In this document: positions 1 to 64,000 of the stretch, piece after piece
How the letters are laid out: each line of letters opens with the position of its first letter
Position numbering within the stretch: position 1 is the stretch's first letter
DNA from: Flavimaricola sp.
GTDB taxonomy: Bacteria > Pseudomonadota > Alphaproteobacteria > Rhodobacterales > Rhodobacteraceae
Assembly: GCA_029255105.1 (NCBI GenBank)
Contig: JAQWWH010000010.1
Location: 1 to 64,000 of the forward strand
DNA: 64,000 bases
Direction of reading: 5' to 3'
Notes under the pieces: generated by a model
The model's database searches: none
What the model was told of the DNA's origin: nothing
What the model saw: the letters and a program-made list of their open reading frames with translations, nothing else
Program-made: the position numbers and the translations under genes

Positions 1-383
1 CGGCCCATGCGCCCGGCCTCTGCCAACAGGGCTTCGATCCGGTCGGTCCGTGCCGGCCAGTCGCGTGCGTCTGCCCAGGTGCCATCCGCCACGATCAAGA
101 GAGGGCCACTGCCCGTACGCTCGGACTGGGGGTTAAGGAGCGGACCGGCAAACCCGAGGATCACAGCGGCAACCGCCAGAATACGCAACAACAAGAGCCA
201 CCAGGGCGTGCGGTCTGATTGGGTATCGTCATCCGTCAGCCCAAGCAAGAGCGCCACCCCGGGGAACCGCCGCTGGATCGGGGCAGGCGGCACAGCCCGC
301 AGAATCAGCCAGAGAATTGGCAGTGCCGCAAGCGCAAGCAACAGCCAGGGGGCCGTGAACCCAAGGGGACCGAGCATCAACAT
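1..383 (-). CDS. DUF4159/BatA-type membrane protein, N-terminal part (cut by window edge)
   Basis: Only the first about 127 residues are inside the window; the gene runs off position 1. The reading frame starts MLMLGPLGF, enters a hydrophobic helix (APWLLLALAALPILWLI), then a run of PAPIQRRFPG, and has a second membrane helix (WWLLLLRILAVAAVILGFAG) before the sequence PLLIVADGTWADARDW. That arrangement is the BatA-like N-terminus of the DUF4159 membrane proteins that follow MoxR and DUF58 genes in alphaproteobacteria. It is the third gene of that set here, in the same direction. Two start codons, at 383 and 377, are possible. The function is unknown beyond the association with MoxR/DUF58 envelope or protein-maturation systems. 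The C-terminal DUF4159 domain cannot be seen. Confidence 0.72.
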   Translation of the reverse strand, partial: MLMLGPLGFTAPWLLLALAALPILWLILRAVPPAPIQRRFPGVALLLGLTDDDTQSDRTPWWLLLLRILAVAAVILGFAGPLLNPQSERTGSGPLLIVADGTWADARDWPARTDRIEALLAEAGRMG

Positions 384-410
384 CCCCGGTGCACCTGGTG
401 ACGGAGGGTG

Positions 411-470
411 AGGGGGCTCTGCCCCCCGCGCCTGTGGCGCGTCCCCCGGGATATTTCGGGCGAGATGAGG
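411..470 (+). repeat. Intergenic hairpin plus ATATTT-GGCGAGATGA element, copy 1
   Basis: The short gap between the DUF4159 and DUF58 genes holds a GGGGGC/GCCCCC hairpin (412-426), a second CGCGCC/GGCGCG hairpin (427-441), and then the tail CGGGATATTTCGGGCGAGAT. The same architecture recurs at 50671-50734 and, inverted and diverged, at 44020-44118. It is a dispersed intergenic repeat, possibly acting as a processing or attenuation element inside operons. Confidence 0.6.
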
Positions 471-489
471 ATTGGGGTCATGCGGCAGG

Positions 490-1356
490 TCATGCGCGTC
501 TCTCCAATGCCCCGAAAGTCCACAAGAGGGCTGCGGCCGCGCTGTCGCCGGTATGATGGCTGTTGAACTGCCAGCCGGTCAGTCGCGCCAATCCGGCGAG
601 CCTGTCCTTCCTTTCGGCGAGCCGGTCGAGGTAGCGGTCACGCAGGTCGCGGGCCTTGAGCGTCTCGTGTCGCAGGCCACCCCCCATGGATTCGAACACC
701 GTGCGACCCTGAAAGGGGAAGGCTTCTTCCTGAGGGTCAAGCACTTGCAGGAGCGCGCCGTGGACGCCGTTGTCGGCGGCCCGCGTCAGCGCGGCCTCGA
801 TCGCGGCGATGTCGCCGAGGAAGTCCGAGATGAACAGGGCGCGGGAATGCGCCAGCATGCCTTGGGCCTGAGGGGCGCCGTAGTCCCCTGCCTCATCCTC
901 GCTGAGCAGTTCCGACATCCGGTCAAGCTGGGCCTTGCCTCGCCTTGGTGGCAGTCCGGGCAGGCCGACCCTTTCGCCGCCTCGGATCAGCAGAATGGCG
1001 CTGGCCAGTGCGAGCGTTCGCGCCCGATGTCCCTTGCTTGGCAATTCGGCGGAGGAGGTAAAGGTCATCGAGGCGGACTGATCAACCCACATGCTGACGC
1101 TTTGAGCGATCTGCCATTCCTTGTCCTGCACGAAGGCCCCATCGGCCCGGCCGGACCGCCGCCAGTCGATGCTGCGCGCCTCGTCATGGGGCTGCGCGGG
1201 CCGGTATTGCCAGAAGGTGTCACCAAGACCCGCCCGCCTGCGCCCGTGATCGCCAAGGAGGACCGAGGCGGCAAGATGCTCTGCCTCGGCCATCAAAGGT
1301 GGCAGAGGGGCTGCGAGGGCTTCTGCCCCGGTTCTGAGCGTCAGCGGTGCGCTCAC
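490..1356 (-). CDS. DUF58 domain-containing protein
   Basis: A 288-residue protein of the DUF58 family, which has a vWA-like fold and is almost always encoded next to a MoxR AAA+ ATPase. The family signature is visible near residue 60 as RSIDWRRSGRADGAFVQDKE, followed by a hydrophobic strand and DQSASM, which resembles a MIDAS motif (DxSxS). The start codon overlaps the stop of moxR by four bases, so the two are translationally coupled. By analogy with other MoxR/DUF58 pairs it is probably a client or partner of the ATPase in chaperone-like assembly or metal insertion. No specific substrate can be read from the sequence. Confidence 0.9.
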   Translation of the reverse strand: MSAPLTLRTGAEALAAPLPPLMAEAEHLAASVLLGDHGRRRAGLGDTFWQYRPAQPHDEARSIDWRRSGRADGAFVQDKEWQIAQSVSMWVDQSASMTFTSSAELPSKGHRARTLALASAILLIRGGERVGLPGLPPRRGKAQLDRMSELLSEDEAGDYGAPQAQGMLAHSRALFISDFLGDIAAIEAALTRAADNGVHGALLQVLDPQEEAFPFQGRTVFESMGGGLRHETLKARDLRDRYLDRLAERKDRLAGLARLTGWQFNSHHTGDSAAAALLWTFGALERRA

Positions 1357-2360
1357 GCCGCGGCCTCGGCCCTTGTGGCAAGAGCGGCGACCTGGTCGAT
1401 GACGGAGGCGAGGCTTTCGCCCCGGGCACGCGCCGCGAAGGACAAGGCCATCCGGTGGCTGAGCACCGGTCCGGCCAGCTTGCGCACATCTTCGGCCGAT
1501 GGGGCGAGCCTGCCGTCCAGTAGCGCCTCGGCCCGGACGGCCAGCATGAGCGCCTGGGCCGCGCGTGGTCCGGGGCCCCAGCTGACCGCATCGCGCACGA
1601 TTTGCGGGGCGTTCTCATCACCGGGTCGGCAGGACCGGACGAGGTCAAGAATCATCTCGACGATGGCATCCCCGACCGGCATCCGCCGCAGGAGGGTCTG
1701 GGCGGCCAGAAGGTCCTCGGCCATGAAGACGGCGGTCGACTTGCCCTCTTCCACGCCAGTGGTGGCGATCAGAATGTCGCGCTCTGTCTTGCGGGTGGGG
1801 TAGGGCACATCGATCTGGACAAGAAAACGGTCCAGCTGCGCCTCTGGCAGGGGGTAGGTGCCTTCCTGTTCGATCGGGTTCTGGGTGGCCAGCACGTGGA
1901 AAGGCAGGCCCAGGGGGCGATGCTCGCCCGCGATGGTGACCTCTTTTTCCTGCATGGCCTGCAGAAGGGCGGACTGTGTGCGTGGCGACGCCCGGTTGAT
2001 CTCGTCCGCCATGAGAAGCTGGCAGAAAATCGGTCCCTCGATAAAGCGGAAGGAGCGGGTGCCATCGGCGGCGGTTTCCAGCACTTCGGAGCCAAGGATG
2101 TCAGCGGGCATCAGGTCCGGAGTGAACTGGATCCGGTTGCCCTTGAGCCCCATCACGGTCGACAGGGTGTCGACCAGTCGGGTCTTGCCCAGCCCAGGAA
2201 GGCCGATCAGCAGGGCGTGGCCGCCGCAGATCAGAGCGGTCAGGGTCAATTCGACCACCCGTTCCTGGCCGATGAACCGCTTGGAGATGCTGTCGCGGGC
2301 CAGGGCCAGCTTGCCCCCAAGGGTTTCGATCTCTTCGACCAGATCCGCTGCTGCGTTCAT
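1353..2360 (-). CDS. MoxR-family AAA+ ATPase
   Basis: A 335-residue MoxR ATPase. The Walker A motif is GLPGLGKT, Walker B is LLMADEINR, and the sensor region contains LATQNPIEQEGTYPLPEAQL, the hallmark stretch of the MoxR subfamily. An upstream in-frame ATG at 2441 would add 27 basic, unconserved residues; the ATG at 2360 is preceded by AGGAGC at a good distance, so it is the better start. MoxR proteins act with vWA-domain partners in maturation of enzyme or envelope complexes. Here the downstream DUF58 and DUF4159 genes are such partners. The gene heads the minus-strand set that leaves the window at position 1. Confidence 0.93.
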   Translation of the reverse strand: MNAAADLVEEIETLGGKLALARDSISKRFIGQERVVELTLTALICGGHALLIGLPGLGKTRLVDTLSTVMGLKGNRIQFTPDLMPADILGSEVLETAADGTRSFRFIEGPIFCQLLMADEINRASPRTQSALLQAMQEKEVTIAGEHRPLGLPFHVLATQNPIEQEGTYPLPEAQLDRFLVQIDVPYPTRKTERDILIATTGVEEGKSTAVFMAEDLLAAQTLLRRMPVGDAIVEMILDLVRSCRPGDENAPQIVRDAVSWGPGPRAAQALMLAVRAEALLDGRLAPSAEDVRKLAGPVLSHRMALSFAARARGESLASVIDQVAALATRAEAAA

Positions 2361-2478
2361 CTTGATGCTCCTGCTCTTGCGCGTCACCCTATGTGACCAG
2401 ATATCCCGGCCATGCCCAATGGCAAAAACAATCTCATGCACATGATCGTGACAGTTCCGGTCAACGCATGCCGATCGT

Positions 2479-3546
2479 TTACGCAGTCAGACTGCGGTCG
2501 AGGCAGGCAAGCCAGTTTTCGCGAGCCAGCCTGGCGATCAGGGCCTCATCGTAGCCGTGTTTGCGCAGGGTGTCGAAAAATCCGGGCAGGCCGGTGACGT
2601 CGCCGATTGCCTTGGGCACGATGCATCCGTCAAAATCGGATCCGAGGCCAACGTGTTCTTCGCCCAGATGTTCGATCATGTAGTCGAGATGACGGATGAG
2701 AGGCTCCCATCCGATGTCACTTTCGGCGGTGCCGTTGGCGTTGAGGTAGAAGGTGGCGTAGTTCAACCCGACCATGCCGCCCGTGTCCCGGATCACCGCC
2801 ATCTGCCGATCCGTCAGGTTGCGCGGCGAATGTGACAGGGCGTGGGCGTTGGAATGGGTGGCCACAAGCGGGGCCGTTGACACGCGCGCCACGTCGTCAA
2901 AGCCCGCTTCGTTCATATGGGACAGGTCGATGATGATCCCAAGGTTGTTGCAAAGCCGGACGAGGTCCTTCCCCCGTTCCGTCAATCCGCCGCCCATGTC
3001 GGGTGTGCCGGGAAAGGCCATTGGCACCCCTTCGCCAAAGATCGTCGGCCGCGACCAGACGGGGCCAAGCGAGCGCAATCCCATATCGTGGAACAGGTAG
3101 AGGGCGTCGAGATCGGGTCCGATCGCCTCGGCCCCTTCCATGTGCATGATCCCGGCAATGGTGCCGCGTGCCATTGCCGCCCGCGCCTCTGCCGCCGTCC
3201 GGCAGAGGGCGAAATCGTCCGGGGCCGATCGCGCCATCCAATGCATCAGCCCGGCCATGGTGATTGCATCGGGCTGCGCCTGATCGTGGGTCATCAGCGG
3301 CGGCATTGGCAGGTTGTAGGGCGGATTGGCCATCATGGCGGCAAAGTCCGGCGGCGGGCCGCCAGCGGCCGGGGGGACAAAGATGGCGAAGAACCCACCT
3401 GCAAATCCGCCTTTGCGCATCCGATCAAGATCAAGGTGGCCTTGGCCAGTCTGACCCAGCCAGAGGTCTTCTCGTGGTGTGGGGCTTTTCATCAGCCGCA
3501 GGAGAAAGTCGTTGTGGCCGTCAAAGAACGGGAAGGGTGCGGTCAT
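2479..3546 (-). CDS. Membrane dipeptidase, peptidase M19 family
   Basis: A 355-residue renal-dipeptidase-like enzyme. The metal-binding motif DGHND lies at residues 9-13. Further on are HMEGAEAIG, with the bridging Glu, DLSHMNE, and VATHSNAHALSHSPRNLTD, as expected for the dizinc site. The C-terminal half contains HVGLGSDFDG. M19 enzymes hydrolyse dipeptides, including Cys-Gly in eukaryotes. Its start overlaps the stop of the upstream ChaC-like gene by one base (TGATG), so the two are probably co-translated. No signal peptide is evident, so it is probably cytoplasmic. Together with ChaC this suggests stepwise degradation of glutathione to Cys and Gly; that pathway assignment is inference. Confidence 0.93.
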   Translation of the reverse strand: MTAPFPFFDGHNDFLLRLMKSPTPREDLWLGQTGQGHLDLDRMRKGGFAGGFFAIFVPPAAGGPPPDFAAMMANPPYNLPMPPLMTHDQAQPDAITMAGLMHWMARSAPDDFALCRTAAEARAAMARGTIAGIMHMEGAEAIGPDLDALYLFHDMGLRSLGPVWSRPTIFGEGVPMAFPGTPDMGGGLTERGKDLVRLCNNLGIIIDLSHMNEAGFDDVARVSTAPLVATHSNAHALSHSPRNLTDRQMAVIRDTGGMVGLNYATFYLNANGTAESDIGWEPLIRHLDYMIEHLGEEHVGLGSDFDGCIVPKAIGDVTGLPGFFDTLRKHGYDEALIARLARENWLACLDRSLTA

Positions 3547-4292
3547 CAGGCGGACCTTTCATTGAGATAGGCCCGGGTTGCATCGACCAGATACTCAATC
3601 TCGGGGTCGGTGATGCCCAAGACAGAGAATTGGTGATGAACATTGGTCAGGTACTCTAGGCTGGTTCCCAGAAAGCCTGCACCGGTGGCAATGAACTGGA
3701 TCTGATCGTCGCGGCTGATATGCGTGTCTATCATGTCCGCCTCATGATCGGCGACGAAGGTCAGGGCTGTGAGGGTCTGATCCCCTGTATTGGCTGTGAC
3801 GAATGTAGCGATATAGCTTGGTCCAATGATTTCGCGCTGCCACAGAATGGTGGATTCGGCATCAACTTCCTGTGCTGCGATCCGGAACAAGAGACCGTCA
3901 CAACCGGGCCCCTCAGGATCCGTATCAAGGGCCGCCATCAGGCCCGGCGCCTCTTTCGTGCCGCGGCCGCCTTCGGTGTCTCTCAGGATAAAGCGGCGTG
4001 CGTGACCGGGGACGTGGGCCCGACGGACCTCTTGGAACCGGAACCCCGGATCCCACATGAGAGAGCCGTAGCCAAAGACCCAAAGGTCGTCTTGGGGATG
4101 GCTGGCCATGGTGGCCCTACGCATCGCTTTACGCTCGTCATCCGAATAAAGCCACGCGCCGGACACCCCGTGTTGCGCCATCACCCCGCGGATCATGTCA
4201 GTGGTCAACGTCCGATAAAACGACGCCTCCGGATCGACGATCTTGTCGCGCAACTCGGGATGATGCTCGAACGGGTCCGAAACGGGTGGCAT
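3546..4292 (-). CDS. ChaC-type gamma-glutamylcyclotransferase
   Basis: A 248-residue protein with the ChaC core starting near residue 70: DDLWVFGYGSLMWDPGF, where YGSL is the substrate-binding loop, followed by RRAHVPGHARRF and WQREI containing the expected catalytic Glu region. ChaC enzymes release 5-oxoproline from glutathione, leaving Cys-Gly. The N-terminal about 65 residues (EHHPELRDKIVDPEASFYRT) form an extension common in alphaproteobacterial members. The gene is first in a two-gene unit with the M19 dipeptidase and overlaps it. Preference for glutathione over other gamma-glutamyl peptides is inferred from the family. Confidence 0.88.
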   Translation of the reverse strand: MPPVSDPFEHHPELRDKIVDPEASFYRTLTTDMIRGVMAQHGVSGAWLYSDDERKAMRRATMASHPQDDLWVFGYGSLMWDPGFRFQEVRRAHVPGHARRFILRDTEGGRGTKEAPGLMAALDTDPEGPGCDGLLFRIAAQEVDAESTILWQREIIGPSYIATFVTANTGDQTLTALTFVADHEADMIDTHISRDDQIQFIATGAGFLGTSLEYLTNVHHQFSVLGITDPEIEYLVDATRAYLNERSA

Positions 4293-4451
4293 CAGCGGTC
4301 CTTTGCAAAAAGGGGATTCCTTCGTTCCGTCAGCCTAGCGGGTCAGCGCCCAAGGTCACGTCCTAATCGGTTTGGGGGGTAATCTTTGGCCACCCGGGGG
4401 TGACGCCCCTCCCGGACGTGCTATCGTTCGGCCATCAAGAACGGAGATTGC

Positions 4452-5033
4452 ATGACCAAAGGGCGCAACACCGACACGGTGCCTTCTGCCGAAAGTCTGG
4501 CCCAGGCGGCGCGGAGCGCCACCAAGAAGGGGCCGCCGCCGGTCCATTTGTGGAACCCGCCGTTTTGCGGGGACATCGATATGCGCATCGCGCGCGACGG
4601 AACCTGGTTCTATCTAGGGACCCCGATCGGGCGGCCGGGGCTGGTTGGCCTGTTCGCCTCGATCATCAAGCGGGAGGGGGATGCCTATTTCCTTGTCACG
4701 CCGGTCGAAAAGGTTGGGATCACGGTGGACGATGCCCCTTTCGTCGCCGTTGATTTCGAACAGGTCGACGACGCGCTGGAGTTTGTGACGAACGTGGGCG
4801 ACACAGTGCGGGCGGGGCCTGACCATCCCATTCGGGTGGTCCGCGATCCCGAAACCGGAGAGCCGTCGCCCTATATCCATATCCGGGCAAACCTTGAGGC
4901 GCTGATCGACCGCAAAAGCTTTTACCGGCTTGTCGATCTGGGTGAACACGGCCAGCATGAGGGCAAGGATTGGTTCGGCTTGCGCTCGCAGGGCGTCTTT
5001 TTCCCGGTGATCCCTTCGGAGGAACTTCCATGA
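4452..5033 (+). CDS. DUF1285 domain-containing protein
   Basis: A 193-residue DUF1285 protein. Recognisable stretches are PPVHLWNPPFCGDIDMRIARDGTW in two parts, then FYLGTPIGRPGLV, LFASIIKREGDAYFLVTPVE and the C-terminal WFGLRSQGVFFPV. The family is common in alpha- and gammaproteobacteria, but its biochemical role is not known; structures show two small beta-rich domains. In related genomes it often lies near MoxR/DUF58 genes, as here, though now divergent from them. The stop overlaps the ATG of the next gene (ATGA), so it is co-translated with the SDR. Confidence 0.92.
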   Translation: MTKGRNTDTVPSAESLAQAARSATKKGPPPVHLWNPPFCGDIDMRIARDGTWFYLGTPIGRPGLVGLFASIIKREGDAYFLVTPVEKVGITVDDAPFVAVDFEQVDDALEFVTNVGDTVRAGPDHPIRVVRDPETGEPSPYIHIRANLEALIDRKSFYRLVDLGEHGQHEGKDWFGLRSQGVFFPVIPSEELP

Positions 5034-5719
5034 CCCTATCCGCCCTGATCGTCGGCGTCGGCGACGGCCTGTCCGCGTCACTCGCCCGATTGCTGGCAAG
5101 CGAAGGTTATCTGCTGAACCTCGTCGCCCGCGACACTGACAAGCTGGAGTCTTTGCGGGCCGAAACCGGGGCTACGTTGTTTCGGGCCGAGGCCACCGAT
5201 GTCCAGGCGATCCGCAGCATCGTGGACAGTATCGAAGGCAGATTGGATGTCGCCATTTACAATCCGTCGGCCCGGACCCGCGGCCCGCTTGTGGACCTTG
5301 ATCCCGAGGATGTGAAACGGGCCCTTGATGTCACCGCTTATGGCAGCTTTGTCACCGCACAGGCGGCGGTCCGCAAGATGGCCGGGCAAGAGATGCGCGA
5401 TGGCTGCCGTGGTACGGTCCTGTTCACCGGTGCCTCTGCAGGCGTAAAGGGCTTTCCCCAGTCCGCGCCCTTTGCGATGGGCAAATTTGCCCAAAGGGGC
5501 CTTGCCCAGTCGATGGCCCGCGAATTGCACCCCCAGGGAATCCATGTGGTCTGGGTCAATATCGACGGGGCGATCCGCAACCCTGCCCGGCCCGCGACAT
5601 CGCCCGACGCCATGCTGTCCCCCGATGCCATCGCCCGGAACTACCTTGCGCTGATGCGGCAGGACCGGTCGACCTGGTCGAGCGAACTGGAACTGCGCCC
5701 CTGGGTTGAGCAGTTCTGA
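5030..5719 (+). CDS. Short-chain dehydrogenase/reductase (SDR)
   Basis: A 229-residue SDR. The start chosen is the ATG at 5030, overlapping the stop of the DUF1285 gene, rather than an upstream in-frame codon at 4970 inside that gene. The Rossmann motif is unusual: SALIVGVGDGLSASLARLLA replaces the classical TGxxxGxG. NPSA stands where NNAG is normal, and the active-site segment is LFTGASAGVKGFPQSAPFAMGKFA, in which the usual Tyr-x-x-x-Lys is replaced by Phe-Ala-Met-Gly-Lys. It may therefore be a divergent oxidoreductase or a non-catalytic binding protein. A decayed copy of its last about 20 codons lies at 7671-7769. Confidence 0.82.
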   Translation: MTLSALIVGVGDGLSASLARLLASEGYLLNLVARDTDKLESLRAETGATLFRAEATDVQAIRSIVDSIEGRLDVAIYNPSARTRGPLVDLDPEDVKRALDVTAYGSFVTAQAAVRKMAGQEMRDGCRGTVLFTGASAGVKGFPQSAPFAMGKFAQRGLAQSMARELHPQGIHVVWVNIDGAIRNPARPATSPDAMLSPDAIARNYLALMRQDRSTWSSELELRPWVEQF

Positions 5720-6243
5720 GAGTTTCGGGTGAACTGATTGCCGATGGAGGGCTGTCGTTCGTCCACGGTGCGGCGATCGGGGACTGTGAGGCCAAAGCGA
5801 CAAGAACTACTCGGCGCTTCAGCGACCGCTTTGAAGATGCGGTCAACGCCTACCGACGAGATTTCCGTGACCGCAATTATAGTCCATGCAAGTGTCTGCT
5901 ATGGCACATGTAAACAGATGTTTTGGGACCCCTGATCAGCAGGCAGTCGAGCGAAGAGCCGATCTTCTCTGGTAAATCGCGAAGGGCGATCCGCGCTATT
6001 CTATGATCGCAGTGCCATAGCCTTGATCGAAGGCGGCGCAGAGGCCTTTTGTCCAGCGAGCATGATTGGCATTCAGGGTGTTCGCAAGAGATTGCGCATC
6101 ACCAAAATCATGTCGCGCCGATCGAGGGGCCTTACGAGAATACTGCGAGAAAGTTGTTGTGAGGCAGGGGGCAAGGGAGCCAGGGCCATTGGAGTTGAAG
6201 GGCTTCCTTTGTCCTCTGGTCCTCTTTCAATGTCAGGGGCGGA
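5720..6243. other. Gene-poor decayed stretch
   Basis: About 520 bases without a convincing gene. The first about 35 bases belong to the segment duplicated near 7740. An open stretch on the plus strand (about 5728-5913, ELIADGG...DRNYSPCKC) reads like protein but has no start or recognisable family. The rest shows no supportable gene, RNA or repeat. Confidence 0.4.
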
Positions 6244-6792
6244 TTATATCGTTCCGTCGTCTTGCCGTGCCTTGCTGGCCGCCATTGCGCGAAGGGCATA
6301 GATCGGAATGGCAAGCGTGATCAGGACGCGGGGGATGTGGCCAAGCAGCCAAAGCATGCGGATGGTCGCAGAGTTTTCCTCGGCTACCGGACCGGTCAGG
6401 GCGATGCTTTTGTAAAAGCCAAGCAAGTCCCCGATAGGTGATCCGACTGCCGCTGCAAGTCGCACATTGAGCGGCATGTGAAAGAGGATCGTGATCAACG
6501 ATACCGCAAGATAAAGCCACAGGGTGATCAACCAGTTGCGCTTTGCCGCAGCCACATCCCAATCGAGTCGGGCCGACAGGATCAGACCGACGGGCATCAG
6601 CAAGAAAAGCGGCATGATCGTATAAAGGAAATTGCTGAACTGGGGAAAGAATTGAGCAACAAAATCGGCAGGCGCAAGCGTCAGCCAATAGACCCCCATC
6701 GATATCCCGATGAAGAGATTGGCGCCAAAGAAGGCGGCTGAGGTCGTAACAGCCAGCGCGTTGACGCGGCTACGATAAGACTGCGATGTCAT
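6244..6792 (-). CDS. DUF1772-like four-helix membrane protein
   Basis: A 182-residue integral membrane protein with four predicted helices: residues about 15-35 (AAFFGANLFIGISMGVYW), 55-75 (NFLYTIMPLFLLMPVGLIL), 88-107 (LITLWLYLAVSLITILFHMP) and 150-170 (ALRA-preceding LLGHIPRVLITLAIPIY). The pattern of a small N-terminal FFGANL segment and a loop before helix 3 resembles DUF1772 (anthrone-oxygenase-like) proteins. The start at 6792 is preferred over 6945, because the upstream extension runs through the neighbouring pseudogene. It lies in the decayed patch but is itself intact. The function is unknown and the family assignment is tentative. Confidence 0.6.
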   Translation of the reverse strand: MTSQSYRSRVNALAVTTSAAFFGANLFIGISMGVYWLTLAPADFVAQFFPQFSNFLYTIMPLFLLMPVGLILSARLDWDVAAAKRNWLITLWLYLAVSLITILFHMPLNVRLAAAVGSPIGDLLGFYKSIALTGPVAEENSATIRMLWLLGHIPRVLITLAIPIYALRAMAASKARQDDGTI

Positions 6793-6823
6793 GAGAGTGG
6801 CCTTGTTATTTGGGAAAGCGAAG

Positions 6824-7336
6824 TTAGTTCTTCGCGAAGCGACGAATGAGGAAGTCTGGCAGAATACGGCCCAAAAATCCGATTTGGCGCGACTGGCCCA
6901 ACCCCATCGCGGTCCCTGCGCCACGCAAACCCAAATAGTTGTCACGCACTGGGTCGGCAGGCATTTTCTTCGGGGTCAGTGGGGCCGCGGCGTTGATTGC
7001 GATCTCGCTCTTGGTCTTTTGCAGAGTGTTGGGGGCGGACTTGAAGTCATGGGGCCGGAATTTGTCCGCATTATTGACAAGTAGATTAGGTCGCCCGTGG
7101 TGGTTCTGAAGGAATGACAGAAATCTCTCCTGAGCATTGGTGCGCGTTGCATCGTCCGCGGCCGTCCGCGCCCCGGTCGAGCGCGCGGCCCTCCCGAGAG
7201 TGTAGGCATCGCGCTCAAAGATGATGACGGGGTTCTCAAGCGCCACAAGGTTCCGGGTCAGCGCAAACCAGATGCCCGAGCCGCCGTCGGCGACAAGACT
7301 GATCGTTGATCTCAGGTCCAAACCCAGTCTCTCCAT
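6824..7336 (-). pseudogene. Internally deleted SDR (DltE-like) remnant
   Basis: An open frame of about 170 codons that is plainly an SDR fragment but not a working enzyme. The cofactor loop reads VADGGSGIWFALTRNLV, with the conserved Thr and the last Gly of TGGGSGIG lost. The NNAG motif reads NNAD. After AINAAAPLTP, where an SDR would continue for about 60 residues to the catalytic Ser-Tyr-Lys, it jumps to a C-terminal-like stretch (GLGQSRQIGFLGRILPDFL). The catalytic block is absent. An in-frame deletion plus point mutations fits long decay. The downstream DUF1772-like gene may once have been its operon partner. Confidence 0.7.
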
Positions 7337-7866
7337 GTGTCGATCTAATCTGGACGGTAAACTTGGGGATGGCAGTCTTCCACCGCTTGCGACTTGCGGA
7401 TCATTCCAAAGGCTTGCAGATCGTTTCAAGTCCCATGCAAGGACAAGAGCGATGCCGGACCAACACCTCTGCCGCTTCGGCCGGCCCCATCTACGGGATT
7501 CTGGGTGTTTAGCGGGCAGAGGTCTTTAGCCGGACAGGGATATTGGCGGCGAACCGCTATGACCGGGCCCATCACGAAAGCGCCGATCAGTACATACGCC
7601 CATAGTGCCGTTGCCTGGACCTTTCAGCAGTACTCAGACAATCTAACGACAAGCGCAAACCAATGCGCCTGTGCGGCAGGATCGGTCGACCTGGTCGAGC
7701 GAACTGTAGCTACGCCCCTGGGTCGAGCGGTTCTGAGAGTTTTGGGCGAACTGGTTGCGTTGGAAGGGCAGGTCCGGGGTCTGCCGTTCATGCGCTGCGC
7801 GGCAAATGGATGATGTCAGCCCAAAGCGCCATGTGCAAACGCCGCAGCATACTCCAAAAGAAGGCG
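7337..7866. other. Gene-poor stretch containing the SDR tail copy
   Basis: About 530 bases between two pseudogenes. Apart from the duplicated SDR tail at 7671-7769, nothing coding is convincing. Plus-strand frames through it contain stops and show no family motif. Confidence 0.4.
7671..7769 (+). pseudogene. Decayed second copy of the 3' end of the SDR gene
   Basis: Positions 7671-7769 align with 5654-5752 over about 98 bases with roughly 15 mismatches counted by eye. In the SDR frame it reads VRQDRSTWSSEL, then TAG (7707-7709) in place of a Glu codon, then LRPWVERF and the same TGA. The similarity continues past the stop into the intergenic sequence (CTGAGAGTTT-GGG-GAACTG), so it is a DNA duplication and not convergence. 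No upstream part of the SDR is present. Confidence 0.8.
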
Positions 7867-9323
7867 CTAGGCCTGCTGCTCCGACTGGATTTCCTCTGCA
7901 ACCCTCAGCACGTCACCTAGGAACCCATCAATATCCTCGGGTTGAGTGCGGTGGTTATTGAAAGCACAACGAAGCGCATGTTTGCCCTGCACCGTCGTGT
8001 CCGAAGGCACTGCGAGCCCGAGCTCCTGAATCCGAAGCATGATTTCGGTGTTGAGGGCTTTGGCGGCATCCTCATCCGCCGCGATATGGCGGAAGCACAC
8101 GATATTCAGGTCGACCGGGGCCACGAGTTCCAGAAGCGGATGCGCTTCGATCTGCGCGGCCATGTAGCGGGCGAGATCAATGTCTTGGGCAATGAGACGC
8201 CCGAACTTTGCGGAACCCTGTTCTTTGAAAGCCATCCAGATTTTCAACGCACGAAATCCACGGCTTAGCTCCAAGCCGTAGTCGGCAAGGAACTTGCCCG
8301 CGATCATTCCACGCTCTTGGAGTTGAAGATAAGGACCGTGCATTTCGAAGGTGGCAAAGTGTGCCTCGGGATCCTTGATCAGAACAGCCCCGGCCTCAAA
8401 GGGCGTGTGAAGCCACTTGTGAGGATCGATAGCTACAGAGCCCGCGCGCTCAATCCCGGCTACCAGATGGGCATGTTCAGGTACCAAACGCAGTACACCG
8501 CCGATGCATCCATCGACGTGGAACCACAGCCCCTCACGTTCACAAAGGTCGGCGATCGCGGTCAAGTCGTCAATTGCCCCGGTGTTCGTCGTGCCTGCTG
8601 TCCCAATCACGCAGGCCGGTTGCAGTCGATTCGCCCGGTCCTGCGCAATCGCGGCCTCCAGCACGTCGATCCGCATCCGTTGACGGTCATCGCTTTCAAT
8701 TTCAACCAGCGCTTCTGACCCAAGGCCCAAGGTCTCCAACGCCTTTTGGTGGCAACTGTGCACTTGATCGGAGGCATAGAACCGCAGCGGCTTTTTGAGT
8801 GCACCGATACCCATCTTGCGGACGTCATAGCCGGCAGCAAGGTTTCGGATCACGGTATGCGCCACAAGGTTTGCCATCGACCCGCCACTGGTCAGGGTGC
8901 CGCTGGCACTCTTGGGAAATCCCGCGATCTCTTTGAGCCAATCGACGACCTGCTGTTCGACCTGGGCTGCGCCAGTGTTGCCGCCCCCAAGGTTGCTACC
9001 GCCACTGCGGCAAGAAAATCACCCAAAGCTCCGGTAAAGTTGCTGGCCCCCATGTACCACCCCCAGAACCTAGGGTGGATATTGCCCATGGGATATGCGC
9101 CGACGGTCTCTCGGTATTCAGCGTATACCTGATCCAATGAGGTGGGGTCTTCCGGCAATCCAGACTGGAACTTGGCGCGGACATTGTCAGGCATCGGCCT
9201 CCAAACAGGACGCTCTCGAACCTGTTCCAGATGGTCTACGGCCTCATCCACCATCCTATGCGCGAGATCCCGGGTGGTTTCCCAATTTTCCGGATCAAGA
9301 GTCTCTTTCTTGGAGTTTCTCAT
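7867..9323 (-). pseudogene. PLP-dependent (group II) decarboxylase, broken by a frameshift
   Basis: Two adjacent minus-strand frames together make one group II pyridoxal decarboxylase of about 485 codons. The N-terminal piece (9323 to about 9001) contains HPRFWGWYMGASNFTGALGD; the rest, down to 7867, contains HVDGCIGGVLRL and IDPHKWLHTPFEAG, with the PLP-binding Lys. Near 9001 the frame changes: inserting one base restores VAGSNLGGGNTGAAQVEQQV and continues to SGTLTSGGSMANL without a stop. A single-base deletion (or a sequencing error) therefore splits an otherwise full-length gene. Relatives act on aromatic amino acids, tyrosine or glutamate. The substrate cannot be told, and the usual DAAW segment is replaced by DGCI. 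Confidence 0.85.
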
Positions 9324-9684
9324 CTTCCGCGTCCTTATCTTTCACGAACAGCGTGCGGAAAGAACGCATTCAATGCAACTGTTCTGTAGGCAGGACGAAC
9401 TCGCACTTCAGTAGCCCGCCGCTTATCTCTCCGTCCCGCCCTTGTTCGTTGACCTGATGGACGGTGGGTTCGCGGATGCCGACAGGATCCTTGGTGGCAC
9501 GGGCGCCCAGCATCTGCCTATCTTTTTCACCTTCGTGGCGATCTTGGGCATCTTCGCCTCTTTGTTCTCATCCGCATCCCAGGCGCGTCATTCTTGCACC
9601 CCGCTGGCAGATGCTGACAGAAGGCTGTCAGCAGGGGTATGACATGACGGTGCCATCGACACTTTAACCCAAGGAGATGCACCC
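9324..9684. other. Intergenic region with a probable operator at its right end
   Basis: About 360 bases with no supportable gene. The left part is non-coding or decayed; a plus-strand frame at 9442-9642 has no homology I recognise. The right end holds the inverted repeat at 9613-9632 and an AAGGAGATG ribosome-binding site in front of the VOC gene. Confidence 0.4.
9613..9632. promoter_or_regulatory. Inverted repeat, probable operator of the WYL regulator
   Basis: GCTGACAG-AAGG-CTGTCAGC is a perfect 8-bp inverted repeat with a 4-bp spacer, 52 bases upstream of the VOC gene that is co-translated with a YafY/WYL regulator. The position and symmetry suit an autoregulatory operator. Binding by this regulator is inferred from proximity. 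Confidence 0.6.
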
Positions 9685-10044
9685 ATGTCAGATACCCTCA
9701 TCGTCGTCTGGACCGAGATTCCGGTTGCCGACATTGATCGCGCCACAGCCTTTTACAACGCGGTTTTCGGCTGGACGATGACTGTCGACACGACCACCGG
9801 CCCAAATCTCATGGCAGTCCTTGGCGGGCGGATGAATGACGCAGGCGGCCACCTTTATCCCGGCACACCCGGTCAGGGCCCGACGGTTCACATCGCGTTG
9901 CCCGACAGGCTGGAGGCCGGAACGGACCGCTGCACAAAGGCCGGAGGGACGATCTTGGGCGACCCGATCAGCCTGCCAACTGGCCGCTTTGTCTATGCCA
10001 CCGACACCGAGGGCAATTCCATCGGCCTGTTTGAGGCTGCCTGA
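9685..10044 (+). CDS. VOC (glyoxalase/bleomycin-resistance fold) family protein
   Basis: A 119-residue VOC-superfamily protein. It opens with VWTEIPVADIDRATAFYNAVFGW, the standard first beta-alpha-beta module (given in parts: EIPVADIDRA and FYNAVFGW), and ends with the matching second module GRFVYATDTEGNSIGLFE. Metal ligands are plausible but incomplete: a Glu near the C-terminus is present, while the N-terminal His is replaced. It could bind or modify a small electrophile or antibiotic. It is preceded by a strong AAGGAG site and overlaps the WYL regulator (TGATG), so the pair is one regulated unit. Confidence 0.88.
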   Translation: MSDTLIVVWTEIPVADIDRATAFYNAVFGWTMTVDTTTGPNLMAVLGGRMNDAGGHLYPGTPGQGPTVHIALPDRLEAGTDRCTKAGGTILGDPISLPTGRFVYATDTEGNSIGLFEAA

Positions 10045-10730
10045 TGCGCAGGGCCGACCGCCTGTTTCAGATCGTCCAGTATCTGCGCGGCGGTCGGCTG
10101 GTCACGGCGGCCAACTTGGCCGAACGGCTTGAGGTCACGACGCGGACCATCTACCGCGACGTGGCCGACCTCATGGCATCGGGCGTCCCGATCGAGGGGG
10201 AGGCGGGTCTGGGCTATGTCATGCGCGATGGCTACGACCTGCCGCCTTTGATGTTTACCAATGACGAGATCGTGGCCCTTGTGGCCGGGGCCCGCATGAT
10301 CAAGGCCTGGGGCGGGGCCAGCATGGCCGCTGCGGCAGAAGAGGCGTTGGTCAAGATTGAGACGGTGCTGCCGGAACCGGCCCGCCGCCGGGCCGCCGCC
10401 GTCGCCGTCTACGCGATTGGCATGCCTCAGATGAACGATGACCTACGTCTGCGTATCGATGCGGTGGAACAGGCGACAGAGGCCCGTCAGCGCCTGAAGA
10501 TCGCCTATGCCGATGAGGATGGGGCCCTGTCGAACCGCATCGTCCGACCGCTGGGACTGTGGTTCTGGGGCAAGGTCTGGACCCTGGTCGCCTGGTGTGA
10601 GCTGCGGGAGGATTTCCGCATGTTCCGCGTTGACCGCATCACCTCGATGGAAGAGCTGGGCCCTTACCGACCGCAAAAGGGACAGACCTTGCGGGACTTT
10701 TACGCCCGACCGGATCACCGTCAGCATTGA
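10044..10730 (+). CDS. YafY-family HTH/WYL transcriptional regulator
   Basis: A 228-residue regulator. Residues 1-60 are an HTH_11 winged helix (RRADRLFQIVQYLRGGR, then TAANLAERLEVTTRTIYRDV), followed by GVPIEGEAGLGYVMRDGYDLPP, the usual linker. The C-terminal part is the WYL domain, with RIVRPLGLWFWGKVWTLVAWC in place of the canonical WYL triad region and CELREDFRMFRVDRI at the ligand groove. Such regulators sense small ligands or nucleic acids. Overlap with the VOC gene and the inverted repeat at 9613-9632 suggest autoregulation of this two-gene operon. Confidence 0.92.
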   Translation: MRRADRLFQIVQYLRGGRLVTAANLAERLEVTTRTIYRDVADLMASGVPIEGEAGLGYVMRDGYDLPPLMFTNDEIVALVAGARMIKAWGGASMAAAAEEALVKIETVLPEPARRRAAAVAVYAIGMPQMNDDLRLRIDAVEQATEARQRLKIAYADEDGALSNRIVRPLGLWFWGKVWTLVAWCELREDFRMFRVDRITSMEELGPYRPQKGQTLRDFYARPDHRQH

Positions 10731-10831
10731 CGGGACCAAGCGGAAAGGGGGCGGCGCCTTGCCACCCCCACCCGGCCCGGAACTATGCGCCCTCCGTCAC
10801 ATGGGGAGGGACGGCAGACGGCGCGAACGGG

Positions 10832-12934
10832 TCAGTTCTGCGAAAGGCTTTGCGCCAGCCGCATGAGTTGGACAGCCTCGTTGCGATAGCCAAAGGGGTC
10901 TTCGCCCCGGCTGGCGCCCGCCAGCGCAATGGCCTCGTCCCAGCCCCAGTCACCCAGGTAGCTTTCGTCGCGCAACAGCTGGCCGAAACCCGCCATGGCG
11001 ACGGCGAAGCCAGCTTCAGTTCCGGCCTCGGTTGCCACCCCTGTAGCGGTCGCATCGGGCAGGATCGGCGTTTCCAACAGCTGGCTGTTCGCCTCACCCG
11101 GTACTTTCCAGCGCAGGCGCAGAAAGCCGACTTCGTCGCTTTGGTCCACCATGGCGGCAGGGGCGCCGTAGCGCAGGGGGTCGCTTAGCTGGGCAGGGCT
11201 TCCCACTGGCGTGATCTCGTAGATCGCTGTGACCGAATGGCCCGCCCCCAGTTCACCCGCATCGACCCGGTCGTTGTTGAAATCCTCGCGGCGCAGGGCC
11301 CGCGTCTGGTAGCCGATCAGCCGGTATTCCGCGACGACGGCCGGGTTGAACTCGACCTGCACTTTCACGTCGCCCGCTATTGGAAAGAGGGCGCCGGTCA
11401 GTTGATCCACCAGCACCTTCTGCGCCTCGTTCAAAGTGTCGATATAGGCTGCGATCCCGTTTCCGTTCTGGGCCAGAGCCTGCATCGTGGCATCATCGAG
11501 ATTGCCCCGACCAAAGCCCAAGACGCTGAGGTAGGTCCCGCTGTCACGCTTGTCGGCGATGTAGTCGGTCAATGCGTCGACGCCCGACAGCCCCACGTTA
11601 AAGTCGCCGTCCGTGGCCAGCAGGATGCGGCCCACTTCGCCGTCGCCTGACATGCTCGCGGCGACAGCATAGGCTTGCTCCAACCCGCCCTGGCCGTTTG
11701 TTGCGCCGCCTGCGCCCAACGACTGGATGGCGGACAGGATGGCGCTGCGGTCGCTGGCAGGCGTTGCGCCAAGCACAAGGCCTGCGCTGCCGGCATATTC
11801 GACGATGGCGACCTCATCCTCGGGGCGCAATTCATCCAGCATCAGGCGGAACGATTGTTTGAGGAGTGGCAGCTTGGTCGGGGCATTCATCGATCCGGAT
11901 GTGTCGATCAGAAAGACAAGGTTCAGCGGCGGACGATCGGCAATCGCAGGAAGCTCTCCTTGCAGACCGATATGGACAAGCCTTGTATCGGCATTCCAGG
12001 GAGTGTCGATCACCGAGACTGAGGGCCGGAACGGACCTTCGCCCGCGTCAGGGGCGGGGTATGCATAGGGGAAGTAGTTGATCATCTCTTCCACCCGGAC
12101 CGCATCGCGGGGCGGTAACTCCCCACGGTTCAGCGACTGGCGGATGATGGCATAGGAGGCCGTGTCGACATCGATAGAGAATGTGGACACAGGCTCTTGT
12201 GTCGTGATCCGCACAGGGTTGGCTTCGGCGGTGGCGAAGGCCTCTGTATCCATCTCTGGCATGACGGCAACATCGGGGGTGTTGATGATCTGTCCCGTGG
12301 CGTTCCTCTGGGTCAGGCCCGGCTGTGGTCTGGCCATGGGCATGGGCGATGGCTCTGGTGCAGTGGCCGCAAATCCGGGTTCGGCAAGGATCATGGGAGG
12401 ATCGGCGATCTCGGCCCGGCCAAAGGTCTCGGCCTCTTGTATCGGCGCGGGGGCCATGTCCGCCACGGCCTCCTCAGGTGCCGCAATGGCGGCAGAGCTG
12501 GGGGCAATCGCCAGGTCATCGGCTACGACCTGCTCGTTGGACTGGGTGCGCAGGTCTTGCGGGGGCTCTGGCTGTGGGGCAGGTTCGGGCGCCTCGGCCC
12601 GGTATCCGGGCACCAGAGGGCGCAGCAGGTCTTGTCCCTGCGGTGTCAGGACAAGAAATCCGCAGGCGACGATTGCGGTGGTGACCGTGAGGCCGCCTTT
12701 GGTGGTCAGGGCATTCAGCATGTCTTTCACTCCTTGCAGGACGCCCCGTTTCGGGCGTTCAGGAGTATGACGTGCGGGGTCTCGTGATCCTTGGAGGGCG
12801 GCAAAATTTTCGCGGGCCAGCGCGATATCGGCCGCCCGGCGGTTGGCGTCGGGGGCAGGGGCCGCAGACGTCATGGCGGCCTTGAGGCCGTCCAGATCAA
12901 AGTCGTCGTGTTCGTTTCCGTTGTTGGAGGTCAT
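10832..12934 (-). CDS. Membrane-anchored vWA protein (YfbK-like), probable partner of the ECF sigma factor
   Basis: A 700-residue protein starting at the ATG at 12934, which overlaps the sigma-factor stop (ATGA) and has a GAGGAGG ribosome-binding site; an in-frame start at 12994 would lie inside the sigma gene. Residues 1-75 are cytoplasmic and charged ([20 protein letters not shown]). A single helix lies about 79-97 ([16 protein letters not shown]), and a Pro/Ala/Glu-rich linker runs to about 240. Then come the vWF N-terminal region ([20 protein letters not shown]) and a vWA domain with an intact MIDAS DTSGS at 344-348. A DUF3520-like C-terminus completes it. The order cytoplasmic head, helix, external sensor is that of an anti-sigma factor, which is inferred. 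Confidence 0.88.
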
Positions 12935-13473
12935 GTTGCCTCCTCCTCTGCCTTGAGCGCGCGAAGGCGTTTCTTCGCCTCCGACATGCGCCAACTGATG
13001 GTGCCTTCTGAAACGCCAAGGATTTCGGCTGCCTCTGCGTGGGTCAGATCGTCAAGGACAAGGGCCAGCGTGTCCCGCAGATCCTCGGACAGGCGGGACA
13101 TCGCGACGGTGAGCCAGTCGTGTTGGTCCCGTGCCTCGGCGATGGCGTCCTGGCGGGCCAGTTCCCAATCGCCCCAGCCTTCGGCGTGTTTCATATAGGT
13201 GGCCCTCCGCCGCCGCCTGTCATGGGCGGCATTGACGGCCACGCGGAAAAGCCAGGTCGTCACCCTGCTTTGTGCCCGGTAGCTTGCCAGTTTGGCGGGC
13301 AAGGCGGCGCAGATGTCCTGGGTCAGATCCTCGGCCTCGGCCCGTTGCCCGGTCAGGCGAAAACAAAGGCCAAAGAGGCGATCATAATGACGTTCGAGCA
13401 AAAGGCCAAAGGCCTGCCCGTCCCCGCCAGCGGCCGCAAGGGCCAGATCCTCGTCACTGGTTGTCATCCTCAT
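12931..13473 (-). CDS. ECF-type RNA polymerase sigma factor
   Basis: A 180-residue group IV sigma factor. Region 2 spans about residues 20-85: [36 protein letters not shown] and the region 2.4 sequence [20 protein letters not shown]. Region 4 is [43 protein letters not shown], given here in parts: [13 protein letters not shown] and [14 protein letters not shown]. No anti-sigma gene of the zinc type follows; instead the gene overlaps the vWA protein. Start codons at 13473 and 13467 are both possible, without a strong ribosome-binding site. The target promoters are unknown. Confidence 0.93.
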
Positions 13474-13644
13474 TGTGGATAATCAGACGCACGCCATTCG
13501 TCTATCCTTGGCACCAGGCTGCCGGATTCCAGAGAAACTATCCTTTCTTGGGTCCAGATCCCTCACCTGACCGGAAAAATGGCGGTTCAATGTCCCCGCC
13601 GCCTGCCATAAACTGTCACTTCCTGAACGGAAGGATCCTTGCCA

Positions 13645-14940
13645 ATGACCGCCCTTTTTGCCCGCCTTGTCGCCATTATCGGTGGCGCGATGATCCTCAT
13701 GCGCCGCTTTGGAAAGGACACTGATCCCCCCGCAGTTGGCGACAGACCAGCGATCCCGAAGGCTGTGCCGCAGGGGATCCCCACCCTCAAGATGCCGACG
13801 GCCAAGGGCTGGGCCAAGGGCCATACCCCGACCGCCGCCGAAGGGCTGAAGGTCAACGCCTTTGCCGAGGGCCTCAAGCATCCGCGCTGGATCGAGGTCC
13901 TTCCCAATGGCGACGTCCTGACATCCGAGGCACTTGGCGTGCCCGGCGGCCGGATCAAGACGCCTTTTGACTATGCCATCTATTCGACGATGAAACGAGC
14001 CAAGGCGACGGGCGACAGCCCCAACCGCATCACCCTGCTGCGCGACACCGACGGGGACGGGGTGGCCGAAGAACGCCATACCTATATGGAGAGGCTGCAC
14101 CATCCCTTTGGCATGGCCCTGAAGGGCGACACCTTTTACGTCGGTGCGACCGATGCCCTGACCGCCTATCCCTATGTGGAAGGGGCCAACCAGATCACCG
14201 CGCCGGGCACCCGGATCGCCGATTTCAAGCCCGGCGGCCACTGGACCCGCAGCCTTCTTCTGAAAAAGGACAAGACCAAGCTTTACGTGGGGGTCGGGTC
14301 GGAATCCAACATCGCCGAAAACGGGATGGAGGTCGAGGAAGGCCGCGCCGCCATTCACGAAGTGGATCTTGCGACAGGGGCAACCCGCATCTTTGCTGGA
14401 GGCCTGCGCAACCCCGTCGGCACCGCGTGGGAGCCGACGACGGGCGCCCTTTGGACCGTTGTCAATGAGCGCGATGGTCTGGGCGACGAAACCCCGCCCG
14501 ACTACCTGACAGAAGTGGTCGATGGCGGCTTTTACGGCTGGCCCTACTGCTACTGGGGACAGACGGTCGACGACCGGGTGCCGCAGGACGCCGCCCTTGT
14601 CGCCACCGCACGCCAGCCCGACTATGCGCTGGGCGGTCATACCGCGTCGCTTGGCCTGTGCTGGATGCCAGCGGGGACCCTTCCGGGATTTCCCGACGGG
14701 ATGGTCATCGGCCAGCATGGATCGTGGAACCGGTCGAACCTGAGCGGCTACAAGGTCGCCTTTGTCCCATTCGAGAATGGCAAACCGTCGGGGCCGATGC
14801 GGACGATACTGTCAGGCTTCCTCGCCCCGGATGAAAAGGTGTCCTATGGCCGCCCGGTCGGTGTTTGCATCGGCCCGGACGGGTCCCTGCTGGTGGCCGA
14901 TGACGTGGGCGACGTGATCTGGCGGGTCACTGCCGCCTGA
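13645..14940 (+). CDS. Sorbosone dehydrogenase-family / PQQ-type sugar dehydrogenase-like beta-propeller protein
   Basis: A 431-residue protein starting at ATG 13645, nine bases after AAGGA (13631-13635); a TTG at 13639 is too close to that site. The N-terminus has a hydrophobic helix (ALFARLVAIIGGAMILM), so the protein is probably exported and membrane-tethered. The six-bladed propeller shows HPRWIEVLPNGDVLTSEA, RITLLRDTDGDGVAEER, HPFGMALKGDTFYVGATD, FAGGLRNPVGTAWEP, VVNERDGLGDETPPDY and GFYGWPYCYWGQ, the classic blocks of L-sorbosone dehydrogenase relatives. Binding of PQQ and oxidation of a sugar or aldehyde are inferred from the family. It stands alone. Confidence 0.88.
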   Translation: MTALFARLVAIIGGAMILMRRFGKDTDPPAVGDRPAIPKAVPQGIPTLKMPTAKGWAKGHTPTAAEGLKVNAFAEGLKHPRWIEVLPNGDVLTSEALGVPGGRIKTPFDYAIYSTMKRAKATGDSPNRITLLRDTDGDGVAEERHTYMERLHHPFGMALKGDTFYVGATDALTAYPYVEGANQITAPGTRIADFKPGGHWTRSLLLKKDKTKLYVGVGSESNIAENGMEVEEGRAAIHEVDLATGATRIFAGGLRNPVGTAWEPTTGALWTVVNERDGLGDETPPDYLTEVVDGGFYGWPYCYWGQTVDDRVPQDAALVATARQPDYALGGHTASLGLCWMPAGTLPGFPDGMVIGQHGSWNRSNLSGYKVAFVPFENGKPSGPMRTILSGFLAPDEKVSYGRPVGVCIGPDGSLLVADDVGDVIWRVTAA

Positions 14941-15191
14941 TCCTTCATAGCGACAGGGTTGGGCCGCCTTTGGGTGGCTTGGCCTTGGATTTCACCTGGA
15001 CAGGCCACCGACCCAAACCGAAGCTCGCCATCCCAAATGGCAACCGGACGACCCAAGGGTCAACCTCGCCATCAGGCAGGAGGGCCACCGGGCCGGACGC
15101 CGCCAGGGCCAGTTGCTGAAGCCTGGCCCGACATGAAAACGGGGGCCGCAAGGCCCCCGTTTCCTACCAAACCTCGAACAGAGGTCACTCG
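14941..15191. other. Intergenic region between convergent genes
   Basis: Holds the terminator at 15137-15162. A minus-strand frame from about 15151 to 14945 (ending FGLGRWPVQVKSKAK) looks protein-like, but it begins inside that terminator and has no good start, so it is not called as a gene. Confidence 0.35.
15137..15162 (-). terminator. Rho-independent terminator of the phytase-like gene
   Basis: An 11-bp perfect stem, AAACGGGGGCC and GGCCCCCGTTT, closes a GCAA/TTGC tetraloop 30 bases after the stop at 15192. On the minus strand the stem is followed by TTTTCATG. The stem has A/T ends, so partial function on the plus strand for the convergent gene is also possible. Confidence 0.8.
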
Positions 15192-17351
15192 TTAAAGCTT
15201 GCCAAAGGTCCAGAACATCGTCTCGCCCGAGCTGTCGTCGACGCCGTCGTTGTCGGTCATGACCCATGCGGTACCGTCCGCTTCGATGGCCAGCCCCTCG
15301 ACCTTGTCCAGAACATAGCCGCCCGTTGAGGTCAGGTCGGCCATCAGGTCACGGACAATCTCGCGCGTCACAACCGGAAGCTCGCCGCCCAGGGGGGCAG
15401 GGACCATTTCGGACAGCGGCACGCGGGTGATCAGCTTGGTCACTGCATTGGCGCCAATCTGGTTGTCCCGCTCGATCAGGTAGACGTAGTCGCCGTGGGC
15501 CACGATCTCGGACAAGCCGACCCAACCGGTCTCAGGCGCGACCTTGGGGTAGCTGACGGCACCCCACTCTCCACTTGCGGTGTTGTAGGCGACCAACTTG
15601 ACGGTGTTTTCTGCATCATCTGCCCATTCGCGCTGAATGGCTATCCAGAGGGTATCGTCGACAAGCGTGATGCCTTCGGCACCAAACCGGGTCTCGACGG
15701 CCAGAAGTTCGGCCGGGAAGGGGATCTCGGCCTCGATCTCGCCGTCGGCACCGACATGATAGATGGCGTGCGGGATCAGCCGGTCGGTCCGACCTTCCGA
15801 CGCGATCCAGAAGCCGCCTTCGCCGTCCAGCGCGATGCCTTCCATATCCAGCTTTTGGGCCGCATAGCCGCCACGCGTGACGAGGGTCGCATCGGTGATG
15901 CGGGCCGGGGTCTGGGTGGCGTCGATGGTAAAGATCGTCGGTTGAAAGCCGAAGAAGCTGTCGTTGACGGCATAAAGCGTGCCGGGGTTGGCAGGATCAG
16001 CCACCAGGCCAGACATGGCCGCCCAGCCGATCAGCTCATCCGCGCCTTCGGAGGTGATGTGCGGATAGGCAGCCGGGGCGTCCTGATATTCGTAGATCAT
16101 TACATGGGCGCGGGCAGCGCCATCTTCACCAAGGTCGACCTCGTTGGCGGTAACCAGCAGGTTCCGCCCGGGGATGGCGATGACGCCTTCGGGCGACACA
16201 CCCGAGGGCAGGATCTGGGCAAGGACCGGAGCGGTCGGATCGGTCACATCCATGACGCCCATGACCGAGGCACGCTCGGCCAGCAGGAACACCATTGGGG
16301 TGCCGCCGAAGGTTGCAAACTCCATGCCCTCGGGCTCAACACCCTTGGCGTCCGAGCGACGGTCCGGGTAGTGACCGACCTGAACAACGGCGTGTTCAAA
16401 GGCGGCACCGGATTCGTAAACCAGCTCGCCCGCCTTGGACATGATCGTCCAGCCGCGCGAACCGCCGTCCATGTCGCCTTCGTTGGCCATGGCAACGTGC
16501 ATGTCATCGATCCACTGGATGCCATCGGGTTCGCGCAGGCGACCGGGCTGGCTTTCGGTGAAGATCAGGGCAGCCCGCTCGTCGGTGGCGTCGATGCCCT
16601 CAAGATCGACCGAACCGGCCGAGAAATGCGAGGCAACCGAACCGTCCCGGTTTAGCACGACGATGTGGTTGTTTTCCTTCATCGTCACGACCGTCTCGCC
16701 CAGAGCGTTGATATCAACGAACTCAGGCTCGGGGTCTTCGGGGGCGATCTCGGCAAGGCCGGTGACATCGGCCATGATCATGCTGTCGCAGTCAAGCGTG
16801 CCGTCGACGATGTCGATCAGGGCAACATATCCGGCAGGCATCTGCGGGACGCGGCCGTCGCCAAGATCCTCGTCACGCTCGTTTTCAATGGCGATGGCGA
16901 TAAAGCTGGCATCCGGGGCCTTGGCGGTCGAGTCCGGCTGACCACCAAGGTCACAGGACCCGATTTCAGTCATCGAAGGAATGTCGATCGCCTTCACCAT
17001 GCCGGAGGGGGCGGTGTAGCTTTCCGAGGTGTTCACCCCGACAAAGGCGACATTGCCGATGATCGACACGGCGGTCGGCTCACCACCCATGTCCATCGTT
17101 CCCATGGCGACGGGGCTGGTCGGGTCGGTGATGTCGATCATGCCGATAACGCCCAGCGGGCTGTCGGTGTAGACGATGGTCATGCCATCGCCGGTGGCCG
17201 CAATAATCTCGGCCGAGGATTCGTCGAGCGAGCCATCGTTGTTGGCGGCAACGGGAAAGCTGGCGATCCGGTTGAAATTCATGTCCTGGGCCATGGCAGA
17301 ACCGGCAGCCAGTGCGACGATGGACGTCATGCAAAGCAGTTTGGTGGACAT
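15192..17351 (-). CDS. Secreted two-module protein with C-terminal phytase-like esterase domain
   Basis: A 719-residue exported protein. The signal peptide (KLLCMTSIVALAAGSAMA) is cut before QDMNF. Residues about 30-440 form LVIVD/alkaline-phosphatase-like beta-propeller repeats: MIDITDPTSPVAMGTM, MKENNHIVVLNRDGS, EGMEFATFGGTPMVFLLAE and MGVMDVTDPTAPVLAQI. Residues about 460-719 form the esterase-like/phytase module, recognisable by LDMEGIALDGEGGFWIASEG, RFGAEGITLVDDTLWIAIQ and KVEGLAIEADGTAWVMTDND. It probably hydrolyses a phosphoester in the periplasm or outside the cell. A possible Pho box lies just upstream. The composition is acidic, as in many marine secreted proteins. Confidence 0.85.
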   Translation of the reverse strand: MSTKLLCMTSIVALAAGSAMAQDMNFNRIASFPVAANNDGSLDESSAEIIAATGDGMTIVYTDSPLGVIGMIDITDPTSPVAMGTMDMGGEPTAVSIIGNVAFVGVNTSESYTAPSGMVKAIDIPSMTEIGSCDLGGQPDSTAKAPDASFIAIAIENERDEDLGDGRVPQMPAGYVALIDIVDGTLDCDSMIMADVTGLAEIAPEDPEPEFVDINALGETVVTMKENNHIVVLNRDGSVASHFSAGSVDLEGIDATDERAALIFTESQPGRLREPDGIQWIDDMHVAMANEGDMDGGSRGWTIMSKAGELVYESGAAFEHAVVQVGHYPDRRSDAKGVEPEGMEFATFGGTPMVFLLAERASVMGVMDVTDPTAPVLAQILPSGVSPEGVIAIPGRNLLVTANEVDLGEDGAARAHVMIYEYQDAPAAYPHITSEGADELIGWAAMSGLVADPANPGTLYAVNDSFFGFQPTIFTIDATQTPARITDATLVTRGGYAAQKLDMEGIALDGEGGFWIASEGRTDRLIPHAIYHVGADGEIEAEIPFPAELLAVETRFGAEGITLVDDTLWIAIQREWADDAENTVKLVAYNTASGEWGAVSYPKVAPETGWVGLSEIVAHGDYVYLIERDNQIGANAVTKLITRVPLSEMVPAPLGGELPVVTREIVRDLMADLTSTGGYVLDKVEGLAIEADGTAWVMTDNDGVDDSSGETMFWTFGKL

Positions 17352-17396
17352 CTGTCCCTCCGAAAGGCGAATGTCCCTGCGTCATCGGGTCGTTTC

Positions 17397-17425
17397 GTGA
17401 CGTGCGCGTAACGATCGGATGACGG
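17397..17425 (-). promoter_or_regulatory. Possible Pho box (three direct repeats, 11-bp period)
   Basis: Reading the minus strand, CCGTCAT, TCGTTAC and ACGTCAC follow one another with four-base spacers, giving an exact 11-bp period, 45 bases before the phytase-like gene. PhoB boxes are 7-bp direct repeats near CTGTCAT with 4-bp spacers. The match in spacing is exact and in sequence partial (best unit 6 of 7). Confidence 0.5.
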
Positions 17426-17444
17426 ATGCATGAAATCAGAGGGT

Positions 17445-18623
17445 TTAGCTGAGTGGAGGCCGGATCCTGATCGACGCAAGGATGCAGAGCGCCCCAAGGG
17501 CGGCAAAAAGAGCCGAGGCGAAGTAGGCGCGGGCGCCGTAGTGGTCGACCAGTCCGCCGAAACCGACCAGGGCCAGCACGCTCATCCCTTGCTGCAGCAT
17601 GACAAAAAATCCCTGCGCCTCTGCCGCGATATCCTCGGAGGTGTGACTGCGGATGAAGGTCAGGCAGGCCATGAACCCCAGCCCGTAGGTGATCCCGTGT
17701 AACGCCTGAAGCGGGATCAGCCAGCCTACCGGCGGGGCAAAGGCCATGGCTGTCCAGCGGATCACCGTGACAACGCCCGCTATCAGCAGAAGGACCCGAG
17801 CCGATGTCCGCTTGTCCAGCTTGCGATAGGTAAAGAACAGCAGCGTCTCGGCCAGCCCGCCAAAGGCGATGAGGAATCCGATCGTTGACAGGCTGATCCC
17901 CTGCCGTTCCCACAACAGCCCCTGAAAGGCGTTCAGGATAAAGTGCGAGGCCAGAATGATGGCAAAACCAAAAAGCGGCAGCAGGAACCATGGCTTCATC
18001 ACCTGCAACATGCGGGTCGCCCCGCTTGGTGGAGGCTTCTCGCCATCCGGCGCGCGGAAGCGCGGCAGAAACAAGGACGTCACCGTCCGGATCAGGGCCA
18101 GGGCCACGAAGAACGGCATATAGGCCTCTTGTCCGGCCCAGGTGACCAGCCAGCCGGTTGCGATGATGGCGATGAGATAGCCGATGGTCGCCCAGGCCCG
18201 CATCGATCCGAAATCGGTCCCGCGTCGGGCGGTCAGACGCATGGCGGCGGCATCCAGGACGGGGACGCAGGTCATGAAGGCGATGGACGTCAAGGTCCAG
18301 AACAGGAGGATCGACCAGAAATCGGCCGCCCAAAGCAGACCGATTGGAAAGATGCCGCCCAGCACGGCGGCGGCAACGATGACCTGTCGCCAGTCGCTGG
18401 CCCGGTCGGCGATCCGTCCGGCGACCATGTTCAGGACCAGCATGACCAGCACGGGGGCGGCACTGACGACCCCGATCTGGGATGCGCTGAGGCCCCGCCC
18501 CTCCATCCAGATGCCGCCAAAGGCATTGGCGGCCCCGGCTGTGGTCATCAGCGTGAAATAGAACAGCGTCGTGCGCAGTTCGGGAGAAAGTCCTCCAACA
18601 GGCGAGGTCTGGGTCAAGGACAT
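17445..18623 (-). CDS. MFS transporter (HcaT/PPP-like)
   Basis: A 392-residue, 12-helix major-facilitator protein. The start is taken at 18623 (MSLTQTSPVGG); the longer frame to 18716 begins MTHLT, which is encoded by the intergenic palindrome at 18703-18728 and is therefore spurious. Characteristic segments are FYFTLMTTAGAANAFGGIWM in helix 1, VVSAAPVLVMLVLNMVAGRIADRASDWR in two parts around the loop 2-3 motif AGRIADRASDWR, and LHGITYGLGFMACLTFI. The last helices resemble the phenylpropionate-permease (PPP) branch with an LHG motif. The substrate is unknown, and no catabolic genes are adjacent. Confidence 0.87.
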   Translation of the reverse strand: MSLTQTSPVGGLSPELRTTLFYFTLMTTAGAANAFGGIWMEGRGLSASQIGVVSAAPVLVMLVLNMVAGRIADRASDWRQVIVAAAVLGGIFPIGLLWAADFWSILLFWTLTSIAFMTCVPVLDAAAMRLTARRGTDFGSMRAWATIGYLIAIIATGWLVTWAGQEAYMPFFVALALIRTVTSLFLPRFRAPDGEKPPPSGATRMLQVMKPWFLLPLFGFAIILASHFILNAFQGLLWERQGISLSTIGFLIAFGGLAETLLFFTYRKLDKRTSARVLLLIAGVVTVIRWTAMAFAPPVGWLIPLQALHGITYGLGFMACLTFIRSHTSEDIAAEAQGFFVMLQQGMSVLALVGFGGLVDHYGARAYFASALFAALGALCILASIRIRPPLS

Positions 18624-18702
18624 TTCTTCCGTAAGGGGCGGGCCAGACTGGCTGCGGCGACCTTGGGTGATTGTGAAAGGTCGGTCAATCTTGGGGATTG
18701 AG

Positions 18703-18728
18703 GTAAGGTGGGTCATGACCCACCTTAC
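18703..18728. repeat. 26-bp palindromic repeat, copy 1
   Basis: GTAAGGTGGGTCA followed by its exact reverse complement. Identical copies lie at 25805-25830 and 49222-49247, and a near-copy at 41087-41111. This one sits between the divergent MFS and alpha/beta-hydrolase genes. Confidence 0.9.
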
Positions 18729-18784
18729 GCCGGGGGCAGGACTTCGATGGGCCTTGCTGCCGCGATCTGAAAGGCGACCAAGAC

Positions 18785-19609
18785 ATGACCGAAAAAAGCG
18801 CGGCGGATATTGCCTACTCCAACGGCGATTTCATCCCCGATGGAGAATCCTATCCCGCCCGCTGGGCAGCGGCCGCGGCATCGTTCAGAGCCGGGGCGAG
18901 CGGCACGTTGGGCCTGCGCTATGGACCTTCTGCCCGGCAAGTCTACGACCTTTTCGTTCCGGACCGTCCGGCCCGGGGCACGGTGATCTTCATCCATGGC
19001 GGCTATTGGCTGGCCGGGGACGGGTCGGTCTGGTCCCACCTTGCGGCAGGTCCCATTGCCAGAGGGTGGGCGGTGGCCGTTGCGACCTATGATCTTTGCC
19101 CCGACGTGGCCTTGCCACAGATCACCAGCCAGATTGCGACCCTTGTCAGTGTCATCGCCAAGGCCCGGCCAGGCCCCATCGTCCTTACCGGTCATTCCGC
19201 AGGGGGTCATCTTGTCGCCCGGATGGGGGATCCAAAGGTGCTGCCGGATCCGGGTCAACGGATCGCGAGGATCATCCCGATCTCACCCCTGGCCGACCTG
19301 GTGCCCCTGATGGACACGGCCATGAAAGGCCCGCTTGGCCTAAACGAGGTCAATGCGGCCGCCGAAAGCCCCCGCCGCCAGCCCGCCCCCACCTGCTCTG
19401 TGACGGTCTGGGTCGGTGCGGATGAACGGCCGGTTTTTCTGGATCAGGCCCGCTGGCTTGGAGAAGCCTGGCATTGCCCTGTGGTCATCGAACCAGCCCG
19501 GCACCATTTCGATGTGATCGCTGGCCTGTCAGACCCCAACCACCTGCTGACGGGGGCGGTGACGGAAGGGACGGTTCCGCGTACGTGGCGGTCGGACCTT
19601 CAGACCTGA
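18785..19609 (+). CDS. Alpha/beta hydrolase, arylformamidase-like
   Basis: A 274-residue alpha/beta hydrolase. The oxyanion-hole segment is FIHGGYWLAGD, the nucleophile elbow is LTGHSAGGHLVARM with Ser in GHSAG, and a C-terminal ARHHFDVIAGL supplies the His. The tight HGGYW motif and length resemble kynurenine formamidases/arylformamidases and related carboxylesterases. An Asp for the triad is likely in VWVGADERPVFLDQ. No tryptophan-catabolic gene is nearby, so the substrate is open. The start at 18785 follows a GGCGACCAAGAC stretch with a weak ribosome-binding site. Confidence 0.85.
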   Translation: MTEKSAADIAYSNGDFIPDGESYPARWAAAAASFRAGASGTLGLRYGPSARQVYDLFVPDRPARGTVIFIHGGYWLAGDGSVWSHLAAGPIARGWAVAVATYDLCPDVALPQITSQIATLVSVIAKARPGPIVLTGHSAGGHLVARMGDPKVLPDPGQRIARIIPISPLADLVPLMDTAMKGPLGLNEVNAAAESPRRQPAPTCSVTVWVGADERPVFLDQARWLGEAWHCPVVIEPARHHFDVIAGLSDPNHLLTGAVTEGTVPRTWRSDLQT

Positions 19610-19798
19610 GCGCTGGTCACAAAAGACAGTTGCAGGGCCGCCTGCACTGAGGGTAGCGTCACGGCAGAGCGCAAAGGCGATGGCGTCGCCTCGGGCTGAA
19701 AGTCCCGCTGCTCGCGGCATGTCCGCTTTCGTCCTGAACGCCGGGATCTTTCTTGGGTCCCCTGACACGATGTCCGGACCCTGCATGCGAGGTCTGAC

Positions 19799-21004
19799 AT
19801 GACTGAACGTCCCCAGCAGTACCAATTTCACCAGGGTGACCGCATCCTGCCCTTCGTCCCCGAGGAATATGACTCCCGCCTTGCCGGCCTGCGCCGGATC
19901 ATGGCGGACGCCGGCGTCGAGGCGGCGGTTTTCACCTCGATGCAATGCATCGCCTATTATTCAGGCTTTCTTTACTGTACGTTCGGACGGCCTTACGGCC
20001 TTGTCGTAACGGCCACCCAAAGCGTGACCATCTCGGCTGGGATCGACGCGGCCCAACCCTGGCGGCGGTGCCATGGAGACAACATCACCTATACCGACTG
20101 GGCACGGGACAACTACTGGCGGGCGATCCTGTCGGTGACCGGGCCGGGCAAGGTCATCGGATTTGAAGGTGATCACCTGACACTGGTTCAAAGCGCCAAG
20201 CTCGATCACTTTCTCGCCCCCTCTGCCCGTGTCGACATTGCCAGCCAGTGCATGGTGCAACGCATGTTAAAATCCGACGCCGAGGTTGCGCTGATCCGAC
20301 ATGGGGCGCAAGTCGCTGACGTCGGCGGCTATGCCATCCGCGAGGCGATCAAGGTCGGCCAGCGCGAGATTGACGTGGCAATGGCGGGCCGCGACGCGAT
20401 GGAGCTGGAGATCGCCAAGCGGTTCCCTGAGGCCGAGTATCGCGACACCTGGGTCTGGTTCCAGTCGGGTATCAACACCGATGGCGCGCATAACCCCGTG
20501 ACAGCCCGCGCTTTGAAGGTCGGGGACATCCTGTCGCTGAACACCTTTCCGATGATCTCGGGCTATTACACCGCGCTTGAGCGGACCCTGTTCGTACGCG
20601 AGGTCGACGCGGCCAGCCTTGATATCTGGCAGGCCAATGTCGCCGCCCATGAATTCGGGATGAATTTGCTTGTCCCCGGTGCCCGCTGCTCTGACATCAC
20701 GCAACAGATCAACGCGTTTCTCGAAGACCGCGACCTGTTGCAGTACCGCACCTTTGGCTATGGCCATTCCTTTGGGGTGCTGTCTCATTACTATGGTCGC
20801 GAGGCCGGGCTTGAACTGCGCGAGGACATCGACACGGTATTAGAGCCGGGGATGGTCATTTCTATGGAACCGATGTTGACCATTCCCGAAGGTCAGCCTG
20901 GGGCAGGTGGCTACCGCGAACATGATATTCTGGTCATTACGAAGGACGGTGCCGAAGACATTACTGCCTATCCCTATGGACCTGACTTTAACGTGGTGGG
21001 GTAA
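19799..21004 (+). CDS. Creatinase (creatine amidinohydrolase), M24 family
   Basis: A 401-residue pita-bread-fold enzyme that matches creatinase in length and motifs. The residues known to be catalytic or substrate-binding in the Pseudomonas putida enzyme (Arg64, His232, Glu262, Arg335, Glu358) have counterparts here at Arg64, His231 (in GAHNPVTARA), Glu261 (in TALERTLF), Arg334 (in YYGREAGLEL) and Glu357 (in SMEPML). The metal ligands of M24 aminopeptidases are absent, as expected. It should split creatine into sarcosine and urea. No creatininase or sarcosine oxidase gene is adjacent. A GAGG ribosome-binding site precedes the ATG. Confidence 0.92.
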   Translation: MTERPQQYQFHQGDRILPFVPEEYDSRLAGLRRIMADAGVEAAVFTSMQCIAYYSGFLYCTFGRPYGLVVTATQSVTISAGIDAAQPWRRCHGDNITYTDWARDNYWRAILSVTGPGKVIGFEGDHLTLVQSAKLDHFLAPSARVDIASQCMVQRMLKSDAEVALIRHGAQVADVGGYAIREAIKVGQREIDVAMAGRDAMELEIAKRFPEAEYRDTWVWFQSGINTDGAHNPVTARALKVGDILSLNTFPMISGYYTALERTLFVREVDAASLDIWQANVAAHEFGMNLLVPGARCSDITQQINAFLEDRDLLQYRTFGYGHSFGVLSHYYGREAGLELREDIDTVLEPGMVISMEPMLTIPEGQPGAGGYREHDILVITKDGAEDITAYPYGPDFNVVG

Positions 21005-21108
21005 CATCTGCATTTTCAGCGCTATTTTCCCCCGGATTTGATTTGAAATTGCACTTCCGGTCGTTAACGCTATGGTCGAACGCTGAAATCATTGTTCCGG
21101 AACTTTCC

Positions 21109-21951
21109 ATGTTTTTTCAAAGCCGCGCCGCGACTCGCTTTGCTCGTTCTGCCGCATTTCTGTTGATACTCGGGACATTGGCGGCCTGCGGTGGGGGGGC
21201 GGTTGTGGTGGAAGAAGAGATCATCAACGGCGTTCCGGTTAGCCAGATTGATCCCGATTATGGGATTTTGCCAGATGGTGAGTACACCTTGCCTCCGGTG
21301 CCACCCGAATACATTGCCGGGGTAAACCGTCGGATGCTCTTGCCTTATACGGGGGACGAACAGCCGGGCACGATCGAAGTCGATCCGCACGCCAAGTTCC
21401 TTTACTGGATCATGGAGGATGGCATGGCCTGGCGCTATCCTATCGCCGTTGGGAGGCAAGGGCTTTCCATGCGTGGCACCTCGATCATTCGTCGCAAGGC
21501 CGAATGGCCGGGCTGGATGCCAACCGCAAATATGCTTCGACGCGAGCCCGAGATTTATGAACCCTTCCGCGGCGGGGTTCCGGGCGGCCTTGCCAGCCCG
21601 CTGGGGTCGCGCGCGCTCTACCTCTATCGGGGCGGCCGGGATACCTTTTATCGGATCCACGGTACCAACGACCTTTCCTCGATCGGGAACTCTGGATCGG
21701 CCGGCTGCATCCGAATGTTCAATCATGACGTCATCGACCTCTACGAACGGGTCCCCCTTGAGACCCGCGTTGTCGTGCGGACCTATGAGGATTCGGTCCG
21801 GATCGAAGGCGAAGAGCTTGCGAACCGAGGGGTGGAATTGCCGCCCTTTTATGTTTCGCCCGAGGAACTGCTGCACAATGGATCTGGCGGCGTAGCGGCA
21901 GATCAGGGCGGGATAATTCCGGACGATACAGTTGAACTTTTCGATAGTTGA
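21109..21951 (+). CDS. L,D-transpeptidase (YkuD domain) lipoprotein
   Basis: A 280-residue exported protein. The ATG at 21109 is preferred over 21043 because it puts a standard lipoprotein signal first: FARSAAFLLILGTLAAC, with the lipobox LAAC, followed by GGG. The YkuD catalytic motif is HGTNDLSSIGNSGSAGCIRM, with the nucleophilic Cys, near residue 205. The core includes TIEVDPHAKFLYWIMEDG and YPIAVGRQGLSM. Family members cross-link peptidoglycan 3-3 or attach proteins to it, acting in the periplasm. A short acidic C-terminal tail follows. It appears monocistronic. Confidence 0.92.
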   Translation: MFFQSRAATRFARSAAFLLILGTLAACGGGAVVVEEEIINGVPVSQIDPDYGILPDGEYTLPPVPPEYIAGVNRRMLLPYTGDEQPGTIEVDPHAKFLYWIMEDGMAWRYPIAVGRQGLSMRGTSIIRRKAEWPGWMPTANMLRREPEIYEPFRGGVPGGLASPLGSRALYLYRGGRDTFYRIHGTNDLSSIGNSGSAGCIRMFNHDVIDLYERVPLETRVVVRTYEDSVRIEGEELANRGVELPPFYVSPEELLHNGSGGVAADQGGIIPDDTVELFDS

Positions 21952-22216
21952 TCGGCATCCATGAACCTGATGGGCAACAGCAGCCCGTCAGGCCAACGGA
22001 TTAGTTGATTCTTGCGGGACTTGGCCGCTATTTCTGGACAGTTCTTGCAAGCTGACGGGACTGTTTCCCGGGGCTGACCGCACAAGCCCCAATTTTGTCC
22101 AAATTCAGACACCTGACAGCCATTTTCTTGGTTCGGGCGACCTGCTGAGCTACTATTTAGCCATTCATTGGGCCACTTGGCCAAACGTATATTTCTTGTT
22201 TTTTGGGAACTGTTTT

Positions 22217-22855
22217 ATGCAAAAGTTTTTCGTGCGCTTGATCCGTTTGTCGGCTGCCCTTTGCGCGACCACCTCTCTTCTGGCCTGTAACACGACAACG
22301 ATGAGCCAGACCAACAATCTGAACAATGGCCAACCTTCAGGCCCGTCACCCATAGACGACCGGATCAACGGACAGATTGCTGATTTTGACGCAATGGTGC
22401 ATCGCCTTGAGAATGGCGGCTTTCCCTTGGACAGCGATGTTCCCGACACAGGACATGTGACCTACACGGGCTTTGGTGCGATCTACATCGATGGGCATCC
22501 TGACGACGGCTACCTCATCGGCGACGCCGAAGTGCGGGCCGATTTTGTCAGCTACGCCTTTGAGGGCGAGGTGACAGATATGGCTGGAACAGTGAATGGT
22601 CAGGCCTCAGTCGCCTGGAACGGCACGCTTGAGCTGTCAGGCGAAGTTGGACTTACTCATACGGCGGGCCTCGAAGGAACCGTCAACGGGTCCTTGTCGG
22701 CTGGATCGGATCACCTGTCGATCCATGGCCCGATCTCTGGGTTCTTCCAGGGTTCGCCTGTGACCGGCCTGTCGATCCGGACGGCTGACGGTGTGACAAC
22801 AATCCTGAACGGTGAAAATGTATCCGGCTCTGTCGCCGTGATCGCAGAACACTAA
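22217..22855 (+). CDS. Putative lipoprotein with transferrin-binding-protein-like beta-barrel
   Basis: A 212-residue protein; the ATG at 22217 begins MQKFFVRLIRLSAALCATTS and reaches the lipobox LLAC, so it is probably an outer-membrane or surface lipoprotein. After a Thr/Asn/Gln-rich spacer, the second half is a series of short beta hairpins with alternating Gly (TGFGAIYIDG, GTVNGQASVAWNG, LEGTVNGSLSAG) ending in HGPISGFFQGSPVTGL. That resembles the C-lobe barrel of TbpB/factor-H-binding-like lipoproteins common in alphaproteobacteria. The similarity is judged by pattern only. The ligand is unknown. Confidence 0.65.
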   Translation: MQKFFVRLIRLSAALCATTSLLACNTTTMSQTNNLNNGQPSGPSPIDDRINGQIADFDAMVHRLENGGFPLDSDVPDTGHVTYTGFGAIYIDGHPDDGYLIGDAEVRADFVSYAFEGEVTDMAGTVNGQASVAWNGTLELSGEVGLTHTAGLEGTVNGSLSAGSDHLSIHGPISGFFQGSPVTGLSIRTADGVTTILNGENVSGSVAVIAEH

Positions 22856-22875
22856 ACATAGGGCAGTTTGCGCAA

Positions 22876-23220
22876 TCAAAGGCGGATGACGTAGTCCTTT
22901 CGGGTCGTTTCCAGTACTTCCCAAGTGCCTTCAAATCCTGGGCGGATGACAAAACTGTCGCCCGCCCGGACCGTCGTCCGGACCCCTCCATCCTCGGTCA
23001 GGATCGAGATCCCTTCAAGAATGCGGCAATACTCCCATTCGTCATAGCGGATGCGCCATTTGCCCGGTGTTGATTGCCAGACACCGCAATAGTGCCCATC
23101 ACTTTCCTCGATGTTCCATGTCGTATGGACAGGATCGCCCGCCAGGACCTTTGTAGGGTCAGGGCGGCTGACCTCTGGCTGTGTGTCCTTCGGCGTAACA
23201 TTGACGAGGTGATCGGCCAT
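22876..23220 (-). CDS. Cupin domain-containing protein (DUF861/cupin_3)
   Basis: A 114-residue single-domain cupin. The core is GVWQSTPGKWRIRYDEWEYC, ILEGISILTEDGG and VRAGDSFVIRPGFEGTWEV, typical of the cupin_3 (EutQ/ureidoglycolate-like) group, with Glu in the metal position and the closing FEGTWEVLETTRK. Small members of this group are of mostly unknown function. It is divergent from the TelA-led operon, with an inverted repeat at 23253-23277 between them. Confidence 0.9.
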   Translation of the reverse strand: MADHLVNVTPKDTQPEVSRPDPTKVLAGDPVHTTWNIEESDGHYCGVWQSTPGKWRIRYDEWEYCRILEGISILTEDGGVRTTVRAGDSFVIRPGFEGTWEVLETTRKDYVIRL

Positions 23221-23252
23221 CCGTCCGCACTCCTGTATTGCACCCGACTATC

Positions 23253-23277
23253 GGGCAGACTTTGCGGTAGTCTGCCC
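23253..23277. promoter_or_regulatory. 9-bp inverted repeat between divergent cupin and TelA-like genes
   Basis: GGGCAGACT and AGTCTGCCC form a perfect 9-bp stem around a 7-base loop (TTGCGGT), 33 bases upstream of the cupin gene and about 130 upstream of the TelA-like gene. There is no T-run, so an operator is more likely than a terminator. Confidence 0.4.
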
Positions 23278-23408
23278 CAGAGGGAGGCGAATGATAAGCC
23301 GTTGCCTGCATTGCGGCCCTTCAACCTAATTTCGCCTTTCCGCCAGCTTCATATCCGCGCTATCCTTCCCATATAGCTAGGTAACGATGTTCAGCAAAAG
23401 GACGGAAA

Positions 23409-24491
23409 ATGGCCGATTTTGATGCCCAGATTCGGGAAAGCCAAGACCAGGTCGCCGAAGCGCAAAGCAAGATCGCGGAATTGACAAGCCGGATCGAAGT
23501 CGCCCGTCAGAAGATGGCCGACGGGACGGATGTGAGTATTGATATCGAGAATGCGACACTGACCGATGTCCATGCTCATACCGACCTGATGAATGCCAAT
23601 ATCGCAGAGCTGATCATGGGCCTTGACGATGTGACGGCCGCGTTCTCAAAAGACTTTGACGAAATGCGGAACAAGACCGGCTGGGAAAGCTTTGTTGGCA
23701 TTTTCTCTTCTGCCCGTTCAGATGCAATGCGCGAAGAAAGAATGCGCATGGCGACGATAGACGACAAGTTGCAGGACCTGATTTCCAAGTCCGACATCAT
23801 CGTCCGCCTGCTGGACAGCCAGCTCGCCCTGCTGAACGACCAGAAGGCCAAGGTAGAGACCAACCTCACCGGCACGCTCGAAGAGCGTGAAGCAACCGTT
23901 GGCAGCCTCGAGTCGGTGCGGGCAGAGGTATTGGGGATGGACCCCAAGATCATCGAGCTTGAGAACAAGATTGCCGTCGAACAGGATGCCGCCGCCCGGA
24001 CCAAGCTTGAGACCGATCTGGCCGCCCTGAACACCCGCTATAACGAGCTGGTACAGCAAGAGCAGGTAATGCTGGCCAAAAGCCAGACGCTGGAACGCTA
24101 TATCGAGAAGGGTAAGACCTGGATCGACAGCCTGCAAAACCAGGCAGCAACACAGATGGTCCTGATCAACAAGCTGCAGACAGATACCAAGCAGCGTGTT
24201 GTGCTTTATGATGCGCTGTCCAAATCGCTCAAGACCGCCCAGCAGCAGGACGTTGCCCACCGCATCAACGAGATCGGGGTCCAGACCGATCAGGAGGCGC
24301 AGACTGCCATGGCCGCTATTGGCGCAGCCACCAACAGCCGGATGGCGGATATGCTCGAAGCACACGAAGACCACATGGTCTTTGCCCGCGAGGTGCTTGA
24401 GCAGAAGGCCAAGGCAGACGAGCGGTTCATGCGCCGGTTCTCCAAGATTGTGGAGAAGCATGACAAGAACCTATATGGGGCAGGCGAGTGA
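23409..24491 (+). CDS. TelA-like coiled-coil protein
   Basis: A 360-residue, almost wholly helical protein with long heptad-like stretches from residue 1 to about 345 (for example QIRESQDQVAEAQSKIAEL and NKIAVEQDAAARTKLETDL). The central part, GWESFVGIFSSARSDAMR, then LQDLISKSDIIVRLLDSQLA, and the C-terminal QEAQTAMAAIGAATNSRM resemble the TelA/toxic-anion-resistance family. No signal peptide or membrane helix is present, so it is probably cytoplasmic or peripheral. It is the first gene of the eight-gene cluster ending at 30526 and overlaps the next by four bases (GTGA). Direct involvement in tellurite resistance is not established for this branch. Confidence 0.65.
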   Translation: MADFDAQIRESQDQVAEAQSKIAELTSRIEVARQKMADGTDVSIDIENATLTDVHAHTDLMNANIAELIMGLDDVTAAFSKDFDEMRNKTGWESFVGIFSSARSDAMREERMRMATIDDKLQDLISKSDIIVRLLDSQLALLNDQKAKVETNLTGTLEEREATVGSLESVRAEVLGMDPKIIELENKIAVEQDAAARTKLETDLAALNTRYNELVQQEQVMLAKSQTLERYIEKGKTWIDSLQNQAATQMVLINKLQTDTKQRVVLYDALSKSLKTAQQQDVAHRINEIGVQTDQEAQTAMAAIGAATNSRMADMLEAHEDHMVFAREVLEQKAKADERFMRRFSKIVEKHDKNLYGAGE

Positions 24492-24700
24492 TCCTGAACC
24501 GAACGGCGATCATCGGACGTCCGTCGTCCTGGCCCAACTTCTGGGTACAGGCGGCGATCTTCGGTGGCGGAACGGTGGTGTATATCAAGCAGGGGCTGCC
24601 TTTCGCCCCGCTTGTTGCCCTTGTCGTAGGGCTAAGCCTTGCCGAAGGGGCCTCTCGCCTCGTGCGGACCCCTGACGAGAGCGATCATGGCGACAAGTGA
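24488..24700 (+). CDS. Small membrane protein of the TelA/AAA cluster
   Basis: Seventy residues, starting with GTG at 24488 that overlaps the stop of the TelA-like gene. Two hydrophobic stretches (NFWVQAAIFGGGTVVYI and FAPLVALVVGLSLAEGA) flank a short loop, as in a helical hairpin with a charged C-terminus (RLVRTPDESDHGDK). Its end overlaps the start of the next gene by 14 bases. No family is recognised. Its coupling on both sides argues that it is a genuine membrane subunit of the cluster. Confidence 0.75.
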   Translation: MILNRTAIIGRPSSWPNFWVQAAIFGGGTVVYIKQGLPFAPLVALVVGLSLAEGASRLVRTPDESDHGDK

Positions 24701-25808
24701 GCTGTCGCTTGACCATTTCAAGCTCGAGGACACCCGTGTAACCCGGCGCTATTTTGGCAAGTTCGACAAGATCACCGGCCACCTTGGCAGGGTCGCCGCT
24801 ACGATGGAGGCCGAAGGCCGCCTGTCACGGCCCGAGGTCGAGGCGCTGGCCCGTTACCTCGTGGGCCTTGGCCTGACCTTCCGCGCCCTAGCCCACAAAT
24901 ACCATTTTTCGGGCCGGTTCACCCATGCTGGCAAATTGACATTTGACCGGGTCGAAAGCGGTTTCCCGGTCTTTTCCGAGCTTATGGAAATGGCCAACGA
25001 TGCGTTACAGGCTCCGGGCCATCTGGCGTCAATGCCTTCGGTTTCGGCCCTCAAGGACGACATGGTGCGCTCAATCGTGGGTGAGCAGGCCATCCCTACC
25101 AAGCTGCAATATGCCCTCAGCCAGCGGCTTTATTATCAGGAACTGGTCAAGGGGGGGCTGTTCTGGGGCCGCAACGACCCCGAGGTGATCTGGTTGGGCA
25201 ACAGCGGTGTCCGCAGGCGCTACCTGATCCGCTGGGCGGTCTACGACAGCGCCGTCAACCTTCCGGTCATCTATCTGATGGAAGTCGAGGACACAGGCCG
25301 CACCGGTCTGCCCAAGGACGAAAAGCGCTGGCCCGAGGCGCAGGCCCATCTCATGGCGCAGGCGCTGGGCGGGCTGAAGCTATTGACCATTGCCACCGGC
25401 TTTGATCGGGATTTCGACGATCTGCACCCGACGCGGCTGCGCCGGTTTCACATTGGCCCGATGTATTCCCATGCATTCACCCAGCAACTTGGCCCGATCC
25501 GCGATGTTCTTGCCAGCGCAAAGGCACCCGTGGGAGAGGATTGGGCCCTTGTCTGGACCGAGGAAGACCTGGTCAGCGAGAGGGTTGAAAAGGAACGCTC
25601 TGGCTGGTTCGGCACGGTCGAGCGGCAGATATTTGCCCTGGATCCCTTTGCAAATAAGGGGATCGAGACAGGTGCAACACGGTTGGAGCGGTCGATCATT
25701 CTGCCAGAACGGCCCTATCAGGCCCTCGCCGAACTGAATCCACCGGGGTTTCACGACGTGCGCAAATTCGTGGTCAACGATCAGGGGCGCGTGCTGAGTT
25801 ACAGGTAA
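24687..25808 (+). CDS. Conserved protein of unknown function (373 aa) in the TelA/AAA cluster
   Basis: The ATG at 24687 (MATSELSLDHF) is preferred over 24639. The protein is soluble, mixed alpha/beta, with no signal peptide or membrane helix. I do not recognise a family. Notable segments are LARYLVGLGLTFRALAHKYH, the run LSQRLYYQELVKGGLFWGR, LIRWAVYDSAVNLPVIYLME, and WALVWTEEDLVSERVEKERS. It is coupled to the membrane hairpin gene upstream and precedes the AAA+ ATPase. Its TAA stop (25806-25808) lies inside the palindromic repeat at 25805-25830, so the repeat supplies the end of the gene. Confidence 0.8.
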   Translation: MATSELSLDHFKLEDTRVTRRYFGKFDKITGHLGRVAATMEAEGRLSRPEVEALARYLVGLGLTFRALAHKYHFSGRFTHAGKLTFDRVESGFPVFSELMEMANDALQAPGHLASMPSVSALKDDMVRSIVGEQAIPTKLQYALSQRLYYQELVKGGLFWGRNDPEVIWLGNSGVRRRYLIRWAVYDSAVNLPVIYLMEVEDTGRTGLPKDEKRWPEAQAHLMAQALGGLKLLTIATGFDRDFDDLHPTRLRRFHIGPMYSHAFTQQLGPIRDVLASAKAPVGEDWALVWTEEDLVSERVEKERSGWFGTVERQIFALDPFANKGIETGATRLERSIILPERPYQALAELNPPGFHDVRKFVVNDQGRVLSYR

Positions 25809-25830
25809 GGTGGGTCATGACCCACCTTAC
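25805..25830. repeat. 26-bp palindromic repeat, copy 2, overlapping a stop codon
   Basis: An identical copy of the 18703 palindrome, inside an operon between the 373-aa gene and the AAA+ gene. A half-copy (TTAAGGTGGGTTC) follows at 25847-25859. The stop codon of the upstream gene is the TAA of GTAAGG. Confidence 0.9.
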
Positions 25831-25888
25831 GAACGAGTGAATGTATTAAGGTGGGTTCCGAGCCGCCGCCAGGAAAACGGAAGATGCG

Positions 25889-27835
25889 ATGAGCCAGACA
25901 AGCGATCAGATGGAACTGCGCGAGGAAGACATTCGCAAGCATTACGCAGCGGCCCTTGCGATGCTGGAAGGATTTGATCACGCCCCCCGGATCGCATCGG
26001 CAGAGCGCGCGCCAGCCCCTGAACGGTCGCCTGGCGTCGGGACCCGGCGTGCCTTTCGCTCAACCACGCCGGGACTCGTCACGCGCCGTCAGGTCCGTCC
26101 CGAAGGGGTCCAGCTTTTGCCTCGGATCGAGGGGGGCAATGGTGGCGAAGGACTGGTGACGCCGGTTGAGGCCGCGGTGCAATCGGCCCTGCGCCGGGCG
26201 GTCGCCATCGCCCTCGCCGTGGGTGAGCAATACTCTGATCTGACCGGTCTGGCTGACCTCAAACGCTCTAACCTTGCCGGGGCTCTGGCGCAGGACAAGC
26301 GTGCGGCGTTTTCCGAGATGCTGACCGCCGAGGCGCTCGTCACCCTTTATACTTTTGCCAATGCGACGGCGTTCCTGCTGGCGAGCCACGCGGGCGAAGA
26401 TTCGGTCGAGATTGGCGATGTCGAAGAGGTGCTGACCGAAAACGGCCAGCTTGCCCTGCACGGCGCCCTTTGGGAGCTTGATCAGGACATCGCCGCCTTT
26501 GCCACCACCGAACCCCGTCTGGTCGCGACAGTGTTGGCCTTTGCAGAGGCCCTGATGACCAAGGTCGCCGGCCGCGCCGCCAATGCGCCCAGGCTGGAGC
26601 CCTTTGTCGCCGCCCATTGGAAGGTCGAGGCCGATGGCCTCAACATCGAAGGGTTCACACCCGCCCGCAAGGCCCGCGGTTCCGCCCTGACCATGACCTT
26701 CAAGAAGCCCCACGAAGTTGTGGGCAACCATATTGCCAAGTATCAGGCGCTGCGTCTGGCCAAGATGCTGATGGCCTATGATTTCGACCGCCGGATGAAC
26801 CCCTTTGCCGAACTTGGCGGCTTTATCTTTACCTTCATGGGCGATGGCGCGCCGGGCACTGGTAAGACGACGCTGATCCAAATGATGGCGGGCCTGATCA
26901 ACGACTACTGTCAGGTCGCAGGCTATGTGTTTCGCTACCAGAACCTGTCGACTGACAATATCGACAGCTATCAGGGCAAGTCGGGCCAGAACGCCCGCGC
27001 CTTTATCGACAGCATCATTGATCCTGGTGTTATCGGCTTTGGCACCATCGACGATATCGACACGCTGGCCGGTAAGCGGGGCGACCGGCAATCCAGTGCT
27101 GGCCAGCTTGAGATTACGGCGGTCTTGATGGATGCCTTTGCCGGGGCCAATACGGTGGTCCGGGGCAATTGCACCTTTGGCATGTTCTCAAACTATCCTG
27201 AAAACGTTGACGATGCCCTGCGCCAGCGGGCCGGAGCCCGGTTCCTCGTCGATGGCCCGCAAACGCGCGACGACTATATCGACATTCTTAGCCTGCTTTT
27301 GGGCAAAAAGCATGACATCCCGCTTGGCGAACACGAACTCTTTGCCGCGCAGGAGATCAAAAAGGCTGTCGCCGCCAGCTTTGAAAGCCACAACCGCCCC
27401 AAAGAGGACGGACTGATCAGGGTCTATGAGCGGGTCAGCCGTGATATCGGTAAGCTTGATACGATCGCCAAGCTGGGGACCTACCTCAAGGGCATACAAG
27501 AGGCCGATCCCCGCTTTACCGGTCGGGCGATCAAGAACATCACCGATGCGGTGAAAGTGCGCGCGATGGACTTTGAATTGCCTGACGAGTGGATGGAAAA
27601 CCCCGAGCTTTTCCTTTTCAAGGACTACGAAACCAAATTCAGCATGATCGAGAGTCTGCGCAAACCGATCACCGTCGAAATGGTCATCCAGGAAATCAAC
27701 CGCTACGCCGATAGCGAATTCCGTTATGCGGACAAGTCCGACGAAGTGGCCATCGAGAACATGGTCCGTGACTTTGGCCGCAGCGAAGAGGCCAAGCGGC
27801 GCTATGTCGCCCAGAAGGCGCAGGGCGATGGCTGA
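25889..27835 (+). CDS. Large AAA+ ATPase with novel N-terminal half
   Basis: A 648-residue protein. Residues about 280-500 are the AAA+ core: Walker A GDGAPGTGKTT at 318-328, Walker B region GFGTIDDID around 383-391, and an arginine-finger candidate in DDALRQRAGARFLVDGP. The first about 280 residues have no recognised fold; an Arg/Pro-rich stretch at 35-70 precedes a helical region (EAAVQSALRRAVAIALAVG). The C-terminus after DGLIRVYERVSRDIGKLD is helical. It overlaps the next gene by 8 bases. It is probably the energy-coupling component of the cluster, remodelling one of the partner proteins; that role is inference. Confidence 0.88.
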   Translation: MSQTSDQMELREEDIRKHYAAALAMLEGFDHAPRIASAERAPAPERSPGVGTRRAFRSTTPGLVTRRQVRPEGVQLLPRIEGGNGGEGLVTPVEAAVQSALRRAVAIALAVGEQYSDLTGLADLKRSNLAGALAQDKRAAFSEMLTAEALVTLYTFANATAFLLASHAGEDSVEIGDVEEVLTENGQLALHGALWELDQDIAAFATTEPRLVATVLAFAEALMTKVAGRAANAPRLEPFVAAHWKVEADGLNIEGFTPARKARGSALTMTFKKPHEVVGNHIAKYQALRLAKMLMAYDFDRRMNPFAELGGFIFTFMGDGAPGTGKTTLIQMMAGLINDYCQVAGYVFRYQNLSTDNIDSYQGKSGQNARAFIDSIIDPGVIGFGTIDDIDTLAGKRGDRQSSAGQLEITAVLMDAFAGANTVVRGNCTFGMFSNYPENVDDALRQRAGARFLVDGPQTRDDYIDILSLLLGKKHDIPLGEHELFAAQEIKKAVAASFESHNRPKEDGLIRVYERVSRDIGKLDTIAKLGTYLKGIQEADPRFTGRAIKNITDAVKVRAMDFELPDEWMENPELFLFKDYETKFSMIESLRKPITVEMVIQEINRYADSEFRYADKSDEVAIENMVRDFGRSEEAKRRYVAQKAQGDG

Positions 27836-28160
27836 GGGGCTGATTGTCCCGGCGTTGGTGCTGGCGATGGTGGGCTGGCTGGTGCCGCGTGGCCTGAGCC
27901 TGGTGTTTCCCGAAGGCGTCCGGCCCCTGATGATCCTCGCCTTTGTGGCCACACTGGTCATGCTGGCGCTGGGGACGGGGTTCTTCTTTTTGCTCTATGT
28001 CCTGCAAGGGGTACCGATCGGCGTCCTGTTCGACGAAGGGATAGTGCCGGCAATGGCCCATTTTCTGCGCCTTGGGCTGATTTCGGCACTGTTGTGGGGC
28101 CCAATCATGGTGCTTTCCCTGTCCGGCCTGCCTAAGTTCTGGGTGACTGAGAAATGGTAA
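27828..28160 (+). CDS. Small three-helix membrane protein of the TelA/AAA cluster
   Basis: 110 residues from the ATG at 27828, which overlaps the AAA+ stop; the longer frame from 27726 would lie inside the ATPase gene. Hydrophobic segments are LIVPALVLAMVGWLVPRGL, LMILAFVATLVMLALGTGFFFLLYVL (listed here as two parts, LMILAFVATLVMLALG and TGFFFLLYVL) and HFLRLGLISALLWGPIMVL. It has no recognised family. The coupling to the ATPase suggests it anchors or receives it at the inner membrane. Confidence 0.8.
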   Translation: MAEGLIVPALVLAMVGWLVPRGLSLVFPEGVRPLMILAFVATLVMLALGTGFFFLLYVLQGVPIGVLFDEGIVPAMAHFLRLGLISALLWGPIMVLSLSGLPKFWVTEKW

Positions 28161-28212
28161 TATGGTGCCATACGCCGCAGTATGATCTGACGGTGTGGTC
28201 GGAGGGGGCAAC

Positions 28213-29607
28213 ATGCGCCGATTGATCGAAAAGGGGCTGATGTTCGGCAACCTCATCCGGGTCGATTCCCCGGTTCTGGTTGAGCGGTACAACCGTGCGC
28301 TCAAGGCGCTGACGGGCAAAGAGACCGATCTGACCGAGTTTCACATCGACATTTCAGGCTTTTCGCCCGAGGTGGGCGATGCCTTCAACGATGACCGCTA
28401 CCTCAATCAGGAAGGGGTGAACCGTCAGTTCATCCTTCTGACCACGGACCAGCGGACTGCCCCCCTGCTTAACGCCTCGTTCTCGACTTCGCGGGGCATT
28501 CTGCGTCAGTTCATCAATGATAACCTTCCCCAGCTTTTTGCCCTGACGACCCGCGACGCGGTGGCGGGTGAGCTGGTGAATTCGGTCTATACGGTCGAAA
28601 CACCTGCCCGGCTGTTCGACATCCGCAAGATCACGGTCGAGTCTGATACAACGACGGGCACCGTTGCGACCGCGAAAAAGCTGGGGGCGATGATCGAGCG
28701 CTTCAAAACGGAAGAGAACGCCTGGTGGGACGACGTGCTGATTGGACAGATGATCGGTCTGGCCAAGGAAACCGGCGATCTGACCCGTAATCCGGTGCGG
28801 CTGTCTGAAATGACCTTTGCCCAGGACAATTTCTGGACCTCTCATTTCGGCGGCATCTATATGTTTCGAGGGGTGGCGAGCCCCGCCTTGATTGCGGCAG
28901 AGGGCAAGGCCGATCTTGGCACCTTGCCCATCGCGCAGGTGCTGGATTTTTCGGACCGTTCCGCGATTGCGCGGTTCCTGCAGGACAACGAACTGGCGGA
29001 GCCGATCGTGAAGGTCCGTGGCATCGACGCCGCCGCGATCCTGCACCAGAAGATGGACTTTGTGGTAGCGGAACTGGCTGGGGTCATGGGCGAAAACCTT
29101 GAAGGGGCAAGCCGGCGCGACCTGCGCCTTTTGGGTCGCCGCTACGCCCAGCTCCTTCCGCCCGAGTGGAAGGGCCTTGCGGCGCTGGCCCGCTGGGCCG
29201 AGGAAGATGGTGCCTGGCCCAGCATCGACAGCGACCACCCGGCCTACTTCTACACATTGCGCGCCCGCGACGTGCCCGACGCCGATCTGGTCAACATGCT
29301 TCTGGCCGAGCTTTCGCCCCTGGATATCCGGCAATTGTTCATCTGCCACAAAGAGGCGTTCTACCGCGCCTATGCAGGCTGGCCCGAGGCCAAACAGGCC
29401 TATGTCGCTGACTTTCTGGCCAGCGAATATATGGTGGACAAGGCAGGGACCCGGGCTGCCCTTTTCGGGCACGAGGCACCGATGACCGAACCCGGCGGCG
29501 CGGCTGCCTCGCCCTGGGGCGGAACCAGAAACGGAACCGGAGGCGGTGCCCAGTCCGATGCCGTGATCGAACGGGTCGGCCCTTGGGGCGCAGTGAGAAG
29601 GAGTTAG
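28213..29607 (+). CDS. DUF6638 family protein
   Basis: A 464-residue soluble protein beginning MRRLIEKGLMFGNLIRVDSP, which matches the start of the DUF6638 family. A GTG at 28195 is possible, but GGAGGGGG lies just before the ATG at 28213. It contains HIDISGFSPEVGDAFNDD, TSRGILRQFINDNLPQLFAL and LSPLDIRQLFICHKEAFYRA. The C-terminal about 40 residues are a Gly/Ala-rich tail. No catalytic motif is recognisable. It follows the small membrane protein by 52 bases and is separated by only three bases from the next gene, so it belongs to the same operon. Confidence 0.82.
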   Translation: MRRLIEKGLMFGNLIRVDSPVLVERYNRALKALTGKETDLTEFHIDISGFSPEVGDAFNDDRYLNQEGVNRQFILLTTDQRTAPLLNASFSTSRGILRQFINDNLPQLFALTTRDAVAGELVNSVYTVETPARLFDIRKITVESDTTTGTVATAKKLGAMIERFKTEENAWWDDVLIGQMIGLAKETGDLTRNPVRLSEMTFAQDNFWTSHFGGIYMFRGVASPALIAAEGKADLGTLPIAQVLDFSDRSAIARFLQDNELAEPIVKVRGIDAAAILHQKMDFVVAELAGVMGENLEGASRRDLRLLGRRYAQLLPPEWKGLAALARWAEEDGAWPSIDSDHPAYFYTLRARDVPDADLVNMLLAELSPLDIRQLFICHKEAFYRAYAGWPEAKQAYVADFLASEYMVDKAGTRAALFGHEAPMTEPGGAAASPWGGTRNGTGGGAQSDAVIERVGPWGAVRRS

Positions 29608-29610
29608 ACG

Positions 29611-29874
29611 ATGGGCGTGATCCGGCTGTTCTTCATGGCCTTCGTGGTGCTGAGCGTGATCTACGTCAGCGTTTCGCTTTATTCCCGCGCCGTGCGGAAG
29701 GGCAAGCTTGAGACCGCCTGGCTGGAAGAGGGGGCCAATGGCGACAAGGACGCCTATGTCCGGGCCGGGTTGAAAGACTACGACAGTTCGCTGCGTCGTC
29801 GCCTTATCCTTGGCGTCTATGTGATCCCCATGGTGATCGTGGGGACAATCCTTTATCTGGTAAACTACACCTGA
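29611..29874 (+). CDS. Small two-helix membrane protein of the TelA/AAA cluster
   Basis: 87 residues with a membrane helix at each end (VIRLFFMAFVVLSVIYVSVS and LILGVYVIPMVIVGTILYLV) and a central charged loop of about 40 residues (RAVRKGKLETAWLEEG, then DKDAYVRAGLKDYDSSLRRR). The loop is predicted to face the cytoplasm by the positive-inside rule. It lies three bases after DUF6638 and 31 before DUF1523. No known family is recognised, but the composition and the tight spacing support a real gene. Confidence 0.8.
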   Translation: MGVIRLFFMAFVVLSVIYVSVSLYSRAVRKGKLETAWLEEGANGDKDAYVRAGLKDYDSSLRRRLILGVYVIPMVIVGTILYLVNYT

Positions 29875-29905
29875 TCCACTCACAGCCGACGGAGGGCCCG
29901 GCCCC

Positions 29906-30526
29906 ATGACCTATATAAAATGGACCTTCCGGTTGCTCGTGCTGGCGTTGCTTGCAGCCTTCCTGTCCTACGTCTTGCCCCAGCGCGATATCGTGAGGGT
30001 GGTTTCGACCGAAGTGATCCGCACCGATTTCACCGCCTACAACCGCCTGTTCTATGCCCAGGCCGACAGCGGCAGTGCCGAGGCTGCCACCCGCGATCTG
30101 CGCCTGATCAACACCGTTCGATACAATGGCAGGGTGATGGTCTATCGCAACGAGGATACGGGCTGGATCTGGCCGCCTTATTTCAAGTTCGACAGCTCTG
30201 ACCTGCAGGCCGAGGCCGAGGATCTGACCTCGACGACCGACGTGCCGCGCTGGGCGGTCGTCACCCATTACGGCTGGCGGATCCGTTACCTTACGGTCTA
30301 TCCCAACGCCATCGACATCCGCCCGGTCGCCGACCCCGAGGCTCGGATGATCCCCTGGTTCAACATCATCTTCCTGACCGTTCTCTTTGCCATCGGTTGG
30401 GCGGTCACCGTTCGCTGGCGGCGGTTCCGGGCCCGGCGTATCCAGCCCCGGCTGGACCAGATCGACAGCGCCATCGGGGAACAGCGGGCTGGCATTTCGC
30501 GCTGGTTCCGCAGCTGGCGGCGATAG
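29906..30526 (+). CDS. DUF1523 family membrane protein
   Basis: A 206-residue protein with an N-terminal helix (RLLVLALLAAFLSYVLPQRD), an extracytoplasmic domain of about 110 residues and a second helix near 155-175 (FNIIFLTVLFAIGWAVTVRW), ending in a basic cytoplasmic tail. DUF1523 signatures are VYRNEDTGWIWPPYFKFDS, LQAEAEDL and WAVVTHYGWRIRYLT, followed by YPNAIDIRPV. The family is widespread in Rhodobacterales and has no known function. It closes the eight-gene set. The next gene is convergent. Confidence 0.88.
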   Translation: MTYIKWTFRLLVLALLAAFLSYVLPQRDIVRVVSTEVIRTDFTAYNRLFYAQADSGSAEAATRDLRLINTVRYNGRVMVYRNEDTGWIWPPYFKFDSSDLQAEAEDLTSTTDVPRWAVVTHYGWRIRYLTVYPNAIDIRPVADPEARMIPWFNIIFLTVLFAIGWAVTVRWRRFRARRIQPRLDQIDSAIGEQRAGISRWFRSWRR

Positions 30527-30551
30527 GGCTGCCGGCCGGTTCAGCCGGGCA

Positions 30552-32891
30552 CTACTCGCCGTAGGGTATCCAGATCGATTTGACCTCTGTCGACGCCTCA
30601 AGGAACGGGCGACCTTCGCCCGCCGGGGTCATCCAGTCCCGGTCCTGGCCATTGTTGACCCAGGTCCGCTTGAGGTTGGACACCGATCGCCCTTCAATCT
30701 CGGCCGACAAGGGGGACGAGGAAAAGGACCAGACCGCATCCACATCCATATGGGTGGCAAGCGTCGGGGCCAGCTCAGCATGGCTGCCCGTCAGGATGTT
30801 AACCACGCCTGCCGGAACATCCGAGGTCTCGAGAACCTGGTAAAAGTCCGTGGCCGCCAAGGGGTAGGGCTCTGACGCCACCAGCACCACACGGTTGCCC
30901 ATGGCGATGGCCGGGGCCATGACCGACACCAACCCCAACAGCGGGACGTCATCAGGACAAAGCGCACCGATCACGCCCACAGGCTCGCGCATGGCCAGGG
31001 CGACACCCCGGATGGGGACGCCATGGGCCTGCCCATCGAACTTGTCCGCCCAGGCGGCGTAGGTGAAAAGACGGGTGATCGAGGCCTCAACCTCTTTCGC
31101 ACCCGAACGGCCCCCTTGCAGGGCATCAATCCGCTTGGCGAATTCCGTGGCGCGGGCCGACAGGTTTTCGGCGATGTAATAGAGGATCTGGGCGCGCAGA
31201 TGGCCTGTTGTCTTGGCCCATCCCTTGGCCGCCCCTGCCGCCTCGACGGCGTTGCGGATATCCTTGCGGTTGGCAAGGCTGGCGTGGCCCAACAAGGCCC
31301 CGCGCAGACCGTAGACGGGGCGGGAATATCCGCCATCCGGGCGGGCCTGCTTGCCCCCCACAAAGAGCTTTGCCGTCCGGTCCAGCCCCTCCGGGCTGCC
31401 TTCGCCTTCCCTCAAGGGAATTGGCTTCAGCTTTGCCACGCTGCCCTTGGGTCTGGAGTAGGCTTGCAACCCCTCCCAGCCGCCTTCGCGGCCAAAGCCG
31501 GATTCGCGGACCCCGCCAAATGGGGCAGCGGCGTCGAACATGTTGGTGCCGTTGATCCAGACAACACCGGCCGCCAGCTTGGGCGCGATATCGAGGGCAA
31601 GATTGATGTTCTCGCTCCAGACCGTCGCGGCAAGGCCGTAGCGGGTGTTGTTGGCAATCTGGACGGCTTCGTCCGGCGTGCGGAACGTCGTCGCCACCAG
31701 CACCGGGCCAAAGATCTCTTCCTGCATCAAGGGGGAAGAGGTCGACAGGCCAGTGATCAGGGTGGGCGGGTAAAAGGCCCCACGGGCAGGCAGGGGACAG
31801 GCGGCGCGGTAGTGGGTGCCCTCCGGATTGGCCTCTACCAGCCGGGTGATGGCGGCGAGCTGCACCGGGTCAACGATCGCGCCGACGTCGATGCACTTGT
31901 CCAGCGGGTCGCCAATACGCAGCTTGTCCATCCGGTCGCGCAGCTTGGTATGAAAAGTCTCTGCAATCCCCTCCTGCACCAAAAGGCGGGATCCTGCACA
32001 GCAGACCTGACCCTGATTGAACCAGATTGCATCGACAAGACCCTCGACCGCACTGTCGAGATCGGCATCGTCAAAGACGATATAGGGGGATTTACCCCCC
32101 AGTTCTAATGTCAGCGCCTTGCCGGATCCGGCGGTGGCCTCCCGAATACGGCGACCAACTGCGGTTGACCCGGTAAAGGCGATCTTGTCCACCTCAGCCG
32201 CGACGATCATCTCACCCACGGCACCGTCGCCGGTCACGATGTTCACCACACCTTTTGGCACCCCGGCCTGACGGCAGATATCCGCAAAGAGCAAGGCGGT
32301 CAGAGAGGTATATTCGGCCGGCTTGAGAACCACCGTATTGCCGGCCGCCAGCGCAGGCGCGATCTTCCAGGCCAGCATCAACAGGGGAAAATTCCACGGC
32401 ACAATCTGACCGCAGACACCCCGTGGTTCCTGCCCCGGCATTTCGCTGTCCATCAACTGGGAGAGGCCCGCGTGGAAATAGAAATGGCGCTGGGCAAGGG
32501 GCACATCGATATCGCGGCTTTCGCGGATCGGCTTGCCATTGTCGAGTGTCTCAAGCACCGCAAACAGGCGGGAATGCTTTTGCAACAGACGGGCAATGGC
32601 ATAAAGCACGCGGGCCCGACCCGGGCCGCCCAGTTTTGCCCATTTGGGCTGGGCCTTGCGAGCAGCGGCAACGGCCGCATCCACATCCGCCTGGTTCGCC
32701 TGCGTCACATGGGCCAGCACCTCGCCCGTCGCCGGGTTGCGGCTCTCAAAAGTGGCGCCCGGCGGGGTAAAAGCGCCGTTAATGAAGCAGCCAAAGCGGT
32801 CGCCCATATCCACCAGCCAGGCCAGTGCCTCGGCTGCGCTTTCCGGGGCAGGGCCGTAATCCATCGTGTCGAAAATCTCTTTGACTGTCAT
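30552..32891 (-). CDS. Double-module aldehyde dehydrogenase
   Basis: 779 residues from the ATG at 32891; the open frame continues upstream to 33359, but that part lies inside deoC. Residues about 30-500 are a full aldehyde dehydrogenase, with PWNFPLLMLAWKIAPALAAG, the NAD-site FTGSTAVGRRI, the general base in LELGGKSPYIVFDDA and the catalytic Cys in NQGQVCCAGSRLL. Residues about 510-779 are a second, incomplete module (LRAQILYYIAENLSARATEF, then AMREPVGVIGALCPDDVP and GNRVVLVASEPYPLAATDF) without a catalytic Cys or the LELGG motif. Such double-module proteins occur beside deoC in Rhodobacterales, probably handling the acetaldehyde that DeoC releases. Confidence 0.9.
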   Translation of the reverse strand: MTVKEIFDTMDYGPAPESAAEALAWLVDMGDRFGCFINGAFTPPGATFESRNPATGEVLAHVTQANQADVDAAVAAARKAQPKWAKLGGPGRARVLYAIARLLQKHSRLFAVLETLDNGKPIRESRDIDVPLAQRHFYFHAGLSQLMDSEMPGQEPRGVCGQIVPWNFPLLMLAWKIAPALAAGNTVVLKPAEYTSLTALLFADICRQAGVPKGVVNIVTGDGAVGEMIVAAEVDKIAFTGSTAVGRRIREATAGSGKALTLELGGKSPYIVFDDADLDSAVEGLVDAIWFNQGQVCCAGSRLLVQEGIAETFHTKLRDRMDKLRIGDPLDKCIDVGAIVDPVQLAAITRLVEANPEGTHYRAACPLPARGAFYPPTLITGLSTSSPLMQEEIFGPVLVATTFRTPDEAVQIANNTRYGLAATVWSENINLALDIAPKLAAGVVWINGTNMFDAAAPFGGVRESGFGREGGWEGLQAYSRPKGSVAKLKPIPLREGEGSPEGLDRTAKLFVGGKQARPDGGYSRPVYGLRGALLGHASLANRKDIRNAVEAAGAAKGWAKTTGHLRAQILYYIAENLSARATEFAKRIDALQGGRSGAKEVEASITRLFTYAAWADKFDGQAHGVPIRGVALAMREPVGVIGALCPDDVPLLGLVSVMAPAIAMGNRVVLVASEPYPLAATDFYQVLETSDVPAGVVNILTGSHAELAPTLATHMDVDAVWSFSSSPLSAEIEGRSVSNLKRTWVNNGQDRDWMTPAGEGRPFLEASTEVKSIWIPYGE

Positions 32892-32944
32892 GGCTTCGCT
32901 TCGTCCCAAATACTCATGTTTCTGACAGCCGCGCCGCGGCGGCC

Positions 32945-33976
32945 TCAGGCAAGGGCATGTCGCCAGGAGGCCGAATAGGCCCCGGTCACATGGTGTTCCA
33001 ACTGCCGTTCTATATCGCCCAAAAGGGACGACGCCCCAAAGCGGAACAGATCCGGATGCAGCCAGCGCTCTCCCAACTCGTCCTTGATCATGCTCAGGTA
33101 GACCAGCGCGTCCTTGGCCTTGGAGATCCCGCCCGCAGGCTTGTAGCCCACCAGATACCCGGTTCGGGTCTGATAATCCCGGATCGCCCGGATCATCGTC
33201 AGGGTGACGGGAAGGGTCGCGTTGACACCTTCCTTGCCTGTCGAGGTCTTGATGAAATCCGCCCCCGCCATCATGCAGATCAGGCTTGCCCGGGCAACGT
33301 TGCGCAAAGTTCCCAATTCCCCGGTTGCGAGGATTGCCTTTACATGGGCATCGCCGCAAGCGGCCCGAAAGGCCCGCAACTCGTCATAAAGCGCCTGCCA
33401 GTTGCCGGTCAGCACATGGCGACGGGAGATAACGATGTCGATCTCGGCGGCACCTGCAGCGACACTTTCGCCGATTTCCGCAAGGCGCAGGTGAAACGGC
33501 GACAATCCCGCCGGAAAGCCGGTCGAAACTGCGGCCACCGGGATGCCCGAGCCTTTGAGGGCCTCTACCGCCACCGTCACCATGTCGTGATAGACGCATA
33601 CCGCGCCCACGGTCAGGCCTGTCATGCCCAGCTTGTCCAGGATCATCGGCGACACCGGCTGTTGGGCCTTGGCGCACAGGCGCTGGACCCGGCCCGCCGT
33701 ATCATCGCCCGACAGGGTCGTCAGGTCGATCAGCGAGATTGCCTTGCACAGCCACGCCGCCTGCCAGTCCTTCTTGACCGACCGGCGACCCGGCAAGGTC
33801 TGGGCCCGCCGCTCGATCGCCGAGGTATTGGCCTGCACCCGGGCGACCCAGTCGAGGTCAAGCTCCATCCCCGCGTTGCGTGGCAGATGGACCTGGGGCA
33901 ATTGGGCAGTATCAGCCCTTGTCTCGGCAGCTGTCCTGGCACCTGTACCGGCCATCGAAGTGATCTCTGTCTGCAC
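32945..33976 (-). CDS. deoC: Deoxyribose-phosphate aldolase
   Basis: A 343-residue DeoC of the long type. The GTG at 33976 follows GGGGAGGG at seven bases and is preferred over ATG 34033. Class I aldolase residues are visible: the Schiff-base Lys in DFIKTSTGK, the upstream Lys in AHVKAILATGEL and YKPAGGISKAKDAL near the C-terminus, plus LIDLTTLSGDD at the N-terminal strand. It cleaves 2-deoxyribose 5-phosphate to glyceraldehyde 3-phosphate and acetaldehyde. The double aldehyde dehydrogenase begins 53 bases downstream, so the acetaldehyde can be oxidised. An AraC regulator lies upstream on the same strand. Confidence 0.93.
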   Translation of the reverse strand: MQTEITSMAGTGARTAAETRADTAQLPQVHLPRNAGMELDLDWVARVQANTSAIERRAQTLPGRRSVKKDWQAAWLCKAISLIDLTTLSGDDTAGRVQRLCAKAQQPVSPMILDKLGMTGLTVGAVCVYHDMVTVAVEALKGSGIPVAAVSTGFPAGLSPFHLRLAEIGESVAAGAAEIDIVISRRHVLTGNWQALYDELRAFRAACGDAHVKAILATGELGTLRNVARASLICMMAGADFIKTSTGKEGVNATLPVTLTMIRAIRDYQTRTGYLVGYKPAGGISKAKDALVYLSMIKDELGERWLHPDLFRFGASSLLGDIERQLEHHVTGAYSASWRHALA

Positions 33977-34055
33977 GCCATGGCCCTCCCCGGTCGCATG
34001 CGAAACCGTTGCATGCCACCGGGGTCTTGGCAAGTTTTGACCAAACGATCAAATG

Positions 34056-34901
34056 CTATTTGGGCTGTATGATGTCGCGCTGGTGGCTCTTGCGATAGCG
34101 CTGCGGGGTCAGCCCGTAGGTCTGTCGAAACAGCTTGTGGAAATGCGACAGATTCGGGATGCCGCAGTCTGTCGCAATCTCGCTCAGGCTGTCGCCTGAT
34201 CCCGTCAGCCTGCGGGCGGCAAAGGACATCCTTTGGGCGTTCACATAGTCAGACGGGCTCTTGCCCAGGTACCGCCGCGCTGTCCGGCTGACATGGGGGT
34301 GGGCCTTGCCTGCGGCCCTCGCGAATCCGGCAGCGCCTTCGCGAAACACGTTGGGGTCGCGGGCCGCGTCGCAGGCGGCCGCCAGCCATGCTGGAGCGTC
34401 GGGTGGCAATACTTCGGACTGGCCGATCAGCCCGGTGATCAGCGGCATCAAAAAGGCTTCGGCCTCAAGCCCGCTGCGGCTCCCGCGTTCAAGCCGCAGG
34501 GCGGACTGGTTCAACTCGGCCAACTGTCGGCTGTCCCGACTAAGCTGGGTCGGTACCCGGCCCTTGGACCAGAAAAGAAAGCCCTCGACCGATGGATGCC
34601 GCTTGCCCATGGACTCGATCAATTCGGGATGCAGCGCAACCGAAACCACCAAAGCATCCTCACTGCGTCCCTGAAGGGCATGGCGATCAGAGGGGCGCAC
34701 AAAAACAAGGTCGCCTTCCCGCAGTTCCTGTCGAACTTCCTCAAGGTGATGGCGCACCTGGCCGTTCTGAACCCAGATCAACTCGTAGAAGTCCTGGGAA
34801 TGCAAAGTAGACGGGCGTCGCGTCTCAAGAGCGGCCCTGATCAACAAGACCTTCTCTTCCGAAGAGAAGATATCAGCATAGGAGAGTGGTAGTTCAGTCA
34901 T
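34056..34901 (-). CDS. AraC-family transcriptional regulator
   Basis: 281 residues from ATG 34901 (MTELPLSYADIF) with AGGT upstream; the longer frame to 34952 has no ribosome-binding site. The N-terminal cupin-like sensor includes LHSQDFYELIWVQNGQVRHH and LREGDLVFVRPSDRHAL. The C-terminal AraC domain has two helix-turn-helices: AAGKAHPHVSRTARRYLGKS with the canonical PSDYVNAQRM, and LSEIATDCGIPNLSHFHKLF followed by YGLTPQRYRK. It is divergent from rpe and 79 bases upstream of deoC, so it may control either. The effector is unknown. Confidence 0.93.
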   Translation of the reverse strand: MTELPLSYADIFSSEEKVLLIRAALETRRPSTLHSQDFYELIWVQNGQVRHHLEEVRQELREGDLVFVRPSDRHALQGRSEDALVVSVALHPELIESMGKRHPSVEGFLFWSKGRVPTQLSRDSRQLAELNQSALRLERGSRSGLEAEAFLMPLITGLIGQSEVLPPDAPAWLAAACDAARDPNVFREGAAGFARAAGKAHPHVSRTARRYLGKSPSDYVNAQRMSFAARRLTGSGDSLSEIATDCGIPNLSHFHKLFRQTYGLTPQRYRKSHQRDIIQPK

Positions 34902-35029
34902 AACATCAACCTGGCACATAAACACTGACGAGATAAACGACCCTTCGCACAAAACCCCGCGTACATCGCGTGACCTTGATCAAAAACCGCGCTAAAGCCC
35001 CGTATCTCGCCTCACTAGGAGACATAAGC

Positions 35030-35713
35030 ATGTCATTTGATCGTTCCGTCAAGATCGCCCCGTCGATACTGGCCGCTGACTTTGCCGATTTTGGTCGGGA
35101 ATGTGCTGCAATAGAAGCACAAGGGGCTGATTGGGTGCATGTGGATGTGATGGATGGACACTTTGTGCCCAACATCACCTTCGGCCCACAGCTTGCCAAG
35201 GCAATCCGGCCGCACATCCAGACCGTGATGGATGTGCACCTCATGATCGCGCCTGTTGACCCCTATATCGACGCCTTCGCCGATGCGGGTGCCGACGTTC
35301 TGACCGCCCACGTCGAGGCCGGTCCGCATATTCACCGGACCCTCCAGGCCATTCGCGGGGCGGGAATGAAGGCTGGCGTCGCGCTGAACCCTGGAACGCC
35401 GGCTGACGCTGTCGCAGGACTTCTGGATACGGTCGACCTGATCTGCGTCATGACGGTAAACCCGGGCTTCGGGGGCCAGAAGTTCATCGCCTCGCAAATC
35501 GACAAGATCGCGATCCTACGGGCGCTTATTGGGGATCGTCCGATCCACCTTGAGGTTGATGGCGGCGTTGATCCCGCAACAGCGCCTTTGGTTTCTGCTG
35601 CCGGGGCAGATGTTCTGGTCGCCGGATCGGCTGTTTTCCGGGGGGGGTCTGTTGCCGATCCCACGGCGTATGGCACGAATATCGCAGCGATCCGGGCCGC
35701 CGCGGCAGGCTAG
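35030..35713 (+). CDS. rpe: Ribulose-phosphate 3-epimerase
   Basis: 227 residues from ATG 35030, which follows TAGGAG at eight bases. The TIM-barrel signatures are all present: KIAPSILAADFADF, HVDVMDGHFVPNITFGP with the metal-binding His and Asp, MDVHLMI, VMTVNPGFGGQKFI and LEVDGGVDPATAP. It interconverts ribulose 5-phosphate and xylulose 5-phosphate in the pentose phosphate pathway. It stands alone, with the AraC gene divergent and the DUF4173 operon downstream in the same direction after about 95 bases. Confidence 0.96.
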   Translation: MSFDRSVKIAPSILAADFADFGRECAAIEAQGADWVHVDVMDGHFVPNITFGPQLAKAIRPHIQTVMDVHLMIAPVDPYIDAFADAGADVLTAHVEAGPHIHRTLQAIRGAGMKAGVALNPGTPADAVAGLLDTVDLICVMTVNPGFGGQKFIASQIDKIAILRALIGDRPIHLEVDGGVDPATAPLVSAAGADVLVAGSAVFRGGSVADPTAYGTNIAAIRAAAAG

Positions 35714-35807
35714 GGCGCCTGTGCGCAAAAACTGCACGACCCCGGCCGAAGGGCTGCACCTCATGACCTTATCCCTCCTGTCGAAGTGAGAGGGAAAGGC
35801 AAGAACC

Positions 35808-37337
35808 ATGAACACAATTCTGATCCGGGGCGTCCCTCCGGGATTGGCGCGGGATGCCTGGTGGATGGCACCGGGAGAACCATCGGGGGTGGCGGACGGC
35901 GGCCGAGCCGCACAGCCATCCTTGCCCGGTTTCGCAGCCGTGGGGGCGTTGTTGGTGCTGGTTGCTGCCAGCGACTTGTTGATCTGGCAGGTCAGCGCCC
36001 CGGGCCTGTCGATTGCCATCATGATCCTTGCCATCGCCGGAACCGCGCTGGCCCTGAGACCCGGGACAATGCAGGACAAGCGGGCAATGCTTTGGGCGGG
36101 CCTCGGTTTGGTGCTGTCCCTTTTGCCGATTGTCGAGCTTGTGCAGGCACTGTCGCTGGCCTTTGCCTTGCTGGGGCTCAGTCACGCGCTCGTCTGGATT
36201 GCCCTTGGGGCGGATGGCACCGCGTCCCGGGCTTTGCGTGGGATTGCCCGATTGCCACGTGCAGGACTGGCTCAGGTCTGGAAGGACGGCCGGTCTGCCC
36301 TTGATGCGGGGTCGACCATCCGACCCGGCTGGTCCGGACTTCGCGGCCTTGTCCGTGACTGGGGGCTTAGTCTTGGCCTTGGCCTTGTCTTCGTCACTTT
36401 GCTCGCCGCCGCCAATCCGGTTTTGGATAGCTGGCTCAAGGTGGTCGTTGATTGGCAGTTGGCTGAAAGCATCACCGCAGACCGGTTGACTTTCTGGGGG
36501 GCGGTCTGCGTGGTCCTTTGGCCCGCGCTTCGTCTTGCCGCAGTTGGGGAGCGGATGAACAGGCCGGCGAGGGTCGTTCCGGCGCGTCCTCTCAGTGTTG
36601 GGCTGTTTAATCCCAATTCGGTGACCCGCGCCCTCTTCACGTTCAACGGACTGTTTGTCCTGCAATCAGGTCTTGATGCCACCTACCTTTGGGGCGGCCT
36701 GTCCCTGCCCGAAGGGATGACGCATGCGGCCTATGCCCATCGAGGGGCCTATCCGCTTCTGGTGACGGCGCTTCTTGCGGGCTTGTTCGCTCTTCTGGCG
36801 CAACCGCATCTGGTTGGGCGACGGCACCTTCGCTGGCTGTTGCTGTTGTGGGTTGGGCAGAATGTCCTGCTGGTCGCCTCATCTGCCTTAAGGCTGGACC
36901 TTTACGTTGAGGCCTACGGTTTAACGCGTCTCCGCTTCGCCGCTTTTCTTTGGATGGGGTTGGTGGCGGCAGGACTGGGCCTGATGCTGGTCCAGCTGCA
37001 ACTGGGGAAAAGCACGGGCTGGCTGACGGCAAGGGCTCTGTTGATGGGGATTGCGACGCTATATGTCGTTTGCTTCGTCAACGTGGCGGGGGTGGTCGCT
37101 GCGCACAATCTGTCTCGTCAGGACATCTCGCTTGACGCCTATTACCTTTGTGAATTGGGGGAAGGTGCGGTGCCTGCCATTCGGGCCCACGACGCGGCAG
37201 GATCGACTCCGCTATGCCTTGCGACGCTTGAGATCAACGAACCACAGGACTGGCGCGAATGGGGCTACCGCAATGCGCGTCTGCGCCGTAGTTTACCTGT
37301 TACAGTTCCGAACGACCCAACCGGAGAGGCACAATGA
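35808..37337 (+). CDS. DUF4173 domain-containing polytopic membrane protein
   Basis: A 509-residue protein with about 10-12 predicted helices. The first 40 residues are cytoplasmic and uncharged. Core family segments are SVTRALFTFNGLFVLQSGLD, TYLWGGLSLPEGMTHAAYAH and HRGAYPLLVTALLAGLFALL, then LRLDLYVEAYGLTRLRFAAF, which match the DUF4173 signature. The last about 60 residues form a soluble tail (LCELGEGAVPAIRAHD). Its stop overlaps the start of a response regulator gene, so it is the first gene of a membrane protein/two-component operon. It may be the target or sensor partner of the kinase, which itself lacks a sensor domain. Confidence 0.88.
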   Translation: MNTILIRGVPPGLARDAWWMAPGEPSGVADGGRAAQPSLPGFAAVGALLVLVAASDLLIWQVSAPGLSIAIMILAIAGTALALRPGTMQDKRAMLWAGLGLVLSLLPIVELVQALSLAFALLGLSHALVWIALGADGTASRALRGIARLPRAGLAQVWKDGRSALDAGSTIRPGWSGLRGLVRDWGLSLGLGLVFVTLLAAANPVLDSWLKVVVDWQLAESITADRLTFWGAVCVVLWPALRLAAVGERMNRPARVVPARPLSVGLFNPNSVTRALFTFNGLFVLQSGLDATYLWGGLSLPEGMTHAAYAHRGAYPLLVTALLAGLFALLAQPHLVGRRHLRWLLLLWVGQNVLLVASSALRLDLYVEAYGLTRLRFAAFLWMGLVAAGLGLMLVQLQLGKSTGWLTARALLMGIATLYVVCFVNVAGVVAAHNLSRQDISLDAYYLCELGEGAVPAIRAHDAAGSTPLCLATLEINEPQDWREWGYRNARLRRSLPVTVPNDPTGEAQ

Positions 37338-38029
37338 CCGCTGGCACTATCCTTGTCGTCGATGACGACCCCCAGATCCGCGATGTGCTACGCATCGCGC
37401 TGGGGAGGGCCGGTTTCACTGTGACCGAGGCTGTGGATGGAGCGACCGGCCTCGCAGCGGCGGCCCAGACAAACCCCGACCTTGTGGTTCTGGACATCGG
37501 ACTGCCCGAAATGGATGGTCGGGAGGTTTGCCGCCAGCTGCGACGGACAAGCGAGGTCCCCGTCCTCTTCCTGACGGCAGAAGGGGATGAGATCGACCGG
37601 GTCGTTGGCTTGGAGTTGGGGGCGGACGACTATGTCACCAAACCGTTCAGCCCGCGCGAGCTGGTCGCCCGACTGCGGGCCATCCTCAAACGGACGCGTC
37701 CAGAAGAAGCGAGCGGCCGGGGGCCGCTAAAGCGGGGGGGGCTGATCCTTGACCGCGAGCGGCATGTCTGCACCGTGATGGGGGCGCCGGTCGCGCTGAC
37801 CGCGCGCGAGATGGAGTTGCTGTCGCGACTGCTGGACCGGCCTGATCACGTTCTGCCGCGGCCGCGATTGGTTGACCTCATCTACGGGACCAACGTCAAT
37901 GTCAGCGACCGGACGGTCGACAGCCATCTGCGGAACCTGAGGTCCAAGCTGGCTGAGGCCGGATGCGACGACGCGATTGAAACGGTCCACGGGGTGGGCA
38001 TCAGGATGGGACCATGTCTGGGCGGATAA
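37334..38029 (+). CDS. OmpR-family response regulator
   Basis: 231 residues. The receiver domain has the acidic pocket DDD in LVVDDDPQIRDVLR, the phospho-acceptor Asp in LVVLDIGLPEMDG, the Thr in VLFLTAEGD and the Lys in DDYVTKPFSPRELVARLRA (as two parts, DDYVTKPFSP and RELVARLRA). The C-terminal winged helix includes VALTAREMELLSRLLDRPD and VDSHLRNLRSKL. It overlaps DUF4173 by four bases upstream and the kinase by 16 bases downstream. The cluster therefore probably responds to a membrane or envelope signal relayed through DUF4173; that link is inference. Confidence 0.95.
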   Translation: MTAGTILVVDDDPQIRDVLRIALGRAGFTVTEAVDGATGLAAAAQTNPDLVVLDIGLPEMDGREVCRQLRRTSEVPVLFLTAEGDEIDRVVGLELGADDYVTKPFSPRELVARLRAILKRTRPEEASGRGPLKRGGLILDRERHVCTVMGAPVALTAREMELLSRLLDRPDHVLPRPRLVDLIYGTNVNVSDRTVDSHLRNLRSKLAEAGCDDAIETVHGVGIRMGPCLGG

Positions 38030-38979
38030 GCAAGAAGTGGCGGCCCTCTCTGGCCCTTGTGCTTGGCCTGACCCTTGGGGCGGTCCTGTGCCTTCCGTTG
38101 GCGGGGGTCGTGGTGGTCAGGTACGTTGCCCCCGTCACCGGTTTTCGCGAGGCGGCGGTGATCGTCGCCCTGTCTGTCTGTGCGGTGACGGCGGTTCTGG
38201 GTTTTGTCCTGTGGCGGATATTGTTGCGTCCCATCCAGACGCTGGCGGACCGGGCCAAGGCCATCAAGGACGGTTCCAACGTAAGCCTGGATCCACTGGC
38301 ACATTATGGCACCCGGGAGATGCGGGATATGGGGCAGGCCTTTCTCGACATGGGTCGGGTCCTGCAGGGCCGCGAGGCCGTGTTGCGGTCCTACGCCGAT
38401 CACGCCACCCACGAGCTCAAATCACCGCTGACCGTGCTTCGCGGCGCGGCAGAGTTGCTTGATAGCCCGGATCTGTCTGATGCGGACCGGTCGCGTTTGC
38501 TAAGCCGGATTGACGAGGCGGCGGATCGGATGACGGCCCTTTTGGATGCGCAACGGACCCTCGCCCAGGCGAAAGAGCCGATGGGACTGGGCCATTCTCG
38601 GATCGGCCCGCTGATGTCGGACCTGCAGATGGATCACTCTGAAATCAGCCTGCACCTTGAGGCAGACGCCATCCTGCCACTTGGACCCGATGGCTTGCGC
38701 CTCGTGCTTGACCACCTTCTGGGCAATGCGACCGCCGTCGGCGCACTCAACGTCCGGATCTGGGCCGAACCGGGCCGCCTGACGGTCGTTGATGACGGTC
38801 CCGGCGTCTCGCCCGGCAATCGGGGCAGGATCTTTGACCCCTTCTTCACAACCCGACGCGACGAAGGCGGGACCGGTATGGGCCTTGCCATCGTCCGTCG
38901 GATGCTCGAGGCGCACGGGGCGGAAATCCTGCTGTCTCCCGAAGGGCCGCCCGGTGCGACCTTTGTCGTGCTGTTCTAG
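38014..38979 (+). CDS. Sensor histidine kinase without periplasmic sensor
   Basis: 321 residues. Two helices near the N-terminus (LALVLGLTLGAVLCLPLAGV and AAVIVALSVCAVTAVLGFVL) are joined by only about 15 residues, so there is no extracytoplasmic sensor. A HAMP-like segment follows (LLRPIQTLADRAKAIKDG). The HisKA box is YADHATHELKSPLTVLRG. The ATP-binding domain has DHLLGNATAVG in the N box, VVDDGPGVSPGNRGRIFDPF as the G1/F box and GGTGMGLAIVRRM as the G2 box. Its stop TAG overlaps the stop of the convergent uronate dehydrogenase-like gene within CTAG. Confidence 0.93.
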   Translation: MSGRISKKWRPSLALVLGLTLGAVLCLPLAGVVVVRYVAPVTGFREAAVIVALSVCAVTAVLGFVLWRILLRPIQTLADRAKAIKDGSNVSLDPLAHYGTREMRDMGQAFLDMGRVLQGREAVLRSYADHATHELKSPLTVLRGAAELLDSPDLSDADRSRLLSRIDEAADRMTALLDAQRTLAQAKEPMGLGHSRIGPLMSDLQMDHSEISLHLEADAILPLGPDGLRLVLDHLLGNATAVGALNVRIWAEPGRLTVVDDGPGVSPGNRGRIFDPFFTTRRDEGGTGMGLAIVRRMLEAHGAEILLSPEGPPGATFVVLF

Positions 38980-39821
38980 TCGTTGTCTTTGGCGGCTTCG
39001 GACAGACGCTTGATCATTGCGACGCCGCTTTCGCCCAAAGGCACAATCGCGAAGGGCCCGCCCAGTCGCGTATGCTGAAGGTCTTGGGGATCAACCGGCT
39101 TGGCCTTGGCAAACAACTCATCGGCCAGATACTCGGCATTGTCTTTGGGCTGATAGCCCAGGAACGAGGCCTTGGCATTGGAAACGGCCGCCCGGGTATT
39201 GTCCGAGATGCCAAAGATGGGGGTATAGCCAACCGTCTGCGCCTCGATCGACCGCTCAACCAGTTGGATCAGGTCGCCATGTGACAGCCAACTACCAAGG
39301 GCACGGACATTCCCCGGCTCTGGCGTGCAGGAAAAGATGCGGATGGACACACACTCGATCCCCCGCTTTTCCCAGGCCAGTCGGGCCAGATCCTCGGTAA
39401 AGCATTTGGCCAGGCCGTAATAGGTATCGGGTCGGTGTGGGGCATCAAGGTCGATCCCCGCGTTGATCTCGTGCATCCCGACCGCATGAACGGACGAGGC
39501 AAAGATGATACGGCGCACACCGTGTTTATAGGCGGCCTCCCAGATATTGTAGGCACCGATCAGGTTCGATTGCAGGATCTGCTCAAACGGGGCTTCGTCG
39601 GCGATAGAGGCAAAGTGAACCACCATGTCCGCCCCTTCGAGAAGCGGCCCGATTTCGTCCATCTTTGACACATCGGCCTTTGCAAAGCTTTCGCCCGGCA
39701 GGAGGGTCTCGGGGGCATCAGCGATGTCCACGGAAAGAAGCTCTGCTGCTTTGCGGGTGAGGGGTTCGCGCAGGACAGTGCCAAGGGCGCCACAGGCCCC
39801 GGTCAGGACGATCTTTTGCAT
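38976..39821 (-). CDS. udh: Uronate dehydrogenase-like NAD-dependent oxidoreductase
   Basis: 281 residues of the extended SDR fold. The cofactor loop is VLTGACGALGTVLRE, followed by VVHFASIADEAPFEQILQSN and IIFASSVHAVGMH. The catalytic Tyr-x-x-x-Lys is YYGLAKCF in RPDTYYGLAKCFTEDLARLA. SIRIFSCTPEPGNVRALGSW and FLGYQPKDNAEYLADE match the Agrobacterium uronate dehydrogenase pattern very well. It should oxidise glucuronate or galacturonate to the aldarolactone. It follows the FAD oxidoreductase by 14 bases and shares its direction with the alpha-glucosidase. Confidence 0.82.
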   Translation of the reverse strand: MQKIVLTGACGALGTVLREPLTRKAAELLSVDIADAPETLLPGESFAKADVSKMDEIGPLLEGADMVVHFASIADEAPFEQILQSNLIGAYNIWEAAYKHGVRRIIFASSVHAVGMHEINAGIDLDAPHRPDTYYGLAKCFTEDLARLAWEKRGIECVSIRIFSCTPEPGNVRALGSWLSHGDLIQLVERSIEAQTVGYTPIFGISDNTRAAVSNAKASFLGYQPKDNAEYLADELFAKAKPVDPQDLQHTRLGGPFAIVPLGESGVAMIKRLSEAAKDND

Positions 39822-39835
39822 CGGATGCTCCTAAT

Positions 39836-41038
39836 TCAGATGACGGCCCGTTCAATCAGGGGCCGGTTGTCGAGGATACGGGCAAAGCCCAGGGGAGACA
39901 GGTCGAGGCTGCGGTATGCGCCATAGACGATGAGCTCTGACAGCCCCCGACCAACTGCAGGGGATTGTTGCAGGCCATGGCCGGAAAAGCCATTGGCAAA
40001 CAAAAGGTTGGCAATCTCTGGATGGGTGCCAAGAATAGCGTTCTGATCCAGGGTGTTATAGGCATAGTGACCAACCCAGGAATTGCGCAGCCGGACACGC
40101 TCGAACGCAGGAATGCGGGTGGCGACAGCGGGCCAGACCTTATCCTCCCACAGGCTGTGATCCATCGTGAAGTCGGTCGGATCGACGGCAAGGTCCTCGT
40201 GCGGAGGGCAGCCCGCCATGTACCACTGCCCGTCCGAGCGGACATGAACGCCGGAGGGGTCGATTGTCAGGGGCAGGTCGCGGGGCAACCGGTCCTCAGC
40301 CTCGAAGACAAAGGTAAAGCGGCGGCGCGGCTCGACTGGCAAGGACAGGCCCGCCATCTCGGCCACCTGTGCCGCCCTGGGGCCCGCGGCATTGACGACC
40401 TGGCCCGCCGCTATCTCAGTCCCGTCGCCCAGGACGACATGGGTCACCGTAGTTCCGTTGCGACGCAGGCCCGCGACGGTGGCCTGCACATATTCAACGC
40501 CTCGCTTGCGAGACATTCGGCGCAGCCAGTCGAACATGGTACCCCCATCGAAGTAGCCTTCGTCGATCGGGTTGTGAGAGCCTGCGACGATATCCTCGAG
40601 GGCGTAAAAGGGATATTCCTGCATGATCTGCCCGGGCGTCATCATCCGGGTTCCGGCCCCAAGGCTGGATTGCAGCCGTTGGTTGGCCGCCAACACTTGG
40701 GCAAAGGCAGGGGTGTCGGCAAGGTAAAGGTAGCCAAAATTCTGCAAGCGGATCGCAGGCGCCTCTGGGTCGTCCATGACATCCTGAAACTGGCGGATGA
40801 ATTCGACGCCGAACTGGGAAATCCGAATGTTGATCTCGGACCCGAACTGCTGACGGATGCAAGAGTTGGTATGGGTGGTCGAGGCGTACTCGAAGCTCAG
40901 ATCGCGGTCGAGGACCAGGATACGGCCCTGAAAATCGGGGTTCCTGGCGGTCCACCAGGCGATCGAGGACCCGATCATCGCCCCGCCGATGATGACCAGG
41001 TCGTAGGCAGTGTGGGTCGGTCTGTTTGAGTGTGCCAT
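39836..41038 (-). CDS. FAD-dependent oxidoreductase of the DAO family
   Basis: 400 residues. The FAD-binding Rossmann motif is YDLVIIGGAMIGSSIAWW, with AMIG in place of GPAG but the spacing kept, and an acidic strand end at ILVLDRDLSFE. Further DAO-family signatures are FGYLYLADTPAFAQVLAAN, QVVNAAGPRAAQVAEMAGL, AGCPPHEDL and the C-terminal ANGFSGHGLQQSPAVGRGLS. Enzymes of this shape oxidise sarcosine, glycine derivatives or D-amino acids. Creatinase at 19799 would produce sarcosine, but the two genes are 19 kb apart. It is adjacent to the uronate dehydrogenase-like gene. Confidence 0.9.
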   Translation of the reverse strand: MAHSNRPTHTAYDLVIIGGAMIGSSIAWWTARNPDFQGRILVLDRDLSFEYASTTHTNSCIRQQFGSEINIRISQFGVEFIRQFQDVMDDPEAPAIRLQNFGYLYLADTPAFAQVLAANQRLQSSLGAGTRMMTPGQIMQEYPFYALEDIVAGSHNPIDEGYFDGGTMFDWLRRMSRKRGVEYVQATVAGLRRNGTTVTHVVLGDGTEIAAGQVVNAAGPRAAQVAEMAGLSLPVEPRRRFTFVFEAEDRLPRDLPLTIDPSGVHVRSDGQWYMAGCPPHEDLAVDPTDFTMDHSLWEDKVWPAVATRIPAFERVRLRNSWVGHYAYNTLDQNAILGTHPEIANLLFANGFSGHGLQQSPAVGRGLSELIVYGAYRSLDLSPLGFARILDNRPLIERAVI

Positions 41039-41086
41039 GCTGCGTCCTGTCTTTGACCGGACGCTAGATCGGACGCCGGGCGAAGG

Positions 41087-41111
41087 GAAGGTGGGTCAAG
41101 ACCCACCTTAC
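41087..41111. repeat. Palindromic repeat, copy 3 (variant centre)
   Basis: AAGGTGGGTC-AA-GACCCACCTT with the flanking TAC, the same family as 18703-18728 but with an AA centre in place of AT. It lies between the alpha-glucosidase stop and the FAD oxidoreductase start, both on the minus strand. Confidence 0.85.
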
Positions 41112-41125
41112 GCAATCAGTCGGAA

Positions 41126-42766
41126 CTAGGCCGCTTCTGTCGCCTCTGACATCTGCAGGCCCAGATCGCCGGCATGTTCCAGATAGACATAGCCGCTACC
41201 GGGCAGGGCCAGATCCGTCCCGGTCAATTCGGCAGCATGGGGGCCAACCGGGGTGGCCGGGGCCGACAGGCTAAGCGCGACGGGGTTCGGTGACAGATTG
41301 AACACACAAGTCAGCGATTGGCCCTCGTTGGTCCGGGTAAAGGCAAGGATAGGCTCTGGCAGGTCAATGAAGGTCGTCTTGCCCAGCGTGAGTTCGGGAC
41401 GGGCTTTGCGAAAGGCAATGATCTGGCGGTAGAAATGCAGGACAGAGTCATTGCTGACCTCTTGTCCATCAACAGCATTGGCCGCCTGTTCCGGCTTGAC
41501 CGGCAACCAGGGGGTGCCCGTGCTAAATCCCGCATTGGGGGCGTCACGCTCCCAGACCATCGGGGTGCGGCAGCCGTCCCGGCCTTTGACCTCTGGCCAG
41601 AAGCGCAGGGCAGGCGGGTCGGTTAGCTCGTGAAACTCCATCACGGTTTCGGTCTGGCCCAGTTCCTCGCCCTGATAGATGCCAAGGGTGCCCTCAAAAG
41701 CCATCAGCATGGCCGCGGCCTGGCGGGCAACGGCATCGACAGATGTGCCATGGTCCGCCCAGCGGGTCGGGTGGCGGGGGACGTCATGGTTCGAAAAGGA
41801 CCACTTGGGGTGGCCATCGGGCGCCCCGCGCTGAAATCCCTCGATGCAGCGGCGGAAATGGTCAGCCGAAAAGTCGGGGCCGAGCATCGCAAAGGAGTAG
41901 CACATGTGCAGGCGATGCTCGCCCCGGGTGTATTCGGCCATGATCTCAATGGCGCGGTCGCCCATCTCGCCGACTTCACCGACCATCATGATGTCGTCGT
42001 ACTGATCGGTCAGGCGGCGCAGCCGTTCAAGAAAGCCAATGTTTTCAGGGCGGGTCTTGTTGTAGATGTTCTTCTGCATGCCATAGAGATCGGTCGCCAT
42101 GACATAATGGCCACCGCTCGCGGGCGGGTTGGATCGCAGTTCCTGATCGTGGAAAAAGTAGTTGACGGTATCAAGGCGAAACCCGTCCAGACCCCGGTCC
42201 AGCCAGAACTTGCAGGTCTCAAGGATGGCGTCCACCACGGCTGGGCAATGATAGTTCAGGTCCGGTTGCGAGCCGAGGAAGTTGTGCAGGTAATACTGAC
42301 CACGACGGGGATCAAACTCCCACGCCGGCCCGCCAAAATGGCTGTGCCAGTTCGTCGGGGGGGATCCGTCGGGCAGCGGATTGGCCCAGACATACCAATC
42401 AGCGCGGGGGTTGGTCCGGCTTGACCGGCTTTCCTCGAACCAGGGGTGTTTGTCCGATGTGTGGGACAAAACCTGGTCGGTGATCACCTTCAGGCCAAGG
42501 TCGTGGGCGGTCGCGATCATTTCGTCGAAATCGGCCAATGTGCCGAACAGCGGATCGATGTCGGTGTAGTCGGACACGTCATAGCCCATGTCGCGCTGCG
42601 GCGAGGTGAAGATCGGCGACAGCCATATGCAGTCCACCCCCAACGAGGCCACATGCGGCAAGCGCCGGGTAATGCCCTTGAGGTCGCCCACCCCGTCTCC
42701 GGTCGAGTCCTGAAAGGACCGGGGGTAGATCTGGTAGATCACGGCATCTCGCCACCATTCGCGCAT
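41126..42766 (-). CDS. Alpha-glucosidase, GH13 family
   Basis: 546 residues. Of the in-frame ATGs at 42880, 42772 and 42766, the last (MREWWRDAVIYQIYPRSFQD) is chosen because GAAGGGG abuts the 42772 ATG but sits six bases before 42766. The GH13 regions are present: QVLSHTSDKHPWF (region I, His replaced relative to DVVPNH), GLDGFRLDTVNYFF with the nucleophile Asp, MMVGEVGEM with the acid/base Glu, and FSNHDVPRHPTRW with the transition-state Asp. It is an intracellular oligosaccharide alpha-glucosidase, similar to AglA of rhizobia. The divergent LacI gene and the operator at 42834-42853 indicate sugar-controlled expression. No agl transporter genes are adjacent. Confidence 0.93.
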   Translation of the reverse strand: MREWWRDAVIYQIYPRSFQDSTGDGVGDLKGITRRLPHVASLGVDCIWLSPIFTSPQRDMGYDVSDYTDIDPLFGTLADFDEMIATAHDLGLKVITDQVLSHTSDKHPWFEESRSSRTNPRADWYVWANPLPDGSPPTNWHSHFGGPAWEFDPRRGQYYLHNFLGSQPDLNYHCPAVVDAILETCKFWLDRGLDGFRLDTVNYFFHDQELRSNPPASGGHYVMATDLYGMQKNIYNKTRPENIGFLERLRRLTDQYDDIMMVGEVGEMGDRAIEIMAEYTRGEHRLHMCYSFAMLGPDFSADHFRRCIEGFQRGAPDGHPKWSFSNHDVPRHPTRWADHGTSVDAVARQAAAMLMAFEGTLGIYQGEELGQTETVMEFHELTDPPALRFWPEVKGRDGCRTPMVWERDAPNAGFSTGTPWLPVKPEQAANAVDGQEVSNDSVLHFYRQIIAFRKARPELTLGKTTFIDLPEPILAFTRTNEGQSLTCVFNLSPNPVALSLSAPATPVGPHAAELTGTDLALPGSGYVYLEHAGDLGLQMSEATEAA

Positions 42767-42811
42767 GGACATCCCCTTCGGACACAGCTGCTGTCTCTTG
42801 ATTCGACGGCA

Positions 42812-42840
42812 GACATAACAAGGCGGGCATCCAAATTCAA
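42812..42840 (-). promoter_or_regulatory. Probable promoter of the alpha-glucosidase gene
   Basis: On the minus strand TTGAAT (42840-42835) and TATGTC (42817-42812) are separated by exactly 17 bases, followed by the gene start 46 bases later. The -35 hexamer lies inside the LacI-type operator. Confidence 0.65.
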
Positions 42841-42853
42841 AACGTTTTGAATT
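42834..42853. promoter_or_regulatory. LacI-family operator (perfect 20-bp palindrome)
   Basis: AATTCAAAAC followed by GTTTTGAATT, with the central CG typical of LacI-family operators (AACGTT core). It lies between the alpha-glucosidase and LacI genes and covers the -35 box of the former. Binding by the adjacent regulator is inferred. Confidence 0.85.
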
Positions 42854-42961
42854 CAGGCTGGAGGGATTCCCAGGGTTCATTCCACTGCGTTGATTTATGG
42901 TGCAAAGGCAAGTACGTCAAAGCCGTAAACGATTTGAAAATGGGCAGAGGACGACACCGGT

Positions 42962-44014
42962 TTGGCGACGCTCAAGGACATCGGGGCAGAACTTGGTCTT
43001 TCGGTGGCAACCGTCAGTCGGGCGCTGAACGGGTTTCCCGAGGTGAATTCGCAGACCCGCGAAAAGGTCCGCCAGACGGCCGAGCGGCTGGGATACAGAC
43101 CCAACCGTGTCGCCCAAAGGCTCGTCACCGGGCGGTCTGGAATGGTGGGCATGATCGTCAAGCTCAATCCCGATATGAGCTCGGACCAGACCTTCTTCGA
43201 GGTGGTCGCGGGCCTGTCTGCCGCCTTGGCGGCGCGGGACACCGATCTTGTGCTGGCGGTGGATCAGGGGACTGATCCGGTGGCGGCCTATGCCCGGATG
43301 CTCGAACGGGACATTCTGGACGGCTTTATCCTGAACGCCCCGGTACCGGACGATCCGCGCGTGGCCTTCCTTCAGTCCCGCAACATCCCCTTCGTGATGC
43401 ATGGCACGACCGGAGAGGCGGCCGACTACCCCTTCTTTGCCATCGACAACCATGCTGTCAGCCGCGACGCGGTGAACCTGCTTGCGGCATTGGGGCACCG
43501 ACGGATCGCGCTCCTGAACGGCGAACAACGCTACGCCTTCGCGCGCGACCGGGCCGAAGGCTTCCGGCAAGCGATGCCCGTTCCGGTGCCAGACCATTTC
43601 ATGGCCGGTCACCCCCCATCAGAACTGGCTGGCTACGCCCAGGCACTGACCTGGCTGTCGGGGCAGCAGGGACCAAGGCCAACCGCAATCCTGTGCAGCG
43701 CGACGCCTCAGGCCGCCGGCGTCTACCGGGCCGCAAAGGACCTCAGCATCAGGGTCCCTCATGACCTGTCGGTGGTGGCGCATGACGACGGATTTCCACA
43801 AATGCCAGCAACCGGCTTCGCACCCCCGCTTACGGTCACCCAGGCACCCTTCCGCGACGCCTGTGAACCCCTGGCATCGGCACTTCTTGGATGTATCGAG
43901 GAGAGGCCGGCAAGAGACTTGCAAGCAACGCTACGCGCAGACCTCGTCCTGCGCAATTCGACCGGTCCGGTGCCACAAGACCACAAGACACCCTGGCCCA
44001 ACTCTCAAAGCTGA
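42962..44014 (+). CDS. LacI-family transcriptional regulator (AglR-like)
   Basis: 350 residues. The start is TTG at 42962 (TTGGCGACGCTCAAGGAC); no in-frame ATG lies upstream. The helix-turn-helix and hinge are complete: TLKDIGAELGLSVATVSRAL and LNGFPEVNSQTREKVRQ, continuing to LGYRPNRVAQRL. The ligand domain contains MVGMIVKLNPDMSSDQTFFE, GFILNAPVPDDPRV, FAIDNHAVSRDAVNLLAALG and LSVVAHDDGFPQM. It lies divergent from the alpha-glucosidase with the palindromic operator between them, so it is probably its maltose- or sucrose-type repressor. Confidence 0.92.
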   Translation: MATLKDIGAELGLSVATVSRALNGFPEVNSQTREKVRQTAERLGYRPNRVAQRLVTGRSGMVGMIVKLNPDMSSDQTFFEVVAGLSAALAARDTDLVLAVDQGTDPVAAYARMLERDILDGFILNAPVPDDPRVAFLQSRNIPFVMHGTTGEAADYPFFAIDNHAVSRDAVNLLAALGHRRIALLNGEQRYAFARDRAEGFRQAMPVPVPDHFMAGHPPSELAGYAQALTWLSGQQGPRPTAILCSATPQAAGVYRAAKDLSIRVPHDLSVVAHDDGFPQMPATGFAPPLTVTQAPFRDACEPLASALLGCIEERPARDLQATLRADLVLRNSTGPVPQDHKTPWPNSQS

Positions 44015-44019
44015 CCGCT

Positions 44020-44118
44020 TTTTCTTGCCAAAAATATTCCCGCCGGAGGCAACCTGACGGGATCGCCGTAAGGCGATCACGGAGGTATGACCTTGCGCCG
44101 CAGGCGCACCTTTAGGTT
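44020..44118 (-). repeat. Intergenic hairpin plus AATATTTTTGGCAAGA element, diverged copy
   Basis: Read on the minus strand: a CGCCTGCGGCG hairpin, a second hairpin GATCGCC-TTAC-GGCGATC, and then CGGCGGGAATATTTTTGGCA followed by AGAAAAAG. This is the same order of parts as at 411-470 and 50671-50734. It lies between convergent genes. Confidence 0.5.
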
Positions 44119-44130
44119 ATTGGCGCCCGA

Positions 44131-45159
44131 TCACCGCGCGCCCCAGGTATCGGACAGGCGGTAGCCTTCGGGCCAGGGGTCGTCGGGGTCCAGCATGTGC
44201 TGGTGGGTTCCCGTTATCCAGGCGCGGCCCGAGATGTCGGGCAGGATCGCGGGTGTTCCGGCAAGAGTGGTCGTCCCGGCGATACGTCCGGTAAAGCTTG
44301 ATCCGATGATCGAGCGGGCCTCGAGTGTCTGCCCCTCGCTCATAAGTCCTTGGGCGTGCAACAGCGCCATCCGGGCAGAGACGGCTGTGCCGGTCGGGGA
44401 CCGGTCAACCTTCCCCGGCCGGATCGCCACGGCCGAGGCGGCGGCAAATCCGGTGGTGGTCTCTTCCAGGGGACCTGCGAACAGGCAGAACGAGATGTGA
44501 TCCCAGTCCGGCAATGTCGGATGCGCAAAGCCCAATTGCTGCTGTGCTGCCGCCGTGATCCTCACGCCCAAACGCGCGATGTCATGCGCCTCGTCGGGGC
44601 CAAGGGACAGTCCAAGCGCCCGCGCCGGGATGATGACGAAGCTGTCGCCGCCAAAGGCGGTGTCGACGGCGAGCGACCCAAGGCCGGGCACCTCCAACGG
44701 GGCAGCCTGTCGCAGGGCAAAGGATGGCAGGTTGCGCACCGTGATCCGTTCGGCCTTGCCATTGCGGCACTCTGCCCGGACGCGGACAAGGCCGCCGGGC
44801 GCCTCAAGGGTGATCTCGGTCACCGGTTCGACTATCGGCAAGAGGCCGGTGTCCAGCAGCACCGTGGCCACGCAGATGGAGTTTGAGCCCGACATCGGCG
44901 GGGTATCTTCCGGCTCCATGATGATGAAGGCAGCATCGGCGGCGGGGTTTCTGGGCGGGACCAGCAGGTTTACATGCCGAAAGACTCCTCCTCTCGGCTC
45001 ATTGAGCATGAACCGGCGCAGGGCGCCGTCCTGGGCGATATGGTCCCGCATCTCCCACAGGGTAGCGCCTGGGGGTGGGGCGACACCGCCCACGATGACG
45101 TCGCCCACCTCGCCTTCGGCATGGGCTGAGACTGTATGGATCACTCGGCTCGTCCGCAT
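44131..45159 (-). CDS. Proline racemase-family enzyme (trans-3-hydroxy-L-proline dehydratase-like)
   Basis: 342 residues from ATG 45159, which follows GGAGGCCCC; 45207 is less likely. The fold is clear from [20 protein letters not shown] (in two parts [11 protein letters not shown] and EVGDVIVGG), [14 protein letters not shown] and [14 protein letters not shown]. The two catalytic thiols of proline racemase are both replaced: MCGH is MSGSNSIC (Ser), and DRSPCGT is [13 protein letters not shown] (Thr). Trans-3-hydroxyproline dehydratases have Cys/Thr and some 4-hydroxyproline epimerases Ser/Cys, so Ser/Thr is unusual. A dehydratase-type role is most likely, but the activity is uncertain. The GntR regulator upstream is probably its controller. 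Confidence 0.85.
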
Positions 45160-45238
45160 GGGGCCTCCGTTTTCGGGTGTTACACTCTGGGCCGGTCCAA
45201 GGGCCAAAATCAGGGTCGTCTTCTCCCCCGTCCGGCGG

Positions 45239-45889
45239 TCAGTTCTTGAGCAACCGAAGCCCTTGGGTCGAATCGGTCCGCACCGCCAACCGCAATCCGG
45301 GCTCGTCCCCGGCCTTCAGGGCGGCGATGATCAGCTTGTGGTTATAGGGAGGTTCGGATCGTTTGAGGCGGCTATAGAGGGCCCGCATCGTCGGCCCCAA
45401 CTGCAGCCATACCGTCTCGGTCATGGCGAGGATCGCGGGCGCCTGGGCGCGCAGGTAAAGGGTCCGATGGAATTCTAGGTTCATCCGGATATAACCGCTG
45501 GCGTCATGGCGGGCGACCATCTGGCTGACGCCCTGGTTTATGGCCTCCAAACGGTCAATCAGGGCAAAGTGCGCGCGGGGCAGGGCGCGGCTTGCCAGTT
45601 CAGGTTCCAGAAGTGCGCGCAGCGCGGCCAGTTCCTCGATCCGGTCATTCGAGAGTTCCGGGGTCGAGACCCGGCCCGACGAGGACAGGGTCAGCGCCCC
45701 TTCTGCGGCAAGCCTTCGGACGGATTCGCGGGCTGGCGTCATCGAGACACCATAGTGTTTGCCGATCCCGCGCAGGGTCAGGGCTTCGCCTGGGCCCAAT
45801 TCTCCGTGCATGATGCGGGTCCGCAAGGACCGATAGACACGGTCATGCGCGGCGCCCGTCTGGTCTGGGGTGCGGGGTTGGATCTGCAT
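45239..45889 (-). CDS. GntR-family (FCD/FadR subfamily) transcriptional regulator
   Basis: 216 residues from ATG 45889; the frame continues far upstream, but that part overlaps the next gene and lacks homology. The winged helix is [20 protein letters not shown], then [20 protein letters not shown] and [12 protein letters not shown]. The C-terminal FCD effector domain contains [38 protein letters not shown] with the metal-binding His pattern, and [31 protein letters not shown] palindrome lies nine bases upstream of the start, fit for autoregulation. It precedes the proline-racemase-like gene by 79 bases. Confidence 0.92.
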
Positions 45890-45897
45890 GAGAGGAA

Positions 45898-45907
45898 TGT
45901 GATCACA
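45898..45907. promoter_or_regulatory. TGTGATCACA palindrome upstream of gntR
   Basis: A perfect 10-bp palindrome just before the GntR start. The same decamer occurs twice upstream of sucC (58264-58273 and 58285-58294). It is compatible with a GntR/FCD operator. Confidence 0.55.
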
Positions 45908-45939
45908 AATCCTGCCTTGGTCAAGCTGGCCCTTGCACC

Positions 45940-46632
45940 CTAGCGGTCGAATCGCAGGCGGTGCAGTTCCGAGCCGTTGTTCCGAAGCCAGCGTCGCGCT
46001 GACTTGTGATCGGGATAGAGGCGGGCGCAAACCGCCCAAAAGGCATCGGAATGGTTCATCTCGGCAAGGTGGGCCACCTCGTGGGCCGCGACATAGTCCA
46101 GGATCTCGGATGGGGCCATGATCAGTCGCCAGGAAAACATCAGATCCCCCCGGGACGAACATGATCCCCATCGGGAACGGGTGTCGCGCAGGGTCAGCCG
46201 TCCGTAGGGCCGTCCAAGGACCGCTGCATGGCGGTCGCATGCTATGGCAAGGCGATCACGGGCCGCTGCCTTGAGGTAGGCAAGTGTCCGGGCGGCCACT
46301 TTGTCGGGGTCGGGCGGCAGCAACAGTACCGATCCTTCTCGCGTCGGTCGGCGGACCGCCCCGGGCGTCAGGATGACCTCTGCCCCTTCAAGTGGGATGG
46401 CTGTGCCAAAGACCATCGGCAACGCGCCCCCTACGCCAGCAAGATGCGTGCGCAGCCAGCTTTCGCGGTCTTTCAGAAAAGCCAGACCTTCCTTTTCGGC
46501 CAGGCGGGGTGGCATTGTCAGGGTGACTCGACCGTCCAGGCGGGACACCCGAAGCGTCATTCGACGGGCGCGGTGAGATCGTTTAAGCTCCACCTCGATC
46601 GGGGGGTTGCCGGCAAGCATATGTCGACCCAT
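45940..46632 (-). CDS. YgjP-like metallopeptidase-fold protein (DUF45/M48)
   Basis: 230 residues; the ATG at 46632 follows AGGG at about seven bases and is preferred to 46680. The signature AAHEVAHLAEMNHSDAFW carries the HExxH zinc motif (HEVAH) and the downstream His. Just before it are RLTLRDTRSRWGSCSSRG and LMFSWRLIMAP, the hallmark of the YgjP/SprT-like DUF45 family. The N-terminal half includes IEVELKRSHRARRMTLRVS. E. coli YgjP is reported as a UTP pyrophosphatase-related protein; peptidase activity is not proven. Its 3' end overlaps the probable upstream region of gntR. Confidence 0.9.
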   Translation of the reverse strand: MGRHMLAGNPPIEVELKRSHRARRMTLRVSRLDGRVTLTMPPRLAEKEGLAFLKDRESWLRTHLAGVGGALPMVFGTAIPLEGAEVILTPGAVRRPTREGSVLLLPPDPDKVAARTLAYLKAAARDRLAIACDRHAAVLGRPYGRLTLRDTRSRWGSCSSRGDLMFSWRLIMAPSEILDYVAAHEVAHLAEMNHSDAFWAVCARLYPDHKSARRWLRNNGSELHRLRFDR

Positions 46633-46790
46633 AAATGACCCTTCGCAACAATGCGCACCAAAGGCTTTGACACGCCCCAAAGCTTATGGCAGGGGACGCT
46701 GATCCGCCGCAAGGCCGCCCGTTGCGGCCCGCGTGATGACAATGTCGGACATGATGCCGACAATGGCTATAGGAATTGAAGGAACACTGG

Positions 46791-47126
46791 ATGCCCAAGG
46801 AAGAATGGGGAAAGAAGCGTATCTGCCCGACGACGGGCAAGCGGTTCTATGACCTGAACGCCAATCCCATCATCAGCCCCTACACCGGCGAGGTCGTGAC
46901 AATCGACCTTGGCAAGAACCGGACCATGGTCGCTGATGCCGAGGATGCACAGACCAAGAAGGCCAAGCTCAAGGAGGTCGTGGATGACGATCTGCTTCTG
47001 GCAGATGACGACGACGAGGACGACGATGATGTCGACCTGGGCGACGAAGTGCTTGAGGACGACGAGGATGACGATGCCGTCTCCTTCGACGATCTCAAGG
47101 ATGTAGCTGCCGACGACGACCTTTGA
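46791..47126 (+). CDS. TIGR02300 family (FYDLN acid) protein
   Basis: 111 residues from ATG 46791, eight bases after GAAGGA. The N-terminal half is strongly conserved in alphaproteobacteria: KRICPTTGKRFYDLNANPII, then SPYTGEV. The second half is a very acidic tail (LADDDDEDDDDVDLGDE and LEDDEDDDAVSFDD). The Cys and basic residues at the front suggest nucleic-acid or metal contact, but the function is unknown. As usual in this group the gene lies directly upstream of a tRNA-Ala gene, and it is divergent from the YgjP-like gene. Confidence 0.95.
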   Translation: MPKEEWGKKRICPTTGKRFYDLNANPIISPYTGEVVTIDLGKNRTMVADAEDAQTKKAKLKEVVDDDLLLADDDDEDDDDVDLGDEVLEDDEDDDAVSFDDLKDVAADDDL

Positions 47127-47180
47127 TCCGGCGGGCCCTTGGGGCCTGCCACAAAACTCTGGCAGGGCGGGATTTTCCTC

Positions 47181-47209
47181 TTGATCTCGCCCAGCCCGCC
47201 GCTTAGAGA
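47181..47209 (+). promoter_or_regulatory. Probable promoter of tRNA-Ala
   Basis: TTGATC and TAGAGA are spaced by 17 bases, and the -10 hexamer ends 12 bases before the first base of the tRNA. Confidence 0.6.
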
Positions 47210-47221
47210 ACGGCACGGTTT

Positions 47222-47297
<76 letters not shown>

Positions 47298-47433
47298 AAC
47301 CACTCCCATTGCACCGTTGGGTATTGCTTTGCGCATTTGTGCAGAATCAAATGTCATTTGCTGGCAATTTATGGCTCAGGTACGGTATTGACCAAAGGGT
47401 GAGCCCTTCAGTCGACAGCGTGAGGCCAGTGCC

Positions 47434-49200
47434 ATGACGACCGACCAGGCCATGCTTTTTGGCATTCTCTTCATTCTGTTCGCTTTGCTGATCTGGGGGC
47501 GTATCCGCTACGATCTGGTCGCCTTTGGGGCTTTGCTCTTGACTGTCCTCCTGGGATTGGTCGAGCCAGCGATGGCGTTCGAGGGATTTGGTCATCCTGC
47601 TGTCGTCATCATCGCTCTTGTCCTGATCGTCTCGCGCGGTTTGATGAATTCCGGTGCGGTCGAGTTGATCGCCCGGCTTGTCACAAAACCTGACCGTAGC
47701 TTGCCGACCCATATTTCGATCATGGCGGTTGTCGGGGCGGCGTTGTCTGCCGTCATCAACAATGTGGCTGCACTGGCCCTCTTGATGACGCTGGACATTG
47801 ATGCCGCCCGCAAGGCCAAGCGGGCCGTGTCGCTGACCCTTATGCCATTGTCCTTTGGCACCATCCTTGGCGGCATGATCACCCTGATCGGGACGCCGCC
47901 CAACATCGTCATCGCCCAATACCGCGAAGACGCCCTTGGGGCGCCGTTTTCGATGTTCGATTTTGCCCCTGTCGGGCTGACCGTCGCCATGGCAGGCATT
48001 GCCTACGTCGCCCTCGTCGGCTGGCGGCTGTTGCCAGAGCGGGCTGACACCGTCTCGCTTGAGGGGGATGCCGGGCTTTATGTGGTGGAGGCGCGGGTCA
48101 AGGATGGGTCAAAGGCGATCGGGCGGACGGTTGGAGACCTCCATCCTCTGGCTCATACAAATGACGTGACCATTCTGGGACTGGTTCGGCAAGGCAAGAG
48201 GCTGCCCGGCTTCTCGCAGTCCAAGGAATTGCGCAAGGGCGATTTTCTGGTCCTCGAAGGCGATCCCAAGCAGATCGAAGGTTTTATGGGGGCGGCGGAA
48301 CTCGATTCGGTTGGGGCCGAGCGACATGGCGGCCTTTCGGCCAAGTCGATGACGCTGGCAGAGGCCATCGTGCCGCAGGACGCCCGGATCGTCGGTCGGA
48401 CAAGCATGAACCTGCGGCTGCTGCAGCGGCATGGCGTGACCCTTCTGGGGGTGTCGCGACAGGGCAGGCGGTTTCGGGACAGGGTCCGGCACTTGCCGAT
48501 CAAGGCGGGCGACATGCTTCTGCTGATCGGGCCGGACGAGAATGTCAGCGCTGCGATGAACTGGCTTGGGGTGCTTCCCTTGGCAGACAGGCGGGTGGAT
48601 GTCATCCAGCGGTCCAAGGCTCTTCTGGCGATCCTTTTGTTTGCCGGCGCCATCGCCCTGTCGATGACCGGGATCACTTCGCTCGCCGTGGCATTGGGAT
48701 TGTGCGTTGTGTCCTACATCGCCATGGGGCTGATCGGAGGGAGCGATTTTTACGCCTTGATCGAATGGAAGGTGATTGTCCTGTTGGGGTGTTTGATCCC
48801 CGTGGGAACCGCCTTGCAGGACACGGGTGGGTCGCAATTGATTGCGGATCAGATCGTGTCTTGGACCGCCGATTTGCCGCCCTGGGGGGTTCTGACGGTG
48901 ATGATGGTGATCACGATGACCCTGTCGGATTTCCTGAACAACGTTGCGACCGCCCTTATCGCGGCACCCATCGGAATTGGCGTGGCGCAGGCCATCGGGG
49001 TCAATCCCGATCCGTTCCTTATGGGGGTCGCTGTTGCCGCCTCTTGCGCGTTTCTCACGCCGATCGGGCACAAGAACAACACTATCATCATGGGACCCGG
49101 CAATTACCACTTTGGCGATTACTGGCGGATGGGGTTGATCCTTGAGGTCATCGTGATCGTTGTCGCGGTGCCTGCAATTCTCGTGTTCTGGCCGTTCTAA
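47434..49200 (+). CDS. SLC13/DASS-family permease with two TrkA-C domains
   Basis: 588 residues. About five helices precede and five follow a cytoplasmic insert of about 200 residues that carries two RCK-C/TrkA-C domains (LVRQGKRLPGFSQSKELRKG, DFLVLEGDPKQIE and LGVSRQGRRFRDRVRHLPIK, DMLLLIGPDE). The DASS signatures are ALSAVINNVAALALLM and TLSDFLNNVATALIAAPIG in the two repeats, plus LIGTPPNIVIAQYRE and LTPIGHKNNTIIMGPGNYHF. It probably carries sulfate, dicarboxylates or a similar anion with sodium. The proximity to TCA genes is only suggestive. A palindromic repeat separates it from the convergent lpdA. Confidence 0.92.
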   Translation: MTTDQAMLFGILFILFALLIWGRIRYDLVAFGALLLTVLLGLVEPAMAFEGFGHPAVVIIALVLIVSRGLMNSGAVELIARLVTKPDRSLPTHISIMAVVGAALSAVINNVAALALLMTLDIDAARKAKRAVSLTLMPLSFGTILGGMITLIGTPPNIVIAQYREDALGAPFSMFDFAPVGLTVAMAGIAYVALVGWRLLPERADTVSLEGDAGLYVVEARVKDGSKAIGRTVGDLHPLAHTNDVTILGLVRQGKRLPGFSQSKELRKGDFLVLEGDPKQIEGFMGAAELDSVGAERHGGLSAKSMTLAEAIVPQDARIVGRTSMNLRLLQRHGVTLLGVSRQGRRFRDRVRHLPIKAGDMLLLIGPDENVSAAMNWLGVLPLADRRVDVIQRSKALLAILLFAGAIALSMTGITSLAVALGLCVVSYIAMGLIGGSDFYALIEWKVIVLLGCLIPVGTALQDTGGSQLIADQIVSWTADLPPWGVLTVMMVITMTLSDFLNNVATALIAAPIGIGVAQAIGVNPDPFLMGVAVAASCAFLTPIGHKNNTIIMGPGNYHFGDYWRMGLILEVIVIVVAVPAILVFWPF

Positions 49201-49221
49201 GCTGGCTGCGACAGGTTTGGC

Positions 49222-49247
49222 GTAAGGTGGGTCATGACCCACCTTAC
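49222..49247. repeat. 26-bp palindromic repeat, copy 4
   Basis: Identical to 18703-18728, here between the convergent stops of the SLC13 gene (49200) and lpdA (49255). A terminator function in both directions is possible because the stem is 13 bp, although there is no loop or T-run. Confidence 0.9.
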
Positions 49248-49254
49248 CTTGATT

Positions 49255-50643
49255 TCACGAATGGATGGGGCCGTCGCCGCAGGCAAGGGCCGCCTCGCGG
49301 ACGGCTTCGGAATAAGTGGGGTGGGCGTGGCAGGTCCGGGCAAGGTCCTCTGCCGCGGCGCCGAATTCCATCGCCACGCAGATCTCGTGGATCAGGTCAC
49401 CCGCCAACGGGCCGATGATATGGGCGCCCAGGATCCGGTCGGTCTGCTTGTCGGCCAGAATCTTGACGAAACCATCGGCGGCGAAATTGGCCTTGGCGCG
49501 ACCATTGCCCATGAAGGAGAACTTGCCGACTTTGTAGGCGCGTCCCTCCTGCTTCAACTGCTCTTCCGTGGCGCCGACGTTGGCAACCTCGGGATGGGTG
49601 TAGATCACACCGGGGATGACCCCATAGTTCACATGGCCCTTCTGCCCGGCAATGATTTCAGCCACCGCCATGCCTTCGTCTTCGGCCTTGTGGGCCAGCA
49701 TCGGCCCTTCGATGGCGTCGCCGATGGCGTAAACACCGGCGAGATTGGTACCGTAGTGCCCGTTCGTGGCGATTTGTCCGCGTGCTGTCATCTCGATGCC
49801 CAAGGCATCAAGGCCGAGGCCGGCCGTGTAGGGCTTGCGTCCCGTAGCGACGAGAACCGTGTCCGCCTCGACGGTCGCCTCGCTCTCGTCCTTGCGCAGT
49901 TTGTAGGTGACAGTGGCCTTGCCCCCCTTGACCGTCACACCCTGAACGGCCGCACCCATGGTGAACTTCAGCCCCTGCTTTTCCAACAGCCGCTTGAAGG
50001 TCTTTTGCACTTCTGCGTCCATGCCGGGGGTGATGACGTCCAAGTATTCGATCACCGTCACCTCGGCCCCAAGTCGCTTGTAGACCGACCCAAGTTCGAG
50101 CCCGATGACACCGGCCCCAATCACCACCATGGATTTAGGGATCTTCGCCAGTGTCAGGGCACCGGTCGAGCTGACAACTGACTTTTCGTCGACCTCGACG
50201 CCCGGCAGGCTGGAGGGCTCAGAGCCGGTGGCGATGACGATGGACTTGGCGGTATGCACCTCATCCCCGACCTTGACCTGCCCGGCAGCGGGGATCGTGG
50301 CCCAGCCCTTGATCCAGTCGATCTTGTTCTTCTTGAACAGGAACTCGATCCCTGAGGTGTTGGACCCGATCACATCATCCTTGTAGGCCAGCATCTGTTT
50401 CCAGTCGACCGACGGCGATTTTCCCACCAGCCCCATCTTGGCGAAGTTGTGTTCCGCCTCATGCAGTTGATGTGATGCGTGCAACAGTGCCTTGGAGGGG
50501 ATGCAGCCAATATTCAGGCAGGTGCCCCCCAGCGTCTCGCGTCCTTCGACAACGGCTGTTTTGAGCCCGAGTTGAGCCGCCCGGATCGCGCAGACATAGC
50601 CGCCAGGGCCTGCCCCGATAACGATGAGATCATAGTTTGCCAT
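49255..50643 (-). CDS. lpdA: Dihydrolipoyl dehydrogenase (E3)
   Basis: 462 residues. The FAD motif is [20 protein letters not shown], the redox disulfide is [13 protein letters not shown], the NAD motif is [17 protein letters not shown], and the C-terminal dimer interface carries the catalytic His/Glu in [14 protein letters not shown]. It reoxidises the lipoyl groups of the 2-oxoglutarate dehydrogenase complex, whose E1 and E2 genes lie just upstream, and possibly other complexes. The start at 50643 follows GGAAACCGAC with a weak ribosome-binding site. It is the last gene of the mdh-to-lpdA block on the minus strand. Confidence 0.96.
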
Positions 50644-50670
50644 ATGTCGGTTTCCTTTGTGGAGCGGGGG

Positions 50671-50734
50671 AGGGGGGCTGTCTGCCCCCCGGCGCTGCGC
50701 GCCTCCCCCCGAGGATATTTGTGGCGAGATGAGG
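50671..50734 (+). repeat. Intergenic hairpin plus ATATTT-GGCGAGATGA element, copy 2
   Basis: GGGGGGC/GCCCCCC hairpin, then GGCGCTGCGCGCC, then GAGGATATTTGTGGCGAGAT followed by GAGG. The parts match 411-470. It lies between the MAPEG and lpdA genes, reading antisense to both. Confidence 0.65.
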
Positions 50735-50736
50735 GA

Positions 50737-51147
50737 TCATAGGACAGAGATGATGATCATGCCCAGAGTGGCGAGCCAGCCCGCGAACCAGATGAACGAG
50801 CGCCAGGGCGACAGCCCGAAGTAGTAGGCGGGGACGTAGAGGATGCGGGCCCCGAGGTAGGTCCAGGCAAGACCAGCCGTCACTGCGTTGGCCTTGTCCC
50901 CGAGTGTCACCACGACGACCGCGATCGTGAACAGGATGAGCCCTTCGAAATGGTTGTTCAGCGCGCGGAACAGCCGTCCGGTCTTGGGGCTGACCTGCTC
51001 GACCAGCGGTGGCCCCAGCCGGTCGGGATCCCGGGGCGACAGCGTCTTGCCCACCCCGAGTTCCAGATTGGCCGGGATCGCCATGAGTGCGTATTGCACG
51101 CATTGCAGCAGGCCGGCGCAGGCAAGGGCAGTCAGTTCGGGGGTCAT
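50737..51147 (-). CDS. MAPEG family membrane protein
   Basis: 136 residues with four helices. The ATG at 51147 follows GGGAAAGG and is preferred to 51165. Typical MAPEG segments are LLQCVQYALMAIPANLELG, RLFRALNNHFEGLILFTIAV with the glutathione-site Arg, Asn and Glu, and WTYLGARILYVPAYYFGL. Members of this family are membrane-associated glutathione- or eicosanoid-related enzymes; bacterial ones are mostly uncharacterised. It sits between sucB and lpdA, an insertion seen in several Rhodobacteraceae, and need not be functionally tied to the dehydrogenase. Confidence 0.92.
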   Translation of the reverse strand: MTPELTALACAGLLQCVQYALMAIPANLELGVGKTLSPRDPDRLGPPLVEQVSPKTGRLFRALNNHFEGLILFTIAVVVVTLGDKANAVTAGLAWTYLGARILYVPAYYFGLSPWRSFIWFAGWLATLGMIIISVL

Positions 51148-51201
51148 TGGGGCCTTTCCCGTCATGCAAGCAGGGTTGAACGGACTTTTGTCCGCCCCGC
51201 C

Positions 51202-52419
51202 CTAGAGGTCCATCAACAGGCGGCGTGGATCTTCGAGCGCCTCCTTGATCCGGACAAGGAAGGTCACCGCCCCTTTGCCGTCCACGATCCGGTGGTCATA
51301 GCTCAGGGCAAGATACATCATCGGACGAATGACAACCTGACCGTTGATCGCGACGGGACGGTCCTGGATCTTGTGCATCCCCAGGATACCCGACTGCGGC
51401 GGGTTGAGGATGGGCGAGGACATCAGGGAGCCGTAGACCCCACCGTTGGAGATGGTGAAGCTGCCGCCCTGCATGTCAGCCATCGATAGTTTGCCGTCCC
51501 GCGCCTTGAGGCCGAGCGCGGCGATGCCCTTCTCGACCTCGGAAAAGCCCATCTGGTCGGCATTGCGCAGAACCGGAACGACGAGGCCTGTTGGCGTGCC
51601 GACGGCGACGCCCATGTGCACGTAGTTCTTGTAGACGACCGTATCGCCGTCAATCTCGGCGTTCACGTCGGGCACTTCGCGCAGGGCGTGGACGCAGGCC
51701 TTGGTGAAGAAGGACATGAAGCCGAGCTTGACCCCATGCTTCTTTTCGAAGAGCGCTTTGTATTCGTTGCGCAACTCCATCACGCCGGTCATATCCACCT
51801 CGTTATAGGTGGTCAGCATGGCGGCTGTATTCTGAGCCTCTTTCAGGCGGCGTGCGATGGTCTGGCGCAGGCGGGTCATCTTGACCCGCTCCTCCCGGGC
51901 GCTGTCCTCAACGGCGACGGGCGCGCGGGGGGCCGGCTTGGGCGCATCCGCCGCTTTGGGTGCGGTCAACGCCTTGAGCACGTCCTCTTTCATCACGCGG
52001 CCGTCCTTGCCGGTGCCGGCGACGGCGTCACGTGACAGGTTGTTCTCGGCCATCAGCTTTTGCGCGGAGGGCGCGTCTTCGGGATCGCGCGGGCTGTCCG
52101 AGGTGGTGGTGGTCGGCTCAGGTTCCGGTGCTGGTGCCGGGGCTGCCTCTGGCGATGCCGGGGCTGCGGCGGTCGCACCGGCCCCTTCGGCGATCTGGGC
52201 GAGGAGCGCGTTGACACCAACGGTTTCGCCTTCGGCGGCGACGATCTCTGACAGAGTACCTGCAATCGGCGAAGGGACCTCGACGGTCACCTTGTCGGTT
52301 TCAAGCTCGCACAGCATCTCGTCGATGGCGACGGCCTCGCCCGGTTTCTTGAACCAGGTGGCCACGGTGGCCTCTGTGACGCTTTCGCCAAGCGTGGGGA
52401 CGCGGACTTCGGTGGTCAT
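51202..52419 (-). CDS. sucB: 2-oxoglutarate dehydrogenase E2 (dihydrolipoyl succinyltransferase)
   Basis: 405 residues. The lipoyl domain spans about 1-80 with the modified Lys in [15 protein letters not shown]. An Ala/Pro/Glu-rich linker follows, then a peripheral subunit-binding domain near 115-150 ([20 protein letters not shown], then [11 protein letters not shown]). The catalytic domain ends with [19 protein letters not shown], containing the active-site His and Asp, and [14 protein letters not shown]. There is one lipoyl domain, as expected for the succinyl-transferring enzyme. It starts three bases after sucA ends. Confidence 0.96.
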
Positions 52420-52422
52420 GTC

Positions 52423-55380
52423 TCAGTTTCCTTCGAGGGCCAGCGCATCGTTCACGAGCGCGATCTGTTGTGCCTTGTGCTGCGAGGCCAGGCCCGTTGC
52501 GGGCGAGGCGGCGGCAGCGCGGCCGGCGTAGATGGGGCGGAGGTGGGTGGCGTCGATCCGGCTGAGGACCCATTCGATATTGGGCTCAATAAAGGACCAC
52601 GCGCCCTGGTTCTTGGGCTCTTCCTGGCACCAGACCATTTCGGCCTGCTTGAACCGCTCAAGCTCCTTGACCAGGCTGAGCGCTGGGAAGGGATAGAACT
52701 GTTCGATGCGGAGCAGGTAGACATCGTCGATACCGGCGGCGTCGCGCGCCTCGAGAAGGTCGTAGTAGACCTTGCCCGAACACATGACGACGCGCCGCAT
52801 CTTTTCATCCGCGACGAGCGTCGTATCCGAATTCCCCTTCTGGGCATCATCCCAGAGGACCCTGTGAAACGACGATCCGGTGGTGAAATCGTCTGCGTTC
52901 GAGATCGCCATCTTGTGCCGCAAGAGCGACTTGGGCGTCATCAGGATCAGCGGCTTGCGGAAGGTTCGGTGCAACTGGCGACGCAGGATGTGGAAATAGT
53001 TGGCCGGTGTCGTGCAATTGGCCACGATCCAGTTGTCTCCGCCACACATGGTCAGGAACCGCTCCAACCGGGCCGAACTATGCTCGGGTCCCTGGCCTTC
53101 GTAGCCGTGGGGCAGCAGGCAGACGAGGCCTGACATGCGCAGCCACTTGCTTTCACCCGAAGAGATGAACTGATCGAACATGATCTGGGCGCCGTTGGCG
53201 AAATCGCCGAACTGGGCCTCCCACAGGACAAGGGCGTTGGGTTCGGCCAGCGAATAGCCATACTCAAAGCCCAGCACCGCGTATTCGGACAACATGCTGT
53301 CGATGACTTCGTACTGGGCTTGTCCCTTGCGGATGTGGTTCAGCGGGTAGTGCCGGTCTTCGGTGTTCTGGTTAATGAAGGCCGAATGGCGCTGCGAAAA
53401 GGTGCCGCGGGTGCTGTCCTGACCAGAGAGGCGGACCGGGTAGCCTTCGGTCAGCAAAGAGCCGAAGGCAAGGGCTTCGGCGGTGGCCCAGTCGAAACCC
53501 TGGCCTGATGAGAACATCTGTTGCTTTGCCTCAAGCAGGCGACCAATGGTCTTGTGGACGTCGAAACCCTCCGGGATCGTCGTCAGGGCCTTGCCGATCT
53601 CAGCCATGGTGTCCGGGTTGATCGAGGTTTTGCCGCGCTGGTACTTCTGCTCTTCCTCCCGGTCCAGGTGGGACCAGCGCCCGTCCAGCCAGTCGGCCTT
53701 GTTTGGGCGGTAGGTTTTGCCGTTCTCAAACTCTTCGTTCAGCAGGGCCTGGAACTGCGCCTTCATATCCTCGATCTCGCCTTCGGGGATTAGACCGTCG
53801 CGGACAAGACGTTCGGTGTAAAGGGTCAGTGTCGTCTTCTGTTTCTTGATCTTTTGGTACATCGCGGGGTTGGTGAACATGGGTTCATCCCCCTCGTTGT
53901 GACCAAAGCGGCGGTAGCAAAAGATGTCGATGACGACGTCCTTGCCGAACTTTTGCCGAAACTCGGTTGCCACCTTGGCAGCATGCACAACCGCTTCTGG
54001 ATCGTCGCCGTTGACGTGGAAAATAGGCGCCTCGACCATCAGGGCGATGTCCGTGGGGTAGGGGGACGACCGCGAGAACGAGGGGGCAGTGGTAAAGCCG
54101 ATCTGGTTGTTCACGATGATATGGATCGTCCCACCGGTGCGGTGCCCGGTCAGGCCGGACAGACCCAGACCTTCGGCCACGACACCCTGCCCGGCAAAGG
54201 CGGCGTCGCCATGCAGCAGGATGGCCAGCACCTTCTTACGTTCGCTATCGCTCTTTTGGAACTGCTTTGCGCGGACCTTGCCCAATACAACCGGGTTCAC
54301 GGCTTCAAGGTGTGAAGGGTTGGCCGTCAGGGACAAGTGGACATTGTTGTCGTCGAAGGACCGGTCTGACGATGCGCCAAGGTGATACTTCACGTCGCCC
54401 GAGCCATCGACCTCCTCGGGCTTGAAGCTGCCACCCTGGAATTCGTTGAAAATCGCCCGGTAAGGCTTTTGCATCACATTGGCGAGGACCGAAAGCCTGC
54501 CCCGGTGTGGCATCCCGATAACGATTTCCTCGACGCCAAGCGACCCGCCCCGCTTGATGATCTGTTCCATCGCGGGGATCAGGCTTTCGCCGCCATCCAG
54601 ACCAAAACGCTTTGTGCCCATGTATTTGACATGCAGGAACTTTTCAAAGCCTTCAGCCTCGACCAGCTTGTTCAGGATTGCCTTGCGGCCCTCCTTGGTG
54701 AACTGAATCTCCTTGCCATAGCCTTCGATCCGCTCTTTCAGCCAGCCCGCTTCGGCGGGGTTGGAAATGTGCATGTATTGCAGGGCAAACGTGCCGCAAT
54801 AGGTCCGCCGGACAAGGGCGATGATCTCGTTCATCGTCGCGACCTCAAGGCCGAGGACGTTGTCGATAAAGATCGGCCGGTCCATGTCGGCCTTCGTAAA
54901 GCCGTAGGACGCAGGGTCCAGTTCCGGGTGAAGGTTCGTGTCCCGCATGCCCAGCGGGTCCAGATCGGCGATCAGGTGGCCCCGGATCCGGTAGGCGCGG
55001 ATGATCATCAGGGCGCGCAAGCTGTCGAGCACGGCAGAACGGACCTGGCTTTCGTCCAAGGATACGCCCTTTTCGGCGGCCTTCGCCTTGATCTTGTCAC
55101 CGGCGGCTTTCGGGTCTGCTGGCCACTGACCATCGAGGGCTGCGGTCGTCTCGTCCGCGGGCACAGGCGGCCAATCGGCACGCGCCCAGGACGGTCCCGT
55201 AGCCTCGGCCTTTGCATCAGCTGCGCTGTCCCCGAGAGAGGCGAAGAAGGTCCGCCAGCTTTCGTCAACGGCACCCGGATTGGCGGCGTATCTGGCGTGA
55301 AGCTGTTCGATGTAGTCCGCGTTGTGTCCTTGCAGGAAGGATGACGCGTGGAAGACGTCGTTGGAAGAATGTTCGGTCAT
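52423..55380 (-). CDS. sucA: 2-oxoglutarate dehydrogenase E1
   Basis: 985 residues, the standard size for the homodimeric E1. The N-terminal E2-binding segment is HASSFLQGHNADYIEQLHAR. The thiamine-diphosphate domain includes FEKFLHVKYMGTKRFGLDGG, VIGMPHRGRLSVLANVM, LLHGDAAFAGQGVVAEGLGL and IHIIVNNQIGFTTAP. The C-terminal part has SGLVCLLPHGYEGQGPEHSS and MTPKSLLRHK. It decarboxylates 2-oxoglutarate and passes succinyl to SucB. A 206-residue secreted-protein gene separates it from sucD upstream. Confidence 0.97.
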   Translation of the reverse strand: MTEHSSNDVFHASSFLQGHNADYIEQLHARYAANPGAVDESWRTFFASLGDSAADAKAEATGPSWARADWPPVPADETTAALDGQWPADPKAAGDKIKAKAAEKGVSLDESQVRSAVLDSLRALMIIRAYRIRGHLIADLDPLGMRDTNLHPELDPASYGFTKADMDRPIFIDNVLGLEVATMNEIIALVRRTYCGTFALQYMHISNPAEAGWLKERIEGYGKEIQFTKEGRKAILNKLVEAEGFEKFLHVKYMGTKRFGLDGGESLIPAMEQIIKRGGSLGVEEIVIGMPHRGRLSVLANVMQKPYRAIFNEFQGGSFKPEEVDGSGDVKYHLGASSDRSFDDNNVHLSLTANPSHLEAVNPVVLGKVRAKQFQKSDSERKKVLAILLHGDAAFAGQGVVAEGLGLSGLTGHRTGGTIHIIVNNQIGFTTAPSFSRSSPYPTDIALMVEAPIFHVNGDDPEAVVHAAKVATEFRQKFGKDVVIDIFCYRRFGHNEGDEPMFTNPAMYQKIKKQKTTLTLYTERLVRDGLIPEGEIEDMKAQFQALLNEEFENGKTYRPNKADWLDGRWSHLDREEEQKYQRGKTSINPDTMAEIGKALTTIPEGFDVHKTIGRLLEAKQQMFSSGQGFDWATAEALAFGSLLTEGYPVRLSGQDSTRGTFSQRHSAFINQNTEDRHYPLNHIRKGQAQYEVIDSMLSEYAVLGFEYGYSLAEPNALVLWEAQFGDFANGAQIMFDQFISSGESKWLRMSGLVCLLPHGYEGQGPEHSSARLERFLTMCGGDNWIVANCTTPANYFHILRRQLHRTFRKPLILMTPKSLLRHKMAISNADDFTTGSSFHRVLWDDAQKGNSDTTLVADEKMRRVVMCSGKVYYDLLEARDAAGIDDVYLLRIEQFYPFPALSLVKELERFKQAEMVWCQEEPKNQGAWSFIEPNIEWVLSRIDATHLRPIYAGRAAAASPATGLASQHKAQQIALVNDALALEGN

Positions 55381-55402
55381 GGCTTTGGCCTCTTGGGCGG
55401 GA

Positions 55403-56023
55403 TCAGTTGGCGGGCGGCTGTTCGATACGTTCCAGCCGGTAGGCGTCGGTGTAGGGGCCGCGGGGCGGGTCAGAGGTCAGGCGCGACCAGGTACTGTACA
55501 TCTGGTAGTTTCGGTCCGGGTTGAACGCCATCGCGGTCTCATCGAACCGTTTCGCGATCAACTCAAGCTCGGGCAGGACCTCGGGGGGGCCATAACGCTC
55601 CATCTGGGCGAGAGTGTCGTCGCTGGGGGGCGATGCATAGTAGCAGGCAAGATGCTCAGTCCCCTCTGGGGTCAGGGCGATGCTGACCGCAAGGACGGCG
55701 TCGCCATTGGCCCAAAGGCTGATCTGCCCCGTGTTGATCATCTGGTCAAAGTTGTCAGCCAGCTGGGGGGCCAGAGCGAACCGTTCTTCGAGGTCGGGCA
55801 TCCCGCTCGTGAAACCGAGGATGATCGCCGTGGCCAAACCGTTCAAAACGGCCGGATCAACGGGGGCGCTGTCCCATCCAAGGCCGGGCAGACGGGCGAC
55901 TTTGGTCGGCCCGTCCGTGAGCGGGTCGCTGCAAAGATCGACGACGCCGTTCAGCGTCTGGGCAGGTGCGACCCCGGCCCAGAGCGCCAGAATGGCAGCC
56001 GAAAGAAGCGGCGCCCGGTTCAT
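55403..56023 (-). CDS. Secreted protein of unknown function inside the suc cluster
   Basis: 206 residues with a clear signal peptide (LLSAAILALWAGVAPAQ, cut near AQ|TLNG). Two or three Cys (LCSDPL, ACYYAS) could form a disulfide. The mature part has LPGLGWDSAPVDPAVLNGLA, LWANGDAVLAVSIALTPEG and a basic Arg/Tyr-rich C-terminus. I do not recognise a family. It is co-transcribed: its ATG overlaps the sucD stop by one base and sucA follows by 22 bases. That an exported protein sits between sucD and sucA is odd, and its role there is unknown. Confidence 0.82.
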   Translation of the reverse strand: MNRAPLLSAAILALWAGVAPAQTLNGVVDLCSDPLTDGPTKVARLPGLGWDSAPVDPAVLNGLATAIILGFTSGMPDLEERFALAPQLADNFDQMINTGQISLWANGDAVLAVSIALTPEGTEHLACYYASPPSDDTLAQMERYGPPEVLPELELIAKRFDETAMAFNPDRNYQMYSTWSRLTSDPPRGPYTDAYRLERIEQPPAN

Positions 56024-56904
56024 CAGCCGATGGCTTTCAACACGGCCTCGCCCAGCGTCGCGGGGCTTTCGGCAACGATGATGCCGGCGGCCTTCATCGC
56101 TTCGATCTTGCTTTCAGCATCGCCCTTGCCGCCGGCCACGATGGCCCCGGCGTGACCCATGCGACGGCCCGGAGGCGCGGTGCGGCCTGCGATAAAGCCA
56201 GCGGTCGGCTTCCAACGACCCTTCTTGCGCTCATCCGTAAGGAACTGCGCGGCCTCTTCCTCGGCCGAGCCGCCGATTTCGCCGATCATGATGATCGAAT
56301 GGGTTTCGGGATCCGCCAAGAACATTTCAAGCACGTCGATATGCTCGGTGCCCTTGATGGGGTCCCCGCCGATGCCTACGGCGGTCGATTGGCCAAGGCC
56401 GCTGTCGGATGTCTGTTTCACTGCTTCGTAAGTTAGGGTGCCGGAGCGGCTCACAACACCCACGCTGCCGCGTTTGTGAATGTGGCCGGGCATGATACCG
56501 ATCTTGCAGGCGTTTGGTGTGATGACGCCGGGGCAGTTTGGCCCGATCAGGCGGGTCTTGGTACCTTCGAGGGCCCGCTTGACCTTCATCATGTCCAGAA
56601 CAGGGATGCCTTCGGTGATGCAGACCACAAGCGGGATTTCGGCGTCGATCGCCTCGAGAATGGAATCGGCCGCAAAGGGCGGGGGGACGTAGATGACAGA
56701 TGCGTTGGCGCCTGTCATTGCCACTGCCTCGTGGCAGGAGTTGAAGACGGGTAGATCCAGGTGGGTAGACCCGCCCTTGCCCGGGGTCACACCGCCGACC
56801 ATCTTGGTGCCATAGGCAATGGCCTGTTCAGAGTGGAAAGTGCCCTGTGAGCCGGTAAAGCCCTGGCAGATTACCTTGGTGTTTTCATCGATGAGAATGG
56901 CCAT
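56023..56904 (-). CDS. sucD: Succinyl-CoA synthetase alpha subunit
   Basis: 293 residues. The CoA-binding Rossmann motif is [19 protein letters not shown], followed by [16 protein letters not shown]. The phosphohistidine is in [20 protein letters not shown], and the ligase segment is [20 protein letters not shown] with [20 protein letters not shown] following. With SucC it makes succinate and ATP or GTP from succinyl-CoA. The gap to sucC contains a short GC palindrome (56951-56970). Its stop overlaps the downstream 206-aa gene. Confidence 0.97.
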
Positions 56905-56950
56905 CTGGGCCTCCTGTATGGCAAGGCGCGCCTCGCCGAAGTTGCATCAG

Positions 56951-56970
56951 GCGGGGAGACCCCGCCCTAC
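56951..56970. repeat. Short GC-rich palindrome between sucC and sucD
   Basis: GGCGGGG-AGA-CCCCGCC followed by CTAC, in the 68-base gap between sucC and sucD. It is similar in build to the 26-bp palindromes but different in sequence. It may stabilise or attenuate the transcript inside the operon. Confidence 0.55.
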
Positions 56971-56972
56971 AG

Positions 56973-58166
56973 TTAACCTTTGACCGCTTTCACGATCTTC
57001 TCTGCGCCGTCTTTGAGATCGTCGGCGGCAATCACATCGAGGCCAGAGCTGCGAATGATCTCCTTGCCCTTTTCGACGTTGGTCCCTTCAAGCCGGACGA
57101 CCAGCGGAACCTGAAGCCCGACTTCCTTGACCGCGGCAATCACGCCTTCAGCGATAACGTCACAGCGCATGATCCCGCCAAAGATGTTGACCAGGATGCC
57201 TTTGACGTTGGGGTCAGAGGTGATGATCTTGAACGCTTCGGTCACCTTTTCCTTGGTGGCGCCGCCACCGACGTCGAGGAAGTTGGCAGGCTCTGCCCCA
57301 TACAGCTTGATGATGTCCATGGTGGCCATCGCGAGGCCCGCGCCGTTGACCATGCAGCCAATCTCGCCATCCAGCGCGATGTAGTTCAGGTCAAACTTTG
57401 AAGCGGCAAGCTCTTTGGGGTCTTCTTCGGTCTCGTCGCGCAGGGCGGCGATGTCGGCGTGCCGGTAGATCGCGTTGCCGTCAAAGCCCATCTTGGCATC
57501 GAGGCATTTCAGGTCGCCCTTGTCGGTGACGATCAGGGGGTTGATCTCAAGCATCTCCATGTCTTTGTCGACGAAAAGCTTGTAAAGCGTGCCCATCAGC
57601 GCAACGCATTGCTTGACCTGGTTACCGGACAGCCCAAGCGAAAAGGCAATGCGGCGACCGTGATAGGGCTGATACCCTGTCGCCGGGTCAACCGAGAAAC
57701 TCAGGATCTTTTCGGGCGTGTTGTGCGCCACCTCTTCGATGTCCATCCCGCCTTCGGTCGAGGCGACGAACGAGATGCGGCTGCTTTGCCGGTCCACGAG
57801 AAGGGCCAGGTAAAGCTCTGTTTCGATGCCCGCGCCATCTTCGATATAGATCCGGTTGACCGTCTTGCCTGCGTCCCCGGTCTGGTTGGTGACCAGGGTG
57901 CGGCCCAGCATCTTCTTGGCTTCCTGAGCGGCCTCTTCGACCGAACGGGTCAGGCGCACGCCGCCCTTTTCGCCGGCGTCAGCCTCTTTGAAATGGCCCT
58001 TGCCCCGGCCGCCTGCGTGGATCTGAGCCTTGACGACCCAGAGGGGTCCGTCCAGCTCTCCGGCGGCGGTCTTGGCATCTTCAGCCCGCATGACGGCTCG
58101 CCCGTCGCTGACTGGTGCGCCGTAAGACCGCAGAAGTGCCTTGGCCTGATATTCGTGGATATTCAT
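56973..58166 (-). CDS. sucC: Succinyl-CoA synthetase beta subunit
   Basis: 397 residues. The N-terminal ATP-grasp begins [20 protein letters not shown], with [20 protein letters not shown] as the nucleotide-binding lysine segment. [20 protein letters not shown] carries the metal ligands, and [20 protein letters not shown] with [15 protein letters not shown] is the C-terminal domain. It is the first gene of the sucC-sucD-sucA-sucB-lpdA run. Two TGTGATCACA palindromes lie about 100-130 bases upstream, in the only sizeable gap before it, and are likely to control the whole operon. Confidence 0.97.
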
Positions 58167-58263
58167 GAAGTGCGCCCTCGGTTGAAGCGGTTTTCTGTCT
58201 TAAACCATAGGTTCGAAAGGCAAAGAACCGGTTATTGTTGAACGGCATGGAAAAAGCGACATT

Positions 58264-58294
58264 TGTGATCACACCTTGAAAATGTGTGATCACA
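58264..58294. promoter_or_regulatory. Paired TGTGATCACA operators upstream of sucC
   Basis: Two perfect TGTGATCACA palindromes at 58264-58273 and 58285-58294, with centres 21 bases apart (two helical turns), in the 172-base gap before sucC. The same decamer precedes the gntR gene at 45889. Such spacing favours cooperative binding of a dimeric regulator, probably of the GntR family. Confidence 0.7.
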
Positions 58295-58338
58295 AAACGC
58301 CAGCGTCGCCCGATCAGATGATTCGAATGATCCGTTTC

Positions 58339-59532
58339 TTAGTTAATTAGGACCATGAACAGGCCGGCATTGCCTCCGACCAACTCGGAAAAAAGCGTCA
58401 GGCTCTGCCCTTGGATCAGTGGGCCTTGTTCGGCATATGGCAAGAGCGACATGCCTTGAACAAAGCCAACGATGTCTACGGGTGGCGGATCATCCATGAG
58501 CAGGGCGAGGTTGATGCCCGCCGCGTCGCCCAATCGCCAATGCGGGATCAGCAGGTTCGCATTCAGCAGGGCCTCGGCCTCGGACAATACGGCAAGCCAG
58601 CGACGGCCGGTGTCAGCGGGAAAGTCGACCGGCAAGGCTGAGGTCTGGGACTTGTTCGGGATCCACTCGGCATCGTTATCAGTCTCGCGGGCGACCCGCT
58701 GCCAGAAAACGCGGTTATCCGCCACCGTTTCCAGGAAATGGCCATGCGCGGCCTGCGTCCGTTCGGGCAGAGGCTGCTGTTCGATCGCCGCGACAAGGAT
58801 CGCGATCAGGTCCGCATAGGTCCCGAAGCGAGCATCAAAGTCATCGCCGCCCGGCGCCGGCGGGTTGAGGACGGACAACTCGTTGGCTGAGGCCAGAACC
58901 TCCCGAACGGGTTCTGCGGGCTGAAAGGCCAGTACGACCTCTGACACGCCGGATAGCAGGTGGGCATAGGCTGACAGCCATGCCGCGTCCGCGGTATCGA
59001 ATTGGATGACGAGGGGTGTGTCTACCTCGGCCCGTACACCGAGCATGGTTGCCAATACCTCAAACACCTCTTCACCTGGATCGCGTTGGCCATTGGCGTC
59101 AATATCGAACCATAGATCAGACGTGTTGAAACGGACGCTGACAGCATCATTATCCGAGATACCGTCAAGCGACATCAGGGCGCCGTCCATATCATTGAGG
59201 ATCTGTGCGAACATCTCTTCGATGACGACTGGATCAAAGGGGTCCGGCGAAGGATTTTCGGGGATCGGCAGCCGCAGGAAGGGGATACCGGTCAGCATGA
59301 CAATGTCGCCGTACATACCGGTTCTGTACCGCGTTTGAAGGGCTGTCTCGATCGCTCCCAGGAAGCGGACGCCACCAAGGGCAAAGCCATCCGACGGCGT
59401 CGGATCGGCAAGTCCGACAAGCTGGGCTTCGGTCGCCCTCAGCCCGTTTTCGGCAATAAGGTCAGAGACATCAGTGGTCTGGGCAAAGGCCGGAAAGGCG
59501 GCAAGGGCCGCGGCCAGAAACAGCAGGCGCAT
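58339..59532 (-). CDS. Secreted conserved protein of unknown function
   Basis: 397 residues with a signal peptide (RLLFLAAALAAFPAFAQ, cut before TTDV). The mature protein is acidic and mostly helical. Segments include GFALGGVRFLGAIETALQTR, SVRFNTSDLWFDIDANGQRD (an EF-hand-like Asp-rich stretch) and WQRVARETDNDAEWIPNKSQ. It ends SLTLFSELVGGNAGLFMVLI. I do not recognise a characterised family. It is upstream of sucC on the same strand, but the operator region lies between them, so it is probably transcribed with pepT and not with the suc genes. Confidence 0.82.
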   Translation of the reverse strand: MRLLFLAAALAAFPAFAQTTDVSDLIAENGLRATEAQLVGLADPTPSDGFALGGVRFLGAIETALQTRYRTGMYGDIVMLTGIPFLRLPIPENPSPDPFDPVVIEEMFAQILNDMDGALMSLDGISDNDAVSVRFNTSDLWFDIDANGQRDPGEEVFEVLATMLGVRAEVDTPLVIQFDTADAAWLSAYAHLLSGVSEVVLAFQPAEPVREVLASANELSVLNPPAPGGDDFDARFGTYADLIAILVAAIEQQPLPERTQAAHGHFLETVADNRVFWQRVARETDNDAEWIPNKSQTSALPVDFPADTGRRWLAVLSEAEALLNANLLIPHWRLGDAAGINLALLMDDPPPVDIVGFVQGMSLLPYAEQGPLIQGQSLTLFSELVGGNAGLFMVLIN

Positions 59533-59583
59533 CGTAATTCCTTCTCACAATACGCCGATGTTAGCTGGTCATGCTGTTCTGGC

Positions 59584-60843
59584 CTAGGCTGGCATTCCCG
59601 ACTTGTCCGGATTTGCGGCGCGTTCCACCAGCGACAGGCAAAGCCGGGTGGCGACCTCCATGTCCTGAACGGAAATCCATTCCGTCGGTCCGTGGATGTT
59701 TTGCATCCCGGTAAACAGGTTCGGCGTTGGCACCCCCATCTCGGTCAGTCTGGACCCATCCGTACCACCGCGAATGGGTTCCGAAACGGGCTCAATCCCC
59801 AGATCGCGGCAGGCGGCATGGGCCAGATCAACCGGCGTCATGTCCTGTTCCAGCCAATAGCGCATATTGCGGTATTGGGGGGTGATCTCGCAGGTGATCG
59901 TCGCCCGAGGTTCGGTCGCTGCGACGGCCGCGCAAATCTGTTGCAGCATTTCGCCCTTTGCGGCCAACCCCTCACGCTCGAAATCGCGCAGGATCAGGTG
60001 CAGCGTCACTTCGGCCGCGCTGCCGGACATGTCGGTGATATGGATGAACCCCTCCTGCCCCTCGGTGGTTTCGGGGGTCATTGTCGCCTGCGGCAGCGTT
60101 GACACGATCTTGGCGGCAAGATGCAGGGCGTTGACGAGCTTGTCCTTGGCCCAGCCCGGATGGATCGAAACGCCGGTGATAGTGACGGTTGCCCCATCGG
60201 CAGAAAAGCTTTCGAACTCAATCTCGCCAACCGCGCCGCCGTCGAACGTATAGGCAAAGTCGACGCCCAGATCGGCGGGCAGGCGCGGATCGACGCCGCG
60301 TCCGATTTCCTCGTCCGGGGTAAAGGCGATGCGGATCGGGCCATGGGGGATGTCTGGGTTGGCCAGCAGATGCCGTGCCGCCGTCATGATGATCGACACC
60401 CCGGCCTTGTCATCTGCCCCAAGCAGGGTAGTGCCCGAGGCCGTCACGATATCATGACCAACCTTTTCGGCCAGATACGGACTGTCCTGTGGCGACAGGG
60501 TCAGGTCGGGCGCATCGGGAAAGGTGATGTCGCCGCCGTTGTATCCCCGGATCACTCTTGGCTTAACGCCGGTGGCGTTGAACTGGGGGGCGGTGTCAAC
60601 GTGGGCCAGAAAGCCGATGGTGGGGCCCGGTGCCGTGCCGGCCAGCGTGGCCAGAACGGTGCCGTAGTCCGTCACGGTCACGTCCTGTGCCCCGATCTCG
60701 GTCAACTCGGCCTCTAGCAGGCGTAGCATATCCCATTGGACGGCTGTTGATGGGCCGGTCGGGACGCTGGCGTCGCTTTGGCTGTCGATGGCGGCATAGC
60801 GTGTCAGCCGGGTTTCAAGCTCTGAGCAGAAGTCCTGGGGCAT
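59584..60843 (-). CDS. pepT: Peptidase T (tripeptidase)
   Basis: 419 residues from ATG 60843; the open frame to 60894 runs through the mdh terminator. Zinc-site motifs are GFLAHVDTAPQFN (His-x-Asp), GADDKAGVSIIM with the bridging Asp, FTPDEEIGRGVD with the catalytic and metal Glu, and a C-terminal NLFTGMQNIHGPTEWISV with the last His. FDGGAVGEIEFESFSADGAT is typical of M20 tripeptidases. It removes the N-terminal residue of tripeptides in the cytoplasm. It lies between mdh and the secreted-protein gene on the same strand, after the mdh terminator. Confidence 0.95.
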   Translation of the reverse strand: MPQDFCSELETRLTRYAAIDSQSDASVPTGPSTAVQWDMLRLLEAELTEIGAQDVTVTDYGTVLATLAGTAPGPTIGFLAHVDTAPQFNATGVKPRVIRGYNGGDITFPDAPDLTLSPQDSPYLAEKVGHDIVTASGTTLLGADDKAGVSIIMTAARHLLANPDIPHGPIRIAFTPDEEIGRGVDPRLPADLGVDFAYTFDGGAVGEIEFESFSADGATVTITGVSIHPGWAKDKLVNALHLAAKIVSTLPQATMTPETTEGQEGFIHITDMSGSAAEVTLHLILRDFEREGLAAKGEMLQQICAAVAATEPRATITCEITPQYRNMRYWLEQDMTPVDLAHAACRDLGIEPVSEPIRGGTDGSRLTEMGVPTPNLFTGMQNIHGPTEWISVQDMEVATRLCLSLVERAANPDKSGMPA

Positions 60844-60871
60844 CTTGGGTCCTTTGGTCTGGCGCAAAAGA

Positions 60872-60895
60872 AATGCGCGCCCAAGGGCGCGCATT
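60872..60895 (-). terminator. Rho-independent terminator after mdh
   Basis: An 11-bp perfect stem, AATGCGCGCCC and GGGCGCGCATT around two bases, 27 bases beyond the mdh stop, followed on the minus strand by TTTCTTTTG. Confidence 0.85.
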
Positions 60896-60921
60896 CAAGG
60901 CATTTTCGAATGGGTGTCGGA

Positions 60922-61995
<1,074 letters not shown>

Positions 61996-62316
61996 TCAGG
62001 CGCCTGACCCTTCCTCCAGCACTTCGTCCACGGGTTGGTAGGACTGGCCCGCTGCCAGCAGACAGGTTCGACCCGACGCCGAAGTCATCGTGATCGTCCA
62101 AGTCCCGGTGTCGAGCGAGGCAAAAACCTCGACCATTGTGTTGTTTGCGGCAAGGGCCACGGATTGCCGCGTCTCACCATAGCCATCGGCGAGATGAGCC
62201 ACGACACGATCCCGATCACCACAGTTGCGCGACGATTGCTGGGCGTTAGCAGGAGAGGCCAATGCGGCAGCGGCGATCAGCAGGCCGCTGGCAAGAGGGA
62301 TAAGGGTATCATTCAT
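61996..62316 (-). CDS. Small secreted protein upstream of mdh
   Basis: 106 residues from ATG 62316, eight bases after AAAGG. The signal peptide is LIPLASGLLIAAAALASPANA, cut before QQSS (the stretch is quoted here as LIPLASGLLI and AAAALASPANA). The mature chain has two Cys (NCGDRDR and RTCLLA), compatible with one disulfide, and a beta-rich pattern (EVFASLDTGTWTITMTSASG). Similar small exported proteins lie next to mdh in related genomes, but the function is not known. It is 111 bases upstream of mdh on the same strand. Confidence 0.8.
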   Translation of the reverse strand: MNDTLIPLASGLLIAAAALASPANAQQSSRNCGDRDRVVAHLADGYGETRQSVALAANNTMVEVFASLDTGTWTITMTSASGRTCLLAAGQSYQPVDEVLEEGSGA

Positions 62317-62502
62317 CGTCATAACCTTTGTGCTGGCAGGGCGGCAGACCGGACCAGTCGCCGCGCTGCGGATTGTAAGGATATTCGAGAACCGCTTTGC
62401 CTGCCGGTTTCCCGGCAACCCCGTCCTTGCGGCCTTATCTGTCGTCGACTGTCGCCAAGCATTCCGAATTTTAAGTTAATTCCCCAAACGGAGTTCAAGA
62501 TT

Positions 62503-62517
62503 TGCTGCAATGCAGCA
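62503..62517. promoter_or_regulatory. PhaR-like palindrome upstream of mcl2
   Basis: TGCTGCA-A-TGCAGCA, a perfect 15-base palindrome containing CTGC-AAT-GCAG. The PhaR repressor of Rhodobacter polyhydroxybutyrate genes is reported to bind CTGC-N3/4-GCAG. It lies 83 bases before mcl2. A CCCCAAA/TTTGGGG inverted repeat (62482-62488 and 62520-62526) surrounds it. Confidence 0.55.
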
Positions 62518-62558
62518 CATTTGGGGTTGAAACATCGGATAAGTTCTGGCCATTTCCG

Positions 62559-62573
62559 CGCAATTAAATTGCG
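62559..62573. promoter_or_regulatory. Second palindrome upstream of mcl2
   Basis: CGCAATT-A-AATTGCG, a perfect 15-base palindrome 27 bases before mcl2, in the core-promoter position. Its symmetry indicates an operator; the regulator is unknown. Confidence 0.5.
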
Positions 62574-62599
62574 AGACTGCCCCGGGAAGGATCGAACAC

Positions 62600-63451
62600 A
62601 TGACACGCCCTTATCGCTCAGCCCTTTATATCCCCGCGTCGCGCCCACGCGCGCTCGACAAGGCGCGCGGGCTGGGTGCGGACGCCATCCTTTTTGATCT
62701 GGAGGATGCAGTATTGCCCGCCGAAAAGGCTGAGGGGCGCCAGACGCTTGCCGCCGAACTGGCAAAAGGTGGCTATGGCAGTCGGGCCCGGATCGTTCGG
62801 ATCAACGCCCTGGATACCGAATGGGGCGAGGCGGACGCAGTTGCGATGGCGAACGCTGCCTGTGATGGGGTCCTGCTGCCCAAGGTCGACGGGCCCGAGG
62901 ATCTTGACCGTCTTGCTGCGCTTGTGCCTGACAAACCCCTTTGGGCTATGATGGAAACGCCGCTGGGCATCATCCGGGCGGCGGCCATCGCAGCCCACCC
63001 GCGTCTGGCGGGGATCGTCATGGGGACGAACGACCTGGCCAAGGATCTTGGACTGCGCAACCGGGCTGACAGAATGCCGCTGATGCAGGCCCTGCAAATC
63101 AGCCTGATGGCCGCGCGGGCCTATGGCCGGGTTGCAATCGACGGGGTGTACAACGCGTTCCGCCATGCCGATGGGCTGAAACTTGAATGTGCCCAGGGCC
63201 GGGATCTGGGGTTTGATGGCAAAAGCCTTATCCACCCGGACCAGCTGGCCATTGCAAACGCGGCCTTTGCGCCCTTGGCCGAAGAGGTAGACCTGGCCAA
63301 ACGTCAGATTGCGGCCTTTGCCGAAGCCGAGGCGGCGGGGCAGGGCGTGGCGGTTGTCGACGGAAAGATCGTCGAGAACTTGCATATCGTCACCGCAAGA
63401 GCGACCTTGGCAAAGGCGGCGGCCATCGCCGCGTTGGAGGCTGAAGAATGA
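62600..63451 (+). CDS. mcl2: (3S)-malyl-CoA thioesterase (Mcl2-like, CitE family)
   Basis: 283 residues of the CitE/HpcH fold. The first strand is RSALYIPASRPRALDKARGL, followed by LFDLEDAVLPAEKAEGRQTL with the metal-binding Glu. VRINALDTEWGEAD, MMETPLGIIRAAAIAAHP and GFDGKSLIHPDQLAIANAAF complete the set. Length and the location beside mdh match Mcl2 of Rhodobacter sphaeroides, which hydrolyses (3S)-malyl-CoA to malate in the ethylmalonyl-CoA pathway. A lyase role on a related CoA ester cannot be excluded. Two operators lie upstream, and it overlaps NnrU by four bases. Confidence 0.88.
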   Translation: MTRPYRSALYIPASRPRALDKARGLGADAILFDLEDAVLPAEKAEGRQTLAAELAKGGYGSRARIVRINALDTEWGEADAVAMANAACDGVLLPKVDGPEDLDRLAALVPDKPLWAMMETPLGIIRAAAIAAHPRLAGIVMGTNDLAKDLGLRNRADRMPLMQALQISLMAARAYGRVAIDGVYNAFRHADGLKLECAQGRDLGFDGKSLIHPDQLAIANAAFAPLAEEVDLAKRQIAAFAEAEAAGQGVAVVDGKIVENLHIVTARATLAKAAAIAALEAEE

Positions 63452-63993
63452 TCCTGACTGTACTTGGTTTGCTGATTTGGACGGCGGCCCACCTGTTCAA
63501 ACGACTTGCACCTGCCGCCCGCGAAAGCATGGGGGACCGGGGCAAAGGCATCGTTGCCGCCCTGAGCCTTATCGCAATCGTCCTGATGGTGATCGGCTAT
63601 CGCGGCTGGGACGGCACCGTCTACTGGGGGCGGAGCCCCGCGATGACCGGCATCAACAACCTGCTGATGCTGTTCTCGTTCTATCTGTTTGCCGCCAGCG
63701 GATCCAAGACCCGGATCACTCGGGTTATCCGCCACCCGCAGCTTGCCGCCGTCGTGGTCTGGTCGGTCGCCCATATTCTGGTCAACGGGGACGCCCCGTC
63801 CTTTGTCCTGTTCGGCGGCCTGTTCCTTTGGGCGCTGGTAGGTATGAGCCTGATCAACCGGGCGGTGCCGGAATGGACACGCAACCCAGCGCCACCAATC
63901 AAGAAAGAGCTGATCGCGCTGGGCGCGGCCATCGTTGTCACCGGGGTCGTTGGCGGTATCCATGCCCTGCTTGGCTATAATCCGTTTGGGTAA
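63448..63993 (+). CDS. NnrU family membrane protein
   Basis: 181 residues with about five helices. The NnrU signature is visible in LIWTAAHLFKRLAPAARESM, LIAIVLMVIGYRGWDGTVYW, INNLLMLFSFYLFAASGSKT and IRHPQLAAVVVWSVAHILVN. It is in the same family as a denitrification-associated protein but is widely present beside mcl2 in Rhodobacteraceae without nitrogen-oxide genes. The ATG overlaps the mcl2 stop (ATGA). The function is unknown, and the heme or isoprenoid-reductase-like fold of relatives is only suggestive. A possible next start lies at 63997, at the window edge. Confidence 0.93.
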   Translation: MILTVLGLLIWTAAHLFKRLAPAARESMGDRGKGIVAALSLIAIVLMVIGYRGWDGTVYWGRSPAMTGINNLLMLFSFYLFAASGSKTRITRVIRHPQLAAVVVWSVAHILVNGDAPSFVLFGGLFLWALVGMSLINRAVPEWTRNPAPPIKKELIALGAAIVVTGVVGGIHALLGYNPFG

Positions 63994-64000
63994 CATATGA

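Follow-up and report, generated by a model that had tools for sequence, protein, structure and literature searches.

A stretch of 64,000 nucleotides from Flavimaricola sp. (contig JAQWWH010000010.1), referred to here as the window, carries eight plus-strand ORFs (Table 1) that ORF analysis supports as real and tightly packed, with successive gaps of -4, -14, +80, -8, +52, +3 and +31 nt. The overlaps and near-overlaps argue for a single transcript, as judged from the arrangement of the genes; a sigma-70 scan found no consensus promoter.

Table 1. Genes and tail motif of the locus, in window coordinates.
Feature	Description	Position	Strand
Core gene 1	Coiled-coil protein, 360 aa, predicted all-helical	23409..24491	+
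Tail motif	MIM1-like C-terminal motif, coiled-coil protein residues 337-347	24417-24449	+
Variable slot 1	Small protein of 70 aa, hydrophobic, starting at GTG	24488..24700	+
Core gene 2	p373, 373 aa, without Pfam family	24687..25808	+
Core gene 3	Classical AAA+ ATPase, 648 aa	25889..27835	+
Variable slot 2	110-aa membrane protein, 4 TM	27828..28160	+
Core gene 4	DUF6638 (PF20343), 464 aa, soluble	28213..29607	+
Usual accessory	87-aa 2-TM protein, charged loop	29611..29874	+
Usual accessory	DUF1523 (PF07509), 206 aa	29906..30526	+

A four-gene core inherited as a collinear unit

In 42 of 42 loci, the denominator being all loci that contain the four of them, the genes for the coiled-coil protein, p373, the AAA+ ATPase and DUF6638 follow one another collinearly on the same strand. 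Their order is kept across Rhodobacterales, Stappiaceae, Hellea-type MAGs, Rhizobiaceae and Vibrio, and the distribution of the core spans many marine and soil Proteobacteria, including 63 of 149 genera of Rhodobacteraceae (42% of the genera sampled). Within Pseudomonadota, p373 and DUF6638 have an identical distribution, occurring in the same 26 of 398 genomes. The core proteins are highly conserved (mean pairwise distance of the AAA protein, 0.31 across families), and distances among the four co-vary, with r of 0.94-0.97 overall and 0.54-0.73 within 27 close loci. The surroundings are kept in part: the same L,D-transpeptidase lies upstream of the operon in 11 loci and the same dehydrogenase nearby in 18. 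No enzyme or secretion complex beside the operon is conserved in all lineages.

The four core genes are thus inherited as a collinear unit, usually accompanied by small membrane proteins. The original prediction had proposed an undescribed cluster of eight genes, combining an AAA+ ATPase with membrane proteins, and had named scattering of the genes among relatives as the outcome that would speak against it. Such scattering did not occur, and a conserved cluster of this composition is borne out. The eight ORFs exist as called, but the conserved unit is the four-gene core, since the 70-aa protein has a sequence relative in 0 of 42 loci and the family of the 110-aa protein recurs in only 15. The first gene product and DUF6638, proposed as peripheral parts, both belong to the invariant core, which does not support that role; it is the 70-aa and 110-aa membrane proteins that vary.

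The coiled-coil protein

The product of the first gene had been described as a TelA-like coiled-coil protein. Its coiled-coil nature stands, the structure model (pLDDT 69) being rod-shaped and containing helices only; its assignment to TelA, itself a long helical protein of similar size, is rejected on Pfam and profile comparison. The window protein does not match PF05816 (TelA) at E<=1 or at E<=10, the family does not figure among the 25 listed across 21 homologues, and hhalign against TelA returned a probability of 2.9%. The C-terminal halves of the two proteins can be aligned co-linearly over 138 columns, at an insignificant level. The tellurite and colicin associations once attached to the locus fall with this assignment.

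Homology by sequence to PspA or ESCRT-III was likewise not found, no profile match being significant: PF04012 (PspA_IM30) and PF03357 (Snf7) are not among the Pfam hits of the window protein at E<=10 (the Snf7 comparison was made via Pfam only), and hhalign against PspA gave 4.5%. Among the rows shown in fold searches with the model there was no ESCRT-III or PspA, which does not prove their absence, and the helical matches were generic. No phage homologue was found.

The AAA+ ATPase

PF00004 matches residues 320-453 of the ATPase (42.9 bits, where the cut-off is 21.2), and the first ~310 residues contain no Pfam domain, MIT included, in agreement with the novel N-terminal half first noted for this protein. 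Walker A is present in 52 of 53 ATPases. The protein also has an asparagine at sensor-1 and a sensor-2-like GR. Walker B reads IDD or VDD in 53 of 53, so that D-D replaces D-E and the catalytic glutamate characteristic of Vps4 is missing. The best solved relatives are the i-AAA protease, proteasomal Rpt, VCP-like proteins, katanin, Vps4 and fidgetin-like proteins. Motif content shows a member of the classical AAA clade with an intact P-loop; its D-D Walker B may entail slow hydrolysis or none. In NCBIfam, individual members of the family showed weak similarity to CbbX, SpoVK, EccA, CDC48 and proteasomal ATPases, and PADLOC gave weak TRIP13 (E=3.6e-6) and IetA matches. By locus numbering, a ChvI-binding fragment reported at Sinorhizobium meliloti SMc02733 (PMC3687685) may fall in the ATPase gene.

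Other core proteins and the variable membrane proteins

The identities of DUF6638 (PF20343, E=2e-223, 742.5 bits, above cut-off) and DUF1523 (PF07509, E=5e-67) are certain, as originally named, and p373 is indeed unrecognised, matching no Pfam family. Its AlphaFold model is confident (pLDDT 89), with a helical N-terminal half and a beta/alpha C-terminal half, and has no significant structural match. Many T-fold entries were retrieved weakly for residues 173-336 (Z<=4.6, below the level that the tool treats as meaningful). A top match in a viral structure library (E=0.009) was discarded as meaningless at a TM of 0.10, and an early thermosome match of DUF6638 (E=0.015) disappeared with a deeper profile. 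No solved relatives of p373 or DUF6638 were found, and no mention of DUF6638 was found in the literature searched.

Hydropathy indicates four TM segments in the 110-aa protein and two in the 87-aa protein, which is present in 35 of 42 loci; Pfam matches of both were at chance level (E=0.6 and 0.26, respectively). The 70-aa protein, which had been called a membrane hairpin, is hydrophobic, but the hairpin is weak, with one segment at 1.61; it has no Pfam match, and slot 1 in other loci usually holds an unrelated 2-TM protein. In both variable slots, small TM proteins unrelated to those of the window are the usual content. Slot 2 at times encodes other kinds of protein: HEPN/DUF4145-like in three loci, and elsewhere DUF5677, DUF3825 or a putative AbiC/AbiP protein. 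DUF1523, found in 37 of 42 loci, has by hydropathy two TM segments near its ends with a domain of ~125 aa between them.

A MIM1-like tail that accompanies the ATPase

Near the C-terminus of the coiled-coil protein, 49 of 49 operon homologues bear a motif resembling MIM1, whose consensus is D/ExxLxxRLxxL[K/R] (PMC11998489). The D/E, the R and three hydrophobic positions are kept in all 49; F/F/I replace the leucines and the final K/R is absent. Leu-to-Ile substitutions occur in archaeal MIM1 (PMC7240154). In a diverse homologue set the motif lies 20-28 residues from the C-terminal end in 20 of 21 members. The pattern is rare elsewhere, appearing in 4 of 528 control proteins, 0 of 25 TelA and 0 of 15 PspA proteins. 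Speaking against its weight, shuffling of the coiled-coil tail yields it in 1% of cases.

The motif is missing in all four coiled-coil homologues from loci lacking the ATPase gene, three of which come from genomes without a match to the operon ATPase family. These homologues form one Rhizobiaceae clade and therefore count as one event; the one that was aligned (L120) also lacks ~22 other residues near 271-292. The motif thus persists in every locus with the ATPase gene and is altered in a clade lacking that gene. From this pattern of conservation, the coiled-coil protein is a candidate substrate of the ATPase; an amphipathic helix at the tail could serve other contacts instead.

A proposed ATP-driven machine at the inner membrane

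We tentatively propose, at somewhat under even odds, that the operon is a previously undescribed system whose four-gene core forms a single machine, driven by ATP and located on the cytoplasmic membrane at its inner face. The coiled-coil protein would assemble at the membrane or close to it; the ATPase, through its N-terminal half, would grip the MIM1-like tail; and as a hexamer it would extract or disassemble the coiled-coil protein in cycles, as Vps4 does ESCRT-III. We hold this gripping and Vps4-like remodelling, drawn by analogy, to be plausible at a similarly guarded level. p373 and DUF6638 might act as adaptors or scaffold of the cycle. Membrane placement or envelope sensing might fall to DUF1523, the 87-aa protein and the small membrane proteins of the variable slots. 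The physiological role would most likely be envelope upkeep or stress.

The likeness to ESCRT-III/Vps4 (CdvB/CdvC in archaea) is by analogy at most, homology of the filament partner not being detectable. In both, a classical AAA ATPase is encoded with an all-helical soluble partner bearing a C-terminal MIM1-like motif, with membrane proteins nearby; unlike in that system, the operon ATPase has no recognised MIT domain and carries the D-D Walker B, and p373 and DUF6638 are extra core proteins. PspA with its AAA+ neighbours, proposed to be ESCRT-like (PMC11237479), similarly joins a bacterial coiled-coil protein to AAA+ and membrane partners, but its coiled-coil protein shows no homology to that of the operon, and the parts of that account consulted here name neither p373 nor DUF6638 as a partner. 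Among 149 Rhodobacteraceae genomes, 15 of the 25 with PspA also carry the operon (Fisher p=0.07); the two are not exclusive, and replacement of PspA by the operon is rejected.

New here are four genes without assigned function kept in order across several proteobacterial lineages. Were the ATPase to act on the coiled-coil tail, bacteria would have their own counterpart of the Vps4 cycle, built from unrelated parts, and repeated evolution of such motors and tails could be tested directly. Even otherwise, three families of unknown function gain concrete partners, together with a docking motif open to testing. A bolder version, which we think unlikely, is a filament-and-motor membrane-remodelling system evolved independently of ESCRT-III/PspA, with a non-homologous helical filament, a convergent MIM1-like handle, two new soluble folds and exchangeable membrane adaptors.

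Alternative explanations

The ATPase might instead be an AAA+ chaperone for the assembly or activation of some membrane or metabolic complex, in the manner of CbbX, SpoVK and EccA in their own systems. p373/DUF6638 would then serve as its client or adaptor, and the coiled-coil protein would be a structural subunit rather than a dismantled polymer. Weak NCBIfam similarity to those three proteins, a Walker B suggestive of a slow, regulatory ATPase and the faint resemblance of the C-terminal half of p373 to the T-fold of oligomeric purine/pterin enzymes are consistent with this account. We judge it somewhat less likely than the machine proposed above: the T-fold Z values are below the meaningful level, no candidate complex adjoins the operon in all lineages, and the tail motif, with its loss where the ATPase is absent, indicates the coiled-coil protein as direct partner.

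An anti-phage or inter-bacterial conflict system, with an AAA+ core and with the two variable slots supplying effectors that can be exchanged, would suit the patchy distribution (63/149 family genera, 26/398 phylum genomes), the occasional HEPN-related, Abi-related, DUF5677 and DUF3825 occupants of slot 2 and the TRIP13 and IetA matches. It appears quite unlikely, in that genomic position is often kept, the core is highly conserved, small TM proteins fill most slots and the coiled-coil protein lacks a phage homologue. PADLOC matched no system, its hits being weak coiled-coil matches or confined to the AAA domain, with none for p373, DUF6638 or DUF1523; although the AAA domain is related to that of TRIP13/IetA-type defence proteins, no HORMA or protease partner is recognised in the operon.

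A TelA-type tellurite/toxic-anion or colicin-related locus, for which coiled-coil content and the insignificant C-terminal alignment might be cited, is highly improbable, given that PF05816 is unmatched, that TelA lacks the tail motif, that no tellurite genes were seen in the stretch examined, and that this genome has a genuine TelA at another place, beside an XpaC-like gene.

A conserved four-gene core

Pfam searches of the eight overlapping or closely spaced genes placed the ATPase in PF00004 (residues 320-453) and matched DUF6638 (742 bits) and DUF1523 (225 bits). No family exceeded its own cut-off for the coiled-coil, 70-, 373-, 110- and 87-aa proteins, and NCBIfam, PADLOC and PHROGs gave solely AAA-domain-level, coiled-coil or chance matches. 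The ATPase is a single copy in this genome.

With the 373-aa protein (p373) as query, we retrieved 34 loci from named genomes and further loci from a phylum-wide sample. All 42 loci showing the four core genes carry them on one strand in the order coiled-coil protein, p373, AAA ATPase, DUF6638, accompanied by the 87-aa protein in 35 and DUF1523 in 37. Core genes overlap or lie at most about 30 nt apart in most loci of Stappiaceae, several Hellea-type MAGs and one Rhodospirillales MAG, and the core recurs in Rhizobiaceae (S. meliloti) and on Vibrio megaplasmids. Among 398 Pseudomonadota genomes, p373 occurs in 26, DUF6638 in the identical 26, and the coiled-coil protein in these plus three more; in the window's own family, p373 is present in 63 of 149 genera. 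Distances among the four proteins co-vary strongly, the pattern that joint inheritance predicts. The outcome that would have refuted the original prediction, genes scattered in relatives, was thus not observed.

In many roseobacter loci an element resembling the candidate promoter, read by eye, lies at equal distance 5' of the first core gene. In S. meliloti Ak57 the operon is split by an insertion element.

Positions of features in the window and in loci from other genomes (L-numbers; coordinates local to each)
Feature	Locus	Position	Strand
L,D-transpeptidase-like lipoprotein gene	window	21043-21951	
219-aa probable lipoprotein gene, between transpeptidase and operon	window	22196-22855	
Candidate single operon promoter, CC(C/T)(A/T)TAT-like, preceding first core gene (by eye)	window	about 23375-23385	
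Eight-gene cluster	window	23409-30526	+
HEPN-like gene, slot 2	L014	12132-12845	
HEPN-like gene, slot 2	L085	7103-7816	
HEPN-like gene, slot 2	L086	5063-5788	-
Small toxin-antitoxin-like pair, read by eye as RHH-like plus RelE/ParE-like, slot 1	L020	8456-9008	
IS4-like ISRm16, between AAA/DUF559 genes and DUF6638	L119 (S. meliloti Ak57)	13981-15144	

Exchangeable contents of two slots

The gap between the coiled-coil and p373 genes (slot 1) is filled in many roseobacter loci by a small protein. These proteins share no common sequence, and in most cases they are 66-125 aa long and have two hydrophobic segments; the 70-aa protein of the window is among them and has no relative in any locus compared. 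The gap between the AAA gene and DUF6638 (slot 2) often holds a 3-4-TM protein (the 110-aa family of the window in 15 of 42 loci) or unrelated genes, which encode HEPN/DUF4145-like proteins (three loci), a putative AbiC/AbiP protein, DUF5677, DUF3825 and, in S. meliloti, a DUF559 endonuclease. Since slot contents vary and the four genes do not, it is the 70- and 110-aa membrane proteins, previously taken for anchors, that can be exchanged, and the coiled-coil protein and DUF6638, thought peripheral, belong to the core.

The HEPN-like homologues (237-241 aa, three genomes) have R-x4-H-type motifs and weak DUF4145/CARF-HEPN matches, and appear to be recurrent cargo or partner. One locus (L020) combines a toxin-antitoxin-like pair in slot 1 with a putative AbiC in slot 2.

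The coiled-coil protein and its tail

The coiled-coil protein had been called TelA-like, an identity that we reject: it lacks a PF05816 match, profile-profile comparison with 25 TelA proteins gave 2.9% probability, no better than its comparison with PspA (4.5%) or that of TelA with PspA (4.2%), and a genuine TelA (365 bits) lies elsewhere in the genome. The neighbour of that TelA is presumably an XpaC-like gene, named by reading its sequence. The predicted structure consists exclusively of long helices (pLDDT 69, moderate confidence, best in 120-250) and matches generic helical bundles. The operon as a replacement for PspA was likewise rejected.

ESCRT-III tails bind Vps4 through the MIM1 motif. 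Because the ATPase resembles Vps4-type proteins, we scored the MIM1 consensus D/ExxLxxRLxxL[K/R] (PMC11998489) in a loosened version that requires D/E, R and three hydrophobic positions. It occurs near the C-terminus in all 49 operon-linked homologues tested, which are not independent of one another, and in 20 of a diverse set of 21, ranging from Rhodobacterales to Vibrio, it lies 20-28 residues from the end. By comparison, 4 of 528 control proteins have it within their final 40 residues, none of 25 TelA or 15 PspA proteins has it in the tail, and it arises in 1% of shuffled coiled-coil tails. Relative to the consensus, the leucines are F/F/I and the last K/R is absent. All four homologues in Rhizobium-type loci without the ATPase lack the motif, and three of them come from genomes that nowhere match this ATPase family, p373 or DUF6638; these four belong to a single clade in which the tail has changed throughout, and the one aligned is missing another segment as well.

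These Rhizobium-type genomes (L120, L142, L143, L144) retain only the diverged coiled-coil gene, which in L120 lies between thymidine kinase and DUF2333, where S. meliloti has the whole core; it may be a remnant after ATPase loss or a repurposed protein.

The ATPase and p373

Judged by its sequence, the ATPase is a classical AAA protein, whose solved relatives include i-AAA protease, proteasomal Rpt subunits, a VCP-like ATPase, katanin, Vps4 and fidgetin-like proteins. Walker A is intact in 52 of 53 ATPases; all 53, Vibrio included, have sensor-1 N, a sensor-2-like GR, and aspartate replacing the Walker B glutamate. The first ~310 residues matched no Pfam family.

The AlphaFold model of p373 is confident (pLDDT 89.4, pTM 0.88), and Foldseek against PDB returned nothing better than E=0.7. 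A second aligner matched residues 173-336 mostly to T-fold proteins (urate oxidase, dihydroneopterin aldolase, GTP cyclohydrolase, QueF; Z at most 4.6), a lead that by the aligner's own yardstick may reflect just a common arrangement.

Proposed mechanism and genomic setting

We regard the genes as an undescribed system whose motor belongs to a known type. In the literature searched, DUF6638 is not mentioned and four papers mention DUF1523 in passing; the consulted portion of a survey of bacterial PspA/ESCRT-like systems (PMC11237479) does not describe the set, and nothing closer came up. We tentatively propose, as the likeliest scheme, that the coiled-coil protein would be substrate or polymer and that its tail would give the AAA hexamer, as motor, a handle to grip. 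In this scheme p373 and DUF6638 would serve as obligate adaptors, and the membrane side would be made up of DUF1523, the 87-aa protein and the slot proteins. That the set evolved independently as a filament-and-motor system seems unlikely. The main rival, an AAA chaperone assembling some complex, is somewhat less likely than the proposed scheme; a defence role, suggested by slot contents and patchy distribution, is improbable given the operon's conserved position: 18 loci share a dehydrogenase gene close by, and an L,D-transpeptidase homologue lies 5' in 11 relatives, in the same direction and mostly 90-150 nt away.

In the window the transpeptidase-like gene was recognized by its HGT...SxGCIRM motif, and the 219-aa probable lipoprotein resembles Slam-dependent surface lipoproteins below the family's threshold (E=1.8e-5 to NF041636).
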